Shown here: positions 1 through 64,000 of the stretch, piece by piece
How positions within the stretch are numbered: position 1 is the first letter of the stretch
How the letters are laid out: every line of letters starts with the position of its first letter
DNA from: Saccharobesus litoralis
GTDB taxonomy: Bacteria; Pseudomonadota; Gammaproteobacteria; Enterobacterales; Alteromonadaceae
Reading direction: 5' to 3'
Assembly (NCBI RefSeq): GCF_003063625.1
Contig: NZ_CP026604.1
Span: 2,542,001-2,606,000 of the forward strand
DNA: 64,000 nucleotides
Made by a program: the position numbers and the translations under genes
The notes under the pieces: generated by a model
Told to the model about the DNA's origin: nothing
Database searches by the model: none
The model's input: the letters and a program-made list of their open reading frames with translations, nothing else

Positions 1-931
1 GAAATAAAGCGTGGTTCATCGCTTCTTCTGGGTTTGCATAGTATTGAGTTTCGAGTAAAACCCAAAAACAGCCTAGGGTTAATATTAACTGAATACCAAT
101 AAAAACTTTAAACTCAGGGTCGCGAATGTAGCCCATAATGGAGCGCCCGCGCACGGCTGCATAATGTAATGCGAAATTAATACCGGCGATGATCAAAAAG
201 ACGACACAAATAATATTAATAACAGGACTATTGAAATAGCCCATACTCGCATCATGGGTTGAAAAGCCGCCAATGGCGATTGTCGAGAAAGCGTGACAGA
301 TAGCGTCGAATAAACTCATGCCAGCAAGCCAATAAGCTGCCGCGCAGACCGTGGTTAGCGTTAAATAAATCATCCATAAATGTTTGGCAGTGTCAGCAAT
401 GCGAGGGGTCATTTTGGAATCTTTAACAGGGCCAGGTGTTTCAGCTCGATAAAGCTGCATGCCCCCGATACCTAGCATAGGTAGAATGGCTACGGCTAGT
501 ACGATGATCCCCATGCCCCCCAGCCATTGCAGTTGTTGGCGGTAAAACAAAACGGCTTTGGGCAAATAGTCTATCCCCGTAATCACGGTTGCCCCTGTGG
601 TCGTTAAGCCAGAAAAACTCTCAAATATGGCATCAGCTAAATTCATATCCGGAGATTCAAGTAGCATAAAGGGCAAACTACCAAATGCACCCAGTACCAC
701 CCAGAACGCGACGACAATCAAGAATCCCTCGCGCGCTTTTAAATCGGCTTTGTGGTGCCGATGCGGGTACCACATAAATAGACCCGCGAAAATACTGAAA
801 ACGAAGGCTAATACAAAAGCTAAACCACCGCCGTCTTTATAAATAAGGGAAACAAGCGCTGGTGGGATCATGGTTGAACTAAATAAAGCCACCAAAAGGC
901 CGAGGATACGGATTATAGAGCGGTATTTCAT
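1..931 (-). CDS. trkH: TrkH potassium uptake channel subunit (3' end outside window)
   Basis: Inner-membrane K+ translocating subunit of the Trk system, which works with the NAD-binding TrkA subunit. The first 310 residues are readable on the minus strand, starting from the ATG at 931; the C-terminal third lies beyond base 1. Hydrophobic segments are at about 6-30, 37-55, 68-90 and 135-160. The first selectivity-filter loop reads [13 protein letters not shown] (about 107-119) and the second reads [12 protein letters not shown] (about 214-225), both typical of TrkH/KtrB channels. It is the last visible gene of a pepQ-yigZ-trkH string, the same order as in E. coli, with 25 bp separating it from yigZ. 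Identification is firm. Confidence 0.95.
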
Positions 932-956
932 TGGCTAACGCTTTGAGTTATTTTTG

Positions 957-1562
957 TTATGATTTAAGAGCCTTTAACGATAATTGCATATCGCGCAGAC
1001 GAGTATTTAAATTTTCGCTATTCGTGACACTAAGCGCAAGCTGTAATTGCACTGATTGCGTATATTCTGCATTAACTATCTCGCCATCTTCTTGGGCCAG
1101 CCAATATTGAATTTGCTCCCATTGGCTATAACTGCAATCGAGAGTGAATATTTGTTTCTCTACTTTCAGTTGGGTTTGTAAAACCTCAAGCGCTTGTTTT
1201 ACCCCGCCACCATAGGCTTTAACCAAGCCGCCTGTGCCTAATTTTATACCGCCAGAATAGCGCACAACAACAGCTAGTACATGACCTAACCCTGAACCTT
1301 GCAGTACCGCTAACATGGGTTTGCCGGCTGTGCCACTGGGCTCGCCGTCGTCAGAAAATCCATATTGATTGGAGTCATGTGGGGCTCCAGCGACAAAAGC
1401 GGAGCAATGATGTCTGGCATCTTTAAACTCTTGCTTAATCTCGGCAATAATTTGTTTGGCTTGCTGGCTATTTTGTACAGGAATGAGTCGTGTGATAAAT
1501 CGACTTTTTTTAATGGTTTCTTCTACTTCACACGTTGCTGCAGGGACTAAGTATTGACTCAT
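957..1562 (-). CDS. yigZ: YigZ/IMPACT family protein
   Basis: A 201-residue protein of the UPF0029/IMPACT family, the usual length for YigZ. The family signature is seen in GEPSGTAGKPML (about 75-86) and in the glycine-rich VVRYSGGIKLGTGGLVKAYG stretch just after it. The N-terminal domain has a ribosomal-protein-S5-like fold. Members are implicated in translation control, but the bacterial function is not established. It lies between pepQ and trkH as in E. coli, but here a 225-bp inverted-end repeat occupies the pepQ-yigZ gap, so cotranscription would have to cross that element. Confidence 0.93.
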   Translation of the reverse strand: MSQYLVPAATCEVEETIKKSRFITRLIPVQNSQQAKQIIAEIKQEFKDARHHCSAFVAGAPHDSNQYGFSDDGEPSGTAGKPMLAVLQGSGLGHVLAVVVRYSGGIKLGTGGLVKAYGGGVKQALEVLQTQLKVEKQIFTLDCSYSQWEQIQYWLAQEDGEIVNAEYTQSVQLQLALSVTNSENLNTRLRDMQLSLKALKS

Positions 1563-1606
1563 GTAAATTGATAAACAAATACGGCAAGCGCTTAGTTTAA
1601 CAAAAT

Positions 1607-1831
1607 TATAGTCTTCTCGCTCAGGTCTTATGGTTCATTGTCAGCGCTTACTCTCGACTTTGGCTCCTGCGTCGTCCTACTACCTAAATCCCTTTAGGCA
1701 GCCCCAATCACATAGTAGAGCATATGCTCATGGGGTCTCAAAGCTTGACAGCTTTGCTTACATGGATGTAAGTACTTAGGTTTCGTCTGGAACTAGAAAC
1801 CTGCCCCTAAAACCTGATCGCTTTGACTATA
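1607..1831. repeat. 225-bp MITE-like element, copy 1 (full length)
   Basis: Begins TATAGTCTTCTCGCTCAGGT and ends with an imperfect inverted version (ATCGCTTTGACTATA). If the outer TA pairs are target duplications, the element itself runs from TAGTC to GACTA. Inside are a 12-bp palindrome GAGCATATGCTC within a CCCCA...TGGGG stem, and short hairpins around CCTAAATCCCTTTAGG and AGGTTTCG...CGAGAAACCT-like arms. It is nearly identical to 20387-20611, and shorter relatives lie at 13019-13147 and 60314-60438. It has no coding capacity. It sits in the pepQ-yigZ gap, 3 bp from the pepQ stop. Confidence 0.85.
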
Positions 1832-1834
1832 TAT

Positions 1835-3160
1835 TTAAGCAAGCCCCGCTTGTCGGGTGAGATTGATAGTGCTGGTTGTTTGTACTAACACATTATCTTC
1901 AATGCGGATGCCACCAAAAGGGATAAAGTTGTCTACGCGATCCCAATTAATGTATTTGCCCTGATCTGATTGCTTTAGTTTATTAAGCAGGCTTTCAATA
2001 AAATACAAGCCAGGTTCAATAGTGACTAACATCTTGTTTTCTAGCTTACGAGTGGTACGCAAGAATGGATGGTCTTGAGGTGCTGGCATGTGCGTACCGC
2101 GGTCGTCAGCCATAAAGCCACCGACATCATGTACTTGTAATCCTAAGTGATGCCCCAAGCCGTGCGGAAAAAAGCTATTGGTGATCCCTTGTTGCAAGCT
2201 ATCTTTGGCTGAAAGGGTAACAATATCTAATTCGACCAGTAATTCGGCTATTTTAACGTGACATTGATGATGTAAATCGCCAAAGCTGAGGTTGGGTTTG
2301 ACTAAGTCAATTAATTGTTGCTGTATAGCGGCTAGGCGATTAATGACCTGTTGGAATTCATTGTTTTTATAGCTATAAGTTCGCGTAATATCCGCGGCGT
2401 AACCATTAAACATGGCTCCAGCGTCAATTAATAAACTCAATGGGGCTGAGGGAGCTAGCCTTTCATGCTGTGTATAGTGCAATGTCGCAGCGTTTTGGTT
2501 AAATGCAATGATATTAGGATAAGGTAAGTCCTGCTCTACCATTTGCCCTGCGGCTAAGTAAGCATAGTGCACATCCAACTCACTTAAGCCATTTAAAAAA
2601 GCCTGCTTAGCGGCTAAATGACATTTTACGGCTTTTTCAGTGGCTAACTTGATGCAAGTGACTTCGTAATCAGATTTATATGCGCGATGATAATGAAAGT
2701 AATTGAGCACAGGTTCAGGGTTGATTTGCTCAAAACCGAGCGCTTTGGCCACTTCGATATGTTCACCTATATAGGCGTAACGGTCGACAATGCGCGGCAG
2801 TAACTTTTCAACCTGATTGGCTTGAGTTAGCACATGGATATCATAAAAATCAGTCCAGTAGTCGTCTTCGAGCGTATCTGTTTTGTGCCAAAAATCATCC
2901 GGTTGGTAGTAAATCAGGGTTGGTTTGTCTGTGCCATTTACGATCAACCAGCAGTTCGCTACATTGACGGGTAACCAAGCTTTAAAGTGAGGATTAGCTT
3001 TGAAAGGGTAATCTTGGTCATCTAGGAAGTAACGCTTGGTTTGTCCTGAATGGATCACTAACCCATCAACTGGCTCAGTTTGCAATATGTGTTGTACGTG
3101 ACTTTGCAATTGTGCGACATGTTGTCGATAAGTCTGGGTTAACTGATCTTGTACCTGCAT
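1835..3160 (-). CDS. pepQ: Xaa-Pro dipeptidase PepQ
   Basis: Cytosolic metallopeptidase of family M24B that splits dipeptides with a C-terminal proline. Relatives also hydrolyse organophosphate-like esters. The metal-ligand motifs are in order: DAGAMFNGYAADITRT (two Asp), PHGLGHHLGLQVHD (His), TIEPGLYF (Glu) and GGIRIEDNV (Glu). From the ATG at 3160 (MQVQDQLTQTY) the protein is 441 residues, matching E. coli PepQ. The frame stays open to an ATG at 3214, which would add 18 residues not expected in the family. Downstream genes yigZ and trkH preserve the enterobacterial order, while the fadBA genes that precede pepQ in E. coli are absent. Confidence 0.95.
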   Translation of the reverse strand: MQVQDQLTQTYRQHVAQLQSHVQHILQTEPVDGLVIHSGQTKRYFLDDQDYPFKANPHFKAWLPVNVANCWLIVNGTDKPTLIYYQPDDFWHKTDTLEDDYWTDFYDIHVLTQANQVEKLLPRIVDRYAYIGEHIEVAKALGFEQINPEPVLNYFHYHRAYKSDYEVTCIKLATEKAVKCHLAAKQAFLNGLSELDVHYAYLAAGQMVEQDLPYPNIIAFNQNAATLHYTQHERLAPSAPLSLLIDAGAMFNGYAADITRTYSYKNNEFQQVINRLAAIQQQLIDLVKPNLSFGDLHHQCHVKIAELLVELDIVTLSAKDSLQQGITNSFFPHGLGHHLGLQVHDVGGFMADDRGTHMPAPQDHPFLRTTRKLENKMLVTIEPGLYFIESLLNKLKQSDQGKYINWDRVDNFIPFGGIRIEDNVLVQTTSTINLTRQAGLA

Positions 3161-3373
3161 AGTAGCGCCTAGGTTACTGTCCTTTATTATCAGTATATAT
3201 CCAATATTTCGCATTTACCCAATCAAAGTGGTTGATGGTCGTATGTCATAAAAAAATCACTGGTTTTGCTACGCTCATGTAATTAGACTGCTGGTAAATG
3301 CCATTAGGTATACTAGTACTCCGACACAAAAGTTAAGACTAGGTATACGACAAAAGATATAAGTAATAGGATT

Positions 3374-3757
3374 ATGTCAGAGAATTTGAAACCGAATGGT
3401 CAGGGACTATCTCGTATCTATCGCGCAACAATCTGTTCAGCGCAAGGTATTCAAGCCGCTTATCAACATGAGGCCGCATTTCGTCAAGAGTTGACCTTAG
3501 CGGTTATATTACTGCCAGTCGCATGGTTTACGTCTGCCACTTTCGGCCAGTTCGTCTTGTTGATTGCCAGCTTACTATTTGTTCTGATTATTGAGTTAGT
3601 CAATTCCGCCGTAGAAGCGGTTGTTGACCGCATTAGTTTAGAACATAGCGAGCTAGCCGGTAGAGCAAAAGACATGGGTTCGGCTGCAGTCACATTGGCA
3701 CTGCTAGTTTGCTTCTTGGTGTGGGCTCAGCATTTCTATCGCTTCTTTTTTGCCTAA
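3374..3757 (+). CDS. dgkA: Diacylglycerol kinase DgkA
   Basis: Small integral membrane enzyme that uses ATP to phosphorylate diacylglycerol released by osmoregulated-glucan or LPS modification, recycling it to phosphatidic acid. It has 127 residues, the standard size, with three hydrophobic helices at about 40-54, 58-76 and 104-124. The family signature ELVNSAVEAVVDR (74-86) contains the catalytic and metal-binding glutamates, and GRAKDMGSAAV (96-106) follows. It stands alone on the plus strand and converges with the SPOUT methylase gene 20 bp beyond its stop. Confidence 0.95.
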   Translation: MSENLKPNGQGLSRIYRATICSAQGIQAAYQHEAAFRQELTLAVILLPVAWFTSATFGQFVLLIASLLFVLIIELVNSAVEAVVDRISLEHSELAGRAKDMGSAAVTLALLVCFLVWAQHFYRFFFA

Positions 3758-3776
3758 ATAGCTAAGGCACTGCGTT

Positions 3777-4313
3777 TTAGCGTTTGATTTTATTGTTATT
3801 GTCGCGACTGGCTTGAATTAAGGCTTGGCTGTAATCCGCTAAGCCTGATTTGGCTAAACGGTCATAAAGTACAACGTTAACTGTTGCGGCTAAGTTCATA
3901 CATCCTGTGGTTGGGATGTAAACCACATCATCAACCCAATCCAACACATCTTTGCCGATTGAACCATCCTCAGGGCCAAAAATGTAAAAAGCATTGTCAG
4001 GGTGTTGATAGTCAATAAGCGGTGTGGCGCCTTCTATTAATTCGACAGCGACTGTTTTAGCACCTAGCGGGATCACATCGTTTAATTCGGGTACACCCAT
4101 TAACGGAATGCGTTGATAAACTTTTTGCGTATCGGTGACAAATTCCCTTGCGATTGCGTAACGTCGCCCAGTATAAAATACTGAGTTAACATGATAGCAA
4201 CCGGCTGCGCGCATGATACTGCCTACGTTTTCAGGGCTTTTCGGGTTGAGTAAACCAATGCAGGAAAATTGATTTATTTTGTTTGGATTTTGCGAGGGAC
4301 TCATTGCCACCAA
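3777..4313 (-). CDS. SpoU/TrmH-family RNA 2'-O-methyltransferase
   Basis: A 178-residue single-domain SPOUT methyltransferase without an added RNA-binding domain. Motif 1 is NPKSPENVGSIMRAAG (about 24-39), motif 2 is FGPEDGSIGKDVL (about 112-124), and motif 3 is CMNLAATVNVVLYD (about 138-151). These form the S-adenosylmethionine-binding deep knot. The target (tRNA or rRNA ribose) cannot be read from the sequence. Its start overlaps the end of the upstream TauE-like gene by 13 bp, so the two are probably translated from one message. Confidence 0.88.
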   Translation of the reverse strand: MVAMSPSQNPNKINQFSCIGLLNPKSPENVGSIMRAAGCYHVNSVFYTGRRYAIAREFVTDTQKVYQRIPLMGVPELNDVIPLGAKTVAVELIEGATPLIDYQHPDNAFYIFGPEDGSIGKDVLDWVDDVVYIPTTGCMNLAATVNVVLYDRLAKSGLADYSQALIQASRDNNNKIKR

Positions 4314-5224
4314 CTTTTAATTAAATCTGGGATGCCTGACGTACTTATGCCGACGATCAGTATCCATAATGCAAAGAAAATTTTAAGACGTCTTGCGGGT
4401 AAGTAAGACACAACTTTTCGACCAGCCACACCACCTAGTAATGCACCAGGACCGGCGAATAATATCACCTGCCAGTAATATTGCGGGTCAATCAACCAAT
4501 GTTGCACAGTACTCGCCCAGACAGTAAAGGCTGAAACTAACACAGCGGTCGCAACGGCAAAAGCGACTTCATAGCGGCGAATAATTAAATAGATAGCCAT
4601 TAATTCACCGACCCCAACCGACAACCAAGCTGTGATCAAGCCACCAAAATAACCAATTAAGGCCAGAGCGATTAAATCGATAAATGGCGCTTTTTCTCTC
4701 GGTTTACCTTGATGCGCCACATAAACAGAGACGAGTATGCCAATGCCTAGCGCGATAGAAAATAAACTAAAGGACTCGTGCAGTGCTGCTGGTGCGTGAA
4801 TATTGGATAAATAAGCCGTCCATAAACCGAGTATCGAGGTTAAGCTTGTCACCATAATTATTGGCCAAAAAGATTGCCAAGTCGCCAGTGGTTGAGTTTC
4901 TTTTTGGTAACTTCTAAACCAGGCGAGTGCGCCCGCTGTCATGCCAAAGCACTGAATCGAAAAGCTGGTTGCAACGGCTTGTATGTCAGTAAAGCCTAAC
5001 TGGTTGAACATTGGAATAAATACTACGCCTCCGCCAGCTCCCGTCGCGTTGGCGAAAAGTGCGCCTAAGATGCCAAGAAAGAAAAAAGAAAAATAGTCGC
5101 TAATAACAGCCAAATTATCGGGAATTGAAGATAGCGTGATGGTCCACAGGATAAAAAACACGGCCAATACATGACTGCGATTTAAACCCAAAGGCATGTG
5201 TTTAATTTTATGAGGTGGTTTCAC
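4301..5224 (-). CDS. TauE/SafE-family sulfite or organosulfonate exporter-like membrane protein
   Basis: A 307-residue polytopic membrane protein of the TauE/SafE (DUF81) family, with about eight hydrophobic segments. The first half carries the typical glycine-rich ATGAGGGVVFIPMF stretch (about 61-74), and the second half has the matching internal repeat near FAGPGALLGGVAGRKV. Relatives export sulfite, sulfoacetate or similar anions, but no sulfur-metabolism gene is adjacent here, so the substrate is unknown. It overlaps the downstream SPOUT methylase gene by 13 bp. Confidence 0.85.
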   Translation of the reverse strand: MKPPHKIKHMPLGLNRSHVLAVFFILWTITLSSIPDNLAVISDYFSFFFLGILGALFANATGAGGGVVFIPMFNQLGFTDIQAVATSFSIQCFGMTAGALAWFRSYQKETQPLATWQSFWPIIMVTSLTSILGLWTAYLSNIHAPAALHESFSLFSIALGIGILVSVYVAHQGKPREKAPFIDLIALALIGYFGGLITAWLSVGVGELMAIYLIIRRYEVAFAVATAVLVSAFTVWASTVQHWLIDPQYYWQVILFAGPGALLGGVAGRKVVSYLPARRLKIFFALWILIVGISTSGIPDLIKSWWQ

Positions 5225-5254
5225 GCGATATTGTTATTGGCTGAAAATGAATGG

Positions 5255-6481
5255 TTAATCGCGCATTTTGTACAGGTTTATTCGGGCAAAATCAATGTTT
5301 TGCAGTACGTCTAAGCTTACTTGATCAATATTATGAGCCTTTAAAAAGCCATTGGCTTGTTCAGGTTCGATCAGTTTGGCTGATAATAATAAACGAAATG
5401 TGGCAAACCCTTGTGCGCGGCGCAATAATAATTGGCGGTCTTCAAAGCCTGATTCACCCTCAAGTGTGGAGACAGCGGGCAAATGTATTAGGTTAAGCGA
5501 GTCAATCGCCAGTGTAGTAAAGCTCGGTGCAAAGTGATAAAGCTTATACAAAAGTTCAGAGCCAGGTTCGTAATTATCTAATACAGATAAACGAAAATCA
5601 TCTTGTAAGGACAAGGCTTTGTTGTATGAAGCTAGTTTGGCGCGTTTGGCTTCGCTGGTATACATATTCAGGAACGCCATATAAGGTAGCGCACTTAGCG
5701 CACTGGTTAAAAATAGGTGGTCGCCGTCCAAGCCAAAATGACGAGCAAGTTTATATGCCGCAATAGAACTGAGTTGCTGAAACTTGATTAGGCGATTCCA
5801 CATATCTTTGGCTAGCCCAGCATGCTGACGATAGTTGTATTCGATTATCAAACGAGGGAATAAACAGCTGGCGTTGGCAACCCCAAGGATATTGATCGCT
5901 GATTTTACATCCGTTGCTTCAGGCGCATTAGTGGCTTGTAAGTCTGACCTAACCATCGAATTATTAGCAATACGAATATAGTCTTGGGTTATCCAACTAC
6001 AGCTTTCAACAATACCTGCAAATTGATTAACCGATAAATGCTCTGCGCCTAGTTCTGAACAAATCACTTTGTAAAAGCCCAAATCTTTATGATTACCAAT
6101 AAATTTGATGGGTTTATCAAGGACTTTTTCTAAATTATTGCCGAGCATTAAATCGACACTACGATAGGCTGCTTCGATTTTTTCTTGTGCTTGACGTTTT
6201 TCAAATTGCCGGCGCTTGATCGCCTCTATTTCAACATCAAGACGTACTCGATTCAGTTCTTCTTGTTCGCTCTCGTCAATAACCGCTTGTTCAGGCGGTT
6301 TGCCATAGGCTAAAAAGCGGGTGAGTAACTCGTCAGCCGGTGATTGTTGAAATTCAGGCTGCTCTAATAATTTCATTGAATAGTTGATATGGGTGCGACG
6401 TACCTTTTTTAAACTTTCGGGTAACGGCTTGCTGGTATCCCCATCAAATGGAATATCTTCTATTAATGACTTGTCACTCAC
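5255..6481 (-). CDS. HDOD-domain protein
   Basis: A 408-residue cytoplasmic protein. The first 130 residues are charged and helical, with a Glu/Arg/Gln-rich probable coiled coil at about 70-110. The rest resembles a divergent HDOD domain, the catalytically inactive HD-related helical domain found in bacterial signalling proteins (for example around SAINILGVANASCLFPRLII and the following helices). No catalytic HD pair is evident. It is followed 12 bp away (upstream on this strand) by a small membrane protein gene, and the two probably form one unit. Two other HDOD proteins occur in this window, at 31972 and 41125. Confidence 0.7.
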   Translation of the reverse strand: MSDKSLIEDIPFDGDTSKPLPESLKKVRRTHINYSMKLLEQPEFQQSPADELLTRFLAYGKPPEQAVIDESEQEELNRVRLDVEIEAIKRRQFEKRQAQEKIEAAYRSVDLMLGNNLEKVLDKPIKFIGNHKDLGFYKVICSELGAEHLSVNQFAGIVESCSWITQDYIRIANNSMVRSDLQATNAPEATDVKSAINILGVANASCLFPRLIIEYNYRQHAGLAKDMWNRLIKFQQLSSIAAYKLARHFGLDGDHLFLTSALSALPYMAFLNMYTSEAKRAKLASYNKALSLQDDFRLSVLDNYEPGSELLYKLYHFAPSFTTLAIDSLNLIHLPAVSTLEGESGFEDRQLLLRRAQGFATFRLLLSAKLIEPEQANGFLKAHNIDQVSLDVLQNIDFARINLYKMRD

Positions 6482-6493
6482 CTTGTAACCTCA

Positions 6494-6874
6494 TTAGTTA
6501 AAACTCAGCACTTGTTGCATACTATTAATTTTAGTGCAAACCTGCTCTTTACTCTTGTCTCTTAGCACAGGATGTAAGTAGCTGTTACCACACCATTCTT
6601 TTTGAAAATCCAGTACAGCCTGACGACTCGTCACCATTTCTTCAAGAAATATTTCTTCCATCTTGTTCATATCAGCAATGCTGTCCAATAACACACTTTT
6701 TAACTGATTGACTGACAAGGTTTTAAACTTGGGGGCGTTGGACTGCGCGGTAGCGATGGCTTCCCCTTTGGCCATTGCGATATAGTTTTCAATTTGTTGG
6801 CGTATATCTGGGTCTTTCCATGCGTAATGCGCTCCGGCTAAGACTACAACCCAAAATAAGAGTTTCTTTAGCAT
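6494..6874 (-). CDS. Small membrane-anchored protein of unknown function
   Basis: A 126-residue protein not assigned to a family. Residues 4-20 (KLLFWVVVLAGAHYAW region) form one N-terminal hydrophobic segment, either a signal anchor or an uncleaved signal. The remainder is soluble and probably periplasmic, mostly helical, with two cysteines (about 94 and 111) that could pair. It lies 12 bp upstream of the HDOD gene in the same direction, so it is probably the first gene of that pair. It is divergent from ccoG with about 110 bp between them. Confidence 0.65.
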   Translation of the reverse strand: MLKKLLFWVVVLAGAHYAWKDPDIRQQIENYIAMAKGEAIATAQSNAPKFKTLSVNQLKSVLLDSIADMNKMEEIFLEEMVTSRQAVLDFQKEWCGNSYLHPVLRDKSKEQVCTKINSMQQVLSFN

Positions 6875-6983
6875 ATTGTTATGTATTCACTGTTTAGTTC
6901 ATGATCTTACGCATGTTTTACACGAATAGACATTCATTATGTGCCTTCCTTCGCGCTATACTATTCTCGTCCCTAGATAAAAA

Positions 6984-8417
6984 TTGAGCCATCTTATCGT
7001 GCAAGACAATGACGTTGTTAAGCCACAAAAAATAAAAATCCACCAGCCTAAACATGCGGGTTCTGAGCGATTGAGCTCTCGCAATCGTATATACGTTCGC
7101 GCCGTTCAAGGTTTATATCAAACGGTTCGGCGCCGCATGGGCATGGTCTTTATGGCTGCGTTTATGTTACTGCCATGGTTACAATACAATGGTCAGCAAG
7201 CCATATTATTTGATCTAGCCGAGCAGAAATTCAACATATTTGCGATATCTCTTTGGCCGCAAGACTTAATGTTGTTGGCTGCACTGTTTATTATTGGCGC
7301 TTTTGCCTTATTTTTTGTCACCACATTTATTGGTCGAGTATGGTGTGGCTATTTGTGTCCACAAACCGTTTGGACCTTTATTTTTATTTGGTTTGAGGAA
7401 AAACTAGAAGGGTCTCGCCATCAACGAATGAAGTTGGACCAAGCGCCATGGAGTGTTAATAAAATCGCGCGCAAAACCGCTAAACACACCTGCTGGATTT
7501 TATTTTCTTTGTATACCTCAATAACCTTTATTGGTTACTTTACGCCTGTAGATGCTCTATTCATCGACTTTTTTACCTTGAGTGCAGGGTGGGCGTTATC
7601 GGGTTGGATATTGTTTTTTACCTTTTGTACCTATGGTAATGCCGGATGGATGCGCGAAATTATGTGTACGCACATGTGCCCCTATGCGCGTTTTCAGTCG
7701 GCTATGTTTGATAAAGATACCTTTACGGTTTCTTATGATGTTGCGCGTGGAGAAAAACGTGGCCCCAGAGGACGCAAACAAAAACCGCAAGATCTGGGGT
7801 TAGGTGATTGCATTGATTGTAACCTATGCGTACAAGTGTGCCCAACAGGCATTGATATTCGCAATGGCTTGCAGTATGAATGTATTAACTGTGGCGCTTG
7901 TATAGATGCTTGTGACGGCGTCATGAGTAAAATGAATTATAAAAAAGGGTTAATTAGCTATACAACAGAACATGAATTAGCTGGCGGCAAAACGCATATT
8001 TTTCGCGGTAAGCTTTTAGGTTACGCCTTGGTTTTAGTAACCATGATGGGCTTGTTTGCTTATGAATTAGCCACGCGGGTGCCAATGGATTTGGATATTA
8101 TTCGAGATAGAGGGCGTTTGTATAAAGAGCTATTTACTGGCGAAATGGAAAATGCCTACACGCTTAAATTACTTAATAAGTCGCAATTAACGGCAACTTT
8201 TAGTGTGACAACGGCTAATCTGCCCAATGCTAAATGGAAGGGAGACAAGCAAATTCAAATCAAAGGCGGAGACGTTGCCGTGCTACCGATTAGTTTGATT
8301 GCCGATCCTTACGATTTAGATCAGCAAATTACCGCCTTTGATTTTGTGGTCACCGCTAACTTTTCTGATGGTGAACGTGTTAGCATGACGCAAGAAAGTC
8401 GATTTGTTAAACGCTAA
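6984..8417 (+). CDS. ccoG: Cytochrome c oxidase accessory protein CcoG (RdxA/FixG)
   Basis: A polytopic ferredoxin-like membrane protein that reduces copper for assembly of cbb3-type cytochrome oxidase. About 477 residues. Hydrophobic segments lie at about 52-66, 90-115, 160-185, 195-215 and 335-355. WCGYLCPQTVW (about 121-131) and two 4Fe-4S clusters, CIDCNLCVQVCPTG and CINCGACIDACDG (about 275-312), are intact, and the C-terminal 120 residues form the Ig-like FixG domain. No ATG begins the frame: translation would start at TTG 6984 or GTG 6999, and neither has a strong ribosome-binding site. No ccoNOPQ or ccoHIS genes lie in the window, so it is detached from the oxidase operon. Confidence 0.92.
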   Translation: MSHLIVQDNDVVKPQKIKIHQPKHAGSERLSSRNRIYVRAVQGLYQTVRRRMGMVFMAAFMLLPWLQYNGQQAILFDLAEQKFNIFAISLWPQDLMLLAALFIIGAFALFFVTTFIGRVWCGYLCPQTVWTFIFIWFEEKLEGSRHQRMKLDQAPWSVNKIARKTAKHTCWILFSLYTSITFIGYFTPVDALFIDFFTLSAGWALSGWILFFTFCTYGNAGWMREIMCTHMCPYARFQSAMFDKDTFTVSYDVARGEKRGPRGRKQKPQDLGLGDCIDCNLCVQVCPTGIDIRNGLQYECINCGACIDACDGVMSKMNYKKGLISYTTEHELAGGKTHIFRGKLLGYALVLVTMMGLFAYELATRVPMDLDIIRDRGRLYKELFTGEMENAYTLKLLNKSQLTATFSVTTANLPNAKWKGDKQIQIKGGDVAVLPISLIADPYDLDQQITAFDFVVTANFSDGERVSMTQESRFVKR

Positions 8418-8457
8418 TCTGCGCGCTTGGGTGTTCAGTTTAGCTTGCGAGGTTTAA

Positions 8458-9474
8458 GTGAATACTCAAGATCCCACCGAATTTGCGTTTGGTTCCTTAT
8501 CACCGGACTTGATTTTAGATGCGATAGAGTCGATTGATTTGCGTGTCGAGTCAGGTTTACTGGCGCTGAATAGTTATGAAAATCGGGTATACCAGTTTAG
8601 AGGCTTAACGTTTGATGCCTTGCGAGAGCAAAAGTATGTGGTTAAGTTTTACCGGCCACTACGCTGGACTGACCAACAAATACAAGAAGAGCATGATTTT
8701 GCTTTTGCACTGCAAGACGCAGAAGTACCGATTATTGCGCCATTGCAATTCAATAACCAGAGTTTACATCACTACCAAGGCCACCGATTTGCTATATACC
8801 CTTGCCGCGGTGGTCGCGCCTTTGAAAATGATAATTTAGATCACCTTGAATGGATGGGGCGTTTTATTGGTCGTATTCATATGGTGGGGCAGGCTTTTGA
8901 CTTTAAGTACCGACCGGAAATTAATAGTCAGGTATATTTGCATACAGCCAAGCAACACATTGTTGATTCGCAGATGATCCCGCCACAATTAGAAACGTCT
9001 TTCTTTACCATTTTAGATATGGTGATAGAAAAAGCACAAGGTCTTTATCAACCTCAAACTAATCGTGCGTTAAGCTTGCACGGTGATTGCCATGCCGGCA
9101 ATATTTTATGGACAGACGATGGTCCGCATTTTGTCGATTTAGATGACGCGCGAACCGGGCCCGCAGTTCAAGATTTATGGATGATGCTGTCGGGTGACCG
9201 CCAACAGCAAGAATTACAATTGGATACCATGATTGGCGGCTATGAAGAGTTTTGTGACTTTGATGTCAGTGAACTCAAACTGATTGAACCGCTGAGAGCT
9301 TTACGCATGGTGCATTACATGGGGTGGATCGCCAATCGTTGGCAAGACCCAGCTTTTCCGCGTAATTTTGCTTGGTTTCAAGAGGCAAAATACTGGGAAC
9401 AGCAAATACTCGCGTTAAAAGAACAATACGCTGAGTTAAACGAAAAACCAATCCGCTTGCTGTCAGGCATGTAA
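8458..9474 (+). CDS. srkA: Stress response Ser/Thr kinase SrkA (YihE/RdoA)
   Basis: A 338-residue kinase of the aminoglycoside-phosphotransferase/choline-kinase fold. In E. coli, SrkA counters stress-induced programmed death and is transcribed with dsbA. The catalytic loop is LHGDCHAGNILW (about 203-214), with the Asp and Asn of the kinase core, and the metal-binding FVDLDDARTGPAVQDLW follows. It begins with GTG, preceded by a GAGG ribosome-binding site (gcgaggtttaa). dsbA follows after 52 bp, reproducing the enterobacterial order, and the two are likely cotranscribed. Confidence 0.93.
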   Translation: MNTQDPTEFAFGSLSPDLILDAIESIDLRVESGLLALNSYENRVYQFRGLTFDALREQKYVVKFYRPLRWTDQQIQEEHDFAFALQDAEVPIIAPLQFNNQSLHHYQGHRFAIYPCRGGRAFENDNLDHLEWMGRFIGRIHMVGQAFDFKYRPEINSQVYLHTAKQHIVDSQMIPPQLETSFFTILDMVIEKAQGLYQPQTNRALSLHGDCHAGNILWTDDGPHFVDLDDARTGPAVQDLWMMLSGDRQQQELQLDTMIGGYEEFCDFDVSELKLIEPLRALRMVHYMGWIANRWQDPAFPRNFAWFQEAKYWEQQILALKEQYAELNEKPIRLLSGM

Positions 9475-9526
9475 TTAATTACTCTAGGCATATAACAAGC
9501 TAAATGCTTATAACACAGGATATAAA

Positions 9527-10141
9527 ATGAAAAAAATTGCTCTTGCCTTTATTGTTGCTATTTTCTTGCCATTGCAAGCTTGCGCTGACACTTTTCAAGA
9601 AGGTAAACATTACGAAGTCTTAGATTTTCCAGCTACTAAAACGCCAGAAGTCACTGAGTTTTTCTCTTTCTATTGCGGTCACTGTTTTCAATTCGAACCG
9701 TTAATTGGCTCGTTAAAGAAAAGTCTTAAGCCTGGAGTTAAATTTAAAAAGAGTCATGTTGACTTTGTTAGAGGCCCTGAAAAAGCCGATTTGTTGACTA
9801 AAGCTATGATCGCGGCTGAGTTACTTAAAGTGGAAGACAAAGTCATTCCTAAACTGTTTAATGCTATTCATGTCATTGGTAAAGGTCGAGCGATTTTAAC
9901 TGAAACGACAGTGCGTGGTATTTTCTTAGATGCGGGTGTTGAACCTAAAAAGTTTGAAGGCGCTATCAATAACTTTATGGTGGTTGGCCAAGTTCAACAA
10001 ATGAAACAAGCGCAGAAGAAAATGAATATTCGCAGTGTGCCAACAGTGATTGTTAACGGTAAATACAAAGTGATTTCGAAAGAATTAAAATCAGAAACAG
10101 ATTATATTGCGCTGGTTAATCACCTTACGACACTAAAATAA
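9527..10141 (+). CDS. dsbA: Thiol:disulfide interchange protein DsbA
   Basis: Periplasmic oxidant that introduces disulfides into exported proteins and is reoxidised by DsbB. 204 residues with a cleavable signal peptide (MKKIALAFIVAIFLPLQACA, then DTF). The active-site motif CGHC lies in FFSFYCGHCFQFE (about 45-57), and the cis-proline loop is SVPTVIVNGKY (about 165-175). The intervening helical insert is typical for DsbA. It is downstream of srkA and 13 bp upstream of the DUF523 gene. Confidence 0.96.
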   Translation: MKKIALAFIVAIFLPLQACADTFQEGKHYEVLDFPATKTPEVTEFFSFYCGHCFQFEPLIGSLKKSLKPGVKFKKSHVDFVRGPEKADLLTKAMIAAELLKVEDKVIPKLFNAIHVIGKGRAILTETTVRGIFLDAGVEPKKFEGAINNFMVVGQVQQMKQAQKKMNIRSVPTVIVNGKYKVISKELKSETDYIALVNHLTTLK

Positions 10142-10154
10142 AACATTAAAATAA

Positions 10155-10619
10155 ATGACATCTAAGGTACTTGTTAGTGCCTGTTTGCTTGGTCAGCCTG
10201 TACGCTATGATGGGCAGGCCAAGCCAGTTCATCATCCTTTTCTTGAAACCTTACAGCAACGTAATCTTATCATTCCCTTTTGCCCAGAGTGTGCGGGTGG
10301 TTTACCTACGCCTAGACCGGCAGCAGAAATACAGCCTGATGGCTCGGTAAAAACGCAACGAGGAGGCGATGTCAGCGCGCAATTTCAACTAGGTGCTGAG
10401 CTTGCATTAAAACTTTGTCAGCAAAACGCGATCCAATTTGCCATTCTTAAAGAAAGTAGCCCTTCGTGTGGTAGCAACTGGATTTACGACGGCAATTTTT
10501 CCGCGGTTAAAATAGCGGGTAAAGGATTAACTGCAAAACTGCTTAGTCAACACGGCATTAAAGTCTTTAGTGAAGAAAATTTACAACAATTGATGTTAGA
10601 AATGAACTTAATGAAATGA
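10155..10619 (+). CDS. DUF523 (YbbK-like) protein
   Basis: A 154-residue cytoplasmic protein of the DUF523 family. Conserved cysteine-containing motifs are SACLLGQPVRYDG (about 8-20), FCPECAGGLPTPRPAAEI (about 42-59) and LKESSPSCGS (about 101-110), the expected full set. In other bacteria the family is often fused to DUF1722 or sits near thiol-related genes, and the biochemical role is unknown. It is placed 13 bp after dsbA and ends in front of a strong hairpin terminator, so it is likely the last gene of the srkA-dsbA unit. Confidence 0.88.
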   Translation: MTSKVLVSACLLGQPVRYDGQAKPVHHPFLETLQQRNLIIPFCPECAGGLPTPRPAAEIQPDGSVKTQRGGDVSAQFQLGAELALKLCQQNAIQFAILKESSPSCGSNWIYDGNFSAVKIAGKGLTAKLLSQHGIKVFSEENLQQLMLEMNLMK

Positions 10620-10681
10620 CTGAAGTCATACCTTTTAACTTTGTTGTTTTATGTGTACTTAGTTGTCTCCATGTTGTCTTT

Positions 10682-10717
10682 GCCCGATACTGCACAAGTA
10701 GTAGCGGGCTTTTTTTT
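10682..10717 (+). terminator. Rho-independent terminator after the dsbA operon
   Basis: Arms GCCCGATACT (10682-10691) and AGTAGCGGGC (10700-10709) pair with one mismatch around an 8-nt loop and are followed by eight T residues. It ends the plus-strand srkA-dsbA-DUF523 unit. The convergent glycosyltransferase gene stops 3 bp beyond the T run, so the same hairpin may also act on that transcript. Confidence 0.85.
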
Positions 10718-10720
10718 ACC

Positions 10721-11794
10721 CTAAGCGGCTTTTATACGGGCTAAATGATCAGACACAGCTTGTGGAAAATCCACTTGTGACCATAGTTTATCTTTTAAAG
10801 GCTGAATATTGTCCCATTCACCTTTTAATATCCATTCGGCGAAAGGTTGTGGGTTGCTTGGAAAGCGAACCTTACCAGAGTAGCTTTTTTGCAGCCAAGA
10901 CTCGATTGCATCCATATCAAGATCATCAATGACGTCGGCTAGGCCAAGTAACGCTAGCGTATGGGCGTTACTGCTTTGCTCAAATTGCCCAGATAAAGGT
11001 TTGAGTAACAGCTGTTTTCCGTAAGTAATGCACTCACTGGATAATTCAAAACCGGCGTTAGCGATCACGGCTTTGGCTGTTGCTAAGTCGTATTTAAAGG
11101 TCTCACGTGACAAAGGTTTAAAAATGATGTTGTCCAACTCCAAATGTTCAGCATCTGGGTGGTAGCAACAAAATTCGTAGTCACTTAAACCGGTTAATAT
11201 GGACGTGACAAATTCTAATGATTCAAATGGCAAATAGACTAATATGCGTCGTGAACTACTATTGAGCAGCTCGCTTTCTGCCATGGGTTCAATGAAAGGT
11301 GGAATAATGTTGTAGCCAAAGTGATACCAATGCACACCCAGTTGAATATCTGATGGAGCAAAGTGACGCAAAATGGCCTTATCAACTAGGCTCATACCTT
11401 TACTGGGAATGGGGCGCAAAAACGATGCTTGGTGACTAACAGACATACAGGGCACTTTTTGCCGTTTGGCTGCCCAAGCACTAATAGGTTCGAAGTCGTT
11501 GATAATCAAGTCATAGCTGGATACATCTAAGCTTTTTACATCTTGAACAAATTGATTGAGCTTTAATTGGCGCAGTGTTTCAAGGTGTTTAACTTTACCA
11601 TTCGCGCTGATAAAGGAAATGCCGGTGCGAGTTCGATAGTCACCAAATACTTGCATATCGAAGTATTTCTCTGGCGGGCGGCCAGAGAATAAATAATCCA
11701 CATCGGCGTCCATGGTACTAAATTGTTTAGCCATAATGCGGGCTCGGCTAATATGGCCATTACCCGTGCCTTGCACGCCATATAAAATTTTCAT
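10721..11794 (-). CDS. MJ1255/VC2487-family glycosyltransferase
   Basis: A 357-residue GT-B-type protein. The N-terminus YGVQGTGNGHISRARIMAKQ (about 5-24) is characteristic of this family, and the C-terminal nucleotide-sugar-binding half shows AVIANAGFELSSECI and KPLSGQFEQSSNA (about 228-272). The acceptor is unknown. In Vibrio and relatives this gene also sits next to a PAP2-type phosphatase, and here the phosphatase gene lies 20 bp upstream, which suggests a lipid- or envelope-related sugar transfer. It converges with the terminator at 10682. Confidence 0.85.
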   Translation of the reverse strand: MKILYGVQGTGNGHISRARIMAKQFSTMDADVDYLFSGRPPEKYFDMQVFGDYRTRTGISFISANGKVKHLETLRQLKLNQFVQDVKSLDVSSYDLIINDFEPISAWAAKRQKVPCMSVSHQASFLRPIPSKGMSLVDKAILRHFAPSDIQLGVHWYHFGYNIIPPFIEPMAESELLNSSSRRILVYLPFESLEFVTSILTGLSDYEFCCYHPDAEHLELDNIIFKPLSRETFKYDLATAKAVIANAGFELSSECITYGKQLLLKPLSGQFEQSSNAHTLALLGLADVIDDLDMDAIESWLQKSYSGKVRFPSNPQPFAEWILKGEWDNIQPLKDKLWSQVDFPQAVSDHLARIKAA

Positions 11795-11814
11795 GAATAC
11801 GATCCTTTAGCAAA

Positions 11815-12315
11815 CTAGATCAATTGAATGCTTAACCAAGCACAGCTCATACCAAGAGCGGCTCCACAAAACACATCAGAAGGGTAATGCACCCCGAGTA
11901 ATACTCGCGATAAACCGATTAAGCAGGCCCAAGCAAAAATAAAAGGCGTTAAAAAGGGCCAGTAAAAACTAATTACGGTTGCCATAACAAAGGCGGCTGC
12001 GGTATGCCCAGAAGGTAAACTGAATTTGTCAGAAGGTACGATATGAGCACTGATAATGACATCAGACGGTCGTCCCCGTTTAAATACGTTTTTTAGGATA
12101 ATGTACAGCGGCAATTCAAACGCAAAGGCTTGCAATCCGGTTGCAACAAAAGCATGTCCTTGTTCAGCGAAAAAAAACAGAATGATAGCGGCGAACGTAT
12201 AAATTGGGCCGTCACCAGTTTTTGAAATTTGTTTAACCCAAGACATTGAACGATTTTGCGTTCTAGCAAAAAGCCAGTAAAACAATTGGGTATCTGCGTT
12301 TGTGACTATATTCAT
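11815..12315 (-). CDS. PAP2-family membrane phosphatase
   Basis: A 166-residue integral membrane acid phosphatase. The three family motifs are intact: KNVFKRGRP (about 71-79, Lys/Arg), PSGHTAAAF (about 98-106, Ser-Gly-His) and SRVLLGVHYPSDV (about 134-146, Arg and His). Hydrophobic helices fill the rest. Members dephosphorylate lipid phosphates such as phosphatidic acid, phosphatidylglycerophosphate or undecaprenyl pyrophosphate; which one applies here cannot be told. It is first in a two-gene unit with the glycosyltransferase. Confidence 0.88.
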   Translation of the reverse strand: MNIVTNADTQLFYWLFARTQNRSMSWVKQISKTGDGPIYTFAAIILFFFAEQGHAFVATGLQAFAFELPLYIILKNVFKRGRPSDVIISAHIVPSDKFSLPSGHTAAAFVMATVISFYWPFLTPFIFAWACLIGLSRVLLGVHYPSDVFCGAALGMSCAWLSIQLI

Positions 12316-12489
12316 CTATTTAATAGGCTTGTCTGTCATTATCGACTATAGAGTAGGCCCTTTATATGACGAATTATTGACCGAAAGGCTGCAAAATGAT
12401 GACATCAACATGCGTGCGATATCGATATGGTGTTTTTGATAGACGGCAGCATTAGTTGCGATATACTGTTGAAAAAAAAGGTGTTTGCT

Positions 12490-12999
12490 ATGGAATACAG
12501 TACCTCAGAGTTATGTGATCTCTATACAGATATGGTTGATGTGGTTGAGCCCATATTCAGTCATTTCGGCGCGTTATCGGCATTTTCAGGTGCGTTAGTT
12601 ACCGTTAAATGTTTTGAAAGTAACGGTTTAATTAAAAATGTATTGCAACAAGATGGTCAAGGCCAAGTCTTACTTATTGATGGCGGTGGCTCAATTCGCC
12701 GTGCATTAATTGATGCGGAGATAGCTGAATTAGCTGCGAGCAATAATTGGGCTGGTATTGTTTGTCATGGTGCGGTACGCGATGTTGACCTAATTGAAGA
12801 AATAGAGATAGGCATTATGGCTTTAGTGTCTATTCCTGTCGGTGCTGATGATGATACTTATGGTGAAGAGAATATCCCAGTTAACTTTGCTGGGGTGAGT
12901 TTTTTACCACAAGACATGCTATACGCAGACTCAACTGGCATTGTTTTGTCGGCAGAAGCGCTTGAACTGGTTGAAGACGACGAAAGCGAAGACGAGTAA
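12490..12999 (+). CDS. rraA: Ribonuclease E activity regulator RraA
   Basis: Trimeric inhibitor that binds RNase E and lowers global mRNA decay. From the ATG at 12490 ([12 protein letters not shown]) the protein is 169 residues and aligns end to end with E. coli RraA. The frame is open to 12427, but those 21 residues are not expected in the family. Landmarks are [15 protein letters not shown]-type (about 59-73, here IDGGGS), GAVRDVD (about 95-101), and an acidic tail VEDDESEDE. It stands alone and is followed 20 bp later by a short copy of the MITE-like repeat. Confidence 0.94.
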
Positions 13000-13018
13000 G
13001 CAGACCAATTGTTCTATT

Positions 13019-13147
13019 TATAGTCTTCTCGCTCAGGTCTTATGGTTCATTGTCAGCGCTTACTCGCCCCAATCACATAGTAGAGCATATGCTCATGGGG
13101 TCTCGAAGCTTGACGGCTTCCCCTAAAACCTGATCGCTTTGACTATA
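13019..13147. repeat. MITE-like element, copy 2 (129-bp short form)
   Basis: Same termini (TATAGTCTTCTCGCTCAGGT ... CTTTGACTATA) and the same GAGCATATGCTC palindrome as the 225-bp copies. It lacks two internal modules: the part with the CCTAAATCCCTTTAGG hairpin and the part with the AGGTTTCG/GAGAAACC hairpin. It lies between the convergent ends of rraA and the EAL-protein gene. Confidence 0.85.
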
Positions 13148-13167
13148 TCAAGAATTAAGCCTTAAAC

Positions 13168-15615
13168 CTATAGCGGGTTATAAGGCTTAAATTCTATGGT
13201 TTGTTGCTGCTTCTGTTTTTGTTTCTGCTGCCATTGCTGAGTCCAACTGACAAAACCCGCTAAATCAAATGGCTGACTGTATAAAAAGCCTTGTGATAAG
13301 TTGCAGCCCATGCGACGCAGCTTGTCTTCGACTTCTTCATCTTCCACACCCTCTGCAACGACATCTAATCCTAGGTTACGCCCCACATCGACAACAGTGT
13401 TGACTATGGTTTTAGCTGTATCGCCTTCTGTTAAACTTTTGACAAAGCTGCGGTCGACTTTCAGGCCCTTAAGAGGCAGTTCTCTAATTAATCCCAAGGC
13501 ACTCAAGCCAGTACCAAAGTCATCAATTACCGTGTGCACACCAAGTTTATCTAAGCGAATTATCGCGTCATGTGCTTGTTGCGGATCCGCTGTAATAGCC
13601 CCTTCACGGATCTCTAATATCAGTTTATTTGCCGCTACATTCGCTTTATTGAGTTGTCCGGCAATAAAATCAATAAGCTCATGTTGCAATAGATCACGAT
13701 TGGATATGTTGACCGAAATTTGACATTGAATATTCGCTTGCTGCCATTTGGCTAATTCTTGAATAGCTGCGCTTAATACCCAACGTGTAAGACCGTAGAT
13801 GACGCCGGTTTTTTCTGCAACGTGAATAAAATCTTGTGGTGAAATTAAACCGCGCTGTGGGTGGCGCCAGCGAATAAGGACTTCACCAGCCACGACTTTA
13901 CGATAATTGATTTCAACAATCGGGTGCACCATGAGTTTCAGTTGATCGTCATTAATGGCTTGTTTTAACTCGAGTGCAAGTTGTTTTTGTTCAGGGGTGA
14001 TGGGCTCTTGCTCTGGGCTGAACTCGGTTAATAATTGATTGGTTTGGCTACCATAATCCAGAGCAGTTTGAGCTGAGTTTAATAGGGCTGTTAAATCTTT
14101 GCCATCGTTCGGGTAATACGCAGCACCTAAGCTAATATCATTTTCAACAATAATACCATCCATTGAAATCGGCTCTGGTAACTGCTGACGTAATTGTAGC
14201 GATAAGTTTTCCAGTAAATGACTTTGTTTTGAAACATCTAACAAAAAGGCAAATCTCACGCCGTTTAACGCTGCTAGAGCTAATTTCTCTTGTGCTTGAT
14301 TTTGTTCAATACAAATGACTTCTTGGCGCTCTAATAGCAAGCGATTTAGACGACGAGCCATTTGAAGTAATACCATGTCGCCAGTGCTAAACCCGAGTGT
14401 GTGATTAAGCTGGGCAAAGTTATTTATTCTAATTACCACTAACGCAATTTCGTGATTTTTATTGGCTTGCGTGAGTTGTTGAAAGTGCTTTTCTAAAGCC
14501 AGTTGGCTCGGTAGCCCAGTCAATTTATCATGCAGGGCTGCATACTGTAATGATGCGTCTTTCACTCGGCGATTTTGTGCATGCAATACGGTTGAACGCA
14601 GTTGGCCAACATGACGTTCAGCTAGGCTTAAGGCCATGCTAAATATATGCAGGGTTATAGCCGCAGGCAGTAAGAAATTAACCGACCAATTAACCGGTAA
14701 AATGCTGATCATCAACATAAAGCCAATCGCAAATGAAAATAGTAGCCAGCTACTTAAATAACCGCGTTGTGAGTTTTTTCCTTGTTTAAGTGGGCTAGAT
14801 AGGTAACTAAAATAGCTGCATATTAATGAACTAACTAAACAGGCAGCAAAGGAAAGATAGTAAGCATAAAGTGTCGGCAGTAAAATTGTGCAAATAGCGA
14901 TAGCAGCTAGAACCACAATTAAGATATTAAAAAAGCGACGATAACGTTGAATGTTTTGCTTAAAAACTAAAACCGTTTTGCTTAAGCCCACAAAACATAA
15001 CATCATGAGCACAATGGATAAGCTATATAAACTGCTACTGGCCACGCCTTGCGGTAAACCAAACCAAGTGTTCAGTAAGCCGGAATGTAAGCTAATAAAT
15101 AACAAGGCCGTAACGCTTAACGCGGTAAACCAATATTGCATGGTTTGTTGCCACCAACTGCCACTAATCAAAGCGTAAGTTGCTAGCACAACCAGAATGG
15201 TGACAATAATGCCCCATACCCAAGTTTGATGTTGTTGCAAACTGACTAGTTGCTCAGCTGACAATAGATAAATTTGGCTGAAAACCGGTAGGCGGGATGT
15301 TAATTGGAGTGTCGCGGTTGTTTCTGGCGTCAGTTTGTATACTTGTCCCAACGCGCCTTTAAGCGGGGTGACATGTTGCGGGACGTTAATTTGTATTTTA
15401 GGGCTTGATACATAAAGAAATTGCTGTTCGGGCTGAGGTGAAACTTGTACGTTTTGTGAGACATTAGGTGCGAAACGGATACCGTTTTCGATTGTTTGCC
15501 ATGACTCAATATCGGTTTTTACACTCAAATTGGCAAGTGTATTGGCGCTAAAGGATACCCCGACAAGCAGCAGAAAAAAGCGCAAGCATAAATCATAGAA
15601 GCGGCTGCAACTCAT
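13168..15615 (-). CDS. Membrane EAL-domain c-di-GMP phosphodiesterase with degenerate GGDEF
   Basis: 815 residues: a signal peptide (about 1-27), a periplasmic region to about 125, six to seven hydrophobic helices at about 130-330, a GGDEF-like domain at about 350-520, and an EAL domain at about 545-800. In the GGDEF domain the active-site loop is replaced by GVRFAFLLD, so it is unlikely to make c-di-GMP. The EAL catalytic set looks present: GEVLIRW, ISVNIS, LEIREGA, DDFGTG, LKVDRSFV and AEGVE. The C-terminus is Gln/Lys-rich. It probably hydrolyses c-di-GMP in response to an envelope signal. It is transcribed alone. Confidence 0.85.
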   Translation of the reverse strand: MSCSRFYDLCLRFFLLLVGVSFSANTLANLSVKTDIESWQTIENGIRFAPNVSQNVQVSPQPEQQFLYVSSPKIQINVPQHVTPLKGALGQVYKLTPETTATLQLTSRLPVFSQIYLLSAEQLVSLQQHQTWVWGIIVTILVVLATYALISGSWWQQTMQYWFTALSVTALLFISLHSGLLNTWFGLPQGVASSSLYSLSIVLMMLCFVGLSKTVLVFKQNIQRYRRFFNILIVVLAAIAICTILLPTLYAYYLSFAACLVSSLICSYFSYLSSPLKQGKNSQRGYLSSWLLFSFAIGFMLMISILPVNWSVNFLLPAAITLHIFSMALSLAERHVGQLRSTVLHAQNRRVKDASLQYAALHDKLTGLPSQLALEKHFQQLTQANKNHEIALVVIRINNFAQLNHTLGFSTGDMVLLQMARRLNRLLLERQEVICIEQNQAQEKLALAALNGVRFAFLLDVSKQSHLLENLSLQLRQQLPEPISMDGIIVENDISLGAAYYPNDGKDLTALLNSAQTALDYGSQTNQLLTEFSPEQEPITPEQKQLALELKQAINDDQLKLMVHPIVEINYRKVVAGEVLIRWRHPQRGLISPQDFIHVAEKTGVIYGLTRWVLSAAIQELAKWQQANIQCQISVNISNRDLLQHELIDFIAGQLNKANVAANKLILEIREGAITADPQQAHDAIIRLDKLGVHTVIDDFGTGLSALGLIRELPLKGLKVDRSFVKSLTEGDTAKTIVNTVVDVGRNLGLDVVAEGVEDEEVEDKLRRMGCNLSQGFLYSQPFDLAGFVSWTQQWQQKQKQKQQQTIEFKPYNPL

Positions 15616-15792
15616 ATTGTTAAATTCCTCAGCAAGGCGACTGAATAAATGTGGCGACTAAGCTCTTTTTGAATCATTAGTTAGCCTAGCGTAATTTTAT
15701 TTATAGTAAAGCTTTCAATAGCTTATCAATAGACGACGATAAGGGCTACGGGCTAATGTGTAATTATGCTAACAATTTCACGCTCTAACTGT

Positions 15793-18684
15793 TTATAAGT
15801 CTTTGAGGTGGTCAATAGGTTTCGGCTTGTTAACGAAGTAACCCTGAGCGTAGTCTACGCCTATCGCTTTTAAATCAAGTAAGATCTCTTCTGACTCGAC
15901 AAACTCAGCTATGGTTTTCATGCCTATGGCTTTAGCCACTTCATTAATCGACTTAACCATAGCGTGATCAATGGGATCAATAAGCATGTCTTTAACAAAG
16001 GCGCCATCAATTTTAAGATAATCAACAGGAAGATTTTTTAAATAACCGTACGAGGAAAAACCGCTGCCAAAATCATCAAGCGAGAAGCGACAACCTAAAT
16101 TGCGGAATGTTTTAATAAAGGCGAGAGTCTTATCAAGCTGAGTAATAGCAAGGCTTTCGGTTATTTCAAAGCATATTTTTTCGTAGGGAACTTGATATGT
16201 TTCAAAGGCATTCAAAATGTAAATTTGCATATCATCGTCGGCTAACGAAGGACCGGATAAGTTAATGGCGCATTTTCCGACTTTTTCTAGGTGTTCGGGG
16301 TTAGCTTGAAGCCAACTAAAGTAATGATTAATAACCCATTGGTCGATTTGCGCCATTAAGTTATAACGTTCCGCGGCTGGCAAGAAGAGACCTGGCGGTA
16401 TGCGCTCGCCATTTTCACCCTGCATACGAATTAATAATTCGTAATGAAATTTATCATGCTCGGCGATAGGCATAATCATTTGGAACTCTAAGAAAAATCT
16501 ATCTTCTTCCAATGCTTTATTTATTTGAGTGACTTGCTCCATTTCTGCGTGATGGCGTTTCACATCTTCATCTGATTCAGTGTAAGAATGGATGCGATTG
16601 CGACCTTTCTCTTTAGCGGTGAAGCAGGCTGTATCGGCAATACTTAATACTTCATCAATGGAGTGATTGTTTTCATTAACTTCAACCATGCCAATGCTCA
16701 CGCCGACCGTGAATACCCGACTATCCCAAACAAAACGGAACTCTTGTACCACTTGTTTAATTTGATATGCAATTACAAAGGCGGCGTCACCAATGCAATT
16801 TTCTAATAGCACGCCAAATTCATCGCCACCGAGGCGGGCTATAACACCTTTATCGTCTACGACATCGCGCATTTCATCGGTTAGTTGTCTCAATAAAATA
16901 TCGCCAGCTTTATGACCACAAGTATCGTTGACGACTTTAAATTGGTCTAAATCCATGTACAGCAAGGTGTGTGAGACATTGGGCTTACATTCACATAAGG
17001 CCGTATTTAAGCGTTTCTCAAACTCTCGGCGATTATAAATACCGGTTAACGCGTCATGTGTCGCCATGAATTCAAGTTGCTTTTCAGCACGCTTTTTCTC
17101 GGTAATATCAATAATCGAACCGATAAGAACATTGCCATCAATAGTATTGGGTTGATAGCGTAAGTTGATTGACACCCATATATTACGACCATCACGCCGC
17201 CGCCACTGAGCTTCGTAACCTATCATGGTGCCCAATTCTTTAGCTTGCTTTACCAGTTGTTCTCGTGCGGTTACGTCAAGATAGAAGTGCGCCATATTGG
17301 TGTCTTCAGCCAAAAGCTCTTCTATTGTGTTGTATTTTAATAGTTCGACAAATGCTTTATTACCACGCACAATTCGGCCATCTTCCGTTGTTGTGTAATG
17401 CGCCTCAACAGCATGTTGGTATATATCGTGAAACATTTGATAATGGCGCATGGCTTTATCTTGCGCTGCTACTATTTGAATTCGCGCTAAACGCACACGG
17501 CCCATTAAGGCGTGAAATATAACGATAAAGCTGGCTAGCTGCCCCAACATAAAGGCGTATTCTGTGAGCATACTTCTTTCAATTAGGCCAGAGCGGTTGC
17601 CAACCATGATTAGCACACCACAAGAGAAAATTAGCCAGCCAATTAAGAAGCGTTTACTGCCATCGACTTGGCGTTTAACCGCGTCAATTGCAACGTAAAT
17701 AGACGTAAAACAGACGACAACGGCGAGTACCATGCCGACAATGACGCGTTGGATATGTGGCATAAAGCCAGAAGCAAAGGCTAAAATCAGCGATGACACT
17801 AATAAAATACGGAGCAAACGGTATATGTAGAAGTGCTGTTGTTTAATTCGCAGGAACTTTATATTGAATAAACAGAGGGCGGCTAAGGCTAACCCCATAA
17901 ACAATATAATCAGGTATTCGCTGGCTTCAGGCGTTGAAATCCAAATGAACTGATGCCCAAAGCCTTTTAAGGCGATATAGAATACGAAAAAACACAATGC
18001 GTAAATTGAGTAATAGACATAAGCGGTATCTTTTACCGCAGTAAATATAAATAGTGAGTACAAACTTACGGCAATGATGAGCCCTGACAATAGGCTAATA
18101 ATGGCGATGGAGTATGATTCAGCTTCGTTAAATGCATTTTCTTGCCAAATCGTCATTGGTAATTGAATGAAGCCATCATTGGTTACCCGTACGTAAATTT
18201 CAGCTTGTTGTTGAGCTTGCAGAGTAAATGGAAATACAAAATTACGATTACGTACGCTTCGTTCGTCTACAGGAACATGTATACCTGAGCGGCCAAGGTA
18301 TTTTATTTGACTGCCGTCGTCTGAAACTAAATAGGTCGTGACTTCATCTAGCACAGGCAGCGCAATATTGAGATAGCGGTCAAGTCGACTAATACTGGTA
18401 TTTTTAACTTTAAACTTTATCCAATAGGCATTATCGGAGCTGTTAAGCGATAAAGTTTTATTTTGGTTGTGTTGCCAATGGATATGCCGGCTATTTTTAA
18501 GTAGCTGGTCGATGGACAGTTCAGGATCGGCTTCAACATATGAGATTTGTTTATTTATGGCAAACTTGGTTTGCGTTTGGCTTAATTCAGCAATAGGTTG
18601 CTCAGCCAGTGCTTTAGCCGTGAATAGGCAAAGCAAAACAAGCTTGCTAAAAAATACCAGCAAAAAAATAAACTTATGTTTCAT
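15793..18684 (-). CDS. 7TMR-DISM / PAS / GGDEF / EAL c-di-GMP signalling protein
   Basis: About 963 residues from the ATG at 18684 (MKHKFIFLL); a TTG at 18699 would add five. Order: signal peptide (about 1-27), a periplasmic 7TMR-DISM extracellular domain (about 30-180), seven membrane helices (about 190-400), a PAS domain (about 415-530), GGDEF (about 540-700) and EAL (about 720-960). The cyclase motif RLGGDEFG is intact. The EAL domain keeps ELLIRM, INLSGPS, FEITES, DDFGSG, LKIDGAFV and AEFVE, so both activities are possible. The ligand is unknown, though DISM domains often bind carbohydrate. It is monocistronic. Confidence 0.88.
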   Translation of the reverse strand: MKHKFIFLLVFFSKLVLLCLFTAKALAEQPIAELSQTQTKFAINKQISYVEADPELSIDQLLKNSRHIHWQHNQNKTLSLNSSDNAYWIKFKVKNTSISRLDRYLNIALPVLDEVTTYLVSDDGSQIKYLGRSGIHVPVDERSVRNRNFVFPFTLQAQQQAEIYVRVTNDGFIQLPMTIWQENAFNEAESYSIAIISLLSGLIIAVSLYSLFIFTAVKDTAYVYYSIYALCFFVFYIALKGFGHQFIWISTPEASEYLIILFMGLALAALCLFNIKFLRIKQQHFYIYRLLRILLVSSLILAFASGFMPHIQRVIVGMVLAVVVCFTSIYVAIDAVKRQVDGSKRFLIGWLIFSCGVLIMVGNRSGLIERSMLTEYAFMLGQLASFIVIFHALMGRVRLARIQIVAAQDKAMRHYQMFHDIYQHAVEAHYTTTEDGRIVRGNKAFVELLKYNTIEELLAEDTNMAHFYLDVTAREQLVKQAKELGTMIGYEAQWRRRDGRNIWVSINLRYQPNTIDGNVLIGSIIDITEKKRAEKQLEFMATHDALTGIYNRREFEKRLNTALCECKPNVSHTLLYMDLDQFKVVNDTCGHKAGDILLRQLTDEMRDVVDDKGVIARLGGDEFGVLLENCIGDAAFVIAYQIKQVVQEFRFVWDSRVFTVGVSIGMVEVNENNHSIDEVLSIADTACFTAKEKGRNRIHSYTESDEDVKRHHAEMEQVTQINKALEEDRFFLEFQMIMPIAEHDKFHYELLIRMQGENGERIPPGLFLPAAERYNLMAQIDQWVINHYFSWLQANPEHLEKVGKCAINLSGPSLADDDMQIYILNAFETYQVPYEKICFEITESLAITQLDKTLAFIKTFRNLGCRFSLDDFGSGFSSYGYLKNLPVDYLKIDGAFVKDMLIDPIDHAMVKSINEVAKAIGMKTIAEFVESEEILLDLKAIGVDYAQGYFVNKPKPIDHLKDL

Positions 18685-18859
18685 AAAAGCTAAGCGCAAT
18701 CGAACTCTGGAGATAGTTTTGATTAGATTATGAAAAAATCACTACAGTAGGCAATGATAGCACAGAGTGGCTTATTTACTCAGCTTTAGGAACATTTATA
18801 TTAGAAAAAATAAATATTTAAGTTACAAAAAAACAAACTTTTTATTACTTTAGTTTGCG

Positions 18860-19153
18860 TTACAAGCCAAGTTTTATCGCATTGTAAGTGACTTTATCGT
18901 CTGTTTCGAACCAAAACGATGTGGTTAGCAATTCTACATGGAACTGAGCCGTTAACCCAGCCAAGTCTAGTCGCCATGTAAATCGATCGGCACCATACAT
19001 AAACTCGACAATAGAAAAACCATTCTGGATTAAAAAAGCTTCTACTGGTTGCTGCAGTTCATCCCAATCTGGTGGGCTTGTGACTTGTAGTTCAATAATG
19101 TATTCGTTAGTACTTTCTTGACTGCTGTAGGCTTGTATATTTAATGGCTGCAC
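18860..19153 (-). CDS. Small protein, DUF3630-like
   Basis: A 97-residue cytoplasmic protein with alternating strand/helix character and no signal or membrane segment. The pattern DWDELQQPVEAFLIQNGF...GADRFTWRLD...FWFETDD resembles the DUF3630 family of small gammaproteobacterial proteins. This is recognition from memory and was not tested. The function is unknown. No clear operon partner is present: 176 bp separate it from the signalling gene downstream and about 215 bp of featureless sequence lie upstream. Confidence 0.55.
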   Translation of the reverse strand: MQPLNIQAYSSQESTNEYIIELQVTSPPDWDELQQPVEAFLIQNGFSIVEFMYGADRFTWRLDLAGLTAQFHVELLTTSFWFETDDKVTYNAIKLGL

Positions 19154-19368
19154 ACTTTGCCCTATCCGTTAATTTATCTCGGGCATATCATACTTTAAGT
19201 TGGCTGGCGGCGTTAGAATTGATTTTCTTCTGACTAGCAGTTGGTTGACTGCGTGTTGTGCTAGGTCATGCTTTTAGCAACGCGATTGACGTTACAGTAT
19301 TGAAATGGTCGTTACTTGTGATACCCCCCAGATTTCGAGAGCTAAACGTAAAATCGGTATCGTTATGA

Positions 19369-19662
19369 TCACAGCCATTGGCTGTTGGCCTTTTCGTTCA
19401 TTCGACTTGGCAATGTGACTAAATAACCGACCGCACAGAAGCAACTTAAGGTTAGTAAACTACCAGCAAACCAGCCTAAAAAACGGATTGCGCAACTTGC
19501 GGCTAACACTAGTAAGACAAACCCAGTCAATTGATAAAGGCGGGATGGAATACTCGCCAGTGCGACACGCGGACTTAATGGCAGCTCTTTGCTAGCAATT
19601 GCAAAACAAATAACTGAGATTAAACAAAGAATATTAGTCGCGGTTAACAGAAATAAAGACAT
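19369..19662 (-). CDS. Small membrane protein, possibly DUF3325-like, behind a Fur-like box
   Basis: A 97-residue protein with three hydrophobic segments (about 2-24, 42-60, 62-84). The layout, with a conserved-looking FLGWFAGSLLTLSCFCAVGYLV and a trailing LPSR, resembles DUF3325 proteins found with siderophore-receptor and PepSY genes. No such neighbours exist here, so the family call is tentative. A perfect 21-bp Fur-like palindrome lies 58 bp upstream, which suggests iron-dependent expression. Confidence 0.5.
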   Translation of the reverse strand: MSLFLLTATNILCLISVICFAIASKELPLSPRVALASIPSRLYQLTGFVLLVLAASCAIRFLGWFAGSLLTLSCFCAVGYLVTLPSRMNEKANSQWL

Positions 19663-19719
19663 GTGTTTGCCTTGTTGATTAAAACGTAAGGCAAGATTAG
19701 CAGGTAACCACCACTTTGT

Positions 19720-19740
19720 AAATGATAATTATTATCATTT
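19720..19740. promoter_or_regulatory. Candidate Fur box
   Basis: The sequence AAATGATAAT-T-ATTATCATTT is a perfect palindrome with a one-base centre and closely matches the Fur consensus (repeats of GATAAT/ATTATC). It lies between the 3' end of the gene at 19759 and the start of the gene at 19662, so the minus-strand gene ending at 19369 is the natural target. Confidence 0.75.
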
Positions 19741-19758
19741 GTGTTTGGTTTTTAGTGT

Positions 19759-20055
19759 TTAGATGTCGCTTGGATTTTTAACCATTTCAAAATGTAAATC
19801 AGGTTCGGTTGGTAAACTTGGCTGTTGGTTTAATTTGGCTTTGTGGCGCATTACTAAACGACGATGACGGTTTAATTTGATCCTTGGCACGATGGAAACA
19901 TAAACCAGCCATGCAAACCAGCTAAAAAACATGGTGGCGATTAACCATGCATTCTTTTCATTTCCTTTGGAATATCGGTCAGCGACGATATACGTGATGG
20001 GACCTAAATAAAAACATAAAGCAAATATTTGCAGTGCTAGCTTTTCCATTCTCAT
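19759..20055 (-). CDS. Small two-helix membrane protein (paralogue of 20181-20387)
   Basis: 98 residues from the ATG at 20055 (a TTG at 20067 is also in frame). Two hydrophobic segments (about 5-25 and 38-56) are separated by a charged loop containing KGNEKNAWL, followed by a basic tail with RHRR. The pattern YLGPI...GNEKNAWL..T.FFSW..WLVYVS is shared with the next gene upstream, so the two are diverged duplicates. The topology resembles phage-type superinfection-immunity (Imm) proteins, but that likeness is weak. No function is assigned. Confidence 0.55.
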   Translation of the reverse strand: MRMEKLALQIFALCFYLGPITYIVADRYSKGNEKNAWLIATMFFSWFAWLVYVSIVPRIKLNRHRRLVMRHKAKLNQQPSLPTEPDLHFEMVKNPSDI

Positions 20056-20180
20056 ACAACCAAACAACCTGAGATTGTATTGTTATCGGCGTTTAAAATA
20101 GAAAGTTAAGCCATAGTGTGTGATTGCTTGGTAGTGGTAGCGTTTGCCAGTATTGGGTATATCTTACGATGTGAATTTAC

Positions 20181-20387
20181 CTAACGCTTTTTGTTAACTG
20201 ACTTAGATGATTTGACGGTCGAAATAAATAACAGCCAGCCTAGCCATGAAAATAATAAGGTTACCAGCAGCCACATGTTTTTTTCTTGGCCGCGGCATTT
20301 TTTACTATTTATTACCAGGCTGATAGGCGCCAAGTAAATAATAATAGCTAGTAGATAGATGAGTAAGTCGGTTGTCGTACTAGACAT
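20181..20387 (-). CDS. Small two-helix membrane protein with MITE-derived 5' flank
   Basis: 68 residues with two hydrophobic segments (about 8-26 and 38-56) and a loop GQEKNMWLLVTLLFSWLGWL that mirrors the paralogue at 19759-20055. Its ATG at 20387 overlaps the first base of the 225-bp repeat. All upstream sequence, including the purine-rich GCGAGAAGACTAT that would serve as the ribosome-binding site, therefore comes from the element. It is either a recently rewired gene or one whose expression is lost. The function is unknown. Confidence 0.55.
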   Translation of the reverse strand: MSSTTTDLLIYLLAIIIYLAPISLVINSKKCRGQEKNMWLLVTLLFSWLGWLLFISTVKSSKSVNKKR

Positions 20388-20611
20388 ATAGTCTTCTCGC
20401 TCAGGTCTTATGGTTCATTGTCAGCGCTTACTCTCGACTTTGGCTCCTGCGTCGTCCTACTACCTAAATCCCTTTAGGCAGCCCCAATCACATAATAGAG
20501 CATATGCTCATGGGGTCTCGAAGCTTGACGGCTTTGCTTACATGGATGTAAGTACTTAGGTTTCGTCTGGAACGAGAAACCTGCCCCTAAAACCTGATCG
20601 CTTTGACTATA
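20387..20611. repeat. 225-bp MITE-like element, copy 3 (full length)
   Basis: Almost identical to 1607-1831, with the same length, orientation and inverted ends (TATAGTC ... GACTATA). It differs at only a few positions (for example CATAATAG for CATAGTAG, and AACGAGAAACC for AACTAGAAACC). One edge touches the start codon of the 68-residue membrane protein gene; the other is 58 bp from the polA terminator. Confidence 0.87.
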
Positions 20612-20668
20612 ATCAGCAATTAAGTATTCGGGAATGATAAAAGTGTAGCTTGGATTATTGAGGAAGCA

Positions 20669-20696
20669 AAATAGCCACCAATGCGAGTGGCTATTT
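20669..20696 (-). terminator. polA terminator hairpin
   Basis: Arms AAATAGCCAC (20669-20678) and GTGGCTATTT (20687-20696) pair perfectly around an 8-nt loop. It lies 18 bp past the polA stop codon on the minus strand. The A/T-rich edges make it a plausible intrinsic terminator, though the U-tract is short. Confidence 0.7.
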
Positions 20697-20713
20697 GTTT
20701 AATGTTGGCTGCT

Positions 20714-23518
20714 TTAGTGAGCTTGCTGCCAATTATCACCTACACCAACTTCAACAACCAGAGGAACGTCAAGAGACATAGCTTGTTCCATGGTTTGCTT
20801 AATTAGCGAACTAGCGGTTTCAACAAAACTTTCTTTGACTTCAAATACTAATTCATCGTGAACCTGCATAAGCATGCGAATGTCATTCGGGTTTTGTTCG
20901 GCTAAGGCTTTGGCCATGTTGATCATAGCTAATTTTATAATATCGGCCGCGGTTCCTTGCATTGGTGCGTTGATTGCTGCTCGCTCAGCGGCTTTTTTAC
21001 GAGCTTGGTTGCGTGCTTTGATTTCAGGTAAGTGTAAACGTCGACCGTTTAAGGTTGAAACATAGCCATTTTGTTCAGCTTGCTCACGGGTGCGCTCCAT
21101 GTAGTCTAATACACCAGGGTAACGTTCAAAGTATAAATCCATATACTTTTGCGCTTCGCCTCTAGGGATCCCTAATTGACGAGATAAACCGAAAGCTGAC
21201 ATGCCGTAAATAAGGCCGAAATTTACTGCTTTAGCACTTCGACGCTGATCGGACGTCACTTGATCAAAAGGGGTGTCAAACACTTCTGCCGCGGTAGCTT
21301 TGTGAATATCTAACCCTTGGCTGAATGCATCAACTAAGCCTTTATCAGCAGACAAATGCGCCATAATACGCAATTCAATTTGTGAGTAATCAGCCGCTAA
21401 TACTTTATAGCCTTCTGGGGCAACAAAAGCGTGGCGTACTTTACGACCATCTTCTGTGCGGATAGGAATATTTTGTAAATTAGGATCGGTAGACGATAAG
21501 CGCCCAGTGGCTGTAACCGCTTGATGGTAAGACGTATGAACTCGCCCTGTTCGATTATTGACCATGAGTGGTAATTTATCAGTATAAGTTGACTTTAATT
21601 TACTTAAACCGCGATGCTCAATAATGACCTTCGGCAGCGGGAAGTCATGCGCCAGTTCTTGCAAAACTTCCTCTGCGGTTGACGGTGCCCCTTTTGGCGT
21701 TTTTTTCAAAATAGGATGATTGAGCTTGTCAAACAAAATACCTTGTAACTGCTTAGGAGAGCCTAAGTTAAACGTTTCACCGGCAATTTCGTAAGCTTGT
21801 TGTTCTAATTGACTTAAACGGATCGCAATATCCTGACTTTGTTGAGCCAGTTGGTGGATATCAATCAGAACCCCTTGGTGTTCCATTTGTTTTAATACAG
21901 GAATTAACGGCTTTTCGATATTTTGGTAAACGTTTAGTAGTTCATTATCGGCTTGCAGTTTAGCAAATAAGGTCTGATGTAAGCGTAAGGTGATATCAGC
22001 GTCTTCTGCTGCGTAAGGGGCCGCTTGCTCTATTGGTATTTGATTAAAGGTAAGCTGTTTAGCGCCTTTGCCGGCAATTTCTTCAAAGCTGATGTTTTTA
22101 TGTCCCAAATACTTAAGTGCCAAACTGTCCATATCATGACGGCTACCAACACTGCTAAATACGTAAGATTCAAGCATAGAATCATATTCCATACCTGCTA
22201 GCTCAATATCGTAATTTGCTAAAATATGCGCATCGTATTTCAGGTTTTGGCCAATTTTTGCTTTGTTGGCATCTTCCAGTAAGGGTTTTAACTGGGTTAA
22301 TACCCAATCGCGATCTAACTGTTCAGGTGCGTCTGGATAATCATGAGCCACAGGAACATAAGCAGCTTTACCAGCTTCTATTGCAAAGGATAAACCGACT
22401 AATTCGGCATCCATATAGTTAAGAGATGTGGTTTCCGTATCAAAGGCAAATGCATCGACATTTTGTAATTGTGCTAACCATTCGTTAAAGGTGGCTTTAT
22501 CAAAAATGCATTGATAATCAGCTTCAATGGCCGCAGTGTTTTTTTCTGCGTCGCCCTGTATTTTGCTGCTTGTGGCTGGGCTACCTGTGGATAATTTGGG
22601 CTGCGACGATTTAGTTGATGTTGACGAACCGTCTTGTTTACCTAGCGCTTCAGCTAACCAACGACGAAATTCTAATTCACCAAATAGCTTGATGAGTTGA
22701 TCATTGTCCGCTTCTTGTTTAGCCAACTTTTCTAAGGGCAGATCAAGCTCAACATCGAGTTTAATAGTGGCTAATGTGTAGGACAGCTCAGCCGCTTCTT
22801 TATTTTCGATAAGTTTCTTCGGCATACTTTTCGCACCGCGAAAACCTAAAGTCGCCACTTTTTCAGGGTCTTGATATAGCTGTTCAATACTGCCTATACC
22901 TTGCAGCATGGCGAGGGCGGTTTTTTCTCCGACCCCAGGTAAGCCAGGAATGTTATCGACCTTGTCACCCATTAAAGCGAGATAGTCGATAATTAACTCC
23001 GGCGGAATACCAAATTTATCGATAACCCCTTGAGTGTCCAAAATGGTATCTGTCATGGTATTGATTAAGGTTACCTTGTCATTCACCAGTTGCGCCATGT
23101 CTTTGTCGCCAGTACTGATTAAAACGTGTTGGCCTTGTTCACTAAGTTGCTTAGCAAGAGTACCTATTACGTCGTCAGCCTCAACACCTTCGATGGAAAT
23201 TAGTGGTAGGCCCATTGCCTTAATGACTTCATGTAATGGGGCTATTTGGCTGCGTAGATCATCAGGCATAGGAGGGCGATTAGCTTTGTAATCAGCATAT
23301 ATATCGTTGCGGAAGGTTTTACCTTTGGCATCGAATATCACCACAATATGACTTGGCTGAAAGCGATTTATTAGGCTGTTCAGCATGTTGATAACACCGT
23401 AAATCGCGCCCGTTGGTTCACCCTTGGAATTAGTTAAGTGAGGTGGTGAATGGTATGCGCGGAATAAATACGAAGAACCATCGACAAGAACAAGAGGATT
23501 TTCAGGGATTGCAGGCAT
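20714..23518 (-). CDS. polA: DNA polymerase I
   Basis: 934 residues, the usual size for three-domain Pol I, which replaces Okazaki primers and fills repair gaps. The N-terminal 5'-nuclease domain (about 1-290) begins [13 protein letters not shown] and has [11 protein letters not shown]. The 3'-5' exonuclease domain (about 335-525) keeps FDTETTSL, with Asp and Glu present, so proofreading is likely intact. The polymerase domain (about 560-934) shows [13 protein letters not shown], the O-helix [16 protein letters not shown] and motif [12 protein letters not shown] low-complexity Ser/Thr linker (about 297-325) joins the first two domains. No Shine-Dalgarno sequence precedes the ATG. The 543-bp upstream region carries DnaA-like boxes. 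Confidence 0.97.
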
Positions 23519-23742
23519 AGAGGTGCATTTTTTTACTTGTAGTTAGATGGCGCTAAGTCTGCCACAAGCCCTTTTCCATTGCCAATTAATGCAGGCGGTT
23601 ATTGGTTAATTGTATATAAGCTAAACAGTTAACTAACTCAGATTTAATGACCTTTGTTTATAAGGTTAACAAAATGCTAACAGCTAAGCTTATTAAGTTA
23701 TGCAGGATAAGTTAGTTACAGGTGCACAAAATGACAACAGGT

Positions 23743-23884
23743 TGTGGATAACTTTGTTGGTATCTAAAAATGCATTCTGGGGATAAGTCTGTTAACTAGT
23801 TGTGTTTTTGTTTTAAGTTGTTGTTTTTATTGGTTTTTTATTCTTATATTTATTGATTTTTGTTTATTTTGTTGATGTGGAAAA
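23743..23884. promoter_or_regulatory. DnaA-like boxes flanking a T-rich tract upstream of polA
   Basis: The gap 23519-24061 has no credible gene. It contains TGTGGATAA (23743-23751, an exact DnaA box on the minus strand), TGGGGATAA (23778-23786, one mismatch) and TGTGGAAAA (23876-23884, one mismatch), all in the same orientation. Between the last two is an 85-bp strand made almost only of T, G and A (23795-23875). This could be the regulatory region of polA or an easily melted, DnaA-binding region. The rest of the gap is AT-rich without clear signals. Confidence 0.45.
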
Positions 23885-24061
23885 ATTCGACTTAAATAGC
23901 AAGTCATTTAATTTGGGCGCACAATGTACTGATTATTTCGCTAAAGATCTAGCAAAATTTAACCAATGTTTAACACAAATAATTGTGTCATAAGTCGAAA
24001 ATATTATATGCGGATGATTGAACCTAGTTTGAAGTATTAAAGTGTGAATTCAGCCTAACTT

Positions 24062-25789
24062 TTACTGGGCTTGTTCAGCGGGTTTCGCTTCGGTTTCACC
24101 TGATGCGGCCGGTGGTCTCGGCTTGCCATTACGCGGCACAGACAAGGTCACACGGGTGAATTTACTTTGCTTGCTTTCGATTTTAATACTGCCGTGTAAA
24201 TGACTAACGGTTCGTTGTGCACAAAGTTTGAGGCCAACTGCTTTGCTACTGTCCAATCCTTTTGATAGATCGGCTAATAAAGCTTCGTCAATCCCGCAGC
24301 CATTATCTTCAACGCGAAGAGAAATCATGCCTTTTTCTGGCCCTTTAAGCGCTTCGATCATAATTACGCCTTTAGCACTGCGCGCTAAGCCATGACGGAT
24401 CGCATTCAGCACGATATGAGTTAATACTAAGCTGAGACTGCCTAGTCTGATCGTTAAACGAATGTCTTCAGGAATATTTAAGATAAATTTGTGTTCACGA
24501 CGCTGTAGCTGCGGTTGTAACAGCGAAATCATCTCGTCGATATAATATTTTAGGGTGATTTTTTCAGCCGTGTCTGTTTGTTGATATTCACAAATCTTGG
24601 CAATATTAAACAGCTGCTCGGTCGATTGCATAATATTTTGCACCGAGTTTTGGCATATTTGGGTGGTATTTTCGACAAAACTGTTCAATTGGCTGCGGCT
24701 AACTTTGTTGCTCTCTAACTTCTCTTTAAATATAAAAGCGACTTCTTCCAGTGAGCTAATTGTTGAAATACTTTTACTGAGAGGCTTGGTGACTTTTTCG
24801 GCAATTTTAGGCAGTAAGATGCCGTTAATGGTATTTTCAGCGTTGTTTTCTAAATTATTTTGCAAGTATTGCGTTAACTCGCGACTCGCTTTTAACTGCG
24901 CTGCACAGCGTTCTAATGCTTTTGCGGCTACGCCGCCTAAAAACGCAATAGCACAAACAATCACAATGAGTATTAGGCTTAACACTAAAGCCAGGGTAAA
25001 GCGGGTACTGGCTACATCCGTGTTAATGCCACCAGCAAAGTCAGCATCGGGTTTTACATTAAAATGCCATTCGCCAATAGGGTTGGCTTTTTTGATTGTA
25101 GCGGGGTAATCCGTCACTTGTCGCTCACCAATAGACAATTTAAACAGTTGCTTGTCTTCTTGTTGCAAGTGGATATCCAGTTCAAACCCTTGAGGTTTGA
25201 AAAAGTAGGTTAAGCCGGTGTCTAGCATCGAAATATTAACCACAGAAACTAAAATCAGAGTTTGCTTGTGTGCTTCAAAGGCTAGGCTAAGTAAAGCATT
25301 GTCTTCAACGTCGGAAAACTCAGGCAAATGGGTATAGTGGATAGCATTTGGTGTTTTACTGGTTTTATATAAAGCTAAACGCAGGGCGGTACGCTCAGCT
25401 GCACTAGCGGTAAGCTTTTCAGCAGCTTGAAATTGCCAAAATGGACTAACGCGTTGATCAGCAATTTGATAAAGGCCCAAAGCTATTTCATTATTTAGGG
25501 CTTTTTGTTGCTGTAATTCTTGTAGTAAGGCGAACAACTTGGGTTGCTCAGCTTGGATTAAATTGGGATCTATTTTAATCAGGTTTTTAACCTGCTCTAA
25601 CAATCTAAATTCCTGATTTAAAGTATCAGCAACTAAATTGACAAAGCTTTGGCTTTTGTAATGTACGCGGTATTTCCATTGCTGCTCGGCTACTTTTAGT
25701 GCTTGGCTTTTCAATCCACTACCGGCCAATATACCGATAATGAGAATGAGCAGACTCAGCCCAGCGGCTATACCAATAAATTTTTTCAC
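24062..25789 (-). CDS. Membrane sensor with GHKL ATPase domain (histidine kinase-like)
   Basis: 575 residues: an N-terminal membrane helix (about 5-23), a periplasmic sensor region (about 24-265), a second helix (about 268-292), a helical dimerisation region (about 295-425) and a HATPase_c domain (about 430-560). The ATPase shows the N box LNAIRHG, VEDNGCGID and the G2 motif VGLKLCAQR. No canonical H-box (HE/DxxxP) is seen in the helical region, so autophosphorylation is uncertain. The tail is Pro/Glu/Ala-rich. It is 10 bp downstream of a YfiR-like periplasmic protein gene, probably its partner. No response regulator is adjacent. Confidence 0.75.
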   Translation of the reverse strand: MKKFIGIAAGLSLLILIIGILAGSGLKSQALKVAEQQWKYRVHYKSQSFVNLVADTLNQEFRLLEQVKNLIKIDPNLIQAEQPKLFALLQELQQQKALNNEIALGLYQIADQRVSPFWQFQAAEKLTASAAERTALRLALYKTSKTPNAIHYTHLPEFSDVEDNALLSLAFEAHKQTLILVSVVNISMLDTGLTYFFKPQGFELDIHLQQEDKQLFKLSIGERQVTDYPATIKKANPIGEWHFNVKPDADFAGGINTDVASTRFTLALVLSLILIVIVCAIAFLGGVAAKALERCAAQLKASRELTQYLQNNLENNAENTINGILLPKIAEKVTKPLSKSISTISSLEEVAFIFKEKLESNKVSRSQLNSFVENTTQICQNSVQNIMQSTEQLFNIAKICEYQQTDTAEKITLKYYIDEMISLLQPQLQRREHKFILNIPEDIRLTIRLGSLSLVLTHIVLNAIRHGLARSAKGVIMIEALKGPEKGMISLRVEDNGCGIDEALLADLSKGLDSSKAVGLKLCAQRTVSHLHGSIKIESKQSKFTRVTLSVPRNGKPRPPAASGETEAKPAEQAQ

Positions 25790-25799
25790 CTTGAGTTCC

Positions 25800-26348
25800 C
25801 TAGAATTTTTTGGCGCGTGCTATGAGGCGCTCATCAACTTTGAGTAGTCGAGCTCGACGAAACTGAGTTGAAGACTGTAAATGACTGTCGCGTTTTTGTT
25901 CGCCAATTAGGCTTAACATGCCGCCTTTTTCAATAAATAACGTACCGTGACCCAGAGTCAATATGGCTCGACTGTAGCTCATCTCAGTGATTGTCCCAAA
26001 ATTAAAGGTACTAAAAATGGGATCTAAATAGTAAATATCGCAGCCAAATTCACGATCATAATTCAGTGCCTCTTTAATTGAATTACTAAAGTGCACGTGA
26101 ATAGGTTGGCGTTTACTGGATAAGCCATATTTACTGGCCAGTACGTGTGCGACAGACTCGGACGAACTAGTTAATGCGCATAAATTAAGTTGAGGCGCTT
26201 TAGAATTAGGCCAATCTACCATAAATAACGCGTGGAAAAGCAATTCTGCTTGACGTTGAACAACAGGGTCAACTGCAAAAGCTTTGCTCGGTATAAAAAC
26301 GAGTAGTAATAGTAAATATAATGGTTTGGCAGAACGAAAAATGCGCAT
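25800..26348 (-). CDS. YfiR-like periplasmic protein (DUF4154)
   Basis: 182 residues with a signal peptide (about 1-25, ending AFA). The layout fits the YfiR/DUF4154 family: an early helix with VDWP (compare the family's W-P), LNLCALTSS, a CDIYYLD strand, then LTLGHGTLFIEKGGMLSLIGE and a C-terminal ARLLKVDERLIARAKKF. YfiR represses a membrane diguanylate cyclase in Pseudomonas. Here the neighbour 10 bp downstream is a kinase-like sensor instead, suggesting the protein gates that sensor's periplasmic domain. It is divergent from the glycosylase gene. Confidence 0.68.
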   Translation of the reverse strand: MRIFRSAKPLYLLLLLVFIPSKAFAVDPVVQRQAELLFHALFMVDWPNSKAPQLNLCALTSSSESVAHVLASKYGLSSKRQPIHVHFSNSIKEALNYDREFGCDIYYLDPIFSTFNFGTITEMSYSRAILTLGHGTLFIEKGGMLSLIGEQKRDSHLQSSTQFRRARLLKVDERLIARAKKF

Positions 26349-26545
26349 GATAAACAGTGTAATATATTCGATTATGCTTCACGGCGTTACAATTGCCGAT
26401 GAACTCACTATACTGCCCGAAATTTAAAACTTGATTGCAGTTTCTTTTAATGAGGAACTTAGCGATCTTCGACCCTATGTGAATAGCAAATTAATAGCAT
26501 AGTCGTCGCAGTAAATCATTATTTTTGCAAAGAATATTGGGTTCA

Positions 26546-27226
26546 ATGGAAAAATTTACGTTTATTTTTGAGCGCGCTGCCGAACGAAAGGGTGGTGAGG
26601 CCAGTGTCATGGCTCGAGTGGCCAAGCCGCTATCCAGCAAACAAATTGCGCAATATGATGATAGTCAATTGCTTGCTGAAATGTCGAAAAAAGTCTTTCA
26701 GTCTGGTTTTGTGTGGCGGGTGGTCGAGCAAAAATGGCCTGGGTTTGAAGAGGTCTTTTTTGATTTTAATATTGAAAAAATCCTTATGATGCCAGCAGAA
26801 ATGTTGGAGCGAAAAGCCAGTGATGAGCGGATTATTCGTAATTATCGTAAAGTGTTGTCCATTCGTGAAAATGCTCAACTCTTGCATGAATTACAGCTAG
26901 AGCATGGTTCAGCGGCTAAGTGGCTTGCTGAGTGGCCAACGCATGATATTGTGGGGTTGTGGCGTTACTTAAAGAAAAATGGTTCACGTTTAGGTGGCAA
27001 TACAGGGCCTTATGCTTTACGTAAACTAGGTAAAGATACCTTTTTATTTAGCCAAGATGTTGAGGCGTATTTACGGGCACAAAAAATCATTGATGGCGGC
27101 ATAGGGACTAATAAGACGTTAAATGCGGCGCAAGATGCTTTTAATGTATGGCAACAAGAGTCTGGCTTGAGCTTTCAAGAAATAAGCCAAGTGATTGCTA
27201 TGAGTGTCGGCGACAATTATGTGTAG
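26546..27226 (+). CDS. DNA-3-methyladenine glycosylase I-like protein
   Basis: 226 residues from the ATG at 26546 (MEKFTFIFERAAERKGG); a TTG at 26525 would add seven. It is helical throughout and has the Tag-family layout, with QSGFVWRVVEQKWPGFEEVF (about 58-77) followed by DERIIRNYRKV, and YLKKNGSRLGGNTGPYALR near the middle. It probably removes alkylated purines in base excision repair. It lacks the cysteine-rich zinc site at the ends of classical E. coli Tag, as do related marine gammaproteobacterial proteins known to me. rsmJ follows 25 bp later. Confidence 0.78.
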   Translation: MEKFTFIFERAAERKGGEASVMARVAKPLSSKQIAQYDDSQLLAEMSKKVFQSGFVWRVVEQKWPGFEEVFFDFNIEKILMMPAEMLERKASDERIIRNYRKVLSIRENAQLLHELQLEHGSAAKWLAEWPTHDIVGLWRYLKKNGSRLGGNTGPYALRKLGKDTFLFSQDVEAYLRAQKIIDGGIGTNKTLNAAQDAFNVWQQESGLSFQEISQVIAMSVGDNYV

Positions 27227-27251
27227 TGAAAAATAGATTAGGTACCTGAGA

Positions 27252-28028
27252 TTGCTGAATGTAAGTTTATATTGGCCAGATGCCGAGACACCTCCTGCTT
27301 CCCTTGCTGCGCTTATCGCCGAGTTTAACCTTAGCTTAAGCAAGCAAACTGAACTGCCATTTCAATTAATTTGGCAAGATCACAGTTTACGCTTGTTACA
27401 GACGGAAATTGCTAAGCAGGGCGCTATTTGGGTTGACTTTAGCAGTCCACAATCAGACTACCGACGCTTGCAAGTCAGTATCAAAAAAGAGGCAATTGCT
27501 AGAGCCGTTGGTTTAAAATCGGGCAAGCGGCCACGGGTATTGGACGCAACGGCTGGGTTAGGCCGTGATGCGTTTGTGCTAGCAGCGCTAGGCTGTCAGG
27601 TTAAATTAGTAGAGCGTCACCCTGTGGTTGCCGCCTTGCTGAGCGATGGTTTACGGCGAGCCAAAGCGGAACCAACGGTTAGCGATATTGCCGAGCGTAT
27701 GGCGTTAGTTAATCAATCTTCTTTAAGTTATTTGCAGCAAACTGCATTGTTGTCAGCGCAAGATAAGCCGCAAGTTGTATATTTAGATCCTATGTATCCG
27801 CATCCTGAAAATAAAAAGAAAGCCGCGGCGGTTAAAAAGGAAATGAAATCTTTTCAGTCGTTGGTCGGTGCGGACTTAGATGCGGATGGTTTATTACAGC
27901 CAGCTTTGGCTAGTGCAACTGAACGAGTGGTGGTCAAACGGCCAGAATACGCTGAACCTTTGGCTCAACAAAAACCAAGCCATGTGATCAGCGCTAAGAA
28001 GAACCGTTTTGATGTTTATATGGTTTAG
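27252..28028 (+). CDS. rsmJ: 16S rRNA (guanine1516-N2)-methyltransferase RsmJ
   Basis: 258 residues, starting at TTG 27252. Rossmann-fold SAM methyltransferase with motif I LDATAGLGRDAFVLAALG (about 97-114) and the catalytic-type YLDPMYPHP (about 178-186), both diagnostic for RsmJ (YhiQ). It modifies G1516 of 16S rRNA in the small subunit. It is adjacent to the convergent rsmD gene (7 bp apart), so two rRNA methylases meet tail to tail with no visible terminator between them. Confidence 0.93.
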   Translation: MLNVSLYWPDAETPPASLAALIAEFNLSLSKQTELPFQLIWQDHSLRLLQTEIAKQGAIWVDFSSPQSDYRRLQVSIKKEAIARAVGLKSGKRPRVLDATAGLGRDAFVLAALGCQVKLVERHPVVAALLSDGLRRAKAEPTVSDIAERMALVNQSSLSYLQQTALLSAQDKPQVVYLDPMYPHPENKKKAAAVKKEMKSFQSLVGADLDADGLLQPALASATERVVVKRPEYAEPLAQQKPSHVISAKKNRFDVYMV

Positions 28029-28035
28029 GCTTAGG

Positions 28036-28626
28036 CTAAGTATTCACTTTAAATAAGCGGCAGGACACCTGCCCCGCGTTTTTTTCTTTGATTAATTGCC
28101 AATCTTCAGGCCAAAATGGACTTGCTAACTCTTTTTCGGTTTCAACATAAACTAAGGCTTGGTTATTTAATGCTTGATTATCAACTAGTGCTTGAATGGT
28201 TTTTTCGGCTAAGCCGCACCGAAAAGGTGGGTCAATAAAGACGAGATCGTATGCTTGTTTATTTTGTGCAATAAACTGCAAGCTGTCGTTATGAATAACT
28301 TGTAACGCATTGGGATTTAGTAAGTCAGCATTTTGGGTTAATTGTCGAGCGGCTTGTTTATCTTTTTCTATTAGAGTGACATGTGCCGCGCCGCGAGACA
28401 AGGCTTCGAAACCTAGAGAGCCTGAGCCTGCAAAGCAGTCTAATACTCGATTATCCGCAACATCAAACATTAGCCAGTTGAATAAGGTTTCTTTTACTCT
28501 ATCTGTTGTAGGGCGTAAACCTTGGCTATCCAAAACGGCTAATTTTTTGCCTTTCCAGAGGCCGGCGATAATGCGTACGGTTCCAGATTGAGTTGCTTTT
28601 TTGGTATTTTGCCGAGATCTAGCCAT
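28036..28626 (-). CDS. rsmD: 16S rRNA (guanine966-N2)-methyltransferase RsmD
   Basis: 196 residues, standard length. It shows RIIAGLWKGKKLAV, then GLRPTTDRVKETLFNWL (about 37-53), the SAM motif VLDCFAGSGSLGFEALSRGA (about 60-79) and the catalytic FIDPPF (about 131-136). It methylates G966 of 16S rRNA on the 30S particle. It is divergent from ftsY with about 145 bp between starts, the arrangement seen in many gammaproteobacteria. Confidence 0.95.
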   Translation of the reverse strand: MARSRQNTKKATQSGTVRIIAGLWKGKKLAVLDSQGLRPTTDRVKETLFNWLMFDVADNRVLDCFAGSGSLGFEALSRGAAHVTLIEKDKQAARQLTQNADLLNPNALQVIHNDSLQFIAQNKQAYDLVFIDPPFRCGLAEKTIQALVDNQALNNQALVYVETEKELASPFWPEDWQLIKEKNAGQVSCRLFKVNT

Positions 28627-28772
28627 AGTGAAGTTTTTGTCTTATTGGTTGGCGTGGTAAACTAGCCGCATTCTAACAATTATACCTGTGGCCGACTACG
28701 CTAAACTTGCTTAGTGTTACTGTCATTGCAGCAGGTCAAAGTTTATATTTCCAAGTTTAGGACTAACGCCTA

Positions 28773-30119
28773 ATGTCTAAGAAAAAAGGTTTTTTCGGTT
28801 GGTTTGGCCGCGATCGCACGCCTGAAGCAAACGAAGTTGAGGAAAAAGACAGTCAAACTGCAGTTGTCGAACATGAAACTCCGCAATCAAACAGCGCTGA
28901 ACCTGATGATCATGCGGTTGAGAAAACTGAAGAAAAAGCGGTAGAAAAAGCGGCCGTAGAGCAAGCTGTTACTGAAACATCTTCTATTGAATCAGATGAG
29001 GCTGTAGAGGCTGCGCCTGCCAACGACACTTGCCACAATGACCTTAGCGCAAACAATGATAGAGAAGATAATCGAGGTGAGGTTAAGTCTAAGTCTGATC
29101 CTTTAACAGCGCCTAGTGATCAAGTCGCAAATGTTGAGCAATCCCCAATTGTTGGCTCAGAGTCGGATGATAAGGTAGACGAGCAACCAGAAAAACTGGG
29201 CTTCTTTGCTCGATTGAAAAAGAGCTTAAGCCGTACTAAAGCCTCATTAGGTTCTGGTTTTGCTAGTCTGTTTAAAGGTAAAAAAATTGATGATGAGCTC
29301 TATGAAGAGCTTGAAACTCAGTTATTAATGGCGGATGTCGGTGTCGAAACCACCTTGAAAATCATGGACAACGTTCAGCAAGGGGCCGAGCGCAAAGATT
29401 TAAAAGATGCAGAAGCGCTATCTGACATTTTAAAACAACAGATGGCTGATATTCTCACCGAGGTTGATCAACCACTGAGTGTTGAAAATAATGACGGGCC
29501 ATTTGTTATTTTAATGGTTGGGGTCAATGGTGTCGGTAAAACCACCACCATAGGTAAAATGGCCAAGCAGTTCCAAGCACAAGGAAAGTCAGTTATGTTA
29601 GCCGCGGGTGATACATTCCGAGCGGCAGCGGTTGAACAATTACAAGTTTGGGGTGAGCGTAACGATATTCCAGTTGTTGCACAACACACTGGCGCTGACA
29701 GCGCCTCCGTATTATTTGATGCTTTAGAATCAGCGAAAGCGAAAAATGTTGATGTATTAATAGCGGATACAGCAGGGCGTTTACAAAATAAAGCGCATTT
29801 AATGGAAGAATTGAAAAAAGTCGTGCGCGTAATGAAAAAAATTGACCCGAATACGCCACACGAAGTCATGCTAGTCATTGATGCGGCAACTGGCCAAAAT
29901 GCTGTTAGCCAAACCAAGTTATTTAGCGAAGCCGTTGGTTTGACGGGGATCAGTATTACTAAGTTAGATGGTACCGCTAAAGGTGGGGTTATCTTTGCGA
30001 TAGCTGACCAGTTTAAAGTGCCGATCCGCTACATTGGTGTTGGCGAAGGAATTGATGATTTGCGGCCATTCAACAGTAATGACTTTATCGATGCGCTATT
30101 TGATCAAACAACTGAATAA
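28773..30119 (+). CDS. ftsY: Signal recognition particle receptor FtsY
   Basis: 448 residues. An N-terminal acidic A domain (about 15-145, rich in Glu/Asp/Ala) follows a short amphipathic start KKKGFFGWFGRDR. The NG GTPase core (about 150-448) has GVNGVGKTTTIGKMAKQ (G1), DTFRAAAVEQL, DTAGRLQNK (G3), TKLDGTAKGG (G4) and GVGEGIDDLRPF. It docks the SRP-ribosome complex at the membrane. It is the first gene of the ftsY-ftsE-ftsX string, though 152 bp separate it from ftsE. Confidence 0.97.
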   Translation: MSKKKGFFGWFGRDRTPEANEVEEKDSQTAVVEHETPQSNSAEPDDHAVEKTEEKAVEKAAVEQAVTETSSIESDEAVEAAPANDTCHNDLSANNDREDNRGEVKSKSDPLTAPSDQVANVEQSPIVGSESDDKVDEQPEKLGFFARLKKSLSRTKASLGSGFASLFKGKKIDDELYEELETQLLMADVGVETTLKIMDNVQQGAERKDLKDAEALSDILKQQMADILTEVDQPLSVENNDGPFVILMVGVNGVGKTTTIGKMAKQFQAQGKSVMLAAGDTFRAAAVEQLQVWGERNDIPVVAQHTGADSASVLFDALESAKAKNVDVLIADTAGRLQNKAHLMEELKKVVRVMKKIDPNTPHEVMLVIDAATGQNAVSQTKLFSEAVGLTGISITKLDGTAKGGVIFAIADQFKVPIRYIGVGEGIDDLRPFNSNDFIDALFDQTTE

Positions 30120-30271
30120 AATTAACGACTAAGTTTTGAATTTAGCGGCCGAGTGCCGCTATAGTATTGCTACATAAAAATAATAGTCAAAACTATCGAA
30201 TTTAGTGTTAAGCAAAGTGTGCTCTCTAAACTTGTTGGATAAGACTATAGATAATAAAAGTTGATGCTATC

Positions 30272-30958
30272 ATGATCCGATTGGAGGAAGTGTCAAAAAC
30301 CTATTTAGGTGGACACCAAGCATTACAAAAAGTGAACTTTCACCTGCAAGCGGGAGAAATGGCGTTTTTAACCGGTCATTCCGGTGCGGGCAAAAGTACG
30401 CTACTTAAGCTGATTTCATTAATGGAACGCCCGTCAGCAGGCCAAGTGTGGATCAATAACCACGATATAACGCAAGTCGCCCGCAAACATGTCCCCTATA
30501 TTCGCCGTGATATCGGCATGATTTTCCAAAACTACCGCTTACTGCAAGACAAAACAGTATTTGATAATGTGGCTTTACCTATGGTGATTGCCGCGTGTTA
30601 TAGCCCAAAAGAAATACGTAAACGGGTACATGCGGCATTGGATAAAGTCGGGCTGTTGGATAAAAGTCGCTATTACCCTGTGATGCTATCGGGTGGGGAA
30701 CAGCAGCGCGTGGGTATTGCTCGTGCCGTTGTCACTAAACCACCTATCCTGTTAGCCGATGAACCGACGGGTAACCTCGATCCTAAATTGTCGATGGAAA
30801 TTATTCAGTTATTCGAAGAATTTAACTCGGTAGGCGTTAGCGTATTAATTGCGACACATGATTTAGGGTTAATTGCCCGCATGAAATACCGCACTTTAAC
30901 TTTAAAGCATGGCCGAATGATTAACGATGGTTTGGGACCGGAGGCGACTGAGCTATGA
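30272..30958 (+). CDS. ftsE: Cell-division ABC ATPase FtsE
   Basis: 228 residues. Walker [10 protein letters not shown] (about 35-43), signature [14 protein letters not shown] (about 139-152), Walker [13 protein letters not shown] (about 159-170) and the switch histidine in ATHD. FtsEX activates septal amidases through periplasmic EnvC-type partners and helps assemble the divisome. The stop overlaps the ftsX start by 4 bp (ATGA), so translation is coupled. Confidence 0.97.
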
Positions 30959-31944
30959 GTTTTTTGTTTAAAGAGCGTCAGCAGTCGGGAGCACAAAGCC
31001 AGCGTGTTTCATTGTATCAACGCTTTGTTGGTGCGATTGTTGGTTTTATTCGGCAATGGTTAGCGTCGTTAGGCGAAATTTGGCGAGATCCTATTCCGTC
31101 TATACTGACTATTGCTGTTTTAGGCGTTAGCTTAACTTTGCCTGCTACTTTGTATGTGGTGGTGAAAAACGCCGAATCGGTCGAAAGTAATTGGGAATCC
31201 GCTTCTGAAATCTCACTTTTTTTTCATAAACATGTTTCTAAACCCCAACTAGAAAAAACCGTTAAACAAATCGAATTAATGGCGCAAGTCGAGAGTGTTG
31301 AATTTATCTCAAGCCAAAAAGCATTAGCGGAATTTGAACAATTATCAGGGTTTGGTGATGCTTTACAGTATTTAGGTGAAAACCCGCTACCCGATGTGCT
31401 AATTGTGATCCCACAAGCGGAATATGCCTCACCTGGCTTGGCAGGAGAACTCAAACAAGAGTTAGAAGCTCTGCCAGAAGTCGATTTCGGTAAGTTAGAT
31501 ATTGAATGGTTACGTCGCTTGGAGGCGGTAGTCGGTTTAATAAATGACGCATTAACCAGCTTGGCTTTGTTGTTAGTTGTTTCAGTTGTGCTGATTGTTG
31601 GTAATACCATTCGCTTATCCATTATTAATCAACGGGAGCAAATTGAAGTATTAAAATTGGTCGGGGCTACCGATGCGTTTATTCATCGACCGTTTTTATT
31701 TACCGGGATTTGGTATGGTTTCTTTGGCGGTGTTATTGCTTGGATCGCGATTGAACTTATGTTGTTATGGATTAGTGTTGCCATTGAGCGATTAGCACAG
31801 CTATATCAAGCCGATTTTGCCTTACAGGGTTTAAGCGCTGGCGATATGATGCACTTATTATTGATTAGTATGTCGCTGGGGTTGTTTGGCTCTTGGTGGG
31901 TTGTGCATCGGCAAATCAAATTAATAGAGCCGCAGGCAACTTAA
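30955..31944 (+). CDS. ftsX: Cell-division permease FtsX
   Basis: 329 residues. A cytoplasmic N-terminus, then a first membrane helix (about 50-68), the periplasmic domain (about 70-190) that contacts murein-hydrolase activators, and three C-terminal helices (about 195-220, 250-275, 295-315). QREQIEVLKLVGATDAFI between the second and third helices is the typical FtsX/MacB coupling segment. In most relatives rpoH follows directly; here an opposite-strand EAL-HDOD gene lies between them, converging 27 bp after the ftsX stop. Confidence 0.96.
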   Translation: MSFLFKERQQSGAQSQRVSLYQRFVGAIVGFIRQWLASLGEIWRDPIPSILTIAVLGVSLTLPATLYVVVKNAESVESNWESASEISLFFHKHVSKPQLEKTVKQIELMAQVESVEFISSQKALAEFEQLSGFGDALQYLGENPLPDVLIVIPQAEYASPGLAGELKQELEALPEVDFGKLDIEWLRRLEAVVGLINDALTSLALLLVVSVVLIVGNTIRLSIINQREQIEVLKLVGATDAFIHRPFLFTGIWYGFFGGVIAWIAIELMLLWISVAIERLAQLYQADFALQGLSAGDMMHLLLISMSLGLFGSWWVVHRQIKLIEPQAT

Positions 31945-31971
31945 ATATAGCTATACTTAAGGTAGGTGCAG

Positions 31972-33204
31972 CTATGCTGCTGCACTACCTGCTTGTACTT
32001 TTACCGTATCAAGCCATTCAATCGCTTGGTTGTATACACTACCAACAATATCAACGGATAAGCTTAAGTCATCGGCACCGGATTCTACAGCTGACCAATT
32101 AGCGGTTTCATAGTCTTTTGCTAATTGTAGATACATACCTAATTTGCCAACACCTTGCGTTAACGCTTGCTTTATTTCATCTAGCACGGGAAGCTTTTCA
32201 ATTAATGACACCATTTCTTCATCTAGCATGGCGTCGACCAATGAGAACATACCGGTTAAAAAAGCAGTCGGTGGGTTTTCGTTATCCCCTCTTTGCTGAG
32301 CCAGCAAGCCACAGAAGCGTGCACGTACAACTGAAAGATTCAATAATTCATTTGGCTTTTCATCATTTAAGTTGGCAAGCGCAAGTAAGGATATGAATTT
32401 TTTCAGCTCGGCTTCACCCATATAAATTAAAGCGTGCTTGAGCGAGCCGATTTTTTGACTACGACCAAACGCCGAGCTGTTAATGAAGCGTAGTAGTTTG
32501 TATGACAACGCAACATCACGCTCGATAATGTCAGATACTTTTTCAATGTCGATTTTCTCTGAGCATGAAGCACTGATAAGCTCTAGTAAGTTTAATTTAT
32601 TGCTGGTTAATGTTTTACGTTTCATTATTTCCGGTCTAGCAAAAAAGTAACCTTGAAAATAATCAAACCCGAGCATTTTGAGTTGTTCAAATTGCTGAGG
32701 GGTTTCTACCCGCTCTGCTAATAGTTTAACCCCAGAGCCGTCTATGCGTTTAACGTATTTAGCAATTTGTAACAAGGTGAAATCTTGTACATCGATTTTG
32801 ACTATATCGACATAAGGTAAAAAAGCATCCCATTTGGGGTCAAAGTCATGATCATCCAATGCCAATCGATAGCCTTGCTTTTTTATATGGCGACAAGCCT
32901 TGAGTAACTCAGAACTGATGGGAACTGACTCTAATATCTCAACCACGGTATTTTCAGGATCGAGTGATGTCGGGAAGCGATGAAGCAAGGTATCTTCGTA
33001 AAAATTAACAAAAGCGGTTTTGCCTTGGGTAATCGTTTCCAGCCCAGTCATTAAATGATTTTGGGTTAATATTTTTGATGTGGCTTGATCTGGGCACATA
33101 TCTGCCGGAAAGCAGTTTTCTACCCCATCTCGAAATAACAGCTCATAAGCGATTACTTCTGCTTTGTCATTGAGTATTGCCTGACGGGCAACGTATGTTT
33201 CCAT
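31972..33204 (-). CDS. EAL-HDOD signalling protein (YuxH/CdgJ-like)
   Basis: 410 residues: an EAL-like domain (about 1-200) joined to an HDOD domain (about 205-390), the YuxH architecture. Some EAL residues remain (AYELLFRDG, VNFYEDTL, VEILESV, LALDDHDFD, VKIDVQDF, LAERVET), but the DDFG loop is changed to DDHDF. It may therefore bind c-di-GMP or a partner without hydrolysing it, as proposed for CdgJ-type motility regulators. It interrupts the usual ftsX-rpoH adjacency, on the opposite strand. Confidence 0.85.
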   Translation of the reverse strand: METYVARQAILNDKAEVIAYELLFRDGVENCFPADMCPDQATSKILTQNHLMTGLETITQGKTAFVNFYEDTLLHRFPTSLDPENTVVEILESVPISSELLKACRHIKKQGYRLALDDHDFDPKWDAFLPYVDIVKIDVQDFTLLQIAKYVKRIDGSGVKLLAERVETPQQFEQLKMLGFDYFQGYFFARPEIMKRKTLTSNKLNLLELISASCSEKIDIEKVSDIIERDVALSYKLLRFINSSAFGRSQKIGSLKHALIYMGEAELKKFISLLALANLNDEKPNELLNLSVVRARFCGLLAQQRGDNENPPTAFLTGMFSLVDAMLDEEMVSLIEKLPVLDEIKQALTQGVGKLGMYLQLAKDYETANWSAVESGADDLSLSVDIVGSVYNQAIEWLDTVKVQAGSAAA

Positions 33205-33627
33205 AAACTTAAATAAACCTATAAAACCGAGTTTACATCACACTCCAAATTCAGGAGTGGTAATGATGTTTGTATCTGAATTGCAGTCCTTATCAATTAC
33301 AGAGCTCTACTCAACTAGTGTCTAATTTAACAACTAATGTTCGACTGGAAGGCTAGCTTAGCTAGTAATGTTGCAATCGAAAAGCGTCGCATGTAGCAGA
33401 ATTATGTAACGGCAGGGTTATGAGTATATTCCTATGTGTGAACTAAATGTAAGTCATTTGTTTAAAATAAAGCGTTATTAAAAATTAATAATAGTGATAA
33501 TTAAGATCTAACCACGGCTACAGCCCATATAAAATAAGGCTTATAACTGTTATTTAAAAAATAATGTGATGAAATGCCAATAAAATCCGATAAAAATTAG
33601 CAGTCTCCCTAGTAGAGTGCTAGATTC

Positions 33628-33654
33628 TTAGCACTCTATTTGTTAGAGTGCTAA
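33628..33654. promoter_or_regulatory. Perfect CIRCE element (HrcA operator) upstream of rpoH
   Basis: TTAGCACTC-N9-GAGTGCTAA matches the CIRCE consensus at all 18 arm positions with the canonical 9-bp spacer. A third half site, GAGTGCTAG, lies just upstream at 33615-33623. The element is 107 bp before the rpoH start codon, where the HrcA repressor would control rpoH transcription or fold in the leader RNA. hrcA itself is not in the window. Confidence 0.85.
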
Positions 33655-33708
33655 TCATAGGTTGATAAATGATCGCTAAGCCACGCCACATAAGGGTTGG
33701 TAGCGATA

Positions 33709-33730
33709 AGACAAAAAACTGTTTTTGTCT
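33709..33730 (+). promoter_or_regulatory. Hairpin in the rpoH leader
   Basis: AGACAAAAA-ACTG-TTTTTGTCT forms a perfect 9-bp stem with a 4-nt loop, ending 31 bp before the rpoH ATG. It is mostly A-U, so it would melt readily with heat, but it does not cover the ribosome-binding site. It could be a leader structure or a weak attenuator; neither is shown. Confidence 0.45.
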
Positions 33731-33761
33731 AATTTGAGTTAAGAGTAAATAGGAGTTCTGC

Positions 33762-34616
33762 ATGACTACAACAGCATTAGCTATCGTACCTCAGGTCGGC
33801 AGTTTAGATTCTTACATTCAAGGTGTGAATAGCATCCCTGTTCTAAGTGTTGAAGAAGAACGCGAGCTATCAAAAGATTTATATGATAACCAGAATTTAG
33901 AAGCTGCTCAGCGCTTAATTATGTCGCACTTGCGCTTTGTTGTGCATGTTGCCAAAAGCTATTCTGGTTATGGTTTACCTCAAGCTGACCTTATTCAGGA
34001 AGGTAATGTTGGCTTAATGAAAGCGGTTAAGCGTTTTGACCCTAGTGTAGGTGTGCGCTTAGTGTCTTTCGCTGTTCATTGGATTAAAGCTGAAATTCAC
34101 GAATACGTATTAAAGAACTGGCGTATTGTTAAAGTTGCTACCACTAAGGCGCAACGTAAATTGTTCTTTAACCTACGTAAATCGAAAAAGCGTTTAGGCT
34201 GGTTTAACCAAGACGAAGTCAAAGCCGTAGCGGAAGATTTAGGTGTATCAACATCAGAAGTATTGGAAATGGAATCGCGCATGAGCAGCCAAGACCAAAC
34301 TTTTGATTTACCGGTTGATGACGATGACGGTTCTGCCTCTTTTGCTCCCGCTCAATACTTAGAAGATTCATCTTCTGACGTAGCTGAGAGTGTATCTGGT
34401 CAGCAATGGGAAGATCACGCTAATACACGTTTATTAAGTGCAATACGCACCTTAGATGAGCGTAGCCAAGATATTATTCGTGCTCGTTGGTTAGACGACG
34501 ATAGCAAAATGACATTGCAAGAGTTGGCGGCTAAGTACAGTGTATCGGCTGAGCGTGTTCGTCAGTTAGAAAAGAACGCAATGAAAAAATTGAAGAATGC
34601 CATGGGTGAGTTATAG
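33762..34616 (+). CDS. rpoH: Heat-shock sigma factor RpoH (sigma-32)
   Basis: 284 residues, the usual length. Region 2 shows [21 protein letters not shown] and the -10-recognising [21 protein letters not shown]. The RpoH box [15 protein letters not shown] (about 130-144) distinguishes it from other sigma-70 members, and region 4 has [20 protein letters not shown]. It directs transcription of chaperones and proteases on heat shock. A strong AGGAG site precedes the ATG. An intrinsic terminator follows 24 bp after the stop. The upstream CIRCE element implies a second layer of control. Confidence 0.97.
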
Positions 34617-34640
34617 TTCCCCATTCATTCTGTTTATAAT

Positions 34641-34667
34641 AAAAAGCCGAGCTTAGCTCGGCTTTTT
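34641..34667 (+). terminator. rpoH intrinsic terminator
   Basis: AAAAAGCCGAGC (34641-34652), loop TTA, GCTCGGCTTTTT (34656-34667): a perfect 12-bp stem with a T run on the 3' side and an A run on the 5' side. It is strong and lies just after rpoH, separating it from the YkgJ-family gene. Confidence 0.92.
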
Positions 34668-34685
34668 ACTTTCTGGATTTAATTT

Positions 34686-34937
34686 ATGCAGTGTCGACTC
34701 GGCTGTGGTGCTTGCTGCATCGCGCCTTCTATTTCCGCCAGTATCCCCGGAATGCCGAATGGTAAACCGGCCGGTGTGCGCTGTATTCAGTTAGATGAAA
34801 ATAACTTGTGTAAAATATTTGGCCAACCTGAGCGACCCGCAGTGTGTAGTCATTTTAAGCCAGATATTGATGTATGTGGCGATAGCAACGAGCAAGCTAT
34901 GACGATTATTACCGAGCTTGAAAACTTAACGTCTTAA
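34686..34937 (+). CDS. YkgJ-family cysteine-cluster protein
   Basis: 83 residues of the UPF0153/YkgJ family, thought to bind zinc or iron. The cysteines appear as CRLGCGACC (3-11), RCIQLDENNLCKIFG (about 32-46) and PAVCSHFKP (about 51-59), the full family set. The function is unknown. It starts 18 bp after the rpoH terminator and ends before a hairpin repeat at 34953 that could stop its transcript. Confidence 0.85.
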   Translation: MQCRLGCGACCIAPSISASIPGMPNGKPAGVRCIQLDENNLCKIFGQPERPAVCSHFKPDIDVCGDSNEQAMTIITELENLTS

Positions 34938-34952
34938 GCTTGTTTTTATTTT

Positions 34953-35020
34953 TTAGGCATTGGTTTTAAAAACCAATGCCTCATTAGTAAAGGCTTGTAG
35001 CCTTATTTGCTATAAAAACG
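34953..35020. repeat. 68-bp hairpin repeat, copy 1
   Basis: TTAGGCATTGGTTTT-A-AAAACCAATGCCT forms a 13-bp stem, followed by CATTAGTAAAGGCTTGTAGCC (a second small stem) and an AT-rich tail. The same 68-bp unit recurs at 46094-46161 with scattered substitutions. It lies between the convergent ends of the YkgJ gene and the MFS gene, where it may act as a bidirectional terminator. Confidence 0.75.
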
Positions 35021-35027
35021 CTCAATT

Positions 35028-36164
35028 TCATTCAAACATTTTTTGCCGGCCAATCATTTGCTGTACAGTGTAAATTAAGAATGTACACCCTGCCGCGACA
35101 ATAACGTAAGCCATGCCGTCGTTACCTAATAAATCGATAAATAGGCCGATGAGTACCAAGCCTAAAATGCCACCTAATGAATCCATTAAGGTGTAACTCA
35201 TGTTGCTCGACATTTGATCTTGGCTATGAAAGCGTTCGCCTATTACGGTTAACCCCATGGCGTAAATTCCCCCCATACAACCGCCCCAAATAAACAATAA
35301 ACACAGAGCAAATAGATAATGAGCATACACGGCCAGCGATAAAAAGACGGCGCAAACTACCGCGACAAATACACAAAGCAACACCAAACTTTGGCGATTA
35401 ATAAAGCTAGAGCAAGTGCTGATCAACATACCTAAAATGACGCTGCCCATCATAAACGCTGTCATGAGTAATGTGGCTTGCTGGTCATTCAAACCGCTGT
35501 TTATGCCGTATAACGTCAGGAAGTTGGGCAAGCCGTAAAAACTAATACCGCCAACTAGTGCTGAGAATAAAATGATTTTCGCGTGGCGATAAATAAAACG
35601 CACGCGAATTTGACTATCCACACTGAAAATTTGCTTTTGACCACCTAAAAACAGCATTAAACACATCGGCAGTAAAATCAGTACTGAGTTAAAGTAAAAG
35701 CGATTGATCGTTGCTGGTAAAGATTGCAAAACGACCGGACCTAAGGCCACGCCGCTAGATAAGGCCGAGGAGAATAAGCCCATTAACAAACCTTTTGATT
35801 TACCTAACGTAAAACTGGCCAGCCAAGTTTGAATTAATACAATCAGCATGCCTGTGGTGGCGCCGTAAACAAAAATACCAGCAAGCCATAATAAGTAATT
35901 ATCGTTATGCGCCAATAAAGCAATGGCGATAGCGCGTGAGCATGACAGAATAACTAGCGTGCAAAATAACCCTAACTTTTGAATTAAACGCGCGAGCTGC
36001 GAATAAAGCATCAGCATGGCCAGTATTTCAAATGACATGGCAATACCAATTAACATATTGCTGATCCCTTGCAGGCTCAGGATCACGGGAAAGGTGACGT
36101 AGTTGATGCCAGAGGACAGTTGTACCAGTAAGGTCACAATAATCAGTGTAATGGCAGTTTTCAT
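35028..36164 (-). CDS. MFS transporter, last gene of the amine-channel operon
   Basis: 378 residues with about eleven to twelve hydrophobic helices and the general major-facilitator layout. The family resembles small YcaD-like transporters, but the substrate is not readable. It begins 5 bp after the stop of the Cache-sensor gene, so it is the fifth gene of a close-set operon (decarboxylase, porin, ligand-gated channel, sensor, transporter). From that context, import of the amino acid or export of the amine product are the simplest ideas. It ends next to the 68-bp hairpin repeat. Confidence 0.8.
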   Translation of the reverse strand: MKTAITLIIVTLLVQLSSGINYVTFPVILSLQGISNMLIGIAMSFEILAMLMLYSQLARLIQKLGLFCTLVILSCSRAIAIALLAHNDNYLLWLAGIFVYGATTGMLIVLIQTWLASFTLGKSKGLLMGLFSSALSSGVALGPVVLQSLPATINRFYFNSVLILLPMCLMLFLGGQKQIFSVDSQIRVRFIYRHAKIILFSALVGGISFYGLPNFLTLYGINSGLNDQQATLLMTAFMMGSVILGMLISTCSSFINRQSLVLLCVFVAVVCAVFLSLAVYAHYLFALCLLFIWGGCMGGIYAMGLTVIGERFHSQDQMSSNMSYTLMDSLGGILGLVLIGLFIDLLGNDGMAYVIVAAGCTFLIYTVQQMIGRQKMFE

Positions 36165-36169
36165 CTGGC

Positions 36170-37546
36170 TTACACCTTGTCGACTGTAAAGAGCAAACTA
36201 AACTGCCAATTTACGGCGGAAAGAGTTTGACGTTCATAACTTTCTAATTGATAGCTGGTGTCAATATTTGATAAGCCATTGCGCACTTGATGTAGCCACA
36301 ACCAAGCTTGGTTTTGTTCGCTTATTTGCCAAGCTAAAGGTAAGGTAAATGCCTGCGGATCGCCCGTTAACACCTTATGTATTGCATCCGTCAACTCGTT
36401 TGACTGGCAAGTGATCCGTAATTTTAATTGCCATGTCATAACTTGTTCTTCGCTAATCATTAGTTGGCATTGATTAATTGGGTTAAGTCTATCGAGTGCT
36501 TGCAACAATAAGCTTAACTGCTGTTTTATAGGCTCGGCATACCCTTTTACACATTCAGGTAGTTCTTCGCTATATTGCATTGTCGGCTTATGACTTAATT
36601 TTGCAACAATACCTGTTAGCAGATCTTCAGGGTCAAACTCTTGCTTAGCACTTGGCTTTTGTTGCACAAAACTCAAGCCAAACGATTGCAATATAGTTAA
36701 TTGTTTAAGATAAGTCGCCGTGTCGATTTGTTGTTGGTTAAAGCGTTCTGTTAAGTTTTTTTGCATGTCTAAATATAGTTGGGCGCTCAATTTATCGGTT
36801 TTCTGCTGGTGCTTAACTTGCTGTTTTAACGACGTAAAATTTTCCAGCTCGTTAATCGCAGAGCGGCGCATAAACCACACAGCTAAGCCAACCACTAAAC
36901 CTAAAAACACTATGGTGATGGTGGCTTTTTCAAAGACGATATTTATTTTTTCAAGGCGCTGATAAAAACCGCTCAGCTCCAAATCCATCCCTAGGGTGCC
37001 AACTTGCTGACCTTGGCTGTCATAAAAAGGCGCATAGGCACTAATAAAGGTTCCCCAAACATCTGTGTAGGGCAGCTCGTTAACAAAAGCCTTGCCCAAT
37101 GTTAATGCTTGCATTAATTCCTCAGAATAATCAGGGTAGGGATCCATTAATGCAGGCGCTAAGTCTGGCTGGCCATCACCATCCCCATCATTTTGTGGGC
37201 TAGGGTTAACCACAAAATACACTTTGTCGCCTTGTAGAATATTAGTGTAGATATAGCGCACATCTTTAGATGCTTGGCGAACGGCTTCTAATGGTTGCGC
37301 TTGGCTTAGGTATTGCGGATCATCGCGAGGAGTGTCACGAGTAAAGGTTTTATGCAGATCACCATCAATACGGCTTGCCGCAGATTTCACATTCGACAAA
37401 AGACCAATTTTAATTTCTTGGTCTAATGTGCTGAGCGACTTGCTATAAACTAAAAATGTCGAGCTACCTAGCAAGGCGATAAACACCAAGGTAACGCCAA
37501 TCGCTTCTAATAACACTCGGGTTTTTTTATGCTTCAAGGTTTTCAT
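36170..37546 (-). CDS. Cache-type membrane sensor with degenerate kinase-like tail
   Basis: 458 residues from the ATG at 37546, which overlaps the channel gene stop (ATGA); the frame is open to 37615. A first membrane helix (about 11-33), a periplasmic Cache/PDC-like domain (about 35-205; RYIYTNILQGDKVYFVVNP, then SAYAPFYDSQGQQVGTLGMDL), a second helix (about 213-232), a Gln-rich coiled coil (about 240-300) and a C-terminal domain. The tail has the spacing of a GHKL ATPase but lacks recognisable N, G1 and G2 motifs, and no phospho-accepting H-box or GGDEF/methyl-accepting domain is visible. It may sense the same ligand as the channel. Confidence 0.7.
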   Translation of the reverse strand: MKTLKHKKTRVLLEAIGVTLVFIALLGSSTFLVYSKSLSTLDQEIKIGLLSNVKSAASRIDGDLHKTFTRDTPRDDPQYLSQAQPLEAVRQASKDVRYIYTNILQGDKVYFVVNPSPQNDGDGDGQPDLAPALMDPYPDYSEELMQALTLGKAFVNELPYTDVWGTFISAYAPFYDSQGQQVGTLGMDLELSGFYQRLEKINIVFEKATITIVFLGLVVGLAVWFMRRSAINELENFTSLKQQVKHQQKTDKLSAQLYLDMQKNLTERFNQQQIDTATYLKQLTILQSFGLSFVQQKPSAKQEFDPEDLLTGIVAKLSHKPTMQYSEELPECVKGYAEPIKQQLSLLLQALDRLNPINQCQLMISEEQVMTWQLKLRITCQSNELTDAIHKVLTGDPQAFTLPLAWQISEQNQAWLWLHQVRNGLSNIDTSYQLESYERQTLSAVNWQFSLLFTVDKV

Positions 37547-38640
37547 AAATTTTGATTCCACCAAATGAGTAAAGCCATCATCAAGATAAAGCCAATGGGA
37601 AACAGATAGCGGCAAGTTTTAATTAAACGCGTATTGGCACTGTTTTCAGGATGACGAACACGATTGATGACTATGAGTAAAATAGCCGCGAAAATGCTGA
37701 CATAACTAAATATCACCAGCCGTTCGATTAAAGTGGTGTAAGGCAAGTGAGGCAGTAAATTACCTGTATAAAAGTTATAGGCAACAACGGTTAGCATTAG
37801 GGTAAATGAGGTTCCTAGGCGTTCACCAAAACCGGCGATCCAGAACACAGCCCATGAGGCGATAATGATCAGGGTTAGTGGCAAAATAAACTGCCAAATA
37901 TAAAAGTCGGATTTACGCGCTACATCAACCGCAATTGTTAGGCGTGAAAAATTGACATCCGGCTCACCATTATTAGATAAATGCGAATAAGACTGACGAC
38001 TCACGCTGGCCTGCGGAGCGGATAATTGGCTCCATTGACCATCTAAAGCGTTACCTAAAACTTTAGGAAAAACCTGTGCTTTGCTGATCACTAGCTGGCG
38101 TTCGTCGTAGGTAAAGGGCTCCATTAAAACGCTAAATGTTTGTTGATCGAACGGGAATTGCCTAAAGTCCATATCCGTTGTAAACGTGGTAGTAAAACGT
38201 TCGTTATATTCAACCCAGTTGTCTGATGAAATGGTCACTCTTTGGTTGGCGATTTCACGCCGCCCTAAAACATTAATAAACTCAATAACGGGCAACCATA
38301 AGCCAAACTGTCGAGCTTGCTGGACCTGAATGTTCTCAAACACGCCTGGTTCAATCGTATTGTCTGGCTTATGCCAACGCATAACTAAGTAAGCATCTAT
38401 TTTGAAACTCTCGTTTTTGGTTTCGACTTGATATAACTTGTTGATATGCAGTGATATTTCTACATGCGTGGCTTGCTGTTGCGCTGAGCTATCTGTGTTT
38501 GTTACTTGACTTGCCGCAGTCGGCTCAAGCCTTGGACTAACATTGACATTAACGTGGACATTAGCGTGCACGTTAGCCATACAAAGCAGTGAAGTGATAA
38601 ACAGCCAGCTAGCTAAGTTCGAGAGGTGCCGATCCCACAT
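37543..38640 (-). CDS. ELIC-like pentameric ligand-gated ion channel
   Basis: 365 residues: signal peptide (about 1-25), a Cys-less extracellular ligand domain (about 58-243) and four membrane helices (M1 about 246-268, M2 275-297, M3 305-326, M4 340-362). The Cys-loop signature is DFRQFPFD (158-165). M2 reads ERLGTSFTLMLTVVAY and is nearly the same as in Dickeya (Erwinia) ELIC, which primary amines such as GABA and cysteamine open. By alignment from memory, ELIC ligand residues Y38, E77, N103, E131, F133, Y175 and F188 correspond to Y84, E120, N146, E174, F176, Y218 and F231 here; F19 is replaced by H65. The gene is in an amino-acid-decarboxylase operon. Confidence 0.92.
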   Translation of the reverse strand: MWDRHLSNLASWLFITSLLCMANVHANVHVNVNVSPRLEPTAASQVTNTDSSAQQQATHVEISLHINKLYQVETKNESFKIDAYLVMRWHKPDNTIEPGVFENIQVQQARQFGLWLPVIEFINVLGRREIANQRVTISSDNWVEYNERFTTTFTTDMDFRQFPFDQQTFSVLMEPFTYDERQLVISKAQVFPKVLGNALDGQWSQLSAPQASVSRQSYSHLSNNGEPDVNFSRLTIAVDVARKSDFYIWQFILPLTLIIIASWAVFWIAGFGERLGTSFTLMLTVVAYNFYTGNLLPHLPYTTLIERLVIFSYVSIFAAILLIVINRVRHPENSANTRLIKTCRYLFPIGFILMMALLIWWNQNL

Positions 38641-38653
38641 AACGCCTCCTTTA

Positions 38654-39340
38654 TTAAAAGGCGTAAGTCAGGGCCAGATACGGCGTGACTTTTTGCCAAT
38701 CACCATCAAGATGATCGTTATGGCTTTCTAGCGCGACTTGTAACTCAAGCCAATCAAAACTATAGCTAACACCTAAACTGGCGTGGTTATAAAACGCTTT
38801 ATTAGCATTTTGATAGGCATTGGTATCGTGGTTATAGAGCAAATTGGTGGTGGCAATTAATTGGGCTTTTTCATTAATTGCGTGGCTATACGATAAAAGC
38901 AAAATGCTATGCTTTTGACCAACACCGGCGTAGTCGGGCGCAAACCAGTATCCGAATTGCCAATTGTCATTGACTGTGGCTTGTAGGTAAATTTCAGCGT
39001 AATTAAGGCTGTTATTCGGGGTAATATCACCAAAATAGCTATAGCTAACTACCCCAGCGTTAAGCGCTAACTCATCGTTAACTTGCCAGCCATAGCCTGT
39101 ATATAAATCGAGTTCGCTATTGGCGCCAGCAAAGTCGACATTTGACGCCCAAGCGCCCATATACCAACCGGAATCATGAGTAAGATCTATGGCACCACTG
39201 AGCGCCGCTTTTTCATTGGTGAGGCTTTGGCCTTTAAATAAATAGTCATTGCCTAGCGTTATGTAACCTGATGTGGTGGCCTGCACGCTACAACTGGTCA
39301 GGGCTGTCGCCAATAAGATTTTATTGATGTGATTGGTCAT
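38654..39340 (-). CDS. TorF-family putative outer-membrane porin
   Basis: 228 residues with a signal peptide (about 1-21). The mature part is rich in aromatic-ended beta strands and begins with GYITLGNDYLFKGQSLTNEK, which is the TorF-family pattern (xYxFRGxS). Further on are LDLYTGYGWQ and NYAEIYLQA, and it ends in F (TYAF), as expected for an outer-membrane barrel. It probably lets a small solute cross the outer membrane. It is the second gene of the amine operon, 13 bp from the decarboxylase and 13 bp from the channel gene. Confidence 0.82.
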   Translation of the reverse strand: MTNHINKILLATALTSCSVQATTSGYITLGNDYLFKGQSLTNEKAALSGAIDLTHDSGWYMGAWASNVDFAGANSELDLYTGYGWQVNDELALNAGVVSYSYFGDITPNNSLNYAEIYLQATVNDNWQFGYWFAPDYAGVGQKHSILLLSYSHAINEKAQLIATTNLLYNHDTNAYQNANKAFYNHASLGVSYSFDWLELQVALESHNDHLDGDWQKVTPYLALTYAF

Positions 39341-39353
39341 GTTTAGTTCCTTA

Positions 39354-40871
39354 TTAAATTAGCGTAATTGGCTTGGTTTTTTGCGATGTCGTAAGCTTGC
39401 TTGTTGGGCTTTGCTCAAGCTGAGCTTGCAACTCTTGCTTTAATGCCGTGACGAATAAATCAATGGTGCTGTGGCTAACGTGCTCCAATATCACTAGGTG
39501 ACTCATGCGCATCGATTGGCCATTGATTTGTTGCAGATCAGAACACAGCGAAAATCGCTGCATTAGGCCTTGGCTGGGGGCTTTAAAAACAATGATATTG
39601 GCATGTGGAATACGTGGCTGTAGGCATAATACTTGTTTGCAGGTGTCTGATAATTGCTCAAGTGTTTGTAATTGCTGATAGGCATATTGCGTGAGTTGTT
39701 CAATTTGTTGGCTTAAAGCGATTAAGCCAGATGTGCCTAAGCGAGTGACTTTGTCCCACAGTAATAACGCCGAAAAACCATTGCGCGAACCCGATAGGGT
39801 TGTATCGTAACTGCCTATGTAATGTGGCCGGTGCGCACCGGCACTATACAAAGAACGCCGTGTCATAAATAAACCATAAGGCCACGGCGAGCCCAGCCAC
39901 TTATAAGGGCTGACAGAGATAGACATAACTTGTGCATAGCGAAAATCAAAGCCGGGAATAGGTGATTGCGCAACAGTGCTGGCTTGTTTGCGGCTTGAGC
40001 TAAATGTTGAATTTGGGGTTGAGCTGCGCGCCGCATTGAGTTCGATAAAAGGGATGTAGTTAGCCGCGAGTGCGCCATCGACATGCAACCAGTAATTGCG
40101 TTGACCACTGCTGTTTTCTTGCTTAAGCACGTGCTGCAATTGTTGGATCGCCAACGGAATATCATCAAACGCGCCGTTAAACGTAGTGCCAAGATTGAGA
40201 TTCAGAATAATAGGGTGACCCTGTGCCACAAAGAACTCTGCTAATTGGCGTAATGCCGGTATATGTATGCTGCCATCGGCATTGACAGGAACCGCTCGTG
40301 GCCATGACTTGCTACTATCTTTAATGCCTGTAGCATCTTCTACACGAATAGGGCAAGCTCCTAATGCCGAGCCAATATCGGCCATATTGTCTAACTGTAA
40401 TAAGCGACATGCCTTGTTGATGGAGTAGTGGGTTCGCTCAGAAAACAAGACAACAGGTGTTTTAGTGAAAGCTTGACTTAAATATTCACGCGCATTCCAC
40501 AAGGCGCATAAGTTACCTTCCGTCGCGCCCATGTTGGTTAAATAGCCCCAGTATTGCCGCTCGCTGATATGTTCGTTTTTTGTCGTTCCACTCAAGTGCC
40601 AAAGGCGGGCATAAAACTGAATAATGGCTCGCTCAAAAACTTTGGCATTGATGCGGTAATCGCCATCTTCAAAGCCATCGCCAAGGTTGAGCAAGTTCAT
40701 TGTTAAAAAAGGCTTTATTTCATCTGATAACTGACAATGCTGGTTGGTTTGATAGCCTAAAAAATGCTGCTTAGTATTTTGTAGTTGATGTAAGTACTCG
40801 CCAATTAAAGCTTGTTTATCTTCTTTGTTTAGCGGTAGTTCCTTAACCTCTAGTAAGCTTTCGTTCAACAT
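39354..40871 (-). CDS. PLP-dependent histidine/serine-decarboxylase-like enzyme
   Basis: 505 residues of the group II PLP decarboxylase superfamily. The nearest likeness by eye is bacterial PLP-type histidine decarboxylase and plant serine decarboxylase: YWGYLTNMGATEGN (107-120), ERTHYSINKACRLLQL (145-160, His148 stacks on PLP), NLNLGTTFNGAFDDI, LHVDGALAANYIPF (262-275, Asp265) and SVSPYKWLGSPWPYG with Lys324 as the Schiff-base lysine. STLSGSRNG-type binding follows (YDTTLSGSRNGFSALLLW). A Ser/Thr-rich insert (about 281-304) and a longer N-terminus are unusual. It would make a primary amine from an amino acid. It is first in the operon with the ELIC-like channel. The substrate is not determined. 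Confidence 0.85.
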   Translation of the reverse strand: MLNESLLEVKELPLNKEDKQALIGEYLHQLQNTKQHFLGYQTNQHCQLSDEIKPFLTMNLLNLGDGFEDGDYRINAKVFERAIIQFYARLWHLSGTTKNEHISERQYWGYLTNMGATEGNLCALWNAREYLSQAFTKTPVVLFSERTHYSINKACRLLQLDNMADIGSALGACPIRVEDATGIKDSSKSWPRAVPVNADGSIHIPALRQLAEFFVAQGHPIILNLNLGTTFNGAFDDIPLAIQQLQHVLKQENSSGQRNYWLHVDGALAANYIPFIELNAARSSTPNSTFSSSRKQASTVAQSPIPGFDFRYAQVMSISVSPYKWLGSPWPYGLFMTRRSLYSAGAHRPHYIGSYDTTLSGSRNGFSALLLWDKVTRLGTSGLIALSQQIEQLTQYAYQQLQTLEQLSDTCKQVLCLQPRIPHANIIVFKAPSQGLMQRFSLCSDLQQINGQSMRMSHLVILEHVSHSTIDLFVTALKQELQAQLEQSPTSKLTTSQKTKPITLI

Positions 40872-41124
40872 AGAGCGCGGCTATCCTGTTAGCGGGTGAT
40901 TAGCATGGAGGCTTATGCTAGGGATTGCGTTATGGATTTACTGAGGATTTCTTATGGCAAATTCAGGGGGAATAAATGAATTCGTTAAAAAATGCTTGTT
41001 TTCTAACCTGAATAGACAGCAAATGGCTAAATATCTGCTATAAATTTAGTAATAGTCACGGCATTTGTTACAGGCTCTAACAAAAGTCCTAGCAAAAGTG
41101 CCAGCAAAAGGAAGTTAAGGGATC

Positions 41125-41970
41125 ATGGTCGTCAGTGATGAATTAATAATGGAAGATTTGGATATTCCCGCCAAGCCAGATCTACTAATCGAAATCGATA
41201 ATCACCTAAAAGAACAAGAGCCTTGTTTAGCAAGCTTATCCGCTATTATTGCTCGTGATGTGGCGGTGTCGGCGCAAATTCTTAAAATTATCAATTCCTC
41301 TGCCTATGGCTTAAGTAAACCTATGGCTAATATTCGTCAAGCGGTGGCGTACATTGGTATTAGTGGCACAATTAATATTGTTAAAAGCTTTGCACTTAAA
41401 CAGAGTGTGTTACAAGAGCAATGCGCATTAAACCTTGGCCGATTTTGGGATACCGCAGAAGAGCTCGCAAATGCCTGCCTGTATATAGGTAAGCAAGTTA
41501 AATCCGATGTACCGGAAGACTATTTTTATGTGTTTGGTTTGTTTCACAATATTGGCGTGCCAATTATGGCCTGCAATTTTGCCAAATACCCCAAAGTACT
41601 GGCTAAAGCTAATGAGGATAACCGTTTTAGCTTAGTACAACTGGAGCAAAAGGTCTTTCAAACACAGCACACTAAAGTGGGTTACCATTTGGCTTGTTCG
41701 TGGAATTTGCCCAACGAGATCAGTCAAGTGATACGTCATCATCATAATCGTCGCTATTTAGCAAAGGTTGACGATCCTATCTGCGCCCAGTTGTATGCCG
41801 TATTTCAATTAGCCGAGAATCTACTCAGTCAAGATCGGCGTTTTATCGATGCGCCAGATTGGCCTTATGTCGAAAAAGCCTGTTTGGATTTGTTGCATAT
41901 TGATCAAGAAGAGTATGAGCATCTACAGGAAGAGTTATCAGATTTAATGCGCGAAGTCGTTGAGTTTTAG
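41125..41970 (+). CDS. HDOD-domain protein
   Basis: 281 residues forming one HDOD domain (about 20-215), with SAQILKIINSSAYGLSKPMANIRQAVAYIG (in segments, about 50-79) and FGLFHNIGVPIM, plus a helical tail. The catalytic HD is missing in the usual way. HDOD proteins act as adaptors in motility and surface signalling. It is divergent from the amine operon (253 bp between starts), so it could share regulation with it. A GGAAGTTAAGG ribosome-binding stretch precedes the ATG. Confidence 0.85.
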   Translation: MVVSDELIMEDLDIPAKPDLLIEIDNHLKEQEPCLASLSAIIARDVAVSAQILKIINSSAYGLSKPMANIRQAVAYIGISGTINIVKSFALKQSVLQEQCALNLGRFWDTAEELANACLYIGKQVKSDVPEDYFYVFGLFHNIGVPIMACNFAKYPKVLAKANEDNRFSLVQLEQKVFQTQHTKVGYHLACSWNLPNEISQVIRHHHNRRYLAKVDDPICAQLYAVFQLAENLLSQDRRFIDAPDWPYVEKACLDLLHIDQEEYEHLQEELSDLMREVVEF

Positions 41971-42095
41971 CGCTCTTAGCACCCTTATAACTCACAGTGT
42001 CATAACGTTTTTAACGCCATCAGCCGCTAGTTGATCTTTAGACATAATGCATAAGACAAGCGGTTGATGACGATTTCGCTATTATATTGCGGGCT

Positions 42096-43523
42096 TTACG
42101 ACTTCTTTACCACTTTGAAAATTTTACCTTTCGGGCTGGAACCATTAATTACCAAATACAGCTCGCCACTCGGTGAAACCGCTACATCGCGTATGCGTTG
42201 CTCTATTTTCATGACAACTTCCTCTGCGACGACCTTATTGTCTTGCAACGTTAAACGATGTAACGAGCGAGTAGCCATTCCGCCAACAAATAAATTATTG
42301 CGCCATTTAGTAAAGTGCTTACCTTGGTAAAACGCCATGCCGCCAGGTGCAATTGACGGCACCCAGTAATGCTTAGGTTGCTCCATTCCGGCTAACGTGG
42401 TTTTGTCTGATATCGGCTTGCCATTGTAATTAATACCATGGGTAATAGTCGGCCAGCCATAATTTAGGCCTTTTTGCACAAGGTTAATTTCATCGCCGCC
42501 TCTAGGGCCATGCTCTCCCGCCCACAGTTGCTGAGTTGTGGGGTGGGCGACTAAGCCCTGCGGGTTGCGGTGGCCATATGACCAAATACTTGGCAGGGCA
42601 TTTTTGTTTTTAACAAAAGGGTTGTCATGAGGAATACTACCATCGTGATGTAAGCGGTGGATTTTACCGTTCGGTTGGCTTAATTCTTGGGCTTGCTGCA
42701 TATTGCCGCGATCACCAATCGAGAAGTAAACATATTTACTATCCAACACAATTCGCGAGCCAAAATGCACGCCTTTGCCAGTATAAAATTGCTCGTTCGC
42801 TTTAAACAAGGTTTGCTGATTAACCCATTGGCCATTGTTGATTTGGCCACGGACTAAGGTGGTCATTGCTTGGCTGTCATCATCTTGGCTAGCTTGTGAA
42901 TAAGTAAAATAGAGCCAGCCATTTTTAGCGTATTGTGGATCCGGTACTATGTCGAGATACCCGCCTTGGCCTTTAACGCGTGCTTTAGGCGTATTGGTGA
43001 TAAGTTGCTTGTCTTTATTGGGTTGTTTTAACCAGATCTTGCCCGCTTTTTCTGTCGCGACCCAGCCGCCATTAGGTAAAAAACTTAACGACCAAACCGT
43101 ACTATCAAATTCGGCGATGCGCTGTAAGCTAAAGTCATGGTGTAAGCTATTAAACACAGTTTCATCAAGCGCGGTCGTTGTGGCTGGCCGTTGTTGTTGC
43201 AAGAATTTTTGTTCACGAATAAACACCACCATGGCGCGAATTTCTTTATCGCTTAATGTGATTTTCCAAGCTGGCATTCCAGCGTCGGTTTTACCTTGCT
43301 TAATGATGTTGATTAAGTCTTGATCGGTACCGCCAAACTTCCAAGTATCGTCGACTAAATTACTGCCTAAGCCACCTTGTAAATTTTTACCATGGCAACT
43401 CGCACAGTGTTTTTCGTAGGTTTTTTGTATTTGACCTTCACCTACGCCAAAACCAACGGCTGAGCAGACTAAAGGCAAGAGTGATAGCAGTAAACAATAG
43501 GCTTTTAAATAGGGCTTTACCAT
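42096..43523 (-). CDS. Periplasmic cytochrome c-PQQ sugar dehydrogenase fusion
   Basis: 475 residues from the ATG at 43523; the frame is open to 43553. A signal peptide (about 1-23) is followed by a class I cytochrome c domain (about 28-110) with CASCH and the distal methionine region DAGMPAWK. Then comes a six-bladed soluble glucose/aldose dehydrogenase domain (about 125-475) with GSRIVLDSKYVYFSIGDRGN, IWSYGHRNPQGL, GEHGPRGGDEIN and WVPSIAPGGMAFY. It oxidises sugars with PQQ, and the built-in heme can carry electrons onward. Many relatives, such as E. coli YliI, lack the cytochrome. It is downstream of the amylase gene but separated from it by a terminator. Confidence 0.9.
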   Translation of the reverse strand: MVKPYLKAYCLLLSLLPLVCSAVGFGVGEGQIQKTYEKHCASCHGKNLQGGLGSNLVDDTWKFGGTDQDLINIIKQGKTDAGMPAWKITLSDKEIRAMVVFIREQKFLQQQRPATTTALDETVFNSLHHDFSLQRIAEFDSTVWSLSFLPNGGWVATEKAGKIWLKQPNKDKQLITNTPKARVKGQGGYLDIVPDPQYAKNGWLYFTYSQASQDDDSQAMTTLVRGQINNGQWVNQQTLFKANEQFYTGKGVHFGSRIVLDSKYVYFSIGDRGNMQQAQELSQPNGKIHRLHHDGSIPHDNPFVKNKNALPSIWSYGHRNPQGLVAHPTTQQLWAGEHGPRGGDEINLVQKGLNYGWPTITHGINYNGKPISDKTTLAGMEQPKHYWVPSIAPGGMAFYQGKHFTKWRNNLFVGGMATRSLHRLTLQDNKVVAEEVVMKIEQRIRDVAVSPSGELYLVINGSSPKGKIFKVVKKS

Positions 43524-43604
43524 CTTTTTATTCTCAAATTGTGTGGCGCACAATGTCCTGTGCAGATAAGGAGATTATTTTAGGTTTAGTGTGGGAAGTA
43601 AATA

Positions 43605-43638
43605 AAAAAATGGAAGTGACAACGCACTTCCATTTTTT
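43605..43638 (-). terminator. Terminator between amylase and sugar dehydrogenase genes
   Basis: AAAAAATGGAAGTG (43605-43618), loop ACAACG, CACTTCCATTTTTT (43625-43638): a perfect 14-bp stem with U-run capacity in both directions. It lies just past the amylase stop (43676) and upstream of the sugar dehydrogenase start, so the two genes are separate units. Confidence 0.9.
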
Positions 43639-43675
43639 AGGGGGGCAACGGCTAGCTAAGCTAGCAGACTAGCGA

Positions 43676-45760
43676 TTAATCAAAGCTGAAGCTATGCATA
43701 GCTTCCACTACTTCGCCGTTAAAGTTGGTGGCTGACGTTTTCACCTTAACCACAGAGCCTTTGGCTAAACCTGAAATATCAAATTGCGCGGTTAAAGGCA
43801 GAGTATTGTCGAATGAAACCTTTTTAAAGCCTGAGCCCGTATCAATTAAGGTGGTTAACTCAAATACCGGCACAGGGTTTTGCTCTATATTTGACAACGC
43901 GTACTTTAACTCGACATCAGTACCTTCTTTAACTGGCTCGCCAATTAGGCTGAGTTTGCCTAATTTACTGGGCTTGATCGCCGAGTTAGCTTTTAATATT
44001 TTGTAGGTCAGTGGCGCTACGCTAACATTTACCTTACCGCCAGAGGTGGCTACCGCTTGGCCGGACAGCACGTCGCTGTAGCCATTGGCTGTGGCTTGTA
44101 AGCTTACCGATTTGTCTGCCAATGAGGTATTAAATACCAATAGATACTCGACTGGGTTATCTAACTCAACACGTGAAAATGCATAAATGCCAGGGCCATC
44201 CGTTGTTACGTAGCGCGTGTGATGTTCGCCACGGCGCAAGGCTGAATGAGCTTTGTAAATGCTGCCAAGTTCAGCAAAAGCTTGGTACAAGGGGTGATCT
44301 TTATCAAAGTTATCATCGGCTGGGGTTTTGTCTGTACCGACTAAATCTTCGCTGGCAAACTCAGCTACTTTAGATGGCATCATATCTTGGCGGGCTGCCA
44401 TGTCGTTACCTTTACCAGCAAAGCCTTGCTCGTCACCATAATATATGACCGGAATACCACGCGAGAAATACATTAGCGCATGCGCGACAACGATTTTATC
44501 TATTTTTTGTGCTTCGGTTAGTGGCGTTTTTACTTTATCTAAAAAGTGTGCAAAGCGCCCCATATCATGGTTGCCAATAAAGGTTGGGTTAAGGTGAACG
44601 TTGCTATCTCCGTCGTTATATACGTCGTCTTGGTCAATTAACTCTTTAAGCTTATGAGTACCACTTTCGTTAACGAATAAATCGTAAGCAGCGCCTTGGA
44701 AGCCAAAGTCTAAGATAGCCGGCATATTGCCGTCAGACGTATAGTGACTGAGTATTTTCGGGTTACCGTCATACACTTCACCAAAAATATGGAAGTTAGG
44801 AATACCTGCATCTTGCGCGTGCTTCATAATAGCCGGTGTGAACTCAGCCCAAAATTCCGTGTTGACGTGCTTAACCGTATCCACTCGGAAACCATCTGGT
44901 TTAAAGTCGTCTACAATATCTTTAAAGATCTCTATCATGCCTTTGACAACACGCGGGTCATCTGTATTTACATCATCTAAGCCTGCAAAGTCGCCGTATA
45001 CAGAGCTTTCGCCTTGCCAAAAGCTATCGCCTTGGTTGTGATAATAGATAGGATCATTGAGCCACTCTGGCACTTTGATGTTTTCAGAGCCTTCAGGAAT
45101 GACGATAGTATAAGGATTGGTTTTAATTTCTTCTTTGCTACGGAAAGGACAAGAACCGGAATCAAGCGACCATTTTTCGCCTTTTTCACCATGACATTCA
45201 GTGTATTTGATAACATCAGCAGTGTGATTGGTAATGATGTCGAAGTAGACTTTCATACCACGAGCATGAGCCGCATTGATCAGGTTTTTTAGATCTTGGT
45301 TGCTACCTAGATGCGGGTCGATTTCAGTGAAGTCCAACACCCAATAACCATGATAGCCGGTGATATTGCCTTGCACAGCTTGGTTACGCAAAATGGGGGT
45401 CATCCAAATGGCGGTTACGCCCATGTCTTCTAAATAATCCAGCTTGTCTTGCAAGCCTTTCATATCACCACCGTGAAAGTGGCTCTTTTTACTCGGATCA
45501 AACCCGCCGTATGATTCAGGAATGTCTGGGTTACCCATGTCATTACTGGGATCGCCGTTATGAAAACGGTCTGGCATCACAAAATAAAAAACATCGTCAC
45601 GCACATCTCGATTTAAATAATCAGCATAGATATCTTTTTTTACGGTAGTCGTTTTGGCTTGATCGACTTGGCTGCTACAGCCCGCTATGCCGAGAGCCAT
45701 TGCTAAGCTGGATGCTAAAGCAATTCGGTTCAGATTGAATTTATTGAAGTTTTTTATCAT
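43676..45760 (-). CDS. Lipoprotein alpha-amylase (GH13)
   Basis: 694 residues. The signal ends in a lipobox (LGIAGC, Cys28). The GH13 barrel spans about 45-560 and the remainder forms beta domains. Catalytic motifs are GFRVDTVKHVN (nucleophile Asp), FGEVYDG (acid Glu), and FIGNHDMGRF (stabilising Asp). DVFYFVMPDRFHNGDPSND and VTAIWMTPIL are the early strand motifs of secreted alpha-amylases. It hydrolyses alpha-1,4-glucans at the cell surface. A candidate LacI-type operator is 83 bp upstream, and a hairpin terminator follows. Confidence 0.92.
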   Translation of the reverse strand: MIKNFNKFNLNRIALASSLAMALGIAGCSSQVDQAKTTTVKKDIYADYLNRDVRDDVFYFVMPDRFHNGDPSNDMGNPDIPESYGGFDPSKKSHFHGGDMKGLQDKLDYLEDMGVTAIWMTPILRNQAVQGNITGYHGYWVLDFTEIDPHLGSNQDLKNLINAAHARGMKVYFDIITNHTADVIKYTECHGEKGEKWSLDSGSCPFRSKEEIKTNPYTIVIPEGSENIKVPEWLNDPIYYHNQGDSFWQGESSVYGDFAGLDDVNTDDPRVVKGMIEIFKDIVDDFKPDGFRVDTVKHVNTEFWAEFTPAIMKHAQDAGIPNFHIFGEVYDGNPKILSHYTSDGNMPAILDFGFQGAAYDLFVNESGTHKLKELIDQDDVYNDGDSNVHLNPTFIGNHDMGRFAHFLDKVKTPLTEAQKIDKIVVAHALMYFSRGIPVIYYGDEQGFAGKGNDMAARQDMMPSKVAEFASEDLVGTDKTPADDNFDKDHPLYQAFAELGSIYKAHSALRRGEHHTRYVTTDGPGIYAFSRVELDNPVEYLLVFNTSLADKSVSLQATANGYSDVLSGQAVATSGGKVNVSVAPLTYKILKANSAIKPSKLGKLSLIGEPVKEGTDVELKYALSNIEQNPVPVFELTTLIDTGSGFKKVSFDNTLPLTAQFDISGLAKGSVVKVKTSATNFNGEVVEAMHSFSFD

Positions 45761-45842
45761 GTGTGCTCGCCAATTGCTCGAAAGTTAATCAGTTGTTAAT
45801 AGATGTAACTATAAACAAAGAATTGGCACTTGGCTGTTTTTT

Positions 45843-45854
45843 GCAAACGTATGC
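45843..45854. promoter_or_regulatory. Candidate LacI-family operator upstream of the amylase gene
   Basis: GCAAACGTATGC is one base from the palindrome GCAAACGTTTGC, a form common for LacI-type regulators of sugar use (a central CG within an inverted repeat). It lies 83 bp before the amylase start. A related GCGAATGTTTGC sits upstream of the esterase gene at 47232. Confidence 0.45.
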
Positions 45855-45870
45855 GGTTAAATTAATTCGA

Positions 45871-45933
45871 GATTATCGCCTTGTCGCTCAAGTTTAGAGT
45901 TTCATTGTCTATTCTAATTTTCGACTTTGCGCG
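45871..45933. repeat. Decayed fragment of the MITE-like element
   Basis: Over about 60 bp it keeps the order and spacing of the element's left half (TCGCTCA, TTCATTGTC, TCGACTTTG), with many substitutions, and there is no right half. It is best read as an old, truncated insertion. Confidence 0.45.
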
Positions 45934-46093
45934 CATTAATTTGCTCTGTCTTTTCTATCAATATCAATTTACTCAAGCTAAAAAATCGATGAGAAAAGTG
46001 GATTGCGAGTAGGATTTTATTTGCGCTTTTTTTTGCATTTTTTCAGCTCCGTTATCCATGTTTTTTTAGTTTTTAGCAGCTTGTTATTAAAAG

Positions 46094-46161
46094 TTAGGCA
46101 TTGGATTTGAAAACCAATGCCTCATTCATAAAGGGCTGTAAGCCTATTTTGTTGAAAAACG
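46094..46161. repeat. 68-bp hairpin repeat, copy 2
   Basis: TTAGGCATTGGATTTGAAAACCAATGCCT plus a 3' part matches 34953-35020 over its full 68 bp with scattered differences. The stem has one or two mismatches compared with copy 1. It lies 12 bp downstream of the esterase stop, where it may terminate transcription. Confidence 0.75.
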
Positions 46162-46173
46162 TTAATTTAAAGA

Positions 46174-47175
46174 TTATTTGCCCAACAAAAATATCAATGG
46201 AATATGCAAGCGTTGCTGCCAGTCATTTTCTGTATGGGCTGCGCCGGCAAAAAATTGGGTTTGCCAATGTTTTTTATCATAGCCTTTGGCACTAATTAGT
46301 GTATCAACTTGTTGCTGTAATGCCGGATAAAGCGCATCTAAGGTTTGATCACCATAATCAAAATAGAGTTTGTGCGCACCTGCAGCGGGTAAATACTGTT
46401 CAACATATTGATAAAAGGCTTGCGGGATCGGGTTGTTATCTAATGTATGCTTGCCCGGCCAATGGGTCGACATACAAGCCACGCCGCCGAATACCTTGGG
46501 GTATTCGCTAAGCGCGTACATTGAAATTAAGCCTCCCATACTCGAGCCAAGCATAAAGGTATGTTCGGCGTTGCTATGTACTGCGTAATGTTGGTCAATA
46601 TAAGGCTTAAGCTCAGTTACAACGAACTTGAGAAAACTATCGGATTGTACTTTGGCACCAAACAATTTTTCATTATCACTGCGCATCGTGCCATATAGTG
46701 CTTGCTGTTGTGCGTGAGACAGTAACTCAAACGCTTTTTGCGGAAAGTATTCAGCCCGACGTAAATCAACGCCGCCATTATCAATGCCAACGATAATAAA
46801 AGGCTTAACATTATTGGCTTTAATTAAATCCGCAGCCACATTATCCGCCGCCCATTCTTGACCATTCCACGTGATACTGGCATCAAATAACATTTGGCCA
46901 TCGTGCATGTATAGCACCGCGAGTTTGTCACCCTTGCTTGCTAGGTCTGTGTATTGTTTGGGTAACCATATGCGGATAGAGCGGGGAGCAACATATTTAG
47001 ATGGAAAATGATTGATGATAGTTAATTGACCACTATCGATTTGTCGTGTTGCAGTGATTAACTTTTCAAGATCAAGCGGGAGTTCATTATTAGTCGACTG
47101 AGCTAATGTTTTATGTGGCAGTAGGCCAATACTAATTAGTAGCGCAGATAATGAAGAAAGTAATTTTTTTAGCAT
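46174..47175 (-). CDS. Exported esterase of the Fes/EstD-like alpha/beta-hydrolase family
   Basis: 333 residues from the ATG at 47175; an upstream ATG at 47211 gives 12 more. A signal peptide (about 1-25) is followed by a putative-esterase domain. MLGSSMGGLISMYAL holds the nucleophile Ser in GSSMGG, VLYMHDGQMLFD is an early strand motif, and GAAHTENDW near the C-terminus supplies the catalytic His. Relatives hydrolyse siderophore esters, feruloyl or acetylated sugars. Its position beside the amylase gene, with a similar operator motif upstream, favours a carbohydrate ester, but this is inference. Confidence 0.8.
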   Translation of the reverse strand: MLKKLLSSLSALLISIGLLPHKTLAQSTNNELPLDLEKLITATRQIDSGQLTIINHFPSKYVAPRSIRIWLPKQYTDLASKGDKLAVLYMHDGQMLFDASITWNGQEWAADNVAADLIKANNVKPFIIVGIDNGGVDLRRAEYFPQKAFELLSHAQQQALYGTMRSDNEKLFGAKVQSDSFLKFVVTELKPYIDQHYAVHSNAEHTFMLGSSMGGLISMYALSEYPKVFGGVACMSTHWPGKHTLDNNPIPQAFYQYVEQYLPAAGAHKLYFDYGDQTLDALYPALQQQVDTLISAKGYDKKHWQTQFFAGAAHTENDWQQRLHIPLIFLLGK

Positions 47176-47231
47176 AAGCAATAAAAACAAAGCAAGCAGA
47201 GGTTTAAGCATAATTGAGCCGGCCTAAAAGT

Positions 47232-47243
47232 GCGAATGTTTGC
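47232..47243. promoter_or_regulatory. Candidate LacI-family operator upstream of the esterase gene
   Basis: GCGAATGTTTGC differs from GCAAACGTTTGC at two positions. It is 57 bp upstream of the chosen esterase start, in the divergent gap shared with the large surface-protein gene. On its own this is weak evidence; the pair with 45843 makes it worth recording. Confidence 0.3.
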
Positions 47244-47494
47244 CAATTTTGCGGTTACTTCTTCAACTGAAATTAATCGTTATTTATAACAAAGCAGAAT
47301 AAAAACGAGGTAAAAAAACTTAGCGTAAATTTAAAAAATTGTTAAATTAAACGCTGGTCAGTTATAACTAAAAATATATGGACAACAGTGACATGGAAAT
47401 AATACCCCTCACCACACTAAGCGTGCAGGAACGAATCACGCATTATGCCAAACCCAATTAGTTCTTAACCCTTATAGCGACAGCAGGGAATTTT

Positions 47495-50400
47495 ATGAAA
47501 CATAGCTTATTTGCCGCCTTGTTACTTAGTGTGGCGTCAATGAGTAGTTTGCAAGCTGCATTACTACCCAGTAAAACACATGGCAATACGGTTTATTTTG
47601 CCGATGATACATCGACCCAGATTCAACGTTATTCACTTGATGAAGAAAAGTTTTTAACTGAAATAACCTTAAGTGCAGCACCTAATGCGCTGCATGTTGA
47701 TGCTTCTGGTATTTATGTCAGTATAGGTAATGATATTGTCAAATTATCGTTAACTGGCGATACCAGCACTACGCTAAGAACCACCAGTAAAACGGTAACA
47801 GGTATCACGGCGTCAGATAATTATTTGTATTTATCGGCGGGTGGTTATCTGCAATCACTCAATAAAGTCGATGGTTCTTTTGTACAAGAAGCTAATGTTT
47901 GGCCGTATTCTGATTCATTTGACAGTGCTCTTTCTTTATCTGCTGATGGCCAATATTTATTGGCTAATTCAAAAGGTTATTCGCCGGCTGATGTTTATCG
48001 CGTCACGTTAGATACCGAAGGAACCTTTGGTAGTTTATCTGAGGCCCCCTATCATGGTGATTATTCGATAGGTACTCGCTTTCAATCATTTCCCACTTTG
48101 CATCGAGCAACAGATACCTCGGGAAATGTTTATAATTTAAATGATTTAACTCATGCCGGTGATCTAGGCGGTGAATATAGAGATATTGCTTTTTGGCAAG
48201 GTGTACCACTTGTACTACGCGATAATAAGGTTTTTTCTTATGATCGTTCACTAAGCGAAAGCGGTCAGTATGCTCTCGGAGATAGCCTGTGGGCGCAGCA
48301 AGTGGTGGTATATCAGGATAAGGTGTTTGCTTTTCAATTAGATAATAGTGAAACACCAAGCGATGTGACATTAAACCCTGTGCCTAGTTTACCTAGTGTT
48401 CAGGTTATTGATGTTAGCCAAACGGGTGTGGTGGACCCGAGCGTGGTTATTGATTCTTCTACAGTGGAGTTTCAGCCAAGTGGCGCTGTCATTAACCCTA
48501 CAAGTGATGTTATTTACCTATTAGATAAGCAAACATTGGCTGTGCATCGTTGGTCAGTAGCGGCTAAGCAATACTTATCTCCTTTATTACTAAGCCAAGC
48601 GCCTAAGTCTATGCTGTTTTCGGCGGCTCACAATCGTGTTTATTTAGCCTATGGTGATGGCAAGTTAACGTATATTGATTTAACCGATAACAGTGAACAT
48701 GATTTTTATCAGTTTTCAGCAATTGGAGATCTCATTTCCGCTGGCGAATTTATTGTCGTGGCTGGAGGGAGCTATGGCAATAAACAGATTGTTGTATTAG
48801 ACAAAACAGCAGCGGTTAAAGCGAACAAGTTTTCAGGTTATATCAACTATTTAGCTTGGAACCCGCAATATTCAAGCATTTACCAATCACATAGCCATTT
48901 GTATTATCAAGCCTATTTAGACCCAGCAACGGGTGCCTTGGGTGAGTTTAAATTCGCTAGTTCAGGTAGCTGTTTTGATTCAGCACCAATAAAAGTGAAA
49001 AGTAACGGTAAGTATTTGGCGTTACGTACGGGCTGTGTAGCTGATGGTATAACCTTAGCATCTCAGACCGACATCAATGATGGTCAAGATTTTCAAGATG
49101 TCGCCTTTTTATACGATGGGTTATTTTCGTTAGCAGGCGTCGACTCGAATACCTATAGTCAATTAAAGCGTTGGGATAACACATTTAGCGAAGACAGCAG
49201 TGCATTTGACGAAATTCAAGGGCAGCCTTATGCCTTATTAGCGAATGAAACGACAGGTCAGTTACACCTTGTTCATATTGTTAATAATAAACCGGCCATT
49301 AAGTCATATACTTTCACTTCGCAAGATGACGACAATGACGGCTACGATAACCATTTAGATGCGTTTCCAAGTGATGCCAGTGAATGGGCTGATTTTGATA
49401 ATGATGGTATAGGTAACAACGCCGATACCGATGATGACAACGACGACAGATTAGATGTTAATGACCGTTTTCCGTTGAACGCCAGTGAATGGCAAGATAC
49501 CGATGGTGATGGCATTGGCGATAACTCAGACCTTGATGTTGATGGTGATGGTGTTCTAAACACGGACGATAGATTTTACTTAGATCCTAATGAAAGCGCC
49601 GACTTTGATTTTGATGGTATCGGTGATAACGCCGACCCCGATGATGACAATGATGGTTATCTGGATACGGTCGATAAATTCCCATTTGATAGTAGCGAGT
49701 GGTTTGATATTGATGGCGACGGTATTGGTAACAATCAAGATAGCGATGATGGTGAATTTGCGGTTAAAGCAACAGCAATTGATGCGTTAGGCGACAAAAT
49801 TTATTTATTAGACGATGAACTCGCGCAGATCCATGTTTGGTCGGTTAGTCAAAGTGCTTATTTAAGCCCTATTCCCATTACTAGCCAAGCCAACGATATG
49901 GTGTATTCGGCAAAGCATGATCGTTTATATTTGTCTTATGCGGATGGCAATATCCGTTACATTGATGTGAGTGATAACTCGGAGCATGCTTTTGTCAATA
50001 TCGGCTCAAGTTTATCGGCTATTACCGCGGCGGGTGATTATATTGTAGCTAAGGGTAGCGATGGCGCTTGGGGTTCGTTTAGCATTTACGATGCTACTGG
50101 TCAACGTACGCATTGGGAAGATTGGGTTGCGCCTACCTACTTTATGACGTGGAATGGGGTACGCAATCGCCTTTATTATATTAGCCGCTATTCACCATCA
50201 GATCTGCGCTGGAAGCAACTCGACCCAACTACAGGTAAAATTACCGGTGAATATGAAAGCCCTTATCATGATAGCGACGGTTGGGTTGACCCGATCCGTG
50301 TATCAGAAAATGGTAAAATGGCCTCGTTAAATTCAGGCCGAATTGTTAATGCGCGTAGCTTAGAAACAAAGACTACGCTAACAAACGCCGAAAACCTTAA

Positions 50401-51781
50401 AGACACAGCGTGGTTGTTTGGCAATTTATTTACCCTGCAAGCCAATAACAACAATAGCCAGTTAAAACGCTACCTCAGTGACTTTACTCTTGATCAAGCT
50501 AACAGCCATGACATTACGGGTGAGCCTATTGCGTTATTGCCAAGTGACAGTACAGGCAAAATTCATGTTATTTATAATGCGCAAGGGATCCCTAGCTTTA
50601 AAAGCTATGATTTTGTCGCGGCAGATGATGATAACGATGGTTATTTAAATCACCTAGATGACTTCCCTAATGATAGCGCCGACTGGGCTGATTTTGATGA
50701 AGATGATATTGGTGATAATACCGACACTGATGATGATAACGACGGCCGTTCTGATCTAATTGATGCTTTCCCATTTGATAAACATGAGTGGCAAGATACC
50801 GACAGTGACGGTTTAGGCGACAACAGTGATCCTGACGATGATAACGATGGGGTTGAAGATGCGGAAGACCGTTTCCCAACCGATGCATCTGAGTCGTTAG
50901 ATTTTGACAATGATGGAACCGGTGATAATGCTGATACGGATGATGACAATGATGGTATCAGTGACAACGATGATGCTTTCCCATTAGACAACACTGAATG
51001 GGCAGACACGGATCAGGATGGTATTGGTAACAATACGGATACGGATGATGACGGTGATGGGGTTAAAGACAGTCAAGATTTTTATCCTACCGATGCAACG
51101 CGTAGTGCAATTGTTGCCGAGGACTTTTTCCCAACGAATGCGGGGAGTACTTGGAACTACAATGGTAATCGTGCAAGTTTAGGCAATGCTATTAATGTCG
51201 CCGGACAAAACATAACGCCATTGACGTTTAGCTCGCGCTCGCGCTTGTACTTAAAAGTGGATAACAATCAAATCAAGTTATACGGTTTTTATTTACCGAA
51301 TGTTTCAACCGGTTATGGTGATTTTGCGACAGATATTAAACTGGACCAAGGGATTAATATTTTAGCGAGCCGCAACACTAGGGGTAACGGTGAAGTCGAT
51401 ATTTCGCCAACCTATGGCAAGCGAGGTATTAATTGGTCAGCTCAGGTTAATTACTTAACACCTGAGTCCATATCAACAGCCGCAGGGCAATTTGATGCTT
51501 TACGTACTCATGTGTCGTTCAATGGCACCGCTAATGTTGATGGTGCGCACGTTGACTTGTATTACGATGTCACTTTCTGGTTAGCCGAGAACGTAGGTAT
51601 TGTTAAATTTGCTGAATACGGCTGGGAATCAGAGCTGTTAAATTACAACATTAGCTCGCAGAAACCCAGTGATGAAGGCGATGCACCTTCGGCTGATGGT
51701 GAAGGTGGCGGCGGTAGTCTAGGATGGCTACTAGTTGGCGTGGGTTTAATCGCCTGTCGTCGATTTAAGCGCGCAGCTTAA
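47495..51781 (+). CDS. Giant secreted propeller/TSP3-repeat protein with GlyGly-CTERM tail
   Basis: 1428 residues with a signal peptide (about 1-21). Three propeller-like beta segments lie at about 25-290, 310-605 and 755-1040. The second and third are clear duplicates (IYLLDKQTLAVHRWSV and IYLLDDELAQIHVWSV, then YIDLTDNSEH and YIDVSDNSEH). Each is followed by calcium-binding thrombospondin type 3 repeats (about 609-752 and 1042-1199; DTDGDGIGDN-type units). A C-terminal beta domain (about 1205-1390) leads to GEGGGGSLGWLLVGVGL and a basic end, a GlyGly-CTERM signal for rhombosortase and type II secretion. It is probably a surface adhesin or polymer-binding protein; the ligand is unknown. Confidence 0.85.
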   Translation: MKHSLFAALLLSVASMSSLQAALLPSKTHGNTVYFADDTSTQIQRYSLDEEKFLTEITLSAAPNALHVDASGIYVSIGNDIVKLSLTGDTSTTLRTTSKTVTGITASDNYLYLSAGGYLQSLNKVDGSFVQEANVWPYSDSFDSALSLSADGQYLLANSKGYSPADVYRVTLDTEGTFGSLSEAPYHGDYSIGTRFQSFPTLHRATDTSGNVYNLNDLTHAGDLGGEYRDIAFWQGVPLVLRDNKVFSYDRSLSESGQYALGDSLWAQQVVVYQDKVFAFQLDNSETPSDVTLNPVPSLPSVQVIDVSQTGVVDPSVVIDSSTVEFQPSGAVINPTSDVIYLLDKQTLAVHRWSVAAKQYLSPLLLSQAPKSMLFSAAHNRVYLAYGDGKLTYIDLTDNSEHDFYQFSAIGDLISAGEFIVVAGGSYGNKQIVVLDKTAAVKANKFSGYINYLAWNPQYSSIYQSHSHLYYQAYLDPATGALGEFKFASSGSCFDSAPIKVKSNGKYLALRTGCVADGITLASQTDINDGQDFQDVAFLYDGLFSLAGVDSNTYSQLKRWDNTFSEDSSAFDEIQGQPYALLANETTGQLHLVHIVNNKPAIKSYTFTSQDDDNDGYDNHLDAFPSDASEWADFDNDGIGNNADTDDDNDDRLDVNDRFPLNASEWQDTDGDGIGDNSDLDVDGDGVLNTDDRFYLDPNESADFDFDGIGDNADPDDDNDGYLDTVDKFPFDSSEWFDIDGDGIGNNQDSDDGEFAVKATAIDALGDKIYLLDDELAQIHVWSVSQSAYLSPIPITSQANDMVYSAKHDRLYLSYADGNIRYIDVSDNSEHAFVNIGSSLSAITAAGDYIVAKGSDGAWGSFSIYDATGQRTHWEDWVAPTYFMTWNGVRNRLYYISRYSPSDLRWKQLDPTTGKITGEYESPYHDSDGWVDPIRVSENGKMASLNSGRIVNARSLETKTTLTNAENLKDTAWLFGNLFTLQANNNNSQLKRYLSDFTLDQANSHDITGEPIALLPSDSTGKIHVIYNAQGIPSFKSYDFVAADDDNDGYLNHLDDFPNDSADWADFDEDDIGDNTDTDDDNDGRSDLIDAFPFDKHEWQDTDSDGLGDNSDPDDDNDGVEDAEDRFPTDASESLDFDNDGTGDNADTDDDNDGISDNDDAFPLDNTEWADTDQDGIGNNTDTDDDGDGVKDSQDFYPTDATRSAIVAEDFFPTNAGSTWNYNGNRASLGNAINVAGQNITPLTFSSRSRLYLKVDNNQIKLYGFYLPNVSTGYGDFATDIKLDQGINILASRNTRGNGEVDISPTYGKRGINWSAQVNYLTPESISTAAGQFDALRTHVSFNGTANVDGAHVDLYYDVTFWLAENVGIVKFAEYGWESELLNYNISSQKPSDEGDAPSADGEGGGGSLGWLLVGVGLIACRRFKRAA

Positions 51782-51800
51782 TAACATAAAAAACCTGTGG

Positions 51801-51835
51801 GCAGATTGCGGCGAACGCTGCAATCTGCTCGCTTC
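51801..51835 (+). terminator. Terminator after the surface-protein gene
   Basis: GCAGATTGC (51801-51809) and GCAATCTGC (51820-51828) pair perfectly around a 10-nt loop (which may extend by a C-G pair), followed by TCGCTTC and a T run. It is 20 bp after the stop of the 1428-residue protein. Confidence 0.75.
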
Positions 51836-51853
51836 TTTTTGTTACACATCCCA

Positions 51854-51990
51854 CAATAAATACACCGTAGGTTGCCATGAGCGCAGCGAATCGCAACACG
51901 AGCATGTTGCAGGTGTAAGCCCAACAGATAGAAGTTTTGCCATTGGTTTATATTAACAATGGTGCGGTTCGTGAAACTCACATCACCCTA
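51854..51990. repeat. 137-bp direct repeat, unit A
   Basis: Starts CAATAAATACACCGTAGG and ends CATCACCCTA. It contains GTTGCCATGAGCGCAGCGAA then TCGCAAC, whose ends pair (GTTGC/GCAAC), and GTTGCAGGTGTAAGCCCAAC. It recurs almost unchanged 34 bp downstream (unit B). It has no coding capacity. Confidence 0.85.
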
Positions 51991-52024
51991 CATGCAAATG
52001 GATTGAACCGTCATGTATATGCAT

Positions 52025-52160
52025 CAATAAATACACGTAGGTTGCCATGAGCGCAGCGAATCGCAACAGGATTATGTTGCAGGTGTAAGCCCAACAAATA
52101 GAAGTTTTGCCATTGGTTTATATTAACATTGGTGCGGCTCGTGAAACTCGCAGCACCCTA
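52025..52160. repeat. 136-bp direct repeat, unit B, abutting the group II intron
   Basis: Matches unit A with about ten differences, including loss of one base in CACCGTAGG. It ends CAGCACCCTA exactly where the group II intron begins (GTGTG at 52161), whereas unit A continues with CATGCAAATG. The intron therefore sits at the end of the unit. Confidence 0.85.
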
Positions 52161-54022
52161 GTGTGTTACGAGTTATCAACAATAAATGGAGGTATTGGAC
52201 GATAACGCAACTATATAAAACATGATGGTTTGGCCCATCCCATCGGCATTCAGGTGCAGGTGGAAACCACCTTATGCGGCTTTGGTAAAGAGCCATCGTC
52301 GTGAGCGATAAGGAAAAGGCAAACACAATGATTTGTCAGGTGTGAGTTAAAGAGACGAACAGTGTAGGTGTCGAAACTGGAGAACGTTGTATCCCGAAAC
52401 CAAACGACTAGGGTGCGTTTGGGAAGAGCTTAGAGGTCACCTGATTACCAACTAAGTGGGAGCCGGCATAGAGCTGACGTGAATTTAACTTGGGGTTTTA
52501 TATGGAACGTAAGAACCAGTCGCTTTGATGTTAACAGATACCCTCGAATGGTAACCCCATGAGAGTCAAATCTGGATGCAAAGCACTGGGGCGGAGCAAC
52601 TCGTAGTAGTGATGATGATAGCTGTAATGGTTATTTAGCGAAGGGGTTGCCTTGTTTTAAATGAAATATTCATCAACTGCTACAGCAGGAGGAATGATTG
52701 ATTTCAGCAAAACCATTTAGTATTTCGAAATGGACAGTTTATGAAGCCTGGTTACGTGTAAAAGCCAACGGTGGAGCGGCTGGTATTGATGAACAGTCGA
52801 TTAGTGATTTTGAACAGGACTTGAAAAAGAATCTGTACAAGATTTGGAATCGAATGTCATCAGGAAGCTACTTTCCACCAACGGTGAAGCGAGTCGAAAT
52901 CCCCAAGGATAAAGGAATTCGAGTACTAGGCATACCCACGGTCTCAGACCGAGTGGCACAGATGGTCGTCAAGATGGAGCTGGAGCCTGAATTAGAATCG
53001 GTATTCGATAATGATTCATATGGCTACAGACCTAACCGCAGCGCGCATGATGCACTTACCATCACGCGCAAGCGTTGTTGGCAATACGACTGGGTGATTG
53101 ATTTAGATATCAAAGGCTTCTTTGACAATCTGAATTGGGAATTATTGGGTAAAGCGTTACGCAAACATACCAATAACCCATGGGTATTACTCTATATCGA
53201 CCGTTGGCTTAAAGCGCCAATGGAAACCTCGGATGGTCTGATAATAGAGCGAACGAAAGGGACACCACAAGGAGGCGTGATTAGCCCATTATTGGCGAAT
53301 TTGTTTCTCCACTATGCATTCGACATGTGGCTGCGAAGAGAACACCCCGATGTTCAATTTGCACGCTATGCGGACGATGCAGTAGTTCACTGTCGTAGTG
53401 AGCAAGAAGCAAGGGCGTTAAAGCATGCAATAGAGCAACGCATGTTGGATTGCTGTTTAGAGTGTCATCCAGAGAAAACCAAACTGGTTTACTGCTTTGA
53501 TGCTAAAAGACGACAACCATATGATGTTGTTAGTTTTGACTTTCTTGGTTACTGTTTTAGGCCAAGGCTGGTAAGAAGCCGCTGGAGTGGAATGTTCGTG
53601 AGTTTTACGCCTGCAATAAGCCCTAAGGCCAAGCAGAAAATTAGAACTCAGATTAAAAGCTATGAGTTACACAGGCGAACAACACTCACTATCCGTGATT
53701 TAGCGAACAAGCTCAATCCAATTTTAAAAGGCTGGATTGAATATTATGGGCGTTATTGGAAAACGGAGTTGAAGTCGGTGTTTTATGTGCTTAATCAAAG
53801 GCTATTGAAATGGGCGAAATCGAAATACAAACGGCTGCGAACAAGTAATCCGAAAGTGAACAAATGGTTGATAGGTGTTTACCAATCGCAACCAAACTTG
53901 TTTGCACATTGGCAGCTTGGTTGCAGACCGTAAATGGTGAAACGAGAGGAGCCGTATGAATCGAGAGGTTCACGTACGGATCTGTGAGAGGCTGAGGGGG
54001 AAGTTCCCTCGGTCTACTCGAC
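52161..54022 (+). mobile_element. Group II intron with encoded reverse transcriptase
   Basis: A self-splicing retroelement of about 1.86 kb. It begins with the conserved GTGTG. The ribozyme domains I-III fill 52161-52680, and the protein gene lies in domain IV. Domain V is 53949-53982 (GAGCCGTATGAATCGAGAGG, then TTCACGTACGGATC). A domain VI hairpin rich in G and C follows (GAGGCTGAGGGGG...CCCTCGGTCTACTC), ending near CTCGAC at 54022. The exact 3' splice site is uncertain by one or two bases. The 3' flank starts 10 bp before the stop codon of the convergent histidine-kinase gene, so that gene is not interrupted. The 5' flank is repeat unit B. Confidence 0.9.
52698..53933 (+). CDS. Group II intron reverse transcriptase/maturase
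   Basis: 411 residues from TTG 52698, which follows a perfect AGGAGG site. An ATG at 52694 is out of frame and leads to a stop. The RT domain (about 20-290) has IPTVSDRVAQMVVKMELEP, SYGYRPNRSAHDAL, DLDIKGFFDNL, GTPQGGVISPLLANLFLHY and the catalytic YADDAVVHC (about 219-227). Domain X (about 325-400) includes LKGWIEYYGRYW. There is no HNH endonuclease domain at the C-terminus, so mobility would rely on single-stranded DNA targets such as replication forks. The reading frame is intact. Confidence 0.94.
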   Translation: MISAKPFSISKWTVYEAWLRVKANGGAAGIDEQSISDFEQDLKKNLYKIWNRMSSGSYFPPTVKRVEIPKDKGIRVLGIPTVSDRVAQMVVKMELEPELESVFDNDSYGYRPNRSAHDALTITRKRCWQYDWVIDLDIKGFFDNLNWELLGKALRKHTNNPWVLLYIDRWLKAPMETSDGLIIERTKGTPQGGVISPLLANLFLHYAFDMWLRREHPDVQFARYADDAVVHCRSEQEARALKHAIEQRMLDCCLECHPEKTKLVYCFDAKRRQPYDVVSFDFLGYCFRPRLVRSRWSGMFVSFTPAISPKAKQKIRTQIKSYELHRRTTLTIRDLANKLNPILKGWIEYYGRYWKTELKSVFYVLNQRLLKWAKSKYKRLRTSNPKVNKWLIGVYQSQPNLFAHWQLGCRP

Positions 54023-54031
54023 CGTTTCGAC

Positions 54032-55453
54032 TCACTCCAACGGCAAGCCAATCCTCACCTGTAACCCACCCTCAACTTTATTCTGCAAACTAATCTGGCC
54101 ATGGTGAGCTTCGACTATTTCGCGACATAAGGCTAAGCCTAAACCCGTACCTTGCTGTTTGGTTGAGTAAAACGGAATTAACGCGTTTTGTAGTTCTTGC
54201 TCATTCATGCCTTTGCCCGCATCTTCTATGGTTAACAGGGCTAGTGATTGACTAGTTTGGGTTTGTAAATCTAGTTTAATTGCATCTGGTTTAGAGCCTG
54301 ATTCATGGGCATTTTTAAGTAGATTAATCAGTAATTGCTCAAACTGGCTAGGGTCAACTTTGAGTTGCTGTAAGTCTTGCTGTTCGGCCTGTATTTGAAA
54401 GGTAAATTGAGTTTGTTGCTGTAGCTCGTTTAAAAAGGCTGGCCAGTCTAATACTTGACGTTGTGGTTCAGGTAAGCGGGCGAACTCGGCGTAGCCAGCG
54501 ATAAACTGGCTTAAATGTTTGATGCGTTTATCTATGGTGTTAAACACCAAACTAAGCTTTTCGTCGCCTTTTTGCTCGATCAGAATTTTACCTGAATGGG
54601 TCATTGACGAAATAGGGGCAATCGAATTATTGATTTCATGGCTGATCACTCGAATGACCTTTTTCCAAACACTGACTTCTTGACGGTTAAACTCACGGGT
54701 TAGCTGTTTAAATAAATACAGTTTGTGTTGCTGGCCGTTAAGCTGAAAATCACCGGTGGATAGGTGCCAAGTTTGGCTTTCGGCTTTATGCGCTTCTTGG
54801 CTATTTTTTGGGGAGTTGGCTTTGGCATTTTCTTTCTCTTTCTCGCCGTCGGTTATTGGCTCCAAGGTAAATAAACCGTCTTGGCCATGTTCTATTGCTT
54901 GGCTAATGGTTTGTGGCCAGTTTAGGGTCAAATCACTCAGTAAACTGCCATCTTGATTATGGCCTTTATTTAGCCACTGCCGAGCGGCTAAATTACTATA
55001 GATTAGGCGTTGATTTTGGTCGAACAACAGCATTGCTAAAGGCGAATTTTGATTAACCTTATCTAGCAGTAATTCGCGATGGTAAATATTTTGTCTTTGT
55101 TGGCGTAATGCCGCCGCAACTTGATTGACCTGTTGGCTAATCTGCCCAAACTCATCATTACTGGTTTGACTGACGGTAGCGTTAAACTCACCATCCTGCA
55201 AATTAAGTAAGCTAACTTGTAGTGCTTGAATGCTCTTGTTGAGGTTTTTAAGTAATGCGGCAGACACCAACCAGCTTAGTGCTAACGATAAAGCCAGTAC
55301 CCAAGTGATTAATGATTGGCTAAGGTCAACATTTTTAAAATAGAGGATCAGCAATACGAGTGACGTAGCGATTAAGCAACTACAAATACAGGCTGTGATT
55401 AAACGAGAATGTAAGGTTTTAAACCTAAGCTTGCTAAGCATTTTAACCGTCAC
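54032..55453 (-). CDS. Sensor histidine kinase of the efflux two-component system
   Basis: 473 residues, starting with GTG at 55453, which shares a base with the regulator's TAG stop. Two membrane helices (about 16-38 and 44-68) have only a short periplasmic loop between them. Then come a HAMP domain (about 70-122), a PAS-like domain (about 125-245), the H-box VISHEINNSIAPI (about 267-279) and a HATPase domain with LLINLLKNAHES, DAGKGM and GTGLGLALCREIVEAH. The layout is NtrY-like, and the short loop suggests it senses the membrane or the transporter rather than a soluble periplasmic ligand. The last 10 bp before the intron follow its stop. Confidence 0.92.
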   Translation of the reverse strand: MTVKMLSKLRFKTLHSRLITACICSCLIATSLVLLILYFKNVDLSQSLITWVLALSLALSWLVSAALLKNLNKSIQALQVSLLNLQDGEFNATVSQTSNDEFGQISQQVNQVAAALRQQRQNIYHRELLLDKVNQNSPLAMLLFDQNQRLIYSNLAARQWLNKGHNQDGSLLSDLTLNWPQTISQAIEHGQDGLFTLEPITDGEKEKENAKANSPKNSQEAHKAESQTWHLSTGDFQLNGQQHKLYLFKQLTREFNRQEVSVWKKVIRVISHEINNSIAPISSMTHSGKILIEQKGDEKLSLVFNTIDKRIKHLSQFIAGYAEFARLPEPQRQVLDWPAFLNELQQQTQFTFQIQAEQQDLQQLKVDPSQFEQLLINLLKNAHESGSKPDAIKLDLQTQTSQSLALLTIEDAGKGMNEQELQNALIPFYSTKQQGTGLGLALCREIVEAHHGQISLQNKVEGGLQVRIGLPLE

Positions 55454-56817
55454 TATTTACTGTCTTCTACCGTTAATTTGTACTTACTAATACGTCGATA
55501 TAAAGCTTGGCGGCTTAAGCCCAAAGATTTAGCAGCACGGCTAATATTGCCTTGGGCATTATCTATAGCTTGTTGAATACTTTGTGGGTCAATGTCGTTA
55601 GCAGCGCTTGGCTTTTGTTGCTCGCCTTCTGCGTTTAGGGTTAAACCAAAGTCTTGAGCTTGCAAGGTTTCGGATTGGCTTAATATCATTGCTCGTTGGC
55701 AGGTGTTTTGTAATTCACGTACATTGCCCGGCCAGTCATGCTGTTCTAGTGCTTGTTTAGCTTGGCTACTTAGCTGCTTTTGTTCACCAATAAAAGCTTC
55801 GGCTAATGGGATAATATCGGCTTGGCGTTGTTTTAATTCGGCAACATTTAGCTCAATCACATTGAGGCGATAGTACAGATCTTCGCGGAACTTTCCTTGT
55901 TGAATATCTTGCTTAAGATCGGCATTGGTGGCACTGATTATTCTGACGTTAACTTTTTGGGTTTGATGGCTACCTAAAGGTTCAAACTCACCGGTTTGCA
56001 GTACACGCAATAATTTAACTTGGCCAGATAAAGGCAAGTTGCCGATTTCATCTAAAAACAAAGTACCGCCATCGGCAGCGGTAAAGCGGCCAACCCGTTT
56101 TTTAGTTAACCCTGTATAAGCGCCTGGCTCAGCGCCAAATAGTTCCGCTTCCATTAAATCGATTGGCAGCGCGCCGACATTAACCTTAACAAAAGGTTGG
56201 CTGGCGCGTTGTGAATTAGCTTGGACTATCTCGGCGATCTTTTCTTTACCTGCGCCGTTAGCGCCTGTGATTAATACTGGAATATCGGCTTTGGCAACTT
56301 GCACTGCCATATCAACTAAATTGCGCATCACTTGGCTGGCAAAAATCAAACCACATAGATTAGGCTGATCTGAATGGGTATTGGATGAAGTGCTTGTCAG
56401 TTGTTGATGCAATTGCTGGTTTTGTTGTCTTAGCTCCAGCATTTCTAGCAGATTTTTAATACTGGTTAACAGCTTACTGTCATCCCAAGGTTTGCTTAAG
56501 TAATCGGCTGCGCCGTCTTTGACTAGTTCAACCGCGGTTTCTAGCTGCGCCCAAGCCGTGATTAGGATAATTGGCAGATCAGGATTAAGGTCGCGCAATT
56601 GATAAAACAATTCACGACCTTCAATACCGCTTGTGGTGTCTTGGCTAAAGTTCATATCTTGGATCACCAAGCTAATGCTTTGAAACATCACGGCTTTAAC
56701 CGCATCGGCAGGATTGCTACAGATCACCGTTTGATAACCGTGAATATCCAGCAGTAGATCCAATGCCTGACAAACATCTGGATTATCATCAACGATTAGA
56801 ATTTTATCCTTGGTCAC
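55453..56817 (-). CDS. NtrC-type sigma-54 response regulator
   Basis: 454 residues from GTG 56817, with AGGAACC upstream. A receiver (about 1-125) has Asp54 in VIQDMNF and the Lys in SKPWDD. The AAA+ domain (about 155-380) has Walker A GANGAGKEKIAE and LFLDEIGNLPL. The sigma-54 contact loop reads GAYTGL instead of the usual GAFTGA. A Fis-type helix-turn-helix ends the protein (NISRAAKSLGLSRQALYRRI). It is coupled to the kinase gene. The matching -24/-12 promoter and upstream palindromes lie at 61758-61878, in front of the HlyD-like gene. Confidence 0.93.
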   Translation of the reverse strand: MTKDKILIVDDNPDVCQALDLLLDIHGYQTVICSNPADAVKAVMFQSISLVIQDMNFSQDTTSGIEGRELFYQLRDLNPDLPIILITAWAQLETAVELVKDGAADYLSKPWDDSKLLTSIKNLLEMLELRQQNQQLHQQLTSTSSNTHSDQPNLCGLIFASQVMRNLVDMAVQVAKADIPVLITGANGAGKEKIAEIVQANSQRASQPFVKVNVGALPIDLMEAELFGAEPGAYTGLTKKRVGRFTAADGGTLFLDEIGNLPLSGQVKLLRVLQTGEFEPLGSHQTQKVNVRIISATNADLKQDIQQGKFREDLYYRLNVIELNVAELKQRQADIIPLAEAFIGEQKQLSSQAKQALEQHDWPGNVRELQNTCQRAMILSQSETLQAQDFGLTLNAEGEQQKPSAANDIDPQSIQQAIDNAQGNISRAAKSLGLSRQALYRRISKYKLTVEDSK

Positions 56818-56869
56818 AAGTGGTTCCTGTTGTTTTTTTGTACCTAAATCAAGATTAAATACTTATCTT

Positions 56870-56943
56870 CACCCTGAGCGCGAAGCAGTCGAAGGGTTCA
56901 TTTTATCTAAGATACACACGACCCTTCGACTTCGCTCAGGGTG
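56870..56943. repeat. Large inverted repeat (CCCTGAGCGAAGTCGAAGGG type)
   Basis: The left arm CACCCTGAGCG...TCGAAGGGT (56870-56897, with about 5 extra bases) and right arm ACCCTTCGACTTCGCTCAGG plus GTG (56921-56943) can fold into a long hairpin with a 23-bp loop. This motif is a widespread REP-like intergenic sequence in many bacteria. It lies between the regulator and permease genes. Confidence 0.75.
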
Positions 56944-56953
56944 AGTATAAATA

Positions 56954-56977
56954 GTAGGTGAGCATTTATGCTTACAA
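56954..56977. repeat. 24-bp hairpin repeat, copy 1
   Basis: GTAGGTGAGCATTTATGCTTACAA (shown in two parts: GTAGGTGAGCATTT and ATGCTTACAA) folds as GTGAGCAT/ATGCTTAC with one G-T pair. An identical copy occurs at 63695-63718, also just after the end of a gene. Confidence 0.65.
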
Positions 56978-57026
56978 AGCTTGCACACGGAATGTAAGGC
57001 TAAAGCCTCACCCACAACGAATACAA

Positions 57027-58244
57027 TTAAGCCGTTCTGGTTGCGATGGCTGGCGATATATTGGCGGCGCGCAGTGCTGGCCAAAATGTCGCTGCTTGGC
57101 CAATAAACAATATGGCTAACAGCGCCCATAATAATTGTTCGACCGGTAATTTCGCTACTTCAAAGTATTGAATTAACTGGTTATTTAAGCCAATCGCTAA
57201 GGCGATACCTAGTACTATTCCGGTAAACAATAGAATAAGGTTTTCTAGCATAAAGTGCAGCACTATATCTTGTTTGCTAGCGCCTAATGCGCGGCGTGTA
57301 CCAATTTGTTTTATACGGCGATTAATATTAAACAAGGTCATGCCAATAATGCCGAGTGCGGTAATCATTAATAGGGCAACAACCAAGGTCATTAGCACAT
57401 TGCGTAACAGATAATCACGTGAGTAATAGTCGTTTTTCATCTTGCTAAATTTCTTAGGTTCACTGATCACGGCCTTAGGGTTGGCGGTACGTAATGCTTG
57501 TTTAGTTTGCTCCATTACGGCCAGCATACCTTTGGTATTGGTTCTGATTAGATATTTTTGCGGAGCAAACAAGACGATATGGTTAAGCAACATGGTTCGT
57601 TCCGCCGTTCCCCATTTAGGACTGTAACCATGCAGCGTTTTTACAATACCGATTATTTTCGCTGGAATAGGCCCTTGGTAAATGGTTTTGCCAATGGCGT
57701 CGCCATTTTCAAATAAGGCGTCAGCAAATGCTTGGGTGACGATCACATTAAACTCAGCACTAAATAGCTGGCGTTGGTTTTCAATTAGCGTAACTTCATC
57801 GGCATTAAAGTTGCGTCCTGCTACCAACTCTAAGCCTGCTGTATAAACAAAGTGTTGCTCGGTAAAAAAGATACTGGCATTAGCGCTTTTGGCGTTTGGA
57901 TCATTGTCTGTGGTTAATCTAAAGCCTGATGTGCTGCCGCCGCCACTTAGCGGCAATGAATCAGACAGAGTAACATTCTCAACGCCCGGCACTGCGCGAA
58001 TTGCTTGTAAGTCGCGAATAGGATCCGCTTCACCTTTATTTGGCGAAACGGTAATGGTAAATAATACGTCTTCATCTAAGCCTGTATCACGTTCAATTAA
58101 TGCGACACGTTCTTGAGTAATAAATAAGGCATTGCTAACAATCGCTAGGGTTAAAGCGATCTGCGCGATAATAATAATCGCAGATGTTTTATGGCGTAAT
58201 AATGCCGAGATTATCGGCAAAATAGGTAATCTGGATACATTCAT
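57027..58244 (-). CDS. ABC transporter permease (MacB/FtsX type), second permease
   Basis: 405 residues. An N-terminal helix (about 22-42), a periplasmic MacB-PCD domain (about 45-280) with LIERDTGLDEDVLFTITVSP near the start, and three C-terminal helices (about 288-312, 335-360, 370-395) with RRIKQIGTRRALGASKQDIV, the coupling helix. It pairs with the permease at 58267-59592 and the ATPase at 59604. It has an AGGAAG ribosome-binding site. The substrate is unknown; with an HlyD-type adaptor, export of a peptide, lipid or drug is likely. Confidence 0.9.
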   Translation of the reverse strand: MNVSRLPILPIISALLRHKTSAIIIIAQIALTLAIVSNALFITQERVALIERDTGLDEDVLFTITVSPNKGEADPIRDLQAIRAVPGVENVTLSDSLPLSGGGSTSGFRLTTDNDPNAKSANASIFFTEQHFVYTAGLELVAGRNFNADEVTLIENQRQLFSAEFNVIVTQAFADALFENGDAIGKTIYQGPIPAKIIGIVKTLHGYSPKWGTAERTMLLNHIVLFAPQKYLIRTNTKGMLAVMEQTKQALRTANPKAVISEPKKFSKMKNDYYSRDYLLRNVLMTLVVALLMITALGIIGMTLFNINRRIKQIGTRRALGASKQDIVLHFMLENLILLFTGIVLGIALAIGLNNQLIQYFEVAKLPVEQLLWALLAILFIGQAATFWPALRAANISPAIATRTA

Positions 58245-58266
58245 GGGTAAACTTCCTTTTCGACGA

Positions 58267-59592
58267 TTATTGGCTTTTTAAATAACGTGCGGGTTGCGTT
58301 TGGCAAATACGCCAAGCCGGATATACACCAGCCAGTAAGGTCACACCAATAGCTAAAGCGGGAGCTATCAACATCATCTGTACGTCGAGCTGTGCTAGTA
58401 ACTGATATTCACTGTTATATTGCTTGAGATGATTTAACGCGAAGTAGCTGAGCAATAAGCCTAAGCAACCGCCAATTAGGCCGAGTACGCCTACTTCAAC
58501 GAGATGTTGGATAAAGATTTGGCTGCGATTAGCGCCTAACGCACGGCGCACACCAACATCTGGAGCACGGCGTAAAAACTTACTTAGCATTAAGCCCAAG
58601 GTATTAACTAAACACACAGCTAAAAATAAGAAGCTTAGCACCAGAAGAATATAGTTATCCGTGCCGACAACTTTGCGGTAATTAAGCCAAGTCATTACGT
58701 CTTTTAGATCATAAGTTGCGTCTTCTCTGGCAAAGCGACCTAGCTGTTGTTGCTGGTCAATATAACCTTGGATAAAAGTAGCAAAGTCTTGTTTTTGCTG
58801 TTCAGATTCAAACTCAGCCCAAGCATGCAGCCAATGTGACTCCGAATCCAAAAACTGCTGATAAACATTGATAGATTCATTGTTCCAGCTTTCGACATTG
58901 CCCCAGTTGTTATGCCATGTGTCTAACTCGTTGGCGCGGGCATGAGAGAAGGGCACAAATACTTGTTCGGTATGATTAAAGGCGCCGACAATAGTGTCGT
59001 AGTACTTAGGTACAGGTTGCCAGTTATCCAGCACGCCGACAATTTCAAAAATATTGTTTTGAATGAGTATCTTCTGGCCAACACTGTTTTCACCACCAAA
59101 CAATTGCTGGTTAAGCTGGCGGCCAATTACAGTTTTCTTTTCCGCATATTCATCGGCTTTAGCATCCCAAGCTTGACCGTATAACAGAGGCGCTTCAAAC
59201 ATGCTAAAAAAGTCGCTGGTGGTGAGTAACACGGCTTTTTTACTCGGTTCTTTACCCGGCTCTAAACTTTCAATTTTTAGGCCTGCGCGATACATGGCGG
59301 TGCTACGCTGGGGAATATCCGATTCTAACATAGCGACCGTATCGTGATAGGTAAGCTGTTTGTGCAGGTTATCCGATGAACCAAAGTTGGCGTGTACGCC
59401 CTGACTTTGTAACTGAATAACCGCTAGTTTGTCGCTTTTATGCGGAATCGGATCGGCGGAGCGCATGGTGTGCAACACTAAGGTTGTCATCGAAATACCG
59501 ATACCTATGGCGATGGCTAACAGCATAAGTGCTGATACTGCCGGGGTTTGCCGTAAGCTCACCAAGGCTAAACGTAGATAATAGAAAAACAT
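58267..59592 (-). CDS. ABC transporter permease (MacB/FtsX type), first permease
   Basis: 441 residues from the ATG at 59592 (MFFYYLRLALVSLRQTP), preceded by AAGGAG; the open frame extends to 59640, inside the ATPase gene. A first membrane helix (about 18-40), a long periplasmic domain (about 45-315) and three helices near the C-terminus (about 320-345, 370-395, 405-430) with FLRRAPDVGVRRALGANRSQIFI. The start lies 11 bp after the ATPase stop, so the two are surely one transcript. Confidence 0.9.
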   Translation of the reverse strand: MFFYYLRLALVSLRQTPAVSALMLLAIAIGIGISMTTLVLHTMRSADPIPHKSDKLAVIQLQSQGVHANFGSSDNLHKQLTYHDTVAMLESDIPQRSTAMYRAGLKIESLEPGKEPSKKAVLLTTSDFFSMFEAPLLYGQAWDAKADEYAEKKTVIGRQLNQQLFGGENSVGQKILIQNNIFEIVGVLDNWQPVPKYYDTIVGAFNHTEQVFVPFSHARANELDTWHNNWGNVESWNNESINVYQQFLDSESHWLHAWAEFESEQQKQDFATFIQGYIDQQQQLGRFAREDATYDLKDVMTWLNYRKVVGTDNYILLVLSFLFLAVCLVNTLGLMLSKFLRRAPDVGVRRALGANRSQIFIQHLVEVGVLGLIGGCLGLLLSYFALNHLKQYNSEYQLLAQLDVQMMLIAPALAIGVTLLAGVYPAWRICQTQPARYLKSQ

Positions 59593-59603
59593 TAGCTGAC
59601 TCC

Positions 59604-60293
59604 TTATACCGCTTGTTTTTGGTAAAAGGTGTAGTCGCACACTTGGCCATCGACTATTTGGATATTGCGCCCAGCGCGACGGGCGAGCTCAGGATCATGG
59701 GTAACCATAACGATAGTAGTGCCTTGCATGTTGATCTTCTCAAGCAACTCCATGACTTGGCGTGCCATTAAGCTATCTAGGTTACCGGTTGGCTCATCGG
59801 CAAATAGGATTTTCGGTTGACCAGCTAGCGCGCGAGCAATCGCTACGCGTTGCTGTTGTCCACCGGACAATTGGCTCGGTACATGCTTCATGCGGGCTGC
59901 GAGGCCAACTTGTTCTAATGCTTGTTCTATACGTTGTTTACGGTCTTGGCGATTTAGGCCTCGGTAGCGCAGCGGTACTTCAACATTTTCATATAGGCTT
60001 AAATCTGGGATTAAGTTAAAGCCCTGAAAGATAAAACCGATTTTTTCATTACGTAGTTTGGAGCGGGCTTTATCGCTAAGTTGATTAATCAATTGCCCGT
60101 CTAATTCATAGTTACCGGCGCTGGCAGTTTCTAGCAATCCGGCGATATTTAAGAAGGTAGTTTTACCTGAACCCGAAGGGCCGGTAACGGAAACGAATTC
60201 GCCTTTTTCAACATTTAAATCAAATTCACGTAGCGCGTGGGTTTCGACCAAATCAGTTTGGTAGATTTTACTAATTTTTTGCATAGTTAACAT
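59604..60293 (-). CDS. ABC transporter ATP-binding subunit (MacB/LolD type)
   Basis: 229 residues. Walker A GPSGSGKTTFLN (about 38-49), signature LSGGQQQRVAIARA (about 141-154), Walker [14 protein letters not shown] (about 161-173) and the switch region VTHD. It energises the two MacB-type permeases. Between its start and the upstream HlyD-like gene lies a short copy of the MITE-like repeat (60314-60438), so cotranscription must pass through it. Confidence 0.94.
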   Translation of the reverse strand: MLTMQKISKIYQTDLVETHALREFDLNVEKGEFVSVTGPSGSGKTTFLNIAGLLETASAGNYELDGQLINQLSDKARSKLRNEKIGFIFQGFNLIPDLSLYENVEVPLRYRGLNRQDRKQRIEQALEQVGLAARMKHVPSQLSGGQQQRVAIARALAGQPKILFADEPTGNLDSLMARQVMELLEKINMQGTTIVMVTHDPELARRAGRNIQIVDGQVCDYTFYQKQAV

Positions 60294-60313
60294 GCTAAGT
60301 TCCTTATTTGAAA

Positions 60314-60438
60314 TAGCCTTCTCGCTCAGATTTTATGCTGTATTGTCATCGTTTTTCGCCCCAATCACATAATAGAGCATATGCTCATGGGGTCTCAAAA
60401 CTTGACGGCTTTGCCTAAAACCCGATCGCTTTGGCTTA
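60314..60438. repeat. MITE-like element, copy 4 (short, diverged form)
   Basis: It begins TAGCCTTCTCGCTCAGATTT and ends CCGATCGCTTTGGCTTA; the compensating changes (GCC/GGC for GTC/GAC) keep the end pairing. The central CCCCAATCACATAATAGAGC / ATATGCTCATGGGGTCTC part is conserved. It lacks the same two internal modules as the 13019 copy. It lies between the HlyD-like and ATPase genes of the efflux unit. Confidence 0.8.
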
Positions 60439-60444
60439 TGCTCT

Positions 60445-61707
60445 CTATCTGATTAATACAGTGTTGAAATCGTTAAACGGCTGCAAAGACGATATTACGA
60501 TCTGTTCGCCTTCTTTAACACCGGATACGATCTCTATATGGGTTAAATTACTGATGCCAGTGACAAGGTCGGTACGTACCGCTTGATCATGCTCAAGTCG
60601 ATACGACCACTTGCCGCCACTGGTGGTGACAAACTGGCCGCGTTTCACCATTAGCACATTGGGCTTTTGCTCCAAGGTGATGGTGGCGGTGAGTCGTTGA
60701 TTCTGTCTAAGTTCAAGTTGGGCTGTGTTGTCTAACGCGACGCGAGTGGCGACAGCACCATTTTTAACTTCTGGTGAGATTGCACTAAGGCGACCGTTTA
60801 GTTGGTGCCCGGCAGCGGACAAACTGACTGGCATATCTAGTGCGAGTTCGTCGGCAAAGCTTTCGCTGATCGCCAGTTCTGCTTCAAACTGAGTCAGGTC
60901 AATGACAGTCATTAGCGCTTGGTTGATTTGAATTTGTGCGCTTTGTTCAACCAGCCAGTTACCTAACATGCCATCGACTGGCGAGCGAATTTGTAACTCC
61001 CGAATGCGTTGCTTGAGTTCGTCGACAACAATTTGTTGGTATTCAACTTGGTAGGCTTTGGTTTGATTTTCAAAGCTTAGACTTTCTCTTTGAATTTCAA
61101 TATCTTGCTTAGCATGTTGATAGGCTAAGTTGGCTTTAGCTAAGGCGTCTTGGGCACGCTCAAAGTTTTGTTGGCTGATCAGCTTGTCGCCAATAGAATC
61201 GTTAGCGCGCTGCATTTCTCGCTCGCTGGCTTGCCATTCCACTTTGGCTTGTTGTTTACCTTGTTCTAGTGCCAGTAAATCACGCTTCATTTGTAAGGAA
61301 TGACGCTGAAAGTCGATTTGCAAACTCTTAAGATTGGCTTGCTGCTTTTTTAGCTCATTGGCTAATTCGACACTGGTGACTTCAGCTATCGGTTGGTCTT
61401 TTTCGACCTTGTGTCCGGGGCGGACAAGTAGCTTAATTTGTCCGCTTTCTGGGCTATAAATAATGGGGGCATGGGCGGCAACAATTTTGCCTTGGCTGTT
61501 AATTTCTCTAGTGATAGTGCCACGCTCAATCGTTGCCAACTGAATATCATCGCGACTCATCACAAATTCAGTGGTATTCCACGCCCATAAGTGTTTAAGC
61601 ACGAATAGACTGGCGATTGCCGCTATCACAAAAGGTAGAGCGCGACGCCATAGCGGCTTAGCTTTCGCTTGGTTAATGACATCCTGTTGGCTGGTATCGC
61701 GGATCAT
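60445..61707 (-). CDS. HlyD-type periplasmic adaptor of the ABC efflux module
   Basis: 420 residues. A membrane helix (about 27-45), a biotinyl-lipoyl-like beta domain split by a long coiled-coil hairpin (about 115-245; Gln/Glu/Lys-rich), then beta-barrel and membrane-proximal domains. RGTITREINSQGKIVAAHAP (in parts) and IRSPVDGMLGNWLVE are typical MFP segments. It links the inner-membrane ABC complex to an outer-membrane channel that is not encoded here. AGGAG precedes the ATG, and a -24/-12 promoter lies 51-67 bp upstream, so it is the first gene of the unit. Confidence 0.92.
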   Translation of the reverse strand: MIRDTSQQDVINQAKAKPLWRRALPFVIAAIASLFVLKHLWAWNTTEFVMSRDDIQLATIERGTITREINSQGKIVAAHAPIIYSPESGQIKLLVRPGHKVEKDQPIAEVTSVELANELKKQQANLKSLQIDFQRHSLQMKRDLLALEQGKQQAKVEWQASEREMQRANDSIGDKLISQQNFERAQDALAKANLAYQHAKQDIEIQRESLSFENQTKAYQVEYQQIVVDELKQRIRELQIRSPVDGMLGNWLVEQSAQIQINQALMTVIDLTQFEAELAISESFADELALDMPVSLSAAGHQLNGRLSAISPEVKNGAVATRVALDNTAQLELRQNQRLTATITLEQKPNVLMVKRGQFVTTSGGKWSYRLEHDQAVRTDLVTGISNLTHIEIVSGVKEGEQIVISSLQPFNDFNTVLIR

Positions 61708-61757
61708 GGTTAGCTCCTATTAGCTTTATACGCGAATTTGCGGATCTAAAACTAATA

Positions 61758-61774
61758 GAGCAGAGGATGTGCCA
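61758..61774 (-). promoter_or_regulatory. Sigma-54 (-24/-12) promoter of the efflux unit
   Basis: On the minus strand the sequence is TGGCAC-ATCCTC-TGCTC. GG and GC are separated by exactly 10 bases, as sigma-54 requires, and it matches TGGCACR-N4-TTGCW except at one position. Transcription would start about 40 bp before the HlyD-like ATG at 61707. It pairs logically with the sigma-54 activator encoded at 55453-56817. Confidence 0.75.
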
Positions 61775-61829
61775 TGTTTTTATGTGGTTGAATTTAAATG
61801 AGTTTTTGGTTTGGTGGGTTTGTGTTCGG

Positions 61830-61878
61830 TGTCCGCGGACAGTGGAAAAGTGTCCGCTTTTGTGGGGGGGCGGACACT
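61830..61878. promoter_or_regulatory. Palindromic upstream activator sites (GTGTCCGC type)
   Basis: TGTCCGCGGACA (61830-61841) is a perfect palindrome. AGTGTCCGC (61849-61857) and GCGGACACT (61870-61878) form an inverted pair with a 12-bp spacer, so three to four GTGTCCGC half sites lie about 56-105 bp upstream of the -24 element. They are well placed to bind the NtrC-type regulator as enhancers. Confidence 0.65.
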
Positions 61879-61965
61879 TGCTGTTATTGTCGGTTTAAAT
61901 TGTTTTCGACAATTAAAGTCACGGGCTCTGGCTATTTGGCATGCAAATGTCAGCTAGTTGTTTTG

Positions 61966-62868
61966 CTAGTTTTTTGTTAGTTGTTCTGCTAGTTTTTCCA
62001 TTAAAAAATCGACAAAACATTTCACTTTTTGTGAAACATGCTTGCGATGTGGGTACACGGCATACAGGCCAAATTGGTCACTTGTATAATCGTTCATTAC
62101 CTGTACTAGACGACCGTTAGTGACATCTTCATGGATGATTGAACTGGCAATCAAGCCAATTCCCGCACCGGCTGCCACCATTTCAGCTATCGCCATTGGA
62201 CTATTTGACGATAGAGTTGATTTTACCTTTATCGAATGTCGTTCGCCTTGCTTATCAATAATTGGCCAGTGATTGCCATAGCTAAAATTCATATCTATGA
62301 TGCAGTTGTGCTGCTCTAATTCAGCGAGCGTTTGTGGTGCGCCGTGCTGTTTGATGTAGTCAGGCGAGGCAACAATGTACAAAGGATAAGTTTGAATATG
62401 GCGGGCAACCATATTGGAATCTTCTAAAATGCCAGAGCGGATCCGCACGTCGATCCCTTCTTCAATCATATCAACTGGTCTATTGCCCAACAGTAAGTCG
62501 ATTTTTAAATCGGGATATTGCGTCATAAACTGCGGTAGTAGTGGCGCCAAAGTACGTTCACCTAATGTCACCGGACAGCTGACTCTGAGTAACCCTTTGG
62601 GTTTCACCTGTTCATCCATAACCACATCCAGCATATTGGCATATTGGTCGAGCATTAGGCGCGCTTGCTGATAGTAACGTTTGCCAGCCTCGGTTAATGA
62701 AATACGTCGGGTAGTACGGTTAAATAAGCGCACGTCGAGCTTATCTTCCACTTCGCCAACATATTTGCTGACTAAGGCTTTTGACATTTGCAGGCGCTCA
62801 CTGGCAGCGGTAAATGAGCCAGTTTCGACTACGGCAATGATGGTTTTTAGGCCGTCTAAAGTATCCAT
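61966..62868 (-). CDS. LysR-family transcriptional regulator
   Basis: 300 residues. The N-terminal winged helix-turn-helix is at about 1-60 (GSFTAASERLQMSKALVSKY and RLFNRTTRRISLTEAG), and a periplasmic-binding-like effector domain spans about 88-295. It looks like the subgroup of LysR regulators that control a divergent neighbour. The GST gene starts 122 bp away in the opposite direction and is the likely target. The effector is unknown. Confidence 0.9.
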   Translation of the reverse strand: MDTLDGLKTIIAVVETGSFTAASERLQMSKALVSKYVGEVEDKLDVRLFNRTTRRISLTEAGKRYYQQARLMLDQYANMLDVVMDEQVKPKGLLRVSCPVTLGERTLAPLLPQFMTQYPDLKIDLLLGNRPVDMIEEGIDVRIRSGILEDSNMVARHIQTYPLYIVASPDYIKQHGAPQTLAELEQHNCIIDMNFSYGNHWPIIDKQGERHSIKVKSTLSSNSPMAIAEMVAAGAGIGLIASSIIHEDVTNGRLVQVMNDYTSDQFGLYAVYPHRKHVSQKVKCFVDFLMEKLAEQLTKN

Positions 62869-62990
62869 TATTGAACACGTTATGTTGACAATGATTCAAT
62901 ATTATCAATATTTATCGAAAATCCATAGTCCGCATAATAGACATCAATTCAAACAAACACTTAATTTTAGAAGCTATGGGAGAATAAATT

Positions 62991-63611
62991 GTGGCTATTA
63001 AACTTTATACCTTTCCTTTATCCGGTCATGCCCATCGCGTGCATGTGTTCTTATCTTTATTAGGTTTGGACTTTGAACTGGTTAATGTTGATTTACCGGG
63101 CGGCGAACATAAGCAACCAGCGTTTTTAACTAAAAATCCATTTGGCCAAGTGCCGGCGATTGATGATGGTGATTTATCGCTAGCGGATTCAAATGCGATT
63201 TTACTTTATTTGGCTAACAAATATGACGAGTCGGGCGAATGGTCGCCACAAGAGCCCGCCGCAGCGGCACGCGTGCAACAGTTCTTGTCTTTGGCGGCTG
63301 GCAAAGTGGCGTATGGCCCAGCCGCTGCGCGTTTATGTACATTGTTTGGTGCCAAAATGGATCATCAGCAAGCTATCACTATGGCGCATGCAGTATTAAC
63401 AGAGTTGGAGGCTTATCTTGAAGGTAAAGATTGGCTAGTTGGTGATAAACCGACGATCGCTGATGTGGCTAACTATACCTATATCGCACACGCACCTGAG
63501 GGCGACGTGTCGTTGCAAGATTACGCCAATATTCGAGCTTGGTTAGCTCGCTTTGAAGCACTACCGGGGTTTGTACCAATGCAAAAATCAGCTGTAGGTT
63601 TGGCTGCTTAA
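62991..63611 (+). CDS. Glutathione S-transferase-family protein
   Basis: 206 residues, starting with GTG at 62991 after a GGGAG site. It has a thioredoxin-like N-terminal domain (about 1-80; FPLSGHAHRVHVFLSLLGLDFE, then NPFGQVPAIDDGDL and the DSNAILLYLA motif that binds the glutathione gamma-glutamyl group) and a helical C-terminal domain (about 90-200) with TIADVANYTYIAHAPEG. It likely conjugates or isomerises an electrophile. It is divergent from the LysR gene and followed by a PNPOx-like gene, a grouping seen in other gammaproteobacteria. Confidence 0.92.
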   Translation: MAIKLYTFPLSGHAHRVHVFLSLLGLDFELVNVDLPGGEHKQPAFLTKNPFGQVPAIDDGDLSLADSNAILLYLANKYDESGEWSPQEPAAAARVQQFLSLAAGKVAYGPAAARLCTLFGAKMDHQQAITMAHAVLTELEAYLEGKDWLVGDKPTIADVANYTYIAHAPEGDVSLQDYANIRAWLARFEALPGFVPMQKSAVGLAA

Positions 63612-63694
63612 GGTTATTTGGGGTAGGGCAGAATTTATTTCTGCTGGTATTTTACGCTTTGTATAGCGAGCTGTTTGCAGGTGTAAAACCCGTT

Positions 63695-63718
63695 GTAGGT
63701 GAGCATTTATGCTTACAA
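63695..63718. repeat. 24-bp hairpin repeat, copy 2
   Basis: Identical to 56954-56977 (GTAGGTGAGCATTT, then ATGCTTACAA) and in the same orientation. It lies in the 130-bp gap between the GST and PNPOx-like genes. Confidence 0.65.
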
Positions 63719-63741
63719 GGTTTGTTACAAAAAGGTCCCCC

Positions 63742-64000
63742 ATGAGCACTAAACACGCCTTTCATGCCGGCGAGCGCAAGATCCATCAGGCCTTTGGTAT
63801 TGAGCAACAAATGCAAGATATAGGTTCGCGAGTTATTCGTGATTTTATGCCACAGCAACATAGTGATTTCTATCAACAGTTGCCGTTTATCTTGTTAGGG
63901 CATGTTGATGTTAGAGGCCGACCTTGGGCATCTATGCTGACAGGACAAAAAAACGGTCAGTTTATATTCGCACCTGATAATAAGCACCTTGATATTGAAG
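63742..64000 (+). CDS. PNPOx-like flavin-binding protein (5' part; continues past window)
   Basis: 86 codons are visible from the ATG at 63742, and the frame is open to the window edge. It reads MSTKHAFHAGERKIHQAFG, then SDFYQQLPFILLGHVDVRG and RPWASMLTGQ. It resembles the pyridoxamine-phosphate-oxidase-like split-barrel flavin domain found at the N-terminus of larger oxidoreductases next to GST genes. Whether a ferredoxin-reductase part follows cannot be seen here. This start was chosen because it is the first ATG that gives the family's N-terminal helix. Confidence 0.7.
   Translation, partial: MSTKHAFHAGERKIHQAFGIEQQMQDIGSRVIRDFMPQQHSDFYQQLPFILLGHVDVRGRPWASMLTGQKNGQFIFAPDNKHLDIE

What the first reader, a model, noticed from the sequence alone, without database searches (positions are those of the whole stretch)
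35028..40871. Amino-acid decarboxylase, ELIC-like ligand-gated channel, porin, Cache sensor and MFS transporter in one operon
Five minus-strand genes with gaps of 13, 13, -4 and 5 bp encode a PLP histidine/serine-decarboxylase-like enzyme, a TorF-type porin, a close ELIC relative, a Cache-type sensor and a transporter. ELIC is opened by primary amines, which is what the enzyme should produce. The set reads as a bacterial make-release-sense loop for a small amine, with features reminiscent of neurotransmission. The gene set and spacing are seen directly, and ELIC pharmacology is established. The loop itself is inference, and I do not know whether this operon has been described.
Basis: partly seen in the sequence, partly recalled or inferred. 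Interest (0 to 1): 0.88.

Follow-up and report, generated by a model that had tools for sequence, protein, structure and literature searches.

The report
Conserved amine-making, amine-gated ion-channel operon
A marine bacterium carries a compact operon that pairs an enzyme predicted to make a small amine with a nerve-receptor-like channel of the amine-opened ELIC type; the same four-gene set recurs in two unrelated bacteria, which makes the unknown natural job of these bacterial channels testable.

Summary
The five genes are real, intact and spaced as described. Four of them (decarboxylase, ELIC-type channel, Cache protein, MFS transporter) form a cassette with the same order, strand and near-identical junctions in Dickeya undicola and in a marine Pseudomonadales MAG, whose flanking genes are otherwise unrelated. 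Fifteen other pLGIC loci from the same class carry none of it. The porin is extra in the window; a Gcw_chp porin also neighbours a related Cache protein in one channel-less locus. The core idea is not new: Zimmermann & Dutzler (2011) reported a decarboxylase gene in the ELIC operon and proposed its product as ligand. What appears new, in the papers I could search, is the conserved four-gene unit and the enzyme's placement: next to methionine/valine (VlmD-type) decarboxylases, not glutamate, histidine or serine decarboxylases. VlmD makes ethylamine and n-propylamine in vitro; n-propylamine is a strong ELIC agonist. The residues that bind the amine in ELIC are conserved, except F19 (His here). 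The Cache protein has a conserved ectodomain and second TM helix but no conserved output domain, so it may act on the channel or transporter. Make-release-sense is my best reading (about 50%); substrate, transport direction and gating are untested.

The parts
39354..40871 (-). PLP group II amino-acid decarboxylase, first gene of the operon; sister clade to L-methionine / valine (VlmD-type) decarboxylases
   Evidence: PLP Lys324, Asp265, His148 and catalytic-loop Tyr351 conserved; GYQ loop (Gln41) as in MetDC; cassette-specific SPYKW at the PLP lysine; clade apart from HDC/SerDC with 100/99 support
38654..39340 (-). TorF/Gcw_chp outer-membrane porin; extra gene in the window, absent from the Dickeya and MAG cassettes
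   Evidence: TIGR02001 121.9 bits against cutoff 47.15; no porin in L003/L004; a Gcw_chp porin sits near a related Cache gene in channel-less locus L073
37543..38640 (-). ELIC-type pentameric ligand-gated ion channel subunit
   Evidence: 45% identical to ELIC; E77, I79, E131, F133, Y174, F187, Y38, V40, R91, N103 equivalents kept; F19 is His65; pore E229, L239, F246 kept
36170..37546 (-). Membrane-anchored single-Cache protein (TM, periplasmic Cache domain, TM, unconserved cytoplasmic tail); start codon overlaps the channel stop by 4 bp
   Evidence: ectodomain 63% and TM2 78% identical to the Dickeya protein, tail 19%; predicted Cache/PAS-like fold
35028..36164 (-). MFS transporter of a cassette-specific subfamily
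   Evidence: MFS_1; 51% identical to Dickeya cassette MFS; no paralog at E<0.001 elsewhere in the genome

Best explanation
The operon encodes a self-contained small-amine signalling or homeostasis unit. A cytoplasmic decarboxylase converts a small neutral amino acid into a short primary amine. The MFS protein most likely moves that amine (or its precursor) across the inner membrane. In the periplasm the amine binds the ELIC-type channel at the conserved amine site and opens a cation pore, changing membrane potential or cation content. The Cache protein senses the same amine or its precursor amino acid in the periplasm; because its tail carries no conserved output domain, it probably acts through its ectodomain and second TM helix on the channel or the transporter. 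In this strain a small outer-membrane porin is added to pass the solute. Shown here: gene set, conserved four-gene linkage, conserved active-site and amine-site residues. Inferred: substrate, transport direction, Cache partner, physiological effect.
For: Same four genes, order and strand in three lineages with unrelated flanks and channels 44-62% identical; 4-bp channel/Cache overlap in all three. Linkage is specific to the ELIC subfamily: 15 other pLGIC loci in the class sample have no decarboxylase or Cache homolog nearby and at most one background-level MFS hit. Amine-binding residues and cation-pore residues conserved, including the two glutamates to which the amine is tied in ELIC simulations. 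Enzyme in the MetDC/VlmD neighbourhood; VlmD makes ethylamine and n-propylamine from alanine and 2-aminobutyrate, and these activate ELIC, n-propylamine with EC50 0.45 mM. Decarboxylase retains PLP lysine and catalytic tyrosine. Cache and the same MFS subfamily are linked again in a channel-less locus, where that MFS is the only one of its subfamily in the genome.
Against: No substrate or current has been measured. Products of the best-known relatives (3-methylthiopropylamine, isobutylamine) are longer or branched, and ELIC responds weakly to butylamine, isopropylamine and homocysteamine. Published ELIC EC50 values lie between about 0.4 and 16 mM, so a free periplasmic amine would have to accumulate strongly. 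MFS direction is unknown; no solved relative was found and its model is unreliable. The window channel has His instead of Phe at the F19 position, where F19A raises the cysteamine EC50 above 10 mM in ELIC.
Confidence: 0.5

Rival explanations
1. Uptake-and-sensing unit rather than self-stimulation: the Cache domain detects an external amino acid or amine, the MFS imports it, the decarboxylase processes it, and the channel reports external amine (chemoreception as proposed by Tasneem et al.).
For: Tasneem et al. proposed chemoreceptor roles and noted pLGIC-Cache operons. Cache homologs elsewhere are sensor domains of histidine kinases, GGDEF-EAL proteins and cyclases. Cache ectodomain folds like amino-acid and formate sensor domains.
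Against: A dedicated decarboxylase is in every ELIC-type cassette found; no ABC or APC amino-acid importer is in the operon.
Confidence: 0.25
2. Decarboxylation-driven acid or energy homeostasis: the decarboxylase consumes protons, the MFS exchanges amine for amino acid, and the channel is a product-gated cation leak that balances charge.
For: Decarboxylase plus transporter pairs are a known acid-resistance layout (general knowledge: GadB/GadC, CadA/CadB); the channel is cation-selective by its pore residues.
Against: Known exchangers are APC-type, not MFS; the Cache sensor is unexplained; the cassette is very rare, unlike general pH systems.
Confidence: 0.12
3. GABA loop as suggested in 2011: the decarboxylase is a glutamate decarboxylase and GABA is the ligand.
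For: Published annotation for Dickeya, and GABA opens ELIC with EC50 2.4 mM.
Against: Glutamate decarboxylase model scores 38.1 bits against a cutoff of 380.4 (27.2 for the Dickeya enzyme); the clade is next to enzymes for neutral aliphatic amino acids.
Confidence: 0.06
4. Chance neighbourhood without functional connection.
For: Only three ELIC-subfamily loci could be examined; the porin gene is not conserved in the other two.
Against: Identical order and junctions in three lineages with otherwise unrelated flanks.
Confidence: 0.02

Closest known systems
ELIC operon of Erwinia chrysanthemi / Dickeya (Zimmermann & Dutzler 2011, PMC3119659); D. undicola copy is L004
   Same: Decarboxylase followed by ELIC, and (seen here in L004) the same Cache and MFS genes downstream; the idea that the decarboxylase makes the channel's ligand is published
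   Different: Window adds a porin between enzyme and channel; channel 45% identical, His at the F19 position; published annotation of the enzyme as glutamate decarboxylase is not supported here
pLGIC plus stand-alone Cache operon of Rhodopseudomonas and Cache-fused pLGICs (Tasneem et al., PMC549065)
   Same: Channel and Cache domain encoded together
   Different: No decarboxylase or MFS reported there; the Cache protein here is two-TM anchored with an unconserved tail
L-methionine decarboxylase of Streptomyces sp. 590 (PDB 7CIF) and valine decarboxylase VlmD (PMC7794544)
   Same: Group II PLP decarboxylase, GYQ loop, catalytic Tyr, PLP Lys (MetDC and a VlmD-like enzyme aligned here); nearest clade in the tree
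   Different: Cassette enzymes form their own clade, with Tyr instead of His before the PLP lysine; substrate unknown
DeCLIC (pLGIC with its own N-terminal sensory domain)
   Same: A periplasmic accessory domain accompanies a prokaryotic pLGIC
   Different: Fused in DeCLIC, separate protein here

Membership tests
ELIC-subfamily pLGIC | Full-length similarity to ELIC well above GLIC/DeCLIC | tested here: met
   ELIC E 6e-86, next solved families (DeCLIC, GLIC) about 1e-29 to 1e-28
ELIC-subfamily pLGIC | Amine-site residues of ELIC (E77, E131, F133, Y174, F187, Y38, V40, N103, R91) | tested here: met
   all kept in the window; MAG has H for R91 and Y for F187
ELIC-subfamily pLGIC | Phe19 on the complementary face | tested here: not met
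   His in window and MAG, Phe in Dickeya; a subsite difference, not a defining feature of the subfamily as a whole
ELIC-subfamily pLGIC | Cation-selective pore signature (E229, L239, F246) | tested here: met
ELIC-subfamily pLGIC | Opening by primary amines | not testable with these tools
   Needs electrophysiology
ELIC decarboxylase operon | Decarboxylase, channel, Cache, MFS in this order | tested here: met
MetDC/VlmD-type decarboxylases | Grouping apart from HDC/SerDC | tested here: met
   100/99 split from HDC/SerDC; MetDC and SerDC rows are partial, and VlmD itself is represented by a Streptomyces enzyme near a VlmB-like gene
MetDC/VlmD-type decarboxylases | Position inside the MetDC/VlmD clade | tested here: not met
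   cassette enzymes are a separate sister clade (86/88)
MetDC/VlmD-type decarboxylases | His before the PLP lysine (SGHK or STHK) | tested here: not met
   SPYKW in all three cassette enzymes
Histidine decarboxylase (NF002748) | Score above curated cutoff 305 bits | tested here: not met
   229.5, 245.4 and 202.9 bits
Glutamate decarboxylase (TIGR01788) | Score above curated cutoff 380.4 bits | tested here: not met
   38.1, 36.5 and 27.2 bits
Cache sensor proteins | Cache/PAS-like periplasmic fold between two TM helices | tested here: met
Cache sensor proteins | Recognised by a Pfam Cache model at its cutoff | tested here: inconclusive
   no hit in the window protein; one cassette member matches MCP-like_PDC_1 at E 0.00036
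Cache sensor proteins | Conserved cytoplasmic output domain | tested here: not met
   tail 18-31% identity; tail pLDDT mostly below 50
TorF / Gcw_chp porins | Score above TIGR02001 cutoff | tested here: met
   121.9 against 47.15 bits

The most novel reading that the evidence does not exclude
The Cache protein is an auxiliary, alpha2delta-like sensory subunit that physically gates or tunes the amine-opened channel, so that the cassette is a complete bacterial transmitter unit (enzyme, transporter, receptor channel, accessory sensor subunit) shared by unrelated bacteria.
Probability: 0.15. Interest if true: 0.9.

Novelty: new member of a known kind. Interest (0 to 1): 0.6.

Why it matters
The in vivo role of prokaryotic pLGICs, relatives of the human acetylcholine and GABA receptors, was unknown for every one of them as of a 2016 paper (PMC4795631). 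A conserved four-gene cassette gives a concrete, testable pathway and a short list of candidate natural ligands for ELIC, one of the best-studied model channels. It also redirects the search away from glutamate/GABA towards short alkyl or thiol amines, and adds a Cache protein and a transporter to test together with the channel.

Tried and rejected
First genome-contig scan with the single window channel found nothing; an alignment with ELIC found L003 and L004. Viral-contig scan found no relative. The plasmid search found only a distant Legionella pLGIC without the cassette. Phylum sample: no further ELIC-type channel. An insertion-site test with the flanking HDOD gene was uninformative because only paralogs of 32-40% identity were found. 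No PDB relative for the Cache or MFS alignments. The MFS structure model was too poor to use (mean pLDDT 49), so it was not searched. Glutamate, histidine and serine decarboxylase assignments were rejected on cutoffs and tree. The cytoplasmic Cache tail aligned loosely with histidine-kinase structures, but at pLDDT mostly below 50 and rmsd of 25-31 A, so I do not call it a kinase. The MetDC structure paper was not held; that its Gln64 and Tyr421 matter for substrate binding and catalysis is from my own memory, and the sequences printed show only that 7CIG differs from 7CIF at that Gln (Ala instead).
Full report
OBSERVATION. Five intact minus-strand ORFs lie at 35028-40871: decarboxylase, porin, pLGIC, Cache protein, MFS transporter, with gaps of 13, 13, -4 and 5 bp. 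Pfam/NCBIfam give Pyridoxal_deC, Gcw_chp/TorF porin, Neur_chan_LBD and MFS_1; the Cache protein has no Pfam hit. The channel matches solved ELIC at E 6e-86, far better than GLIC or DeCLIC.

PRIOR KNOWLEDGE. Zimmermann & Dutzler (PMC3119659) state that a putative amino-acid decarboxylase gene lies next to ELIC on the same operon, annotated as glutamate decarboxylase, and that it might process the ligand. Tasneem et al. (PMC549065) noted pLGIC genes in predicted operons with stand-alone Cache or PBP-II genes and proposed chemoreception. So the make-and-sense idea is not new. I found no paper in the held library that describes the four-gene unit or its recurrence; that library lacks most subscription journals, and I could not see the published operon figure itself.

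CONSERVED CASSETTE. A scan with an ELIC/window alignment returned two loci: a marine Pseudomonadales MAG (L003) and Dickeya undicola (L004). Both carry decarboxylase, channel, Cache and MFS in the same order and strand; the MAG's MFS gene is cut short near the contig end. Identities to the window for MAG and Dickeya respectively are 57 and 41-44% (decarboxylase), 62 and 44% (channel), 40 and 63% (Cache; the latter over the N-terminal 220 residues) and 66 (partial) and 51% (MFS). Channel and Cache genes overlap by 4 bp in all three; Cache-MFS spacing is 5 bp in window and MAG and -4 in Dickeya. No other gene of these loci matches across them, apart from one 71-codon reverse-strand match that lies inside the MFS gene. 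GC content differs widely (MAG locus 0.32, window 0.42, Dickeya locus 0.53), so the genes fit their hosts and do not look freshly exchanged.

SPECIFICITY AND RARITY. In a sample of 369 genomes of the class, 15 other pLGIC loci in 14 genomes were found. None has the decarboxylase or Cache family nearby, and only one background-level MFS hit appears; some of these loci are cut by contig ends, so a distant gene could be missed. The channel was found in no other genome of 395 from the order, the decarboxylase in no other of 199 from the family, and the phylum sample of 399 gave no further ELIC-type channel. The window's genus holds one genome.

ENZYME. The best solved match is L-methionine decarboxylase. 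In a tree the three cassette enzymes form one clade (100/99), sister to MetDC, a Streptomyces enzyme near a VlmB-like gene, a Xenorhabdus enzyme beside brnQ, and others, and separated from HDC/SerDC (100/99). The PLP lysine, aspartate, histidine and catalytic-loop tyrosine are kept, so decarboxylation is expected. All three have SPYKW where most relatives have SGHKW, a cassette-specific change. VlmD decarboxylates alanine, 2-aminobutyrate, norvaline, valine and others. ELIC is opened by ethylamine, n-propylamine, cysteamine, aminopropanol and diamines, but only weakly by butylamine, isopropylamine and homocysteamine. My shortlist of products fitting both sides is therefore cysteamine, n-propylamine, ethylamine and 3-aminopropanol (inference).

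CHANNEL. All principal-face residues of the ELIC amine site and the pore glutamate and gate residues are conserved; F19 is His in window and MAG. E77 and E131, the residues to which propylamine's ammonium is tied in a recent ELIC simulation, are present as E120 and E174.

CACHE PROTEIN. Ectodomain and second TM helix are 63% and 78% identical between window and Dickeya, higher than the channel's own ectodomain (38%), while the cytoplasmic tail is 19%. AlphaFold gives a confident Cache-like ectodomain and an unreliable tail; Foldseek finds sCache/dCache sensors of formate, amino acids and GABA. Homologous Cache domains elsewhere head histidine kinases, GGDEF-EAL proteins and cyclases (domain calls there are my reading of the sequences). 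The cassette form looks like a sensor detached from its usual output, which suggests action in the membrane or periplasm, perhaps on the channel (inference).

CHANNEL-LESS RELATIVE. One genome (L073) has a short Cache protein (37% to the window's) and an MFS of the same subfamily, the only one of that subfamily in its genome, 4-5 kb apart, with a Gcw_chp porin, two HAMP-SpoIIE phosphatases, a STAS-like protein and an arginine decarboxylase between and around them. This suggests that Cache plus MFS is a pairing of its own and that the output varies (inference from one locus).

VERDICT. The operon is real and non-random, and belongs to the known ELIC operon type. Its conservation and the enzyme's placement are the added value. 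The make-release-sense loop is the best single explanation (about 0.5), with uptake-and-sensing the main rival (about 0.25). Decisive tests are enzyme assays and electrophysiology.

Noticed in passing
L073 4808-16068 (G675:C15:214000-233000): Channel-less relative of the cassette: Gcw_chp porin, HAMP-SpoIIE phosphatases, short Cache protein, arginine decarboxylase, cassette-type MFS and STAS-like protein in one neighbourhood; the other 64 genomes of a 65-genome sample around it lack this Cache protein.
   Followed up: partly
window 36170-37546 (residues 114-135 of the Cache protein): Loop NPSPQNDGDGDGQPDLAPAL looks like a calcium-binding DxDxDG loop; kept in Dickeya and partly in L073, lost in the MAG. 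ELIC itself is known to be inhibited by divalent cations (PMC3502511).
   Followed up: partly
window 39354-40871: All three cassette decarboxylases have Tyr (SPYKW) in place of the His that precedes the PLP lysine in relatives (SGHKW).
   Followed up: partly
L004 1281-5547: In Dickeya undicola the cassette sits directly beside two pectate-lyase-like genes and another secreted protein that resembles a polysaccharide lyase (my reading of the ORFs, no family search).
   Followed up: no
L003 4372-7218: Upstream of the MAG cassette lie several related genes, at least two of them DUF2589, behind an FHA-domain gene.
   Followed up: no
window 31972-33204 and 41125-41970: Two HDOD-domain genes (one EAL-HDOD) lie on either side of the operon, with a sigma-70-family factor at 33762-34616 on the plus strand.
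   Followed up: partly
window 42096-43553: Cytochrome c domain fused to a glucose/sorbosone dehydrogenase-like domain, next to an alpha-amylase-family gene at 43676-45760.
   Followed up: no
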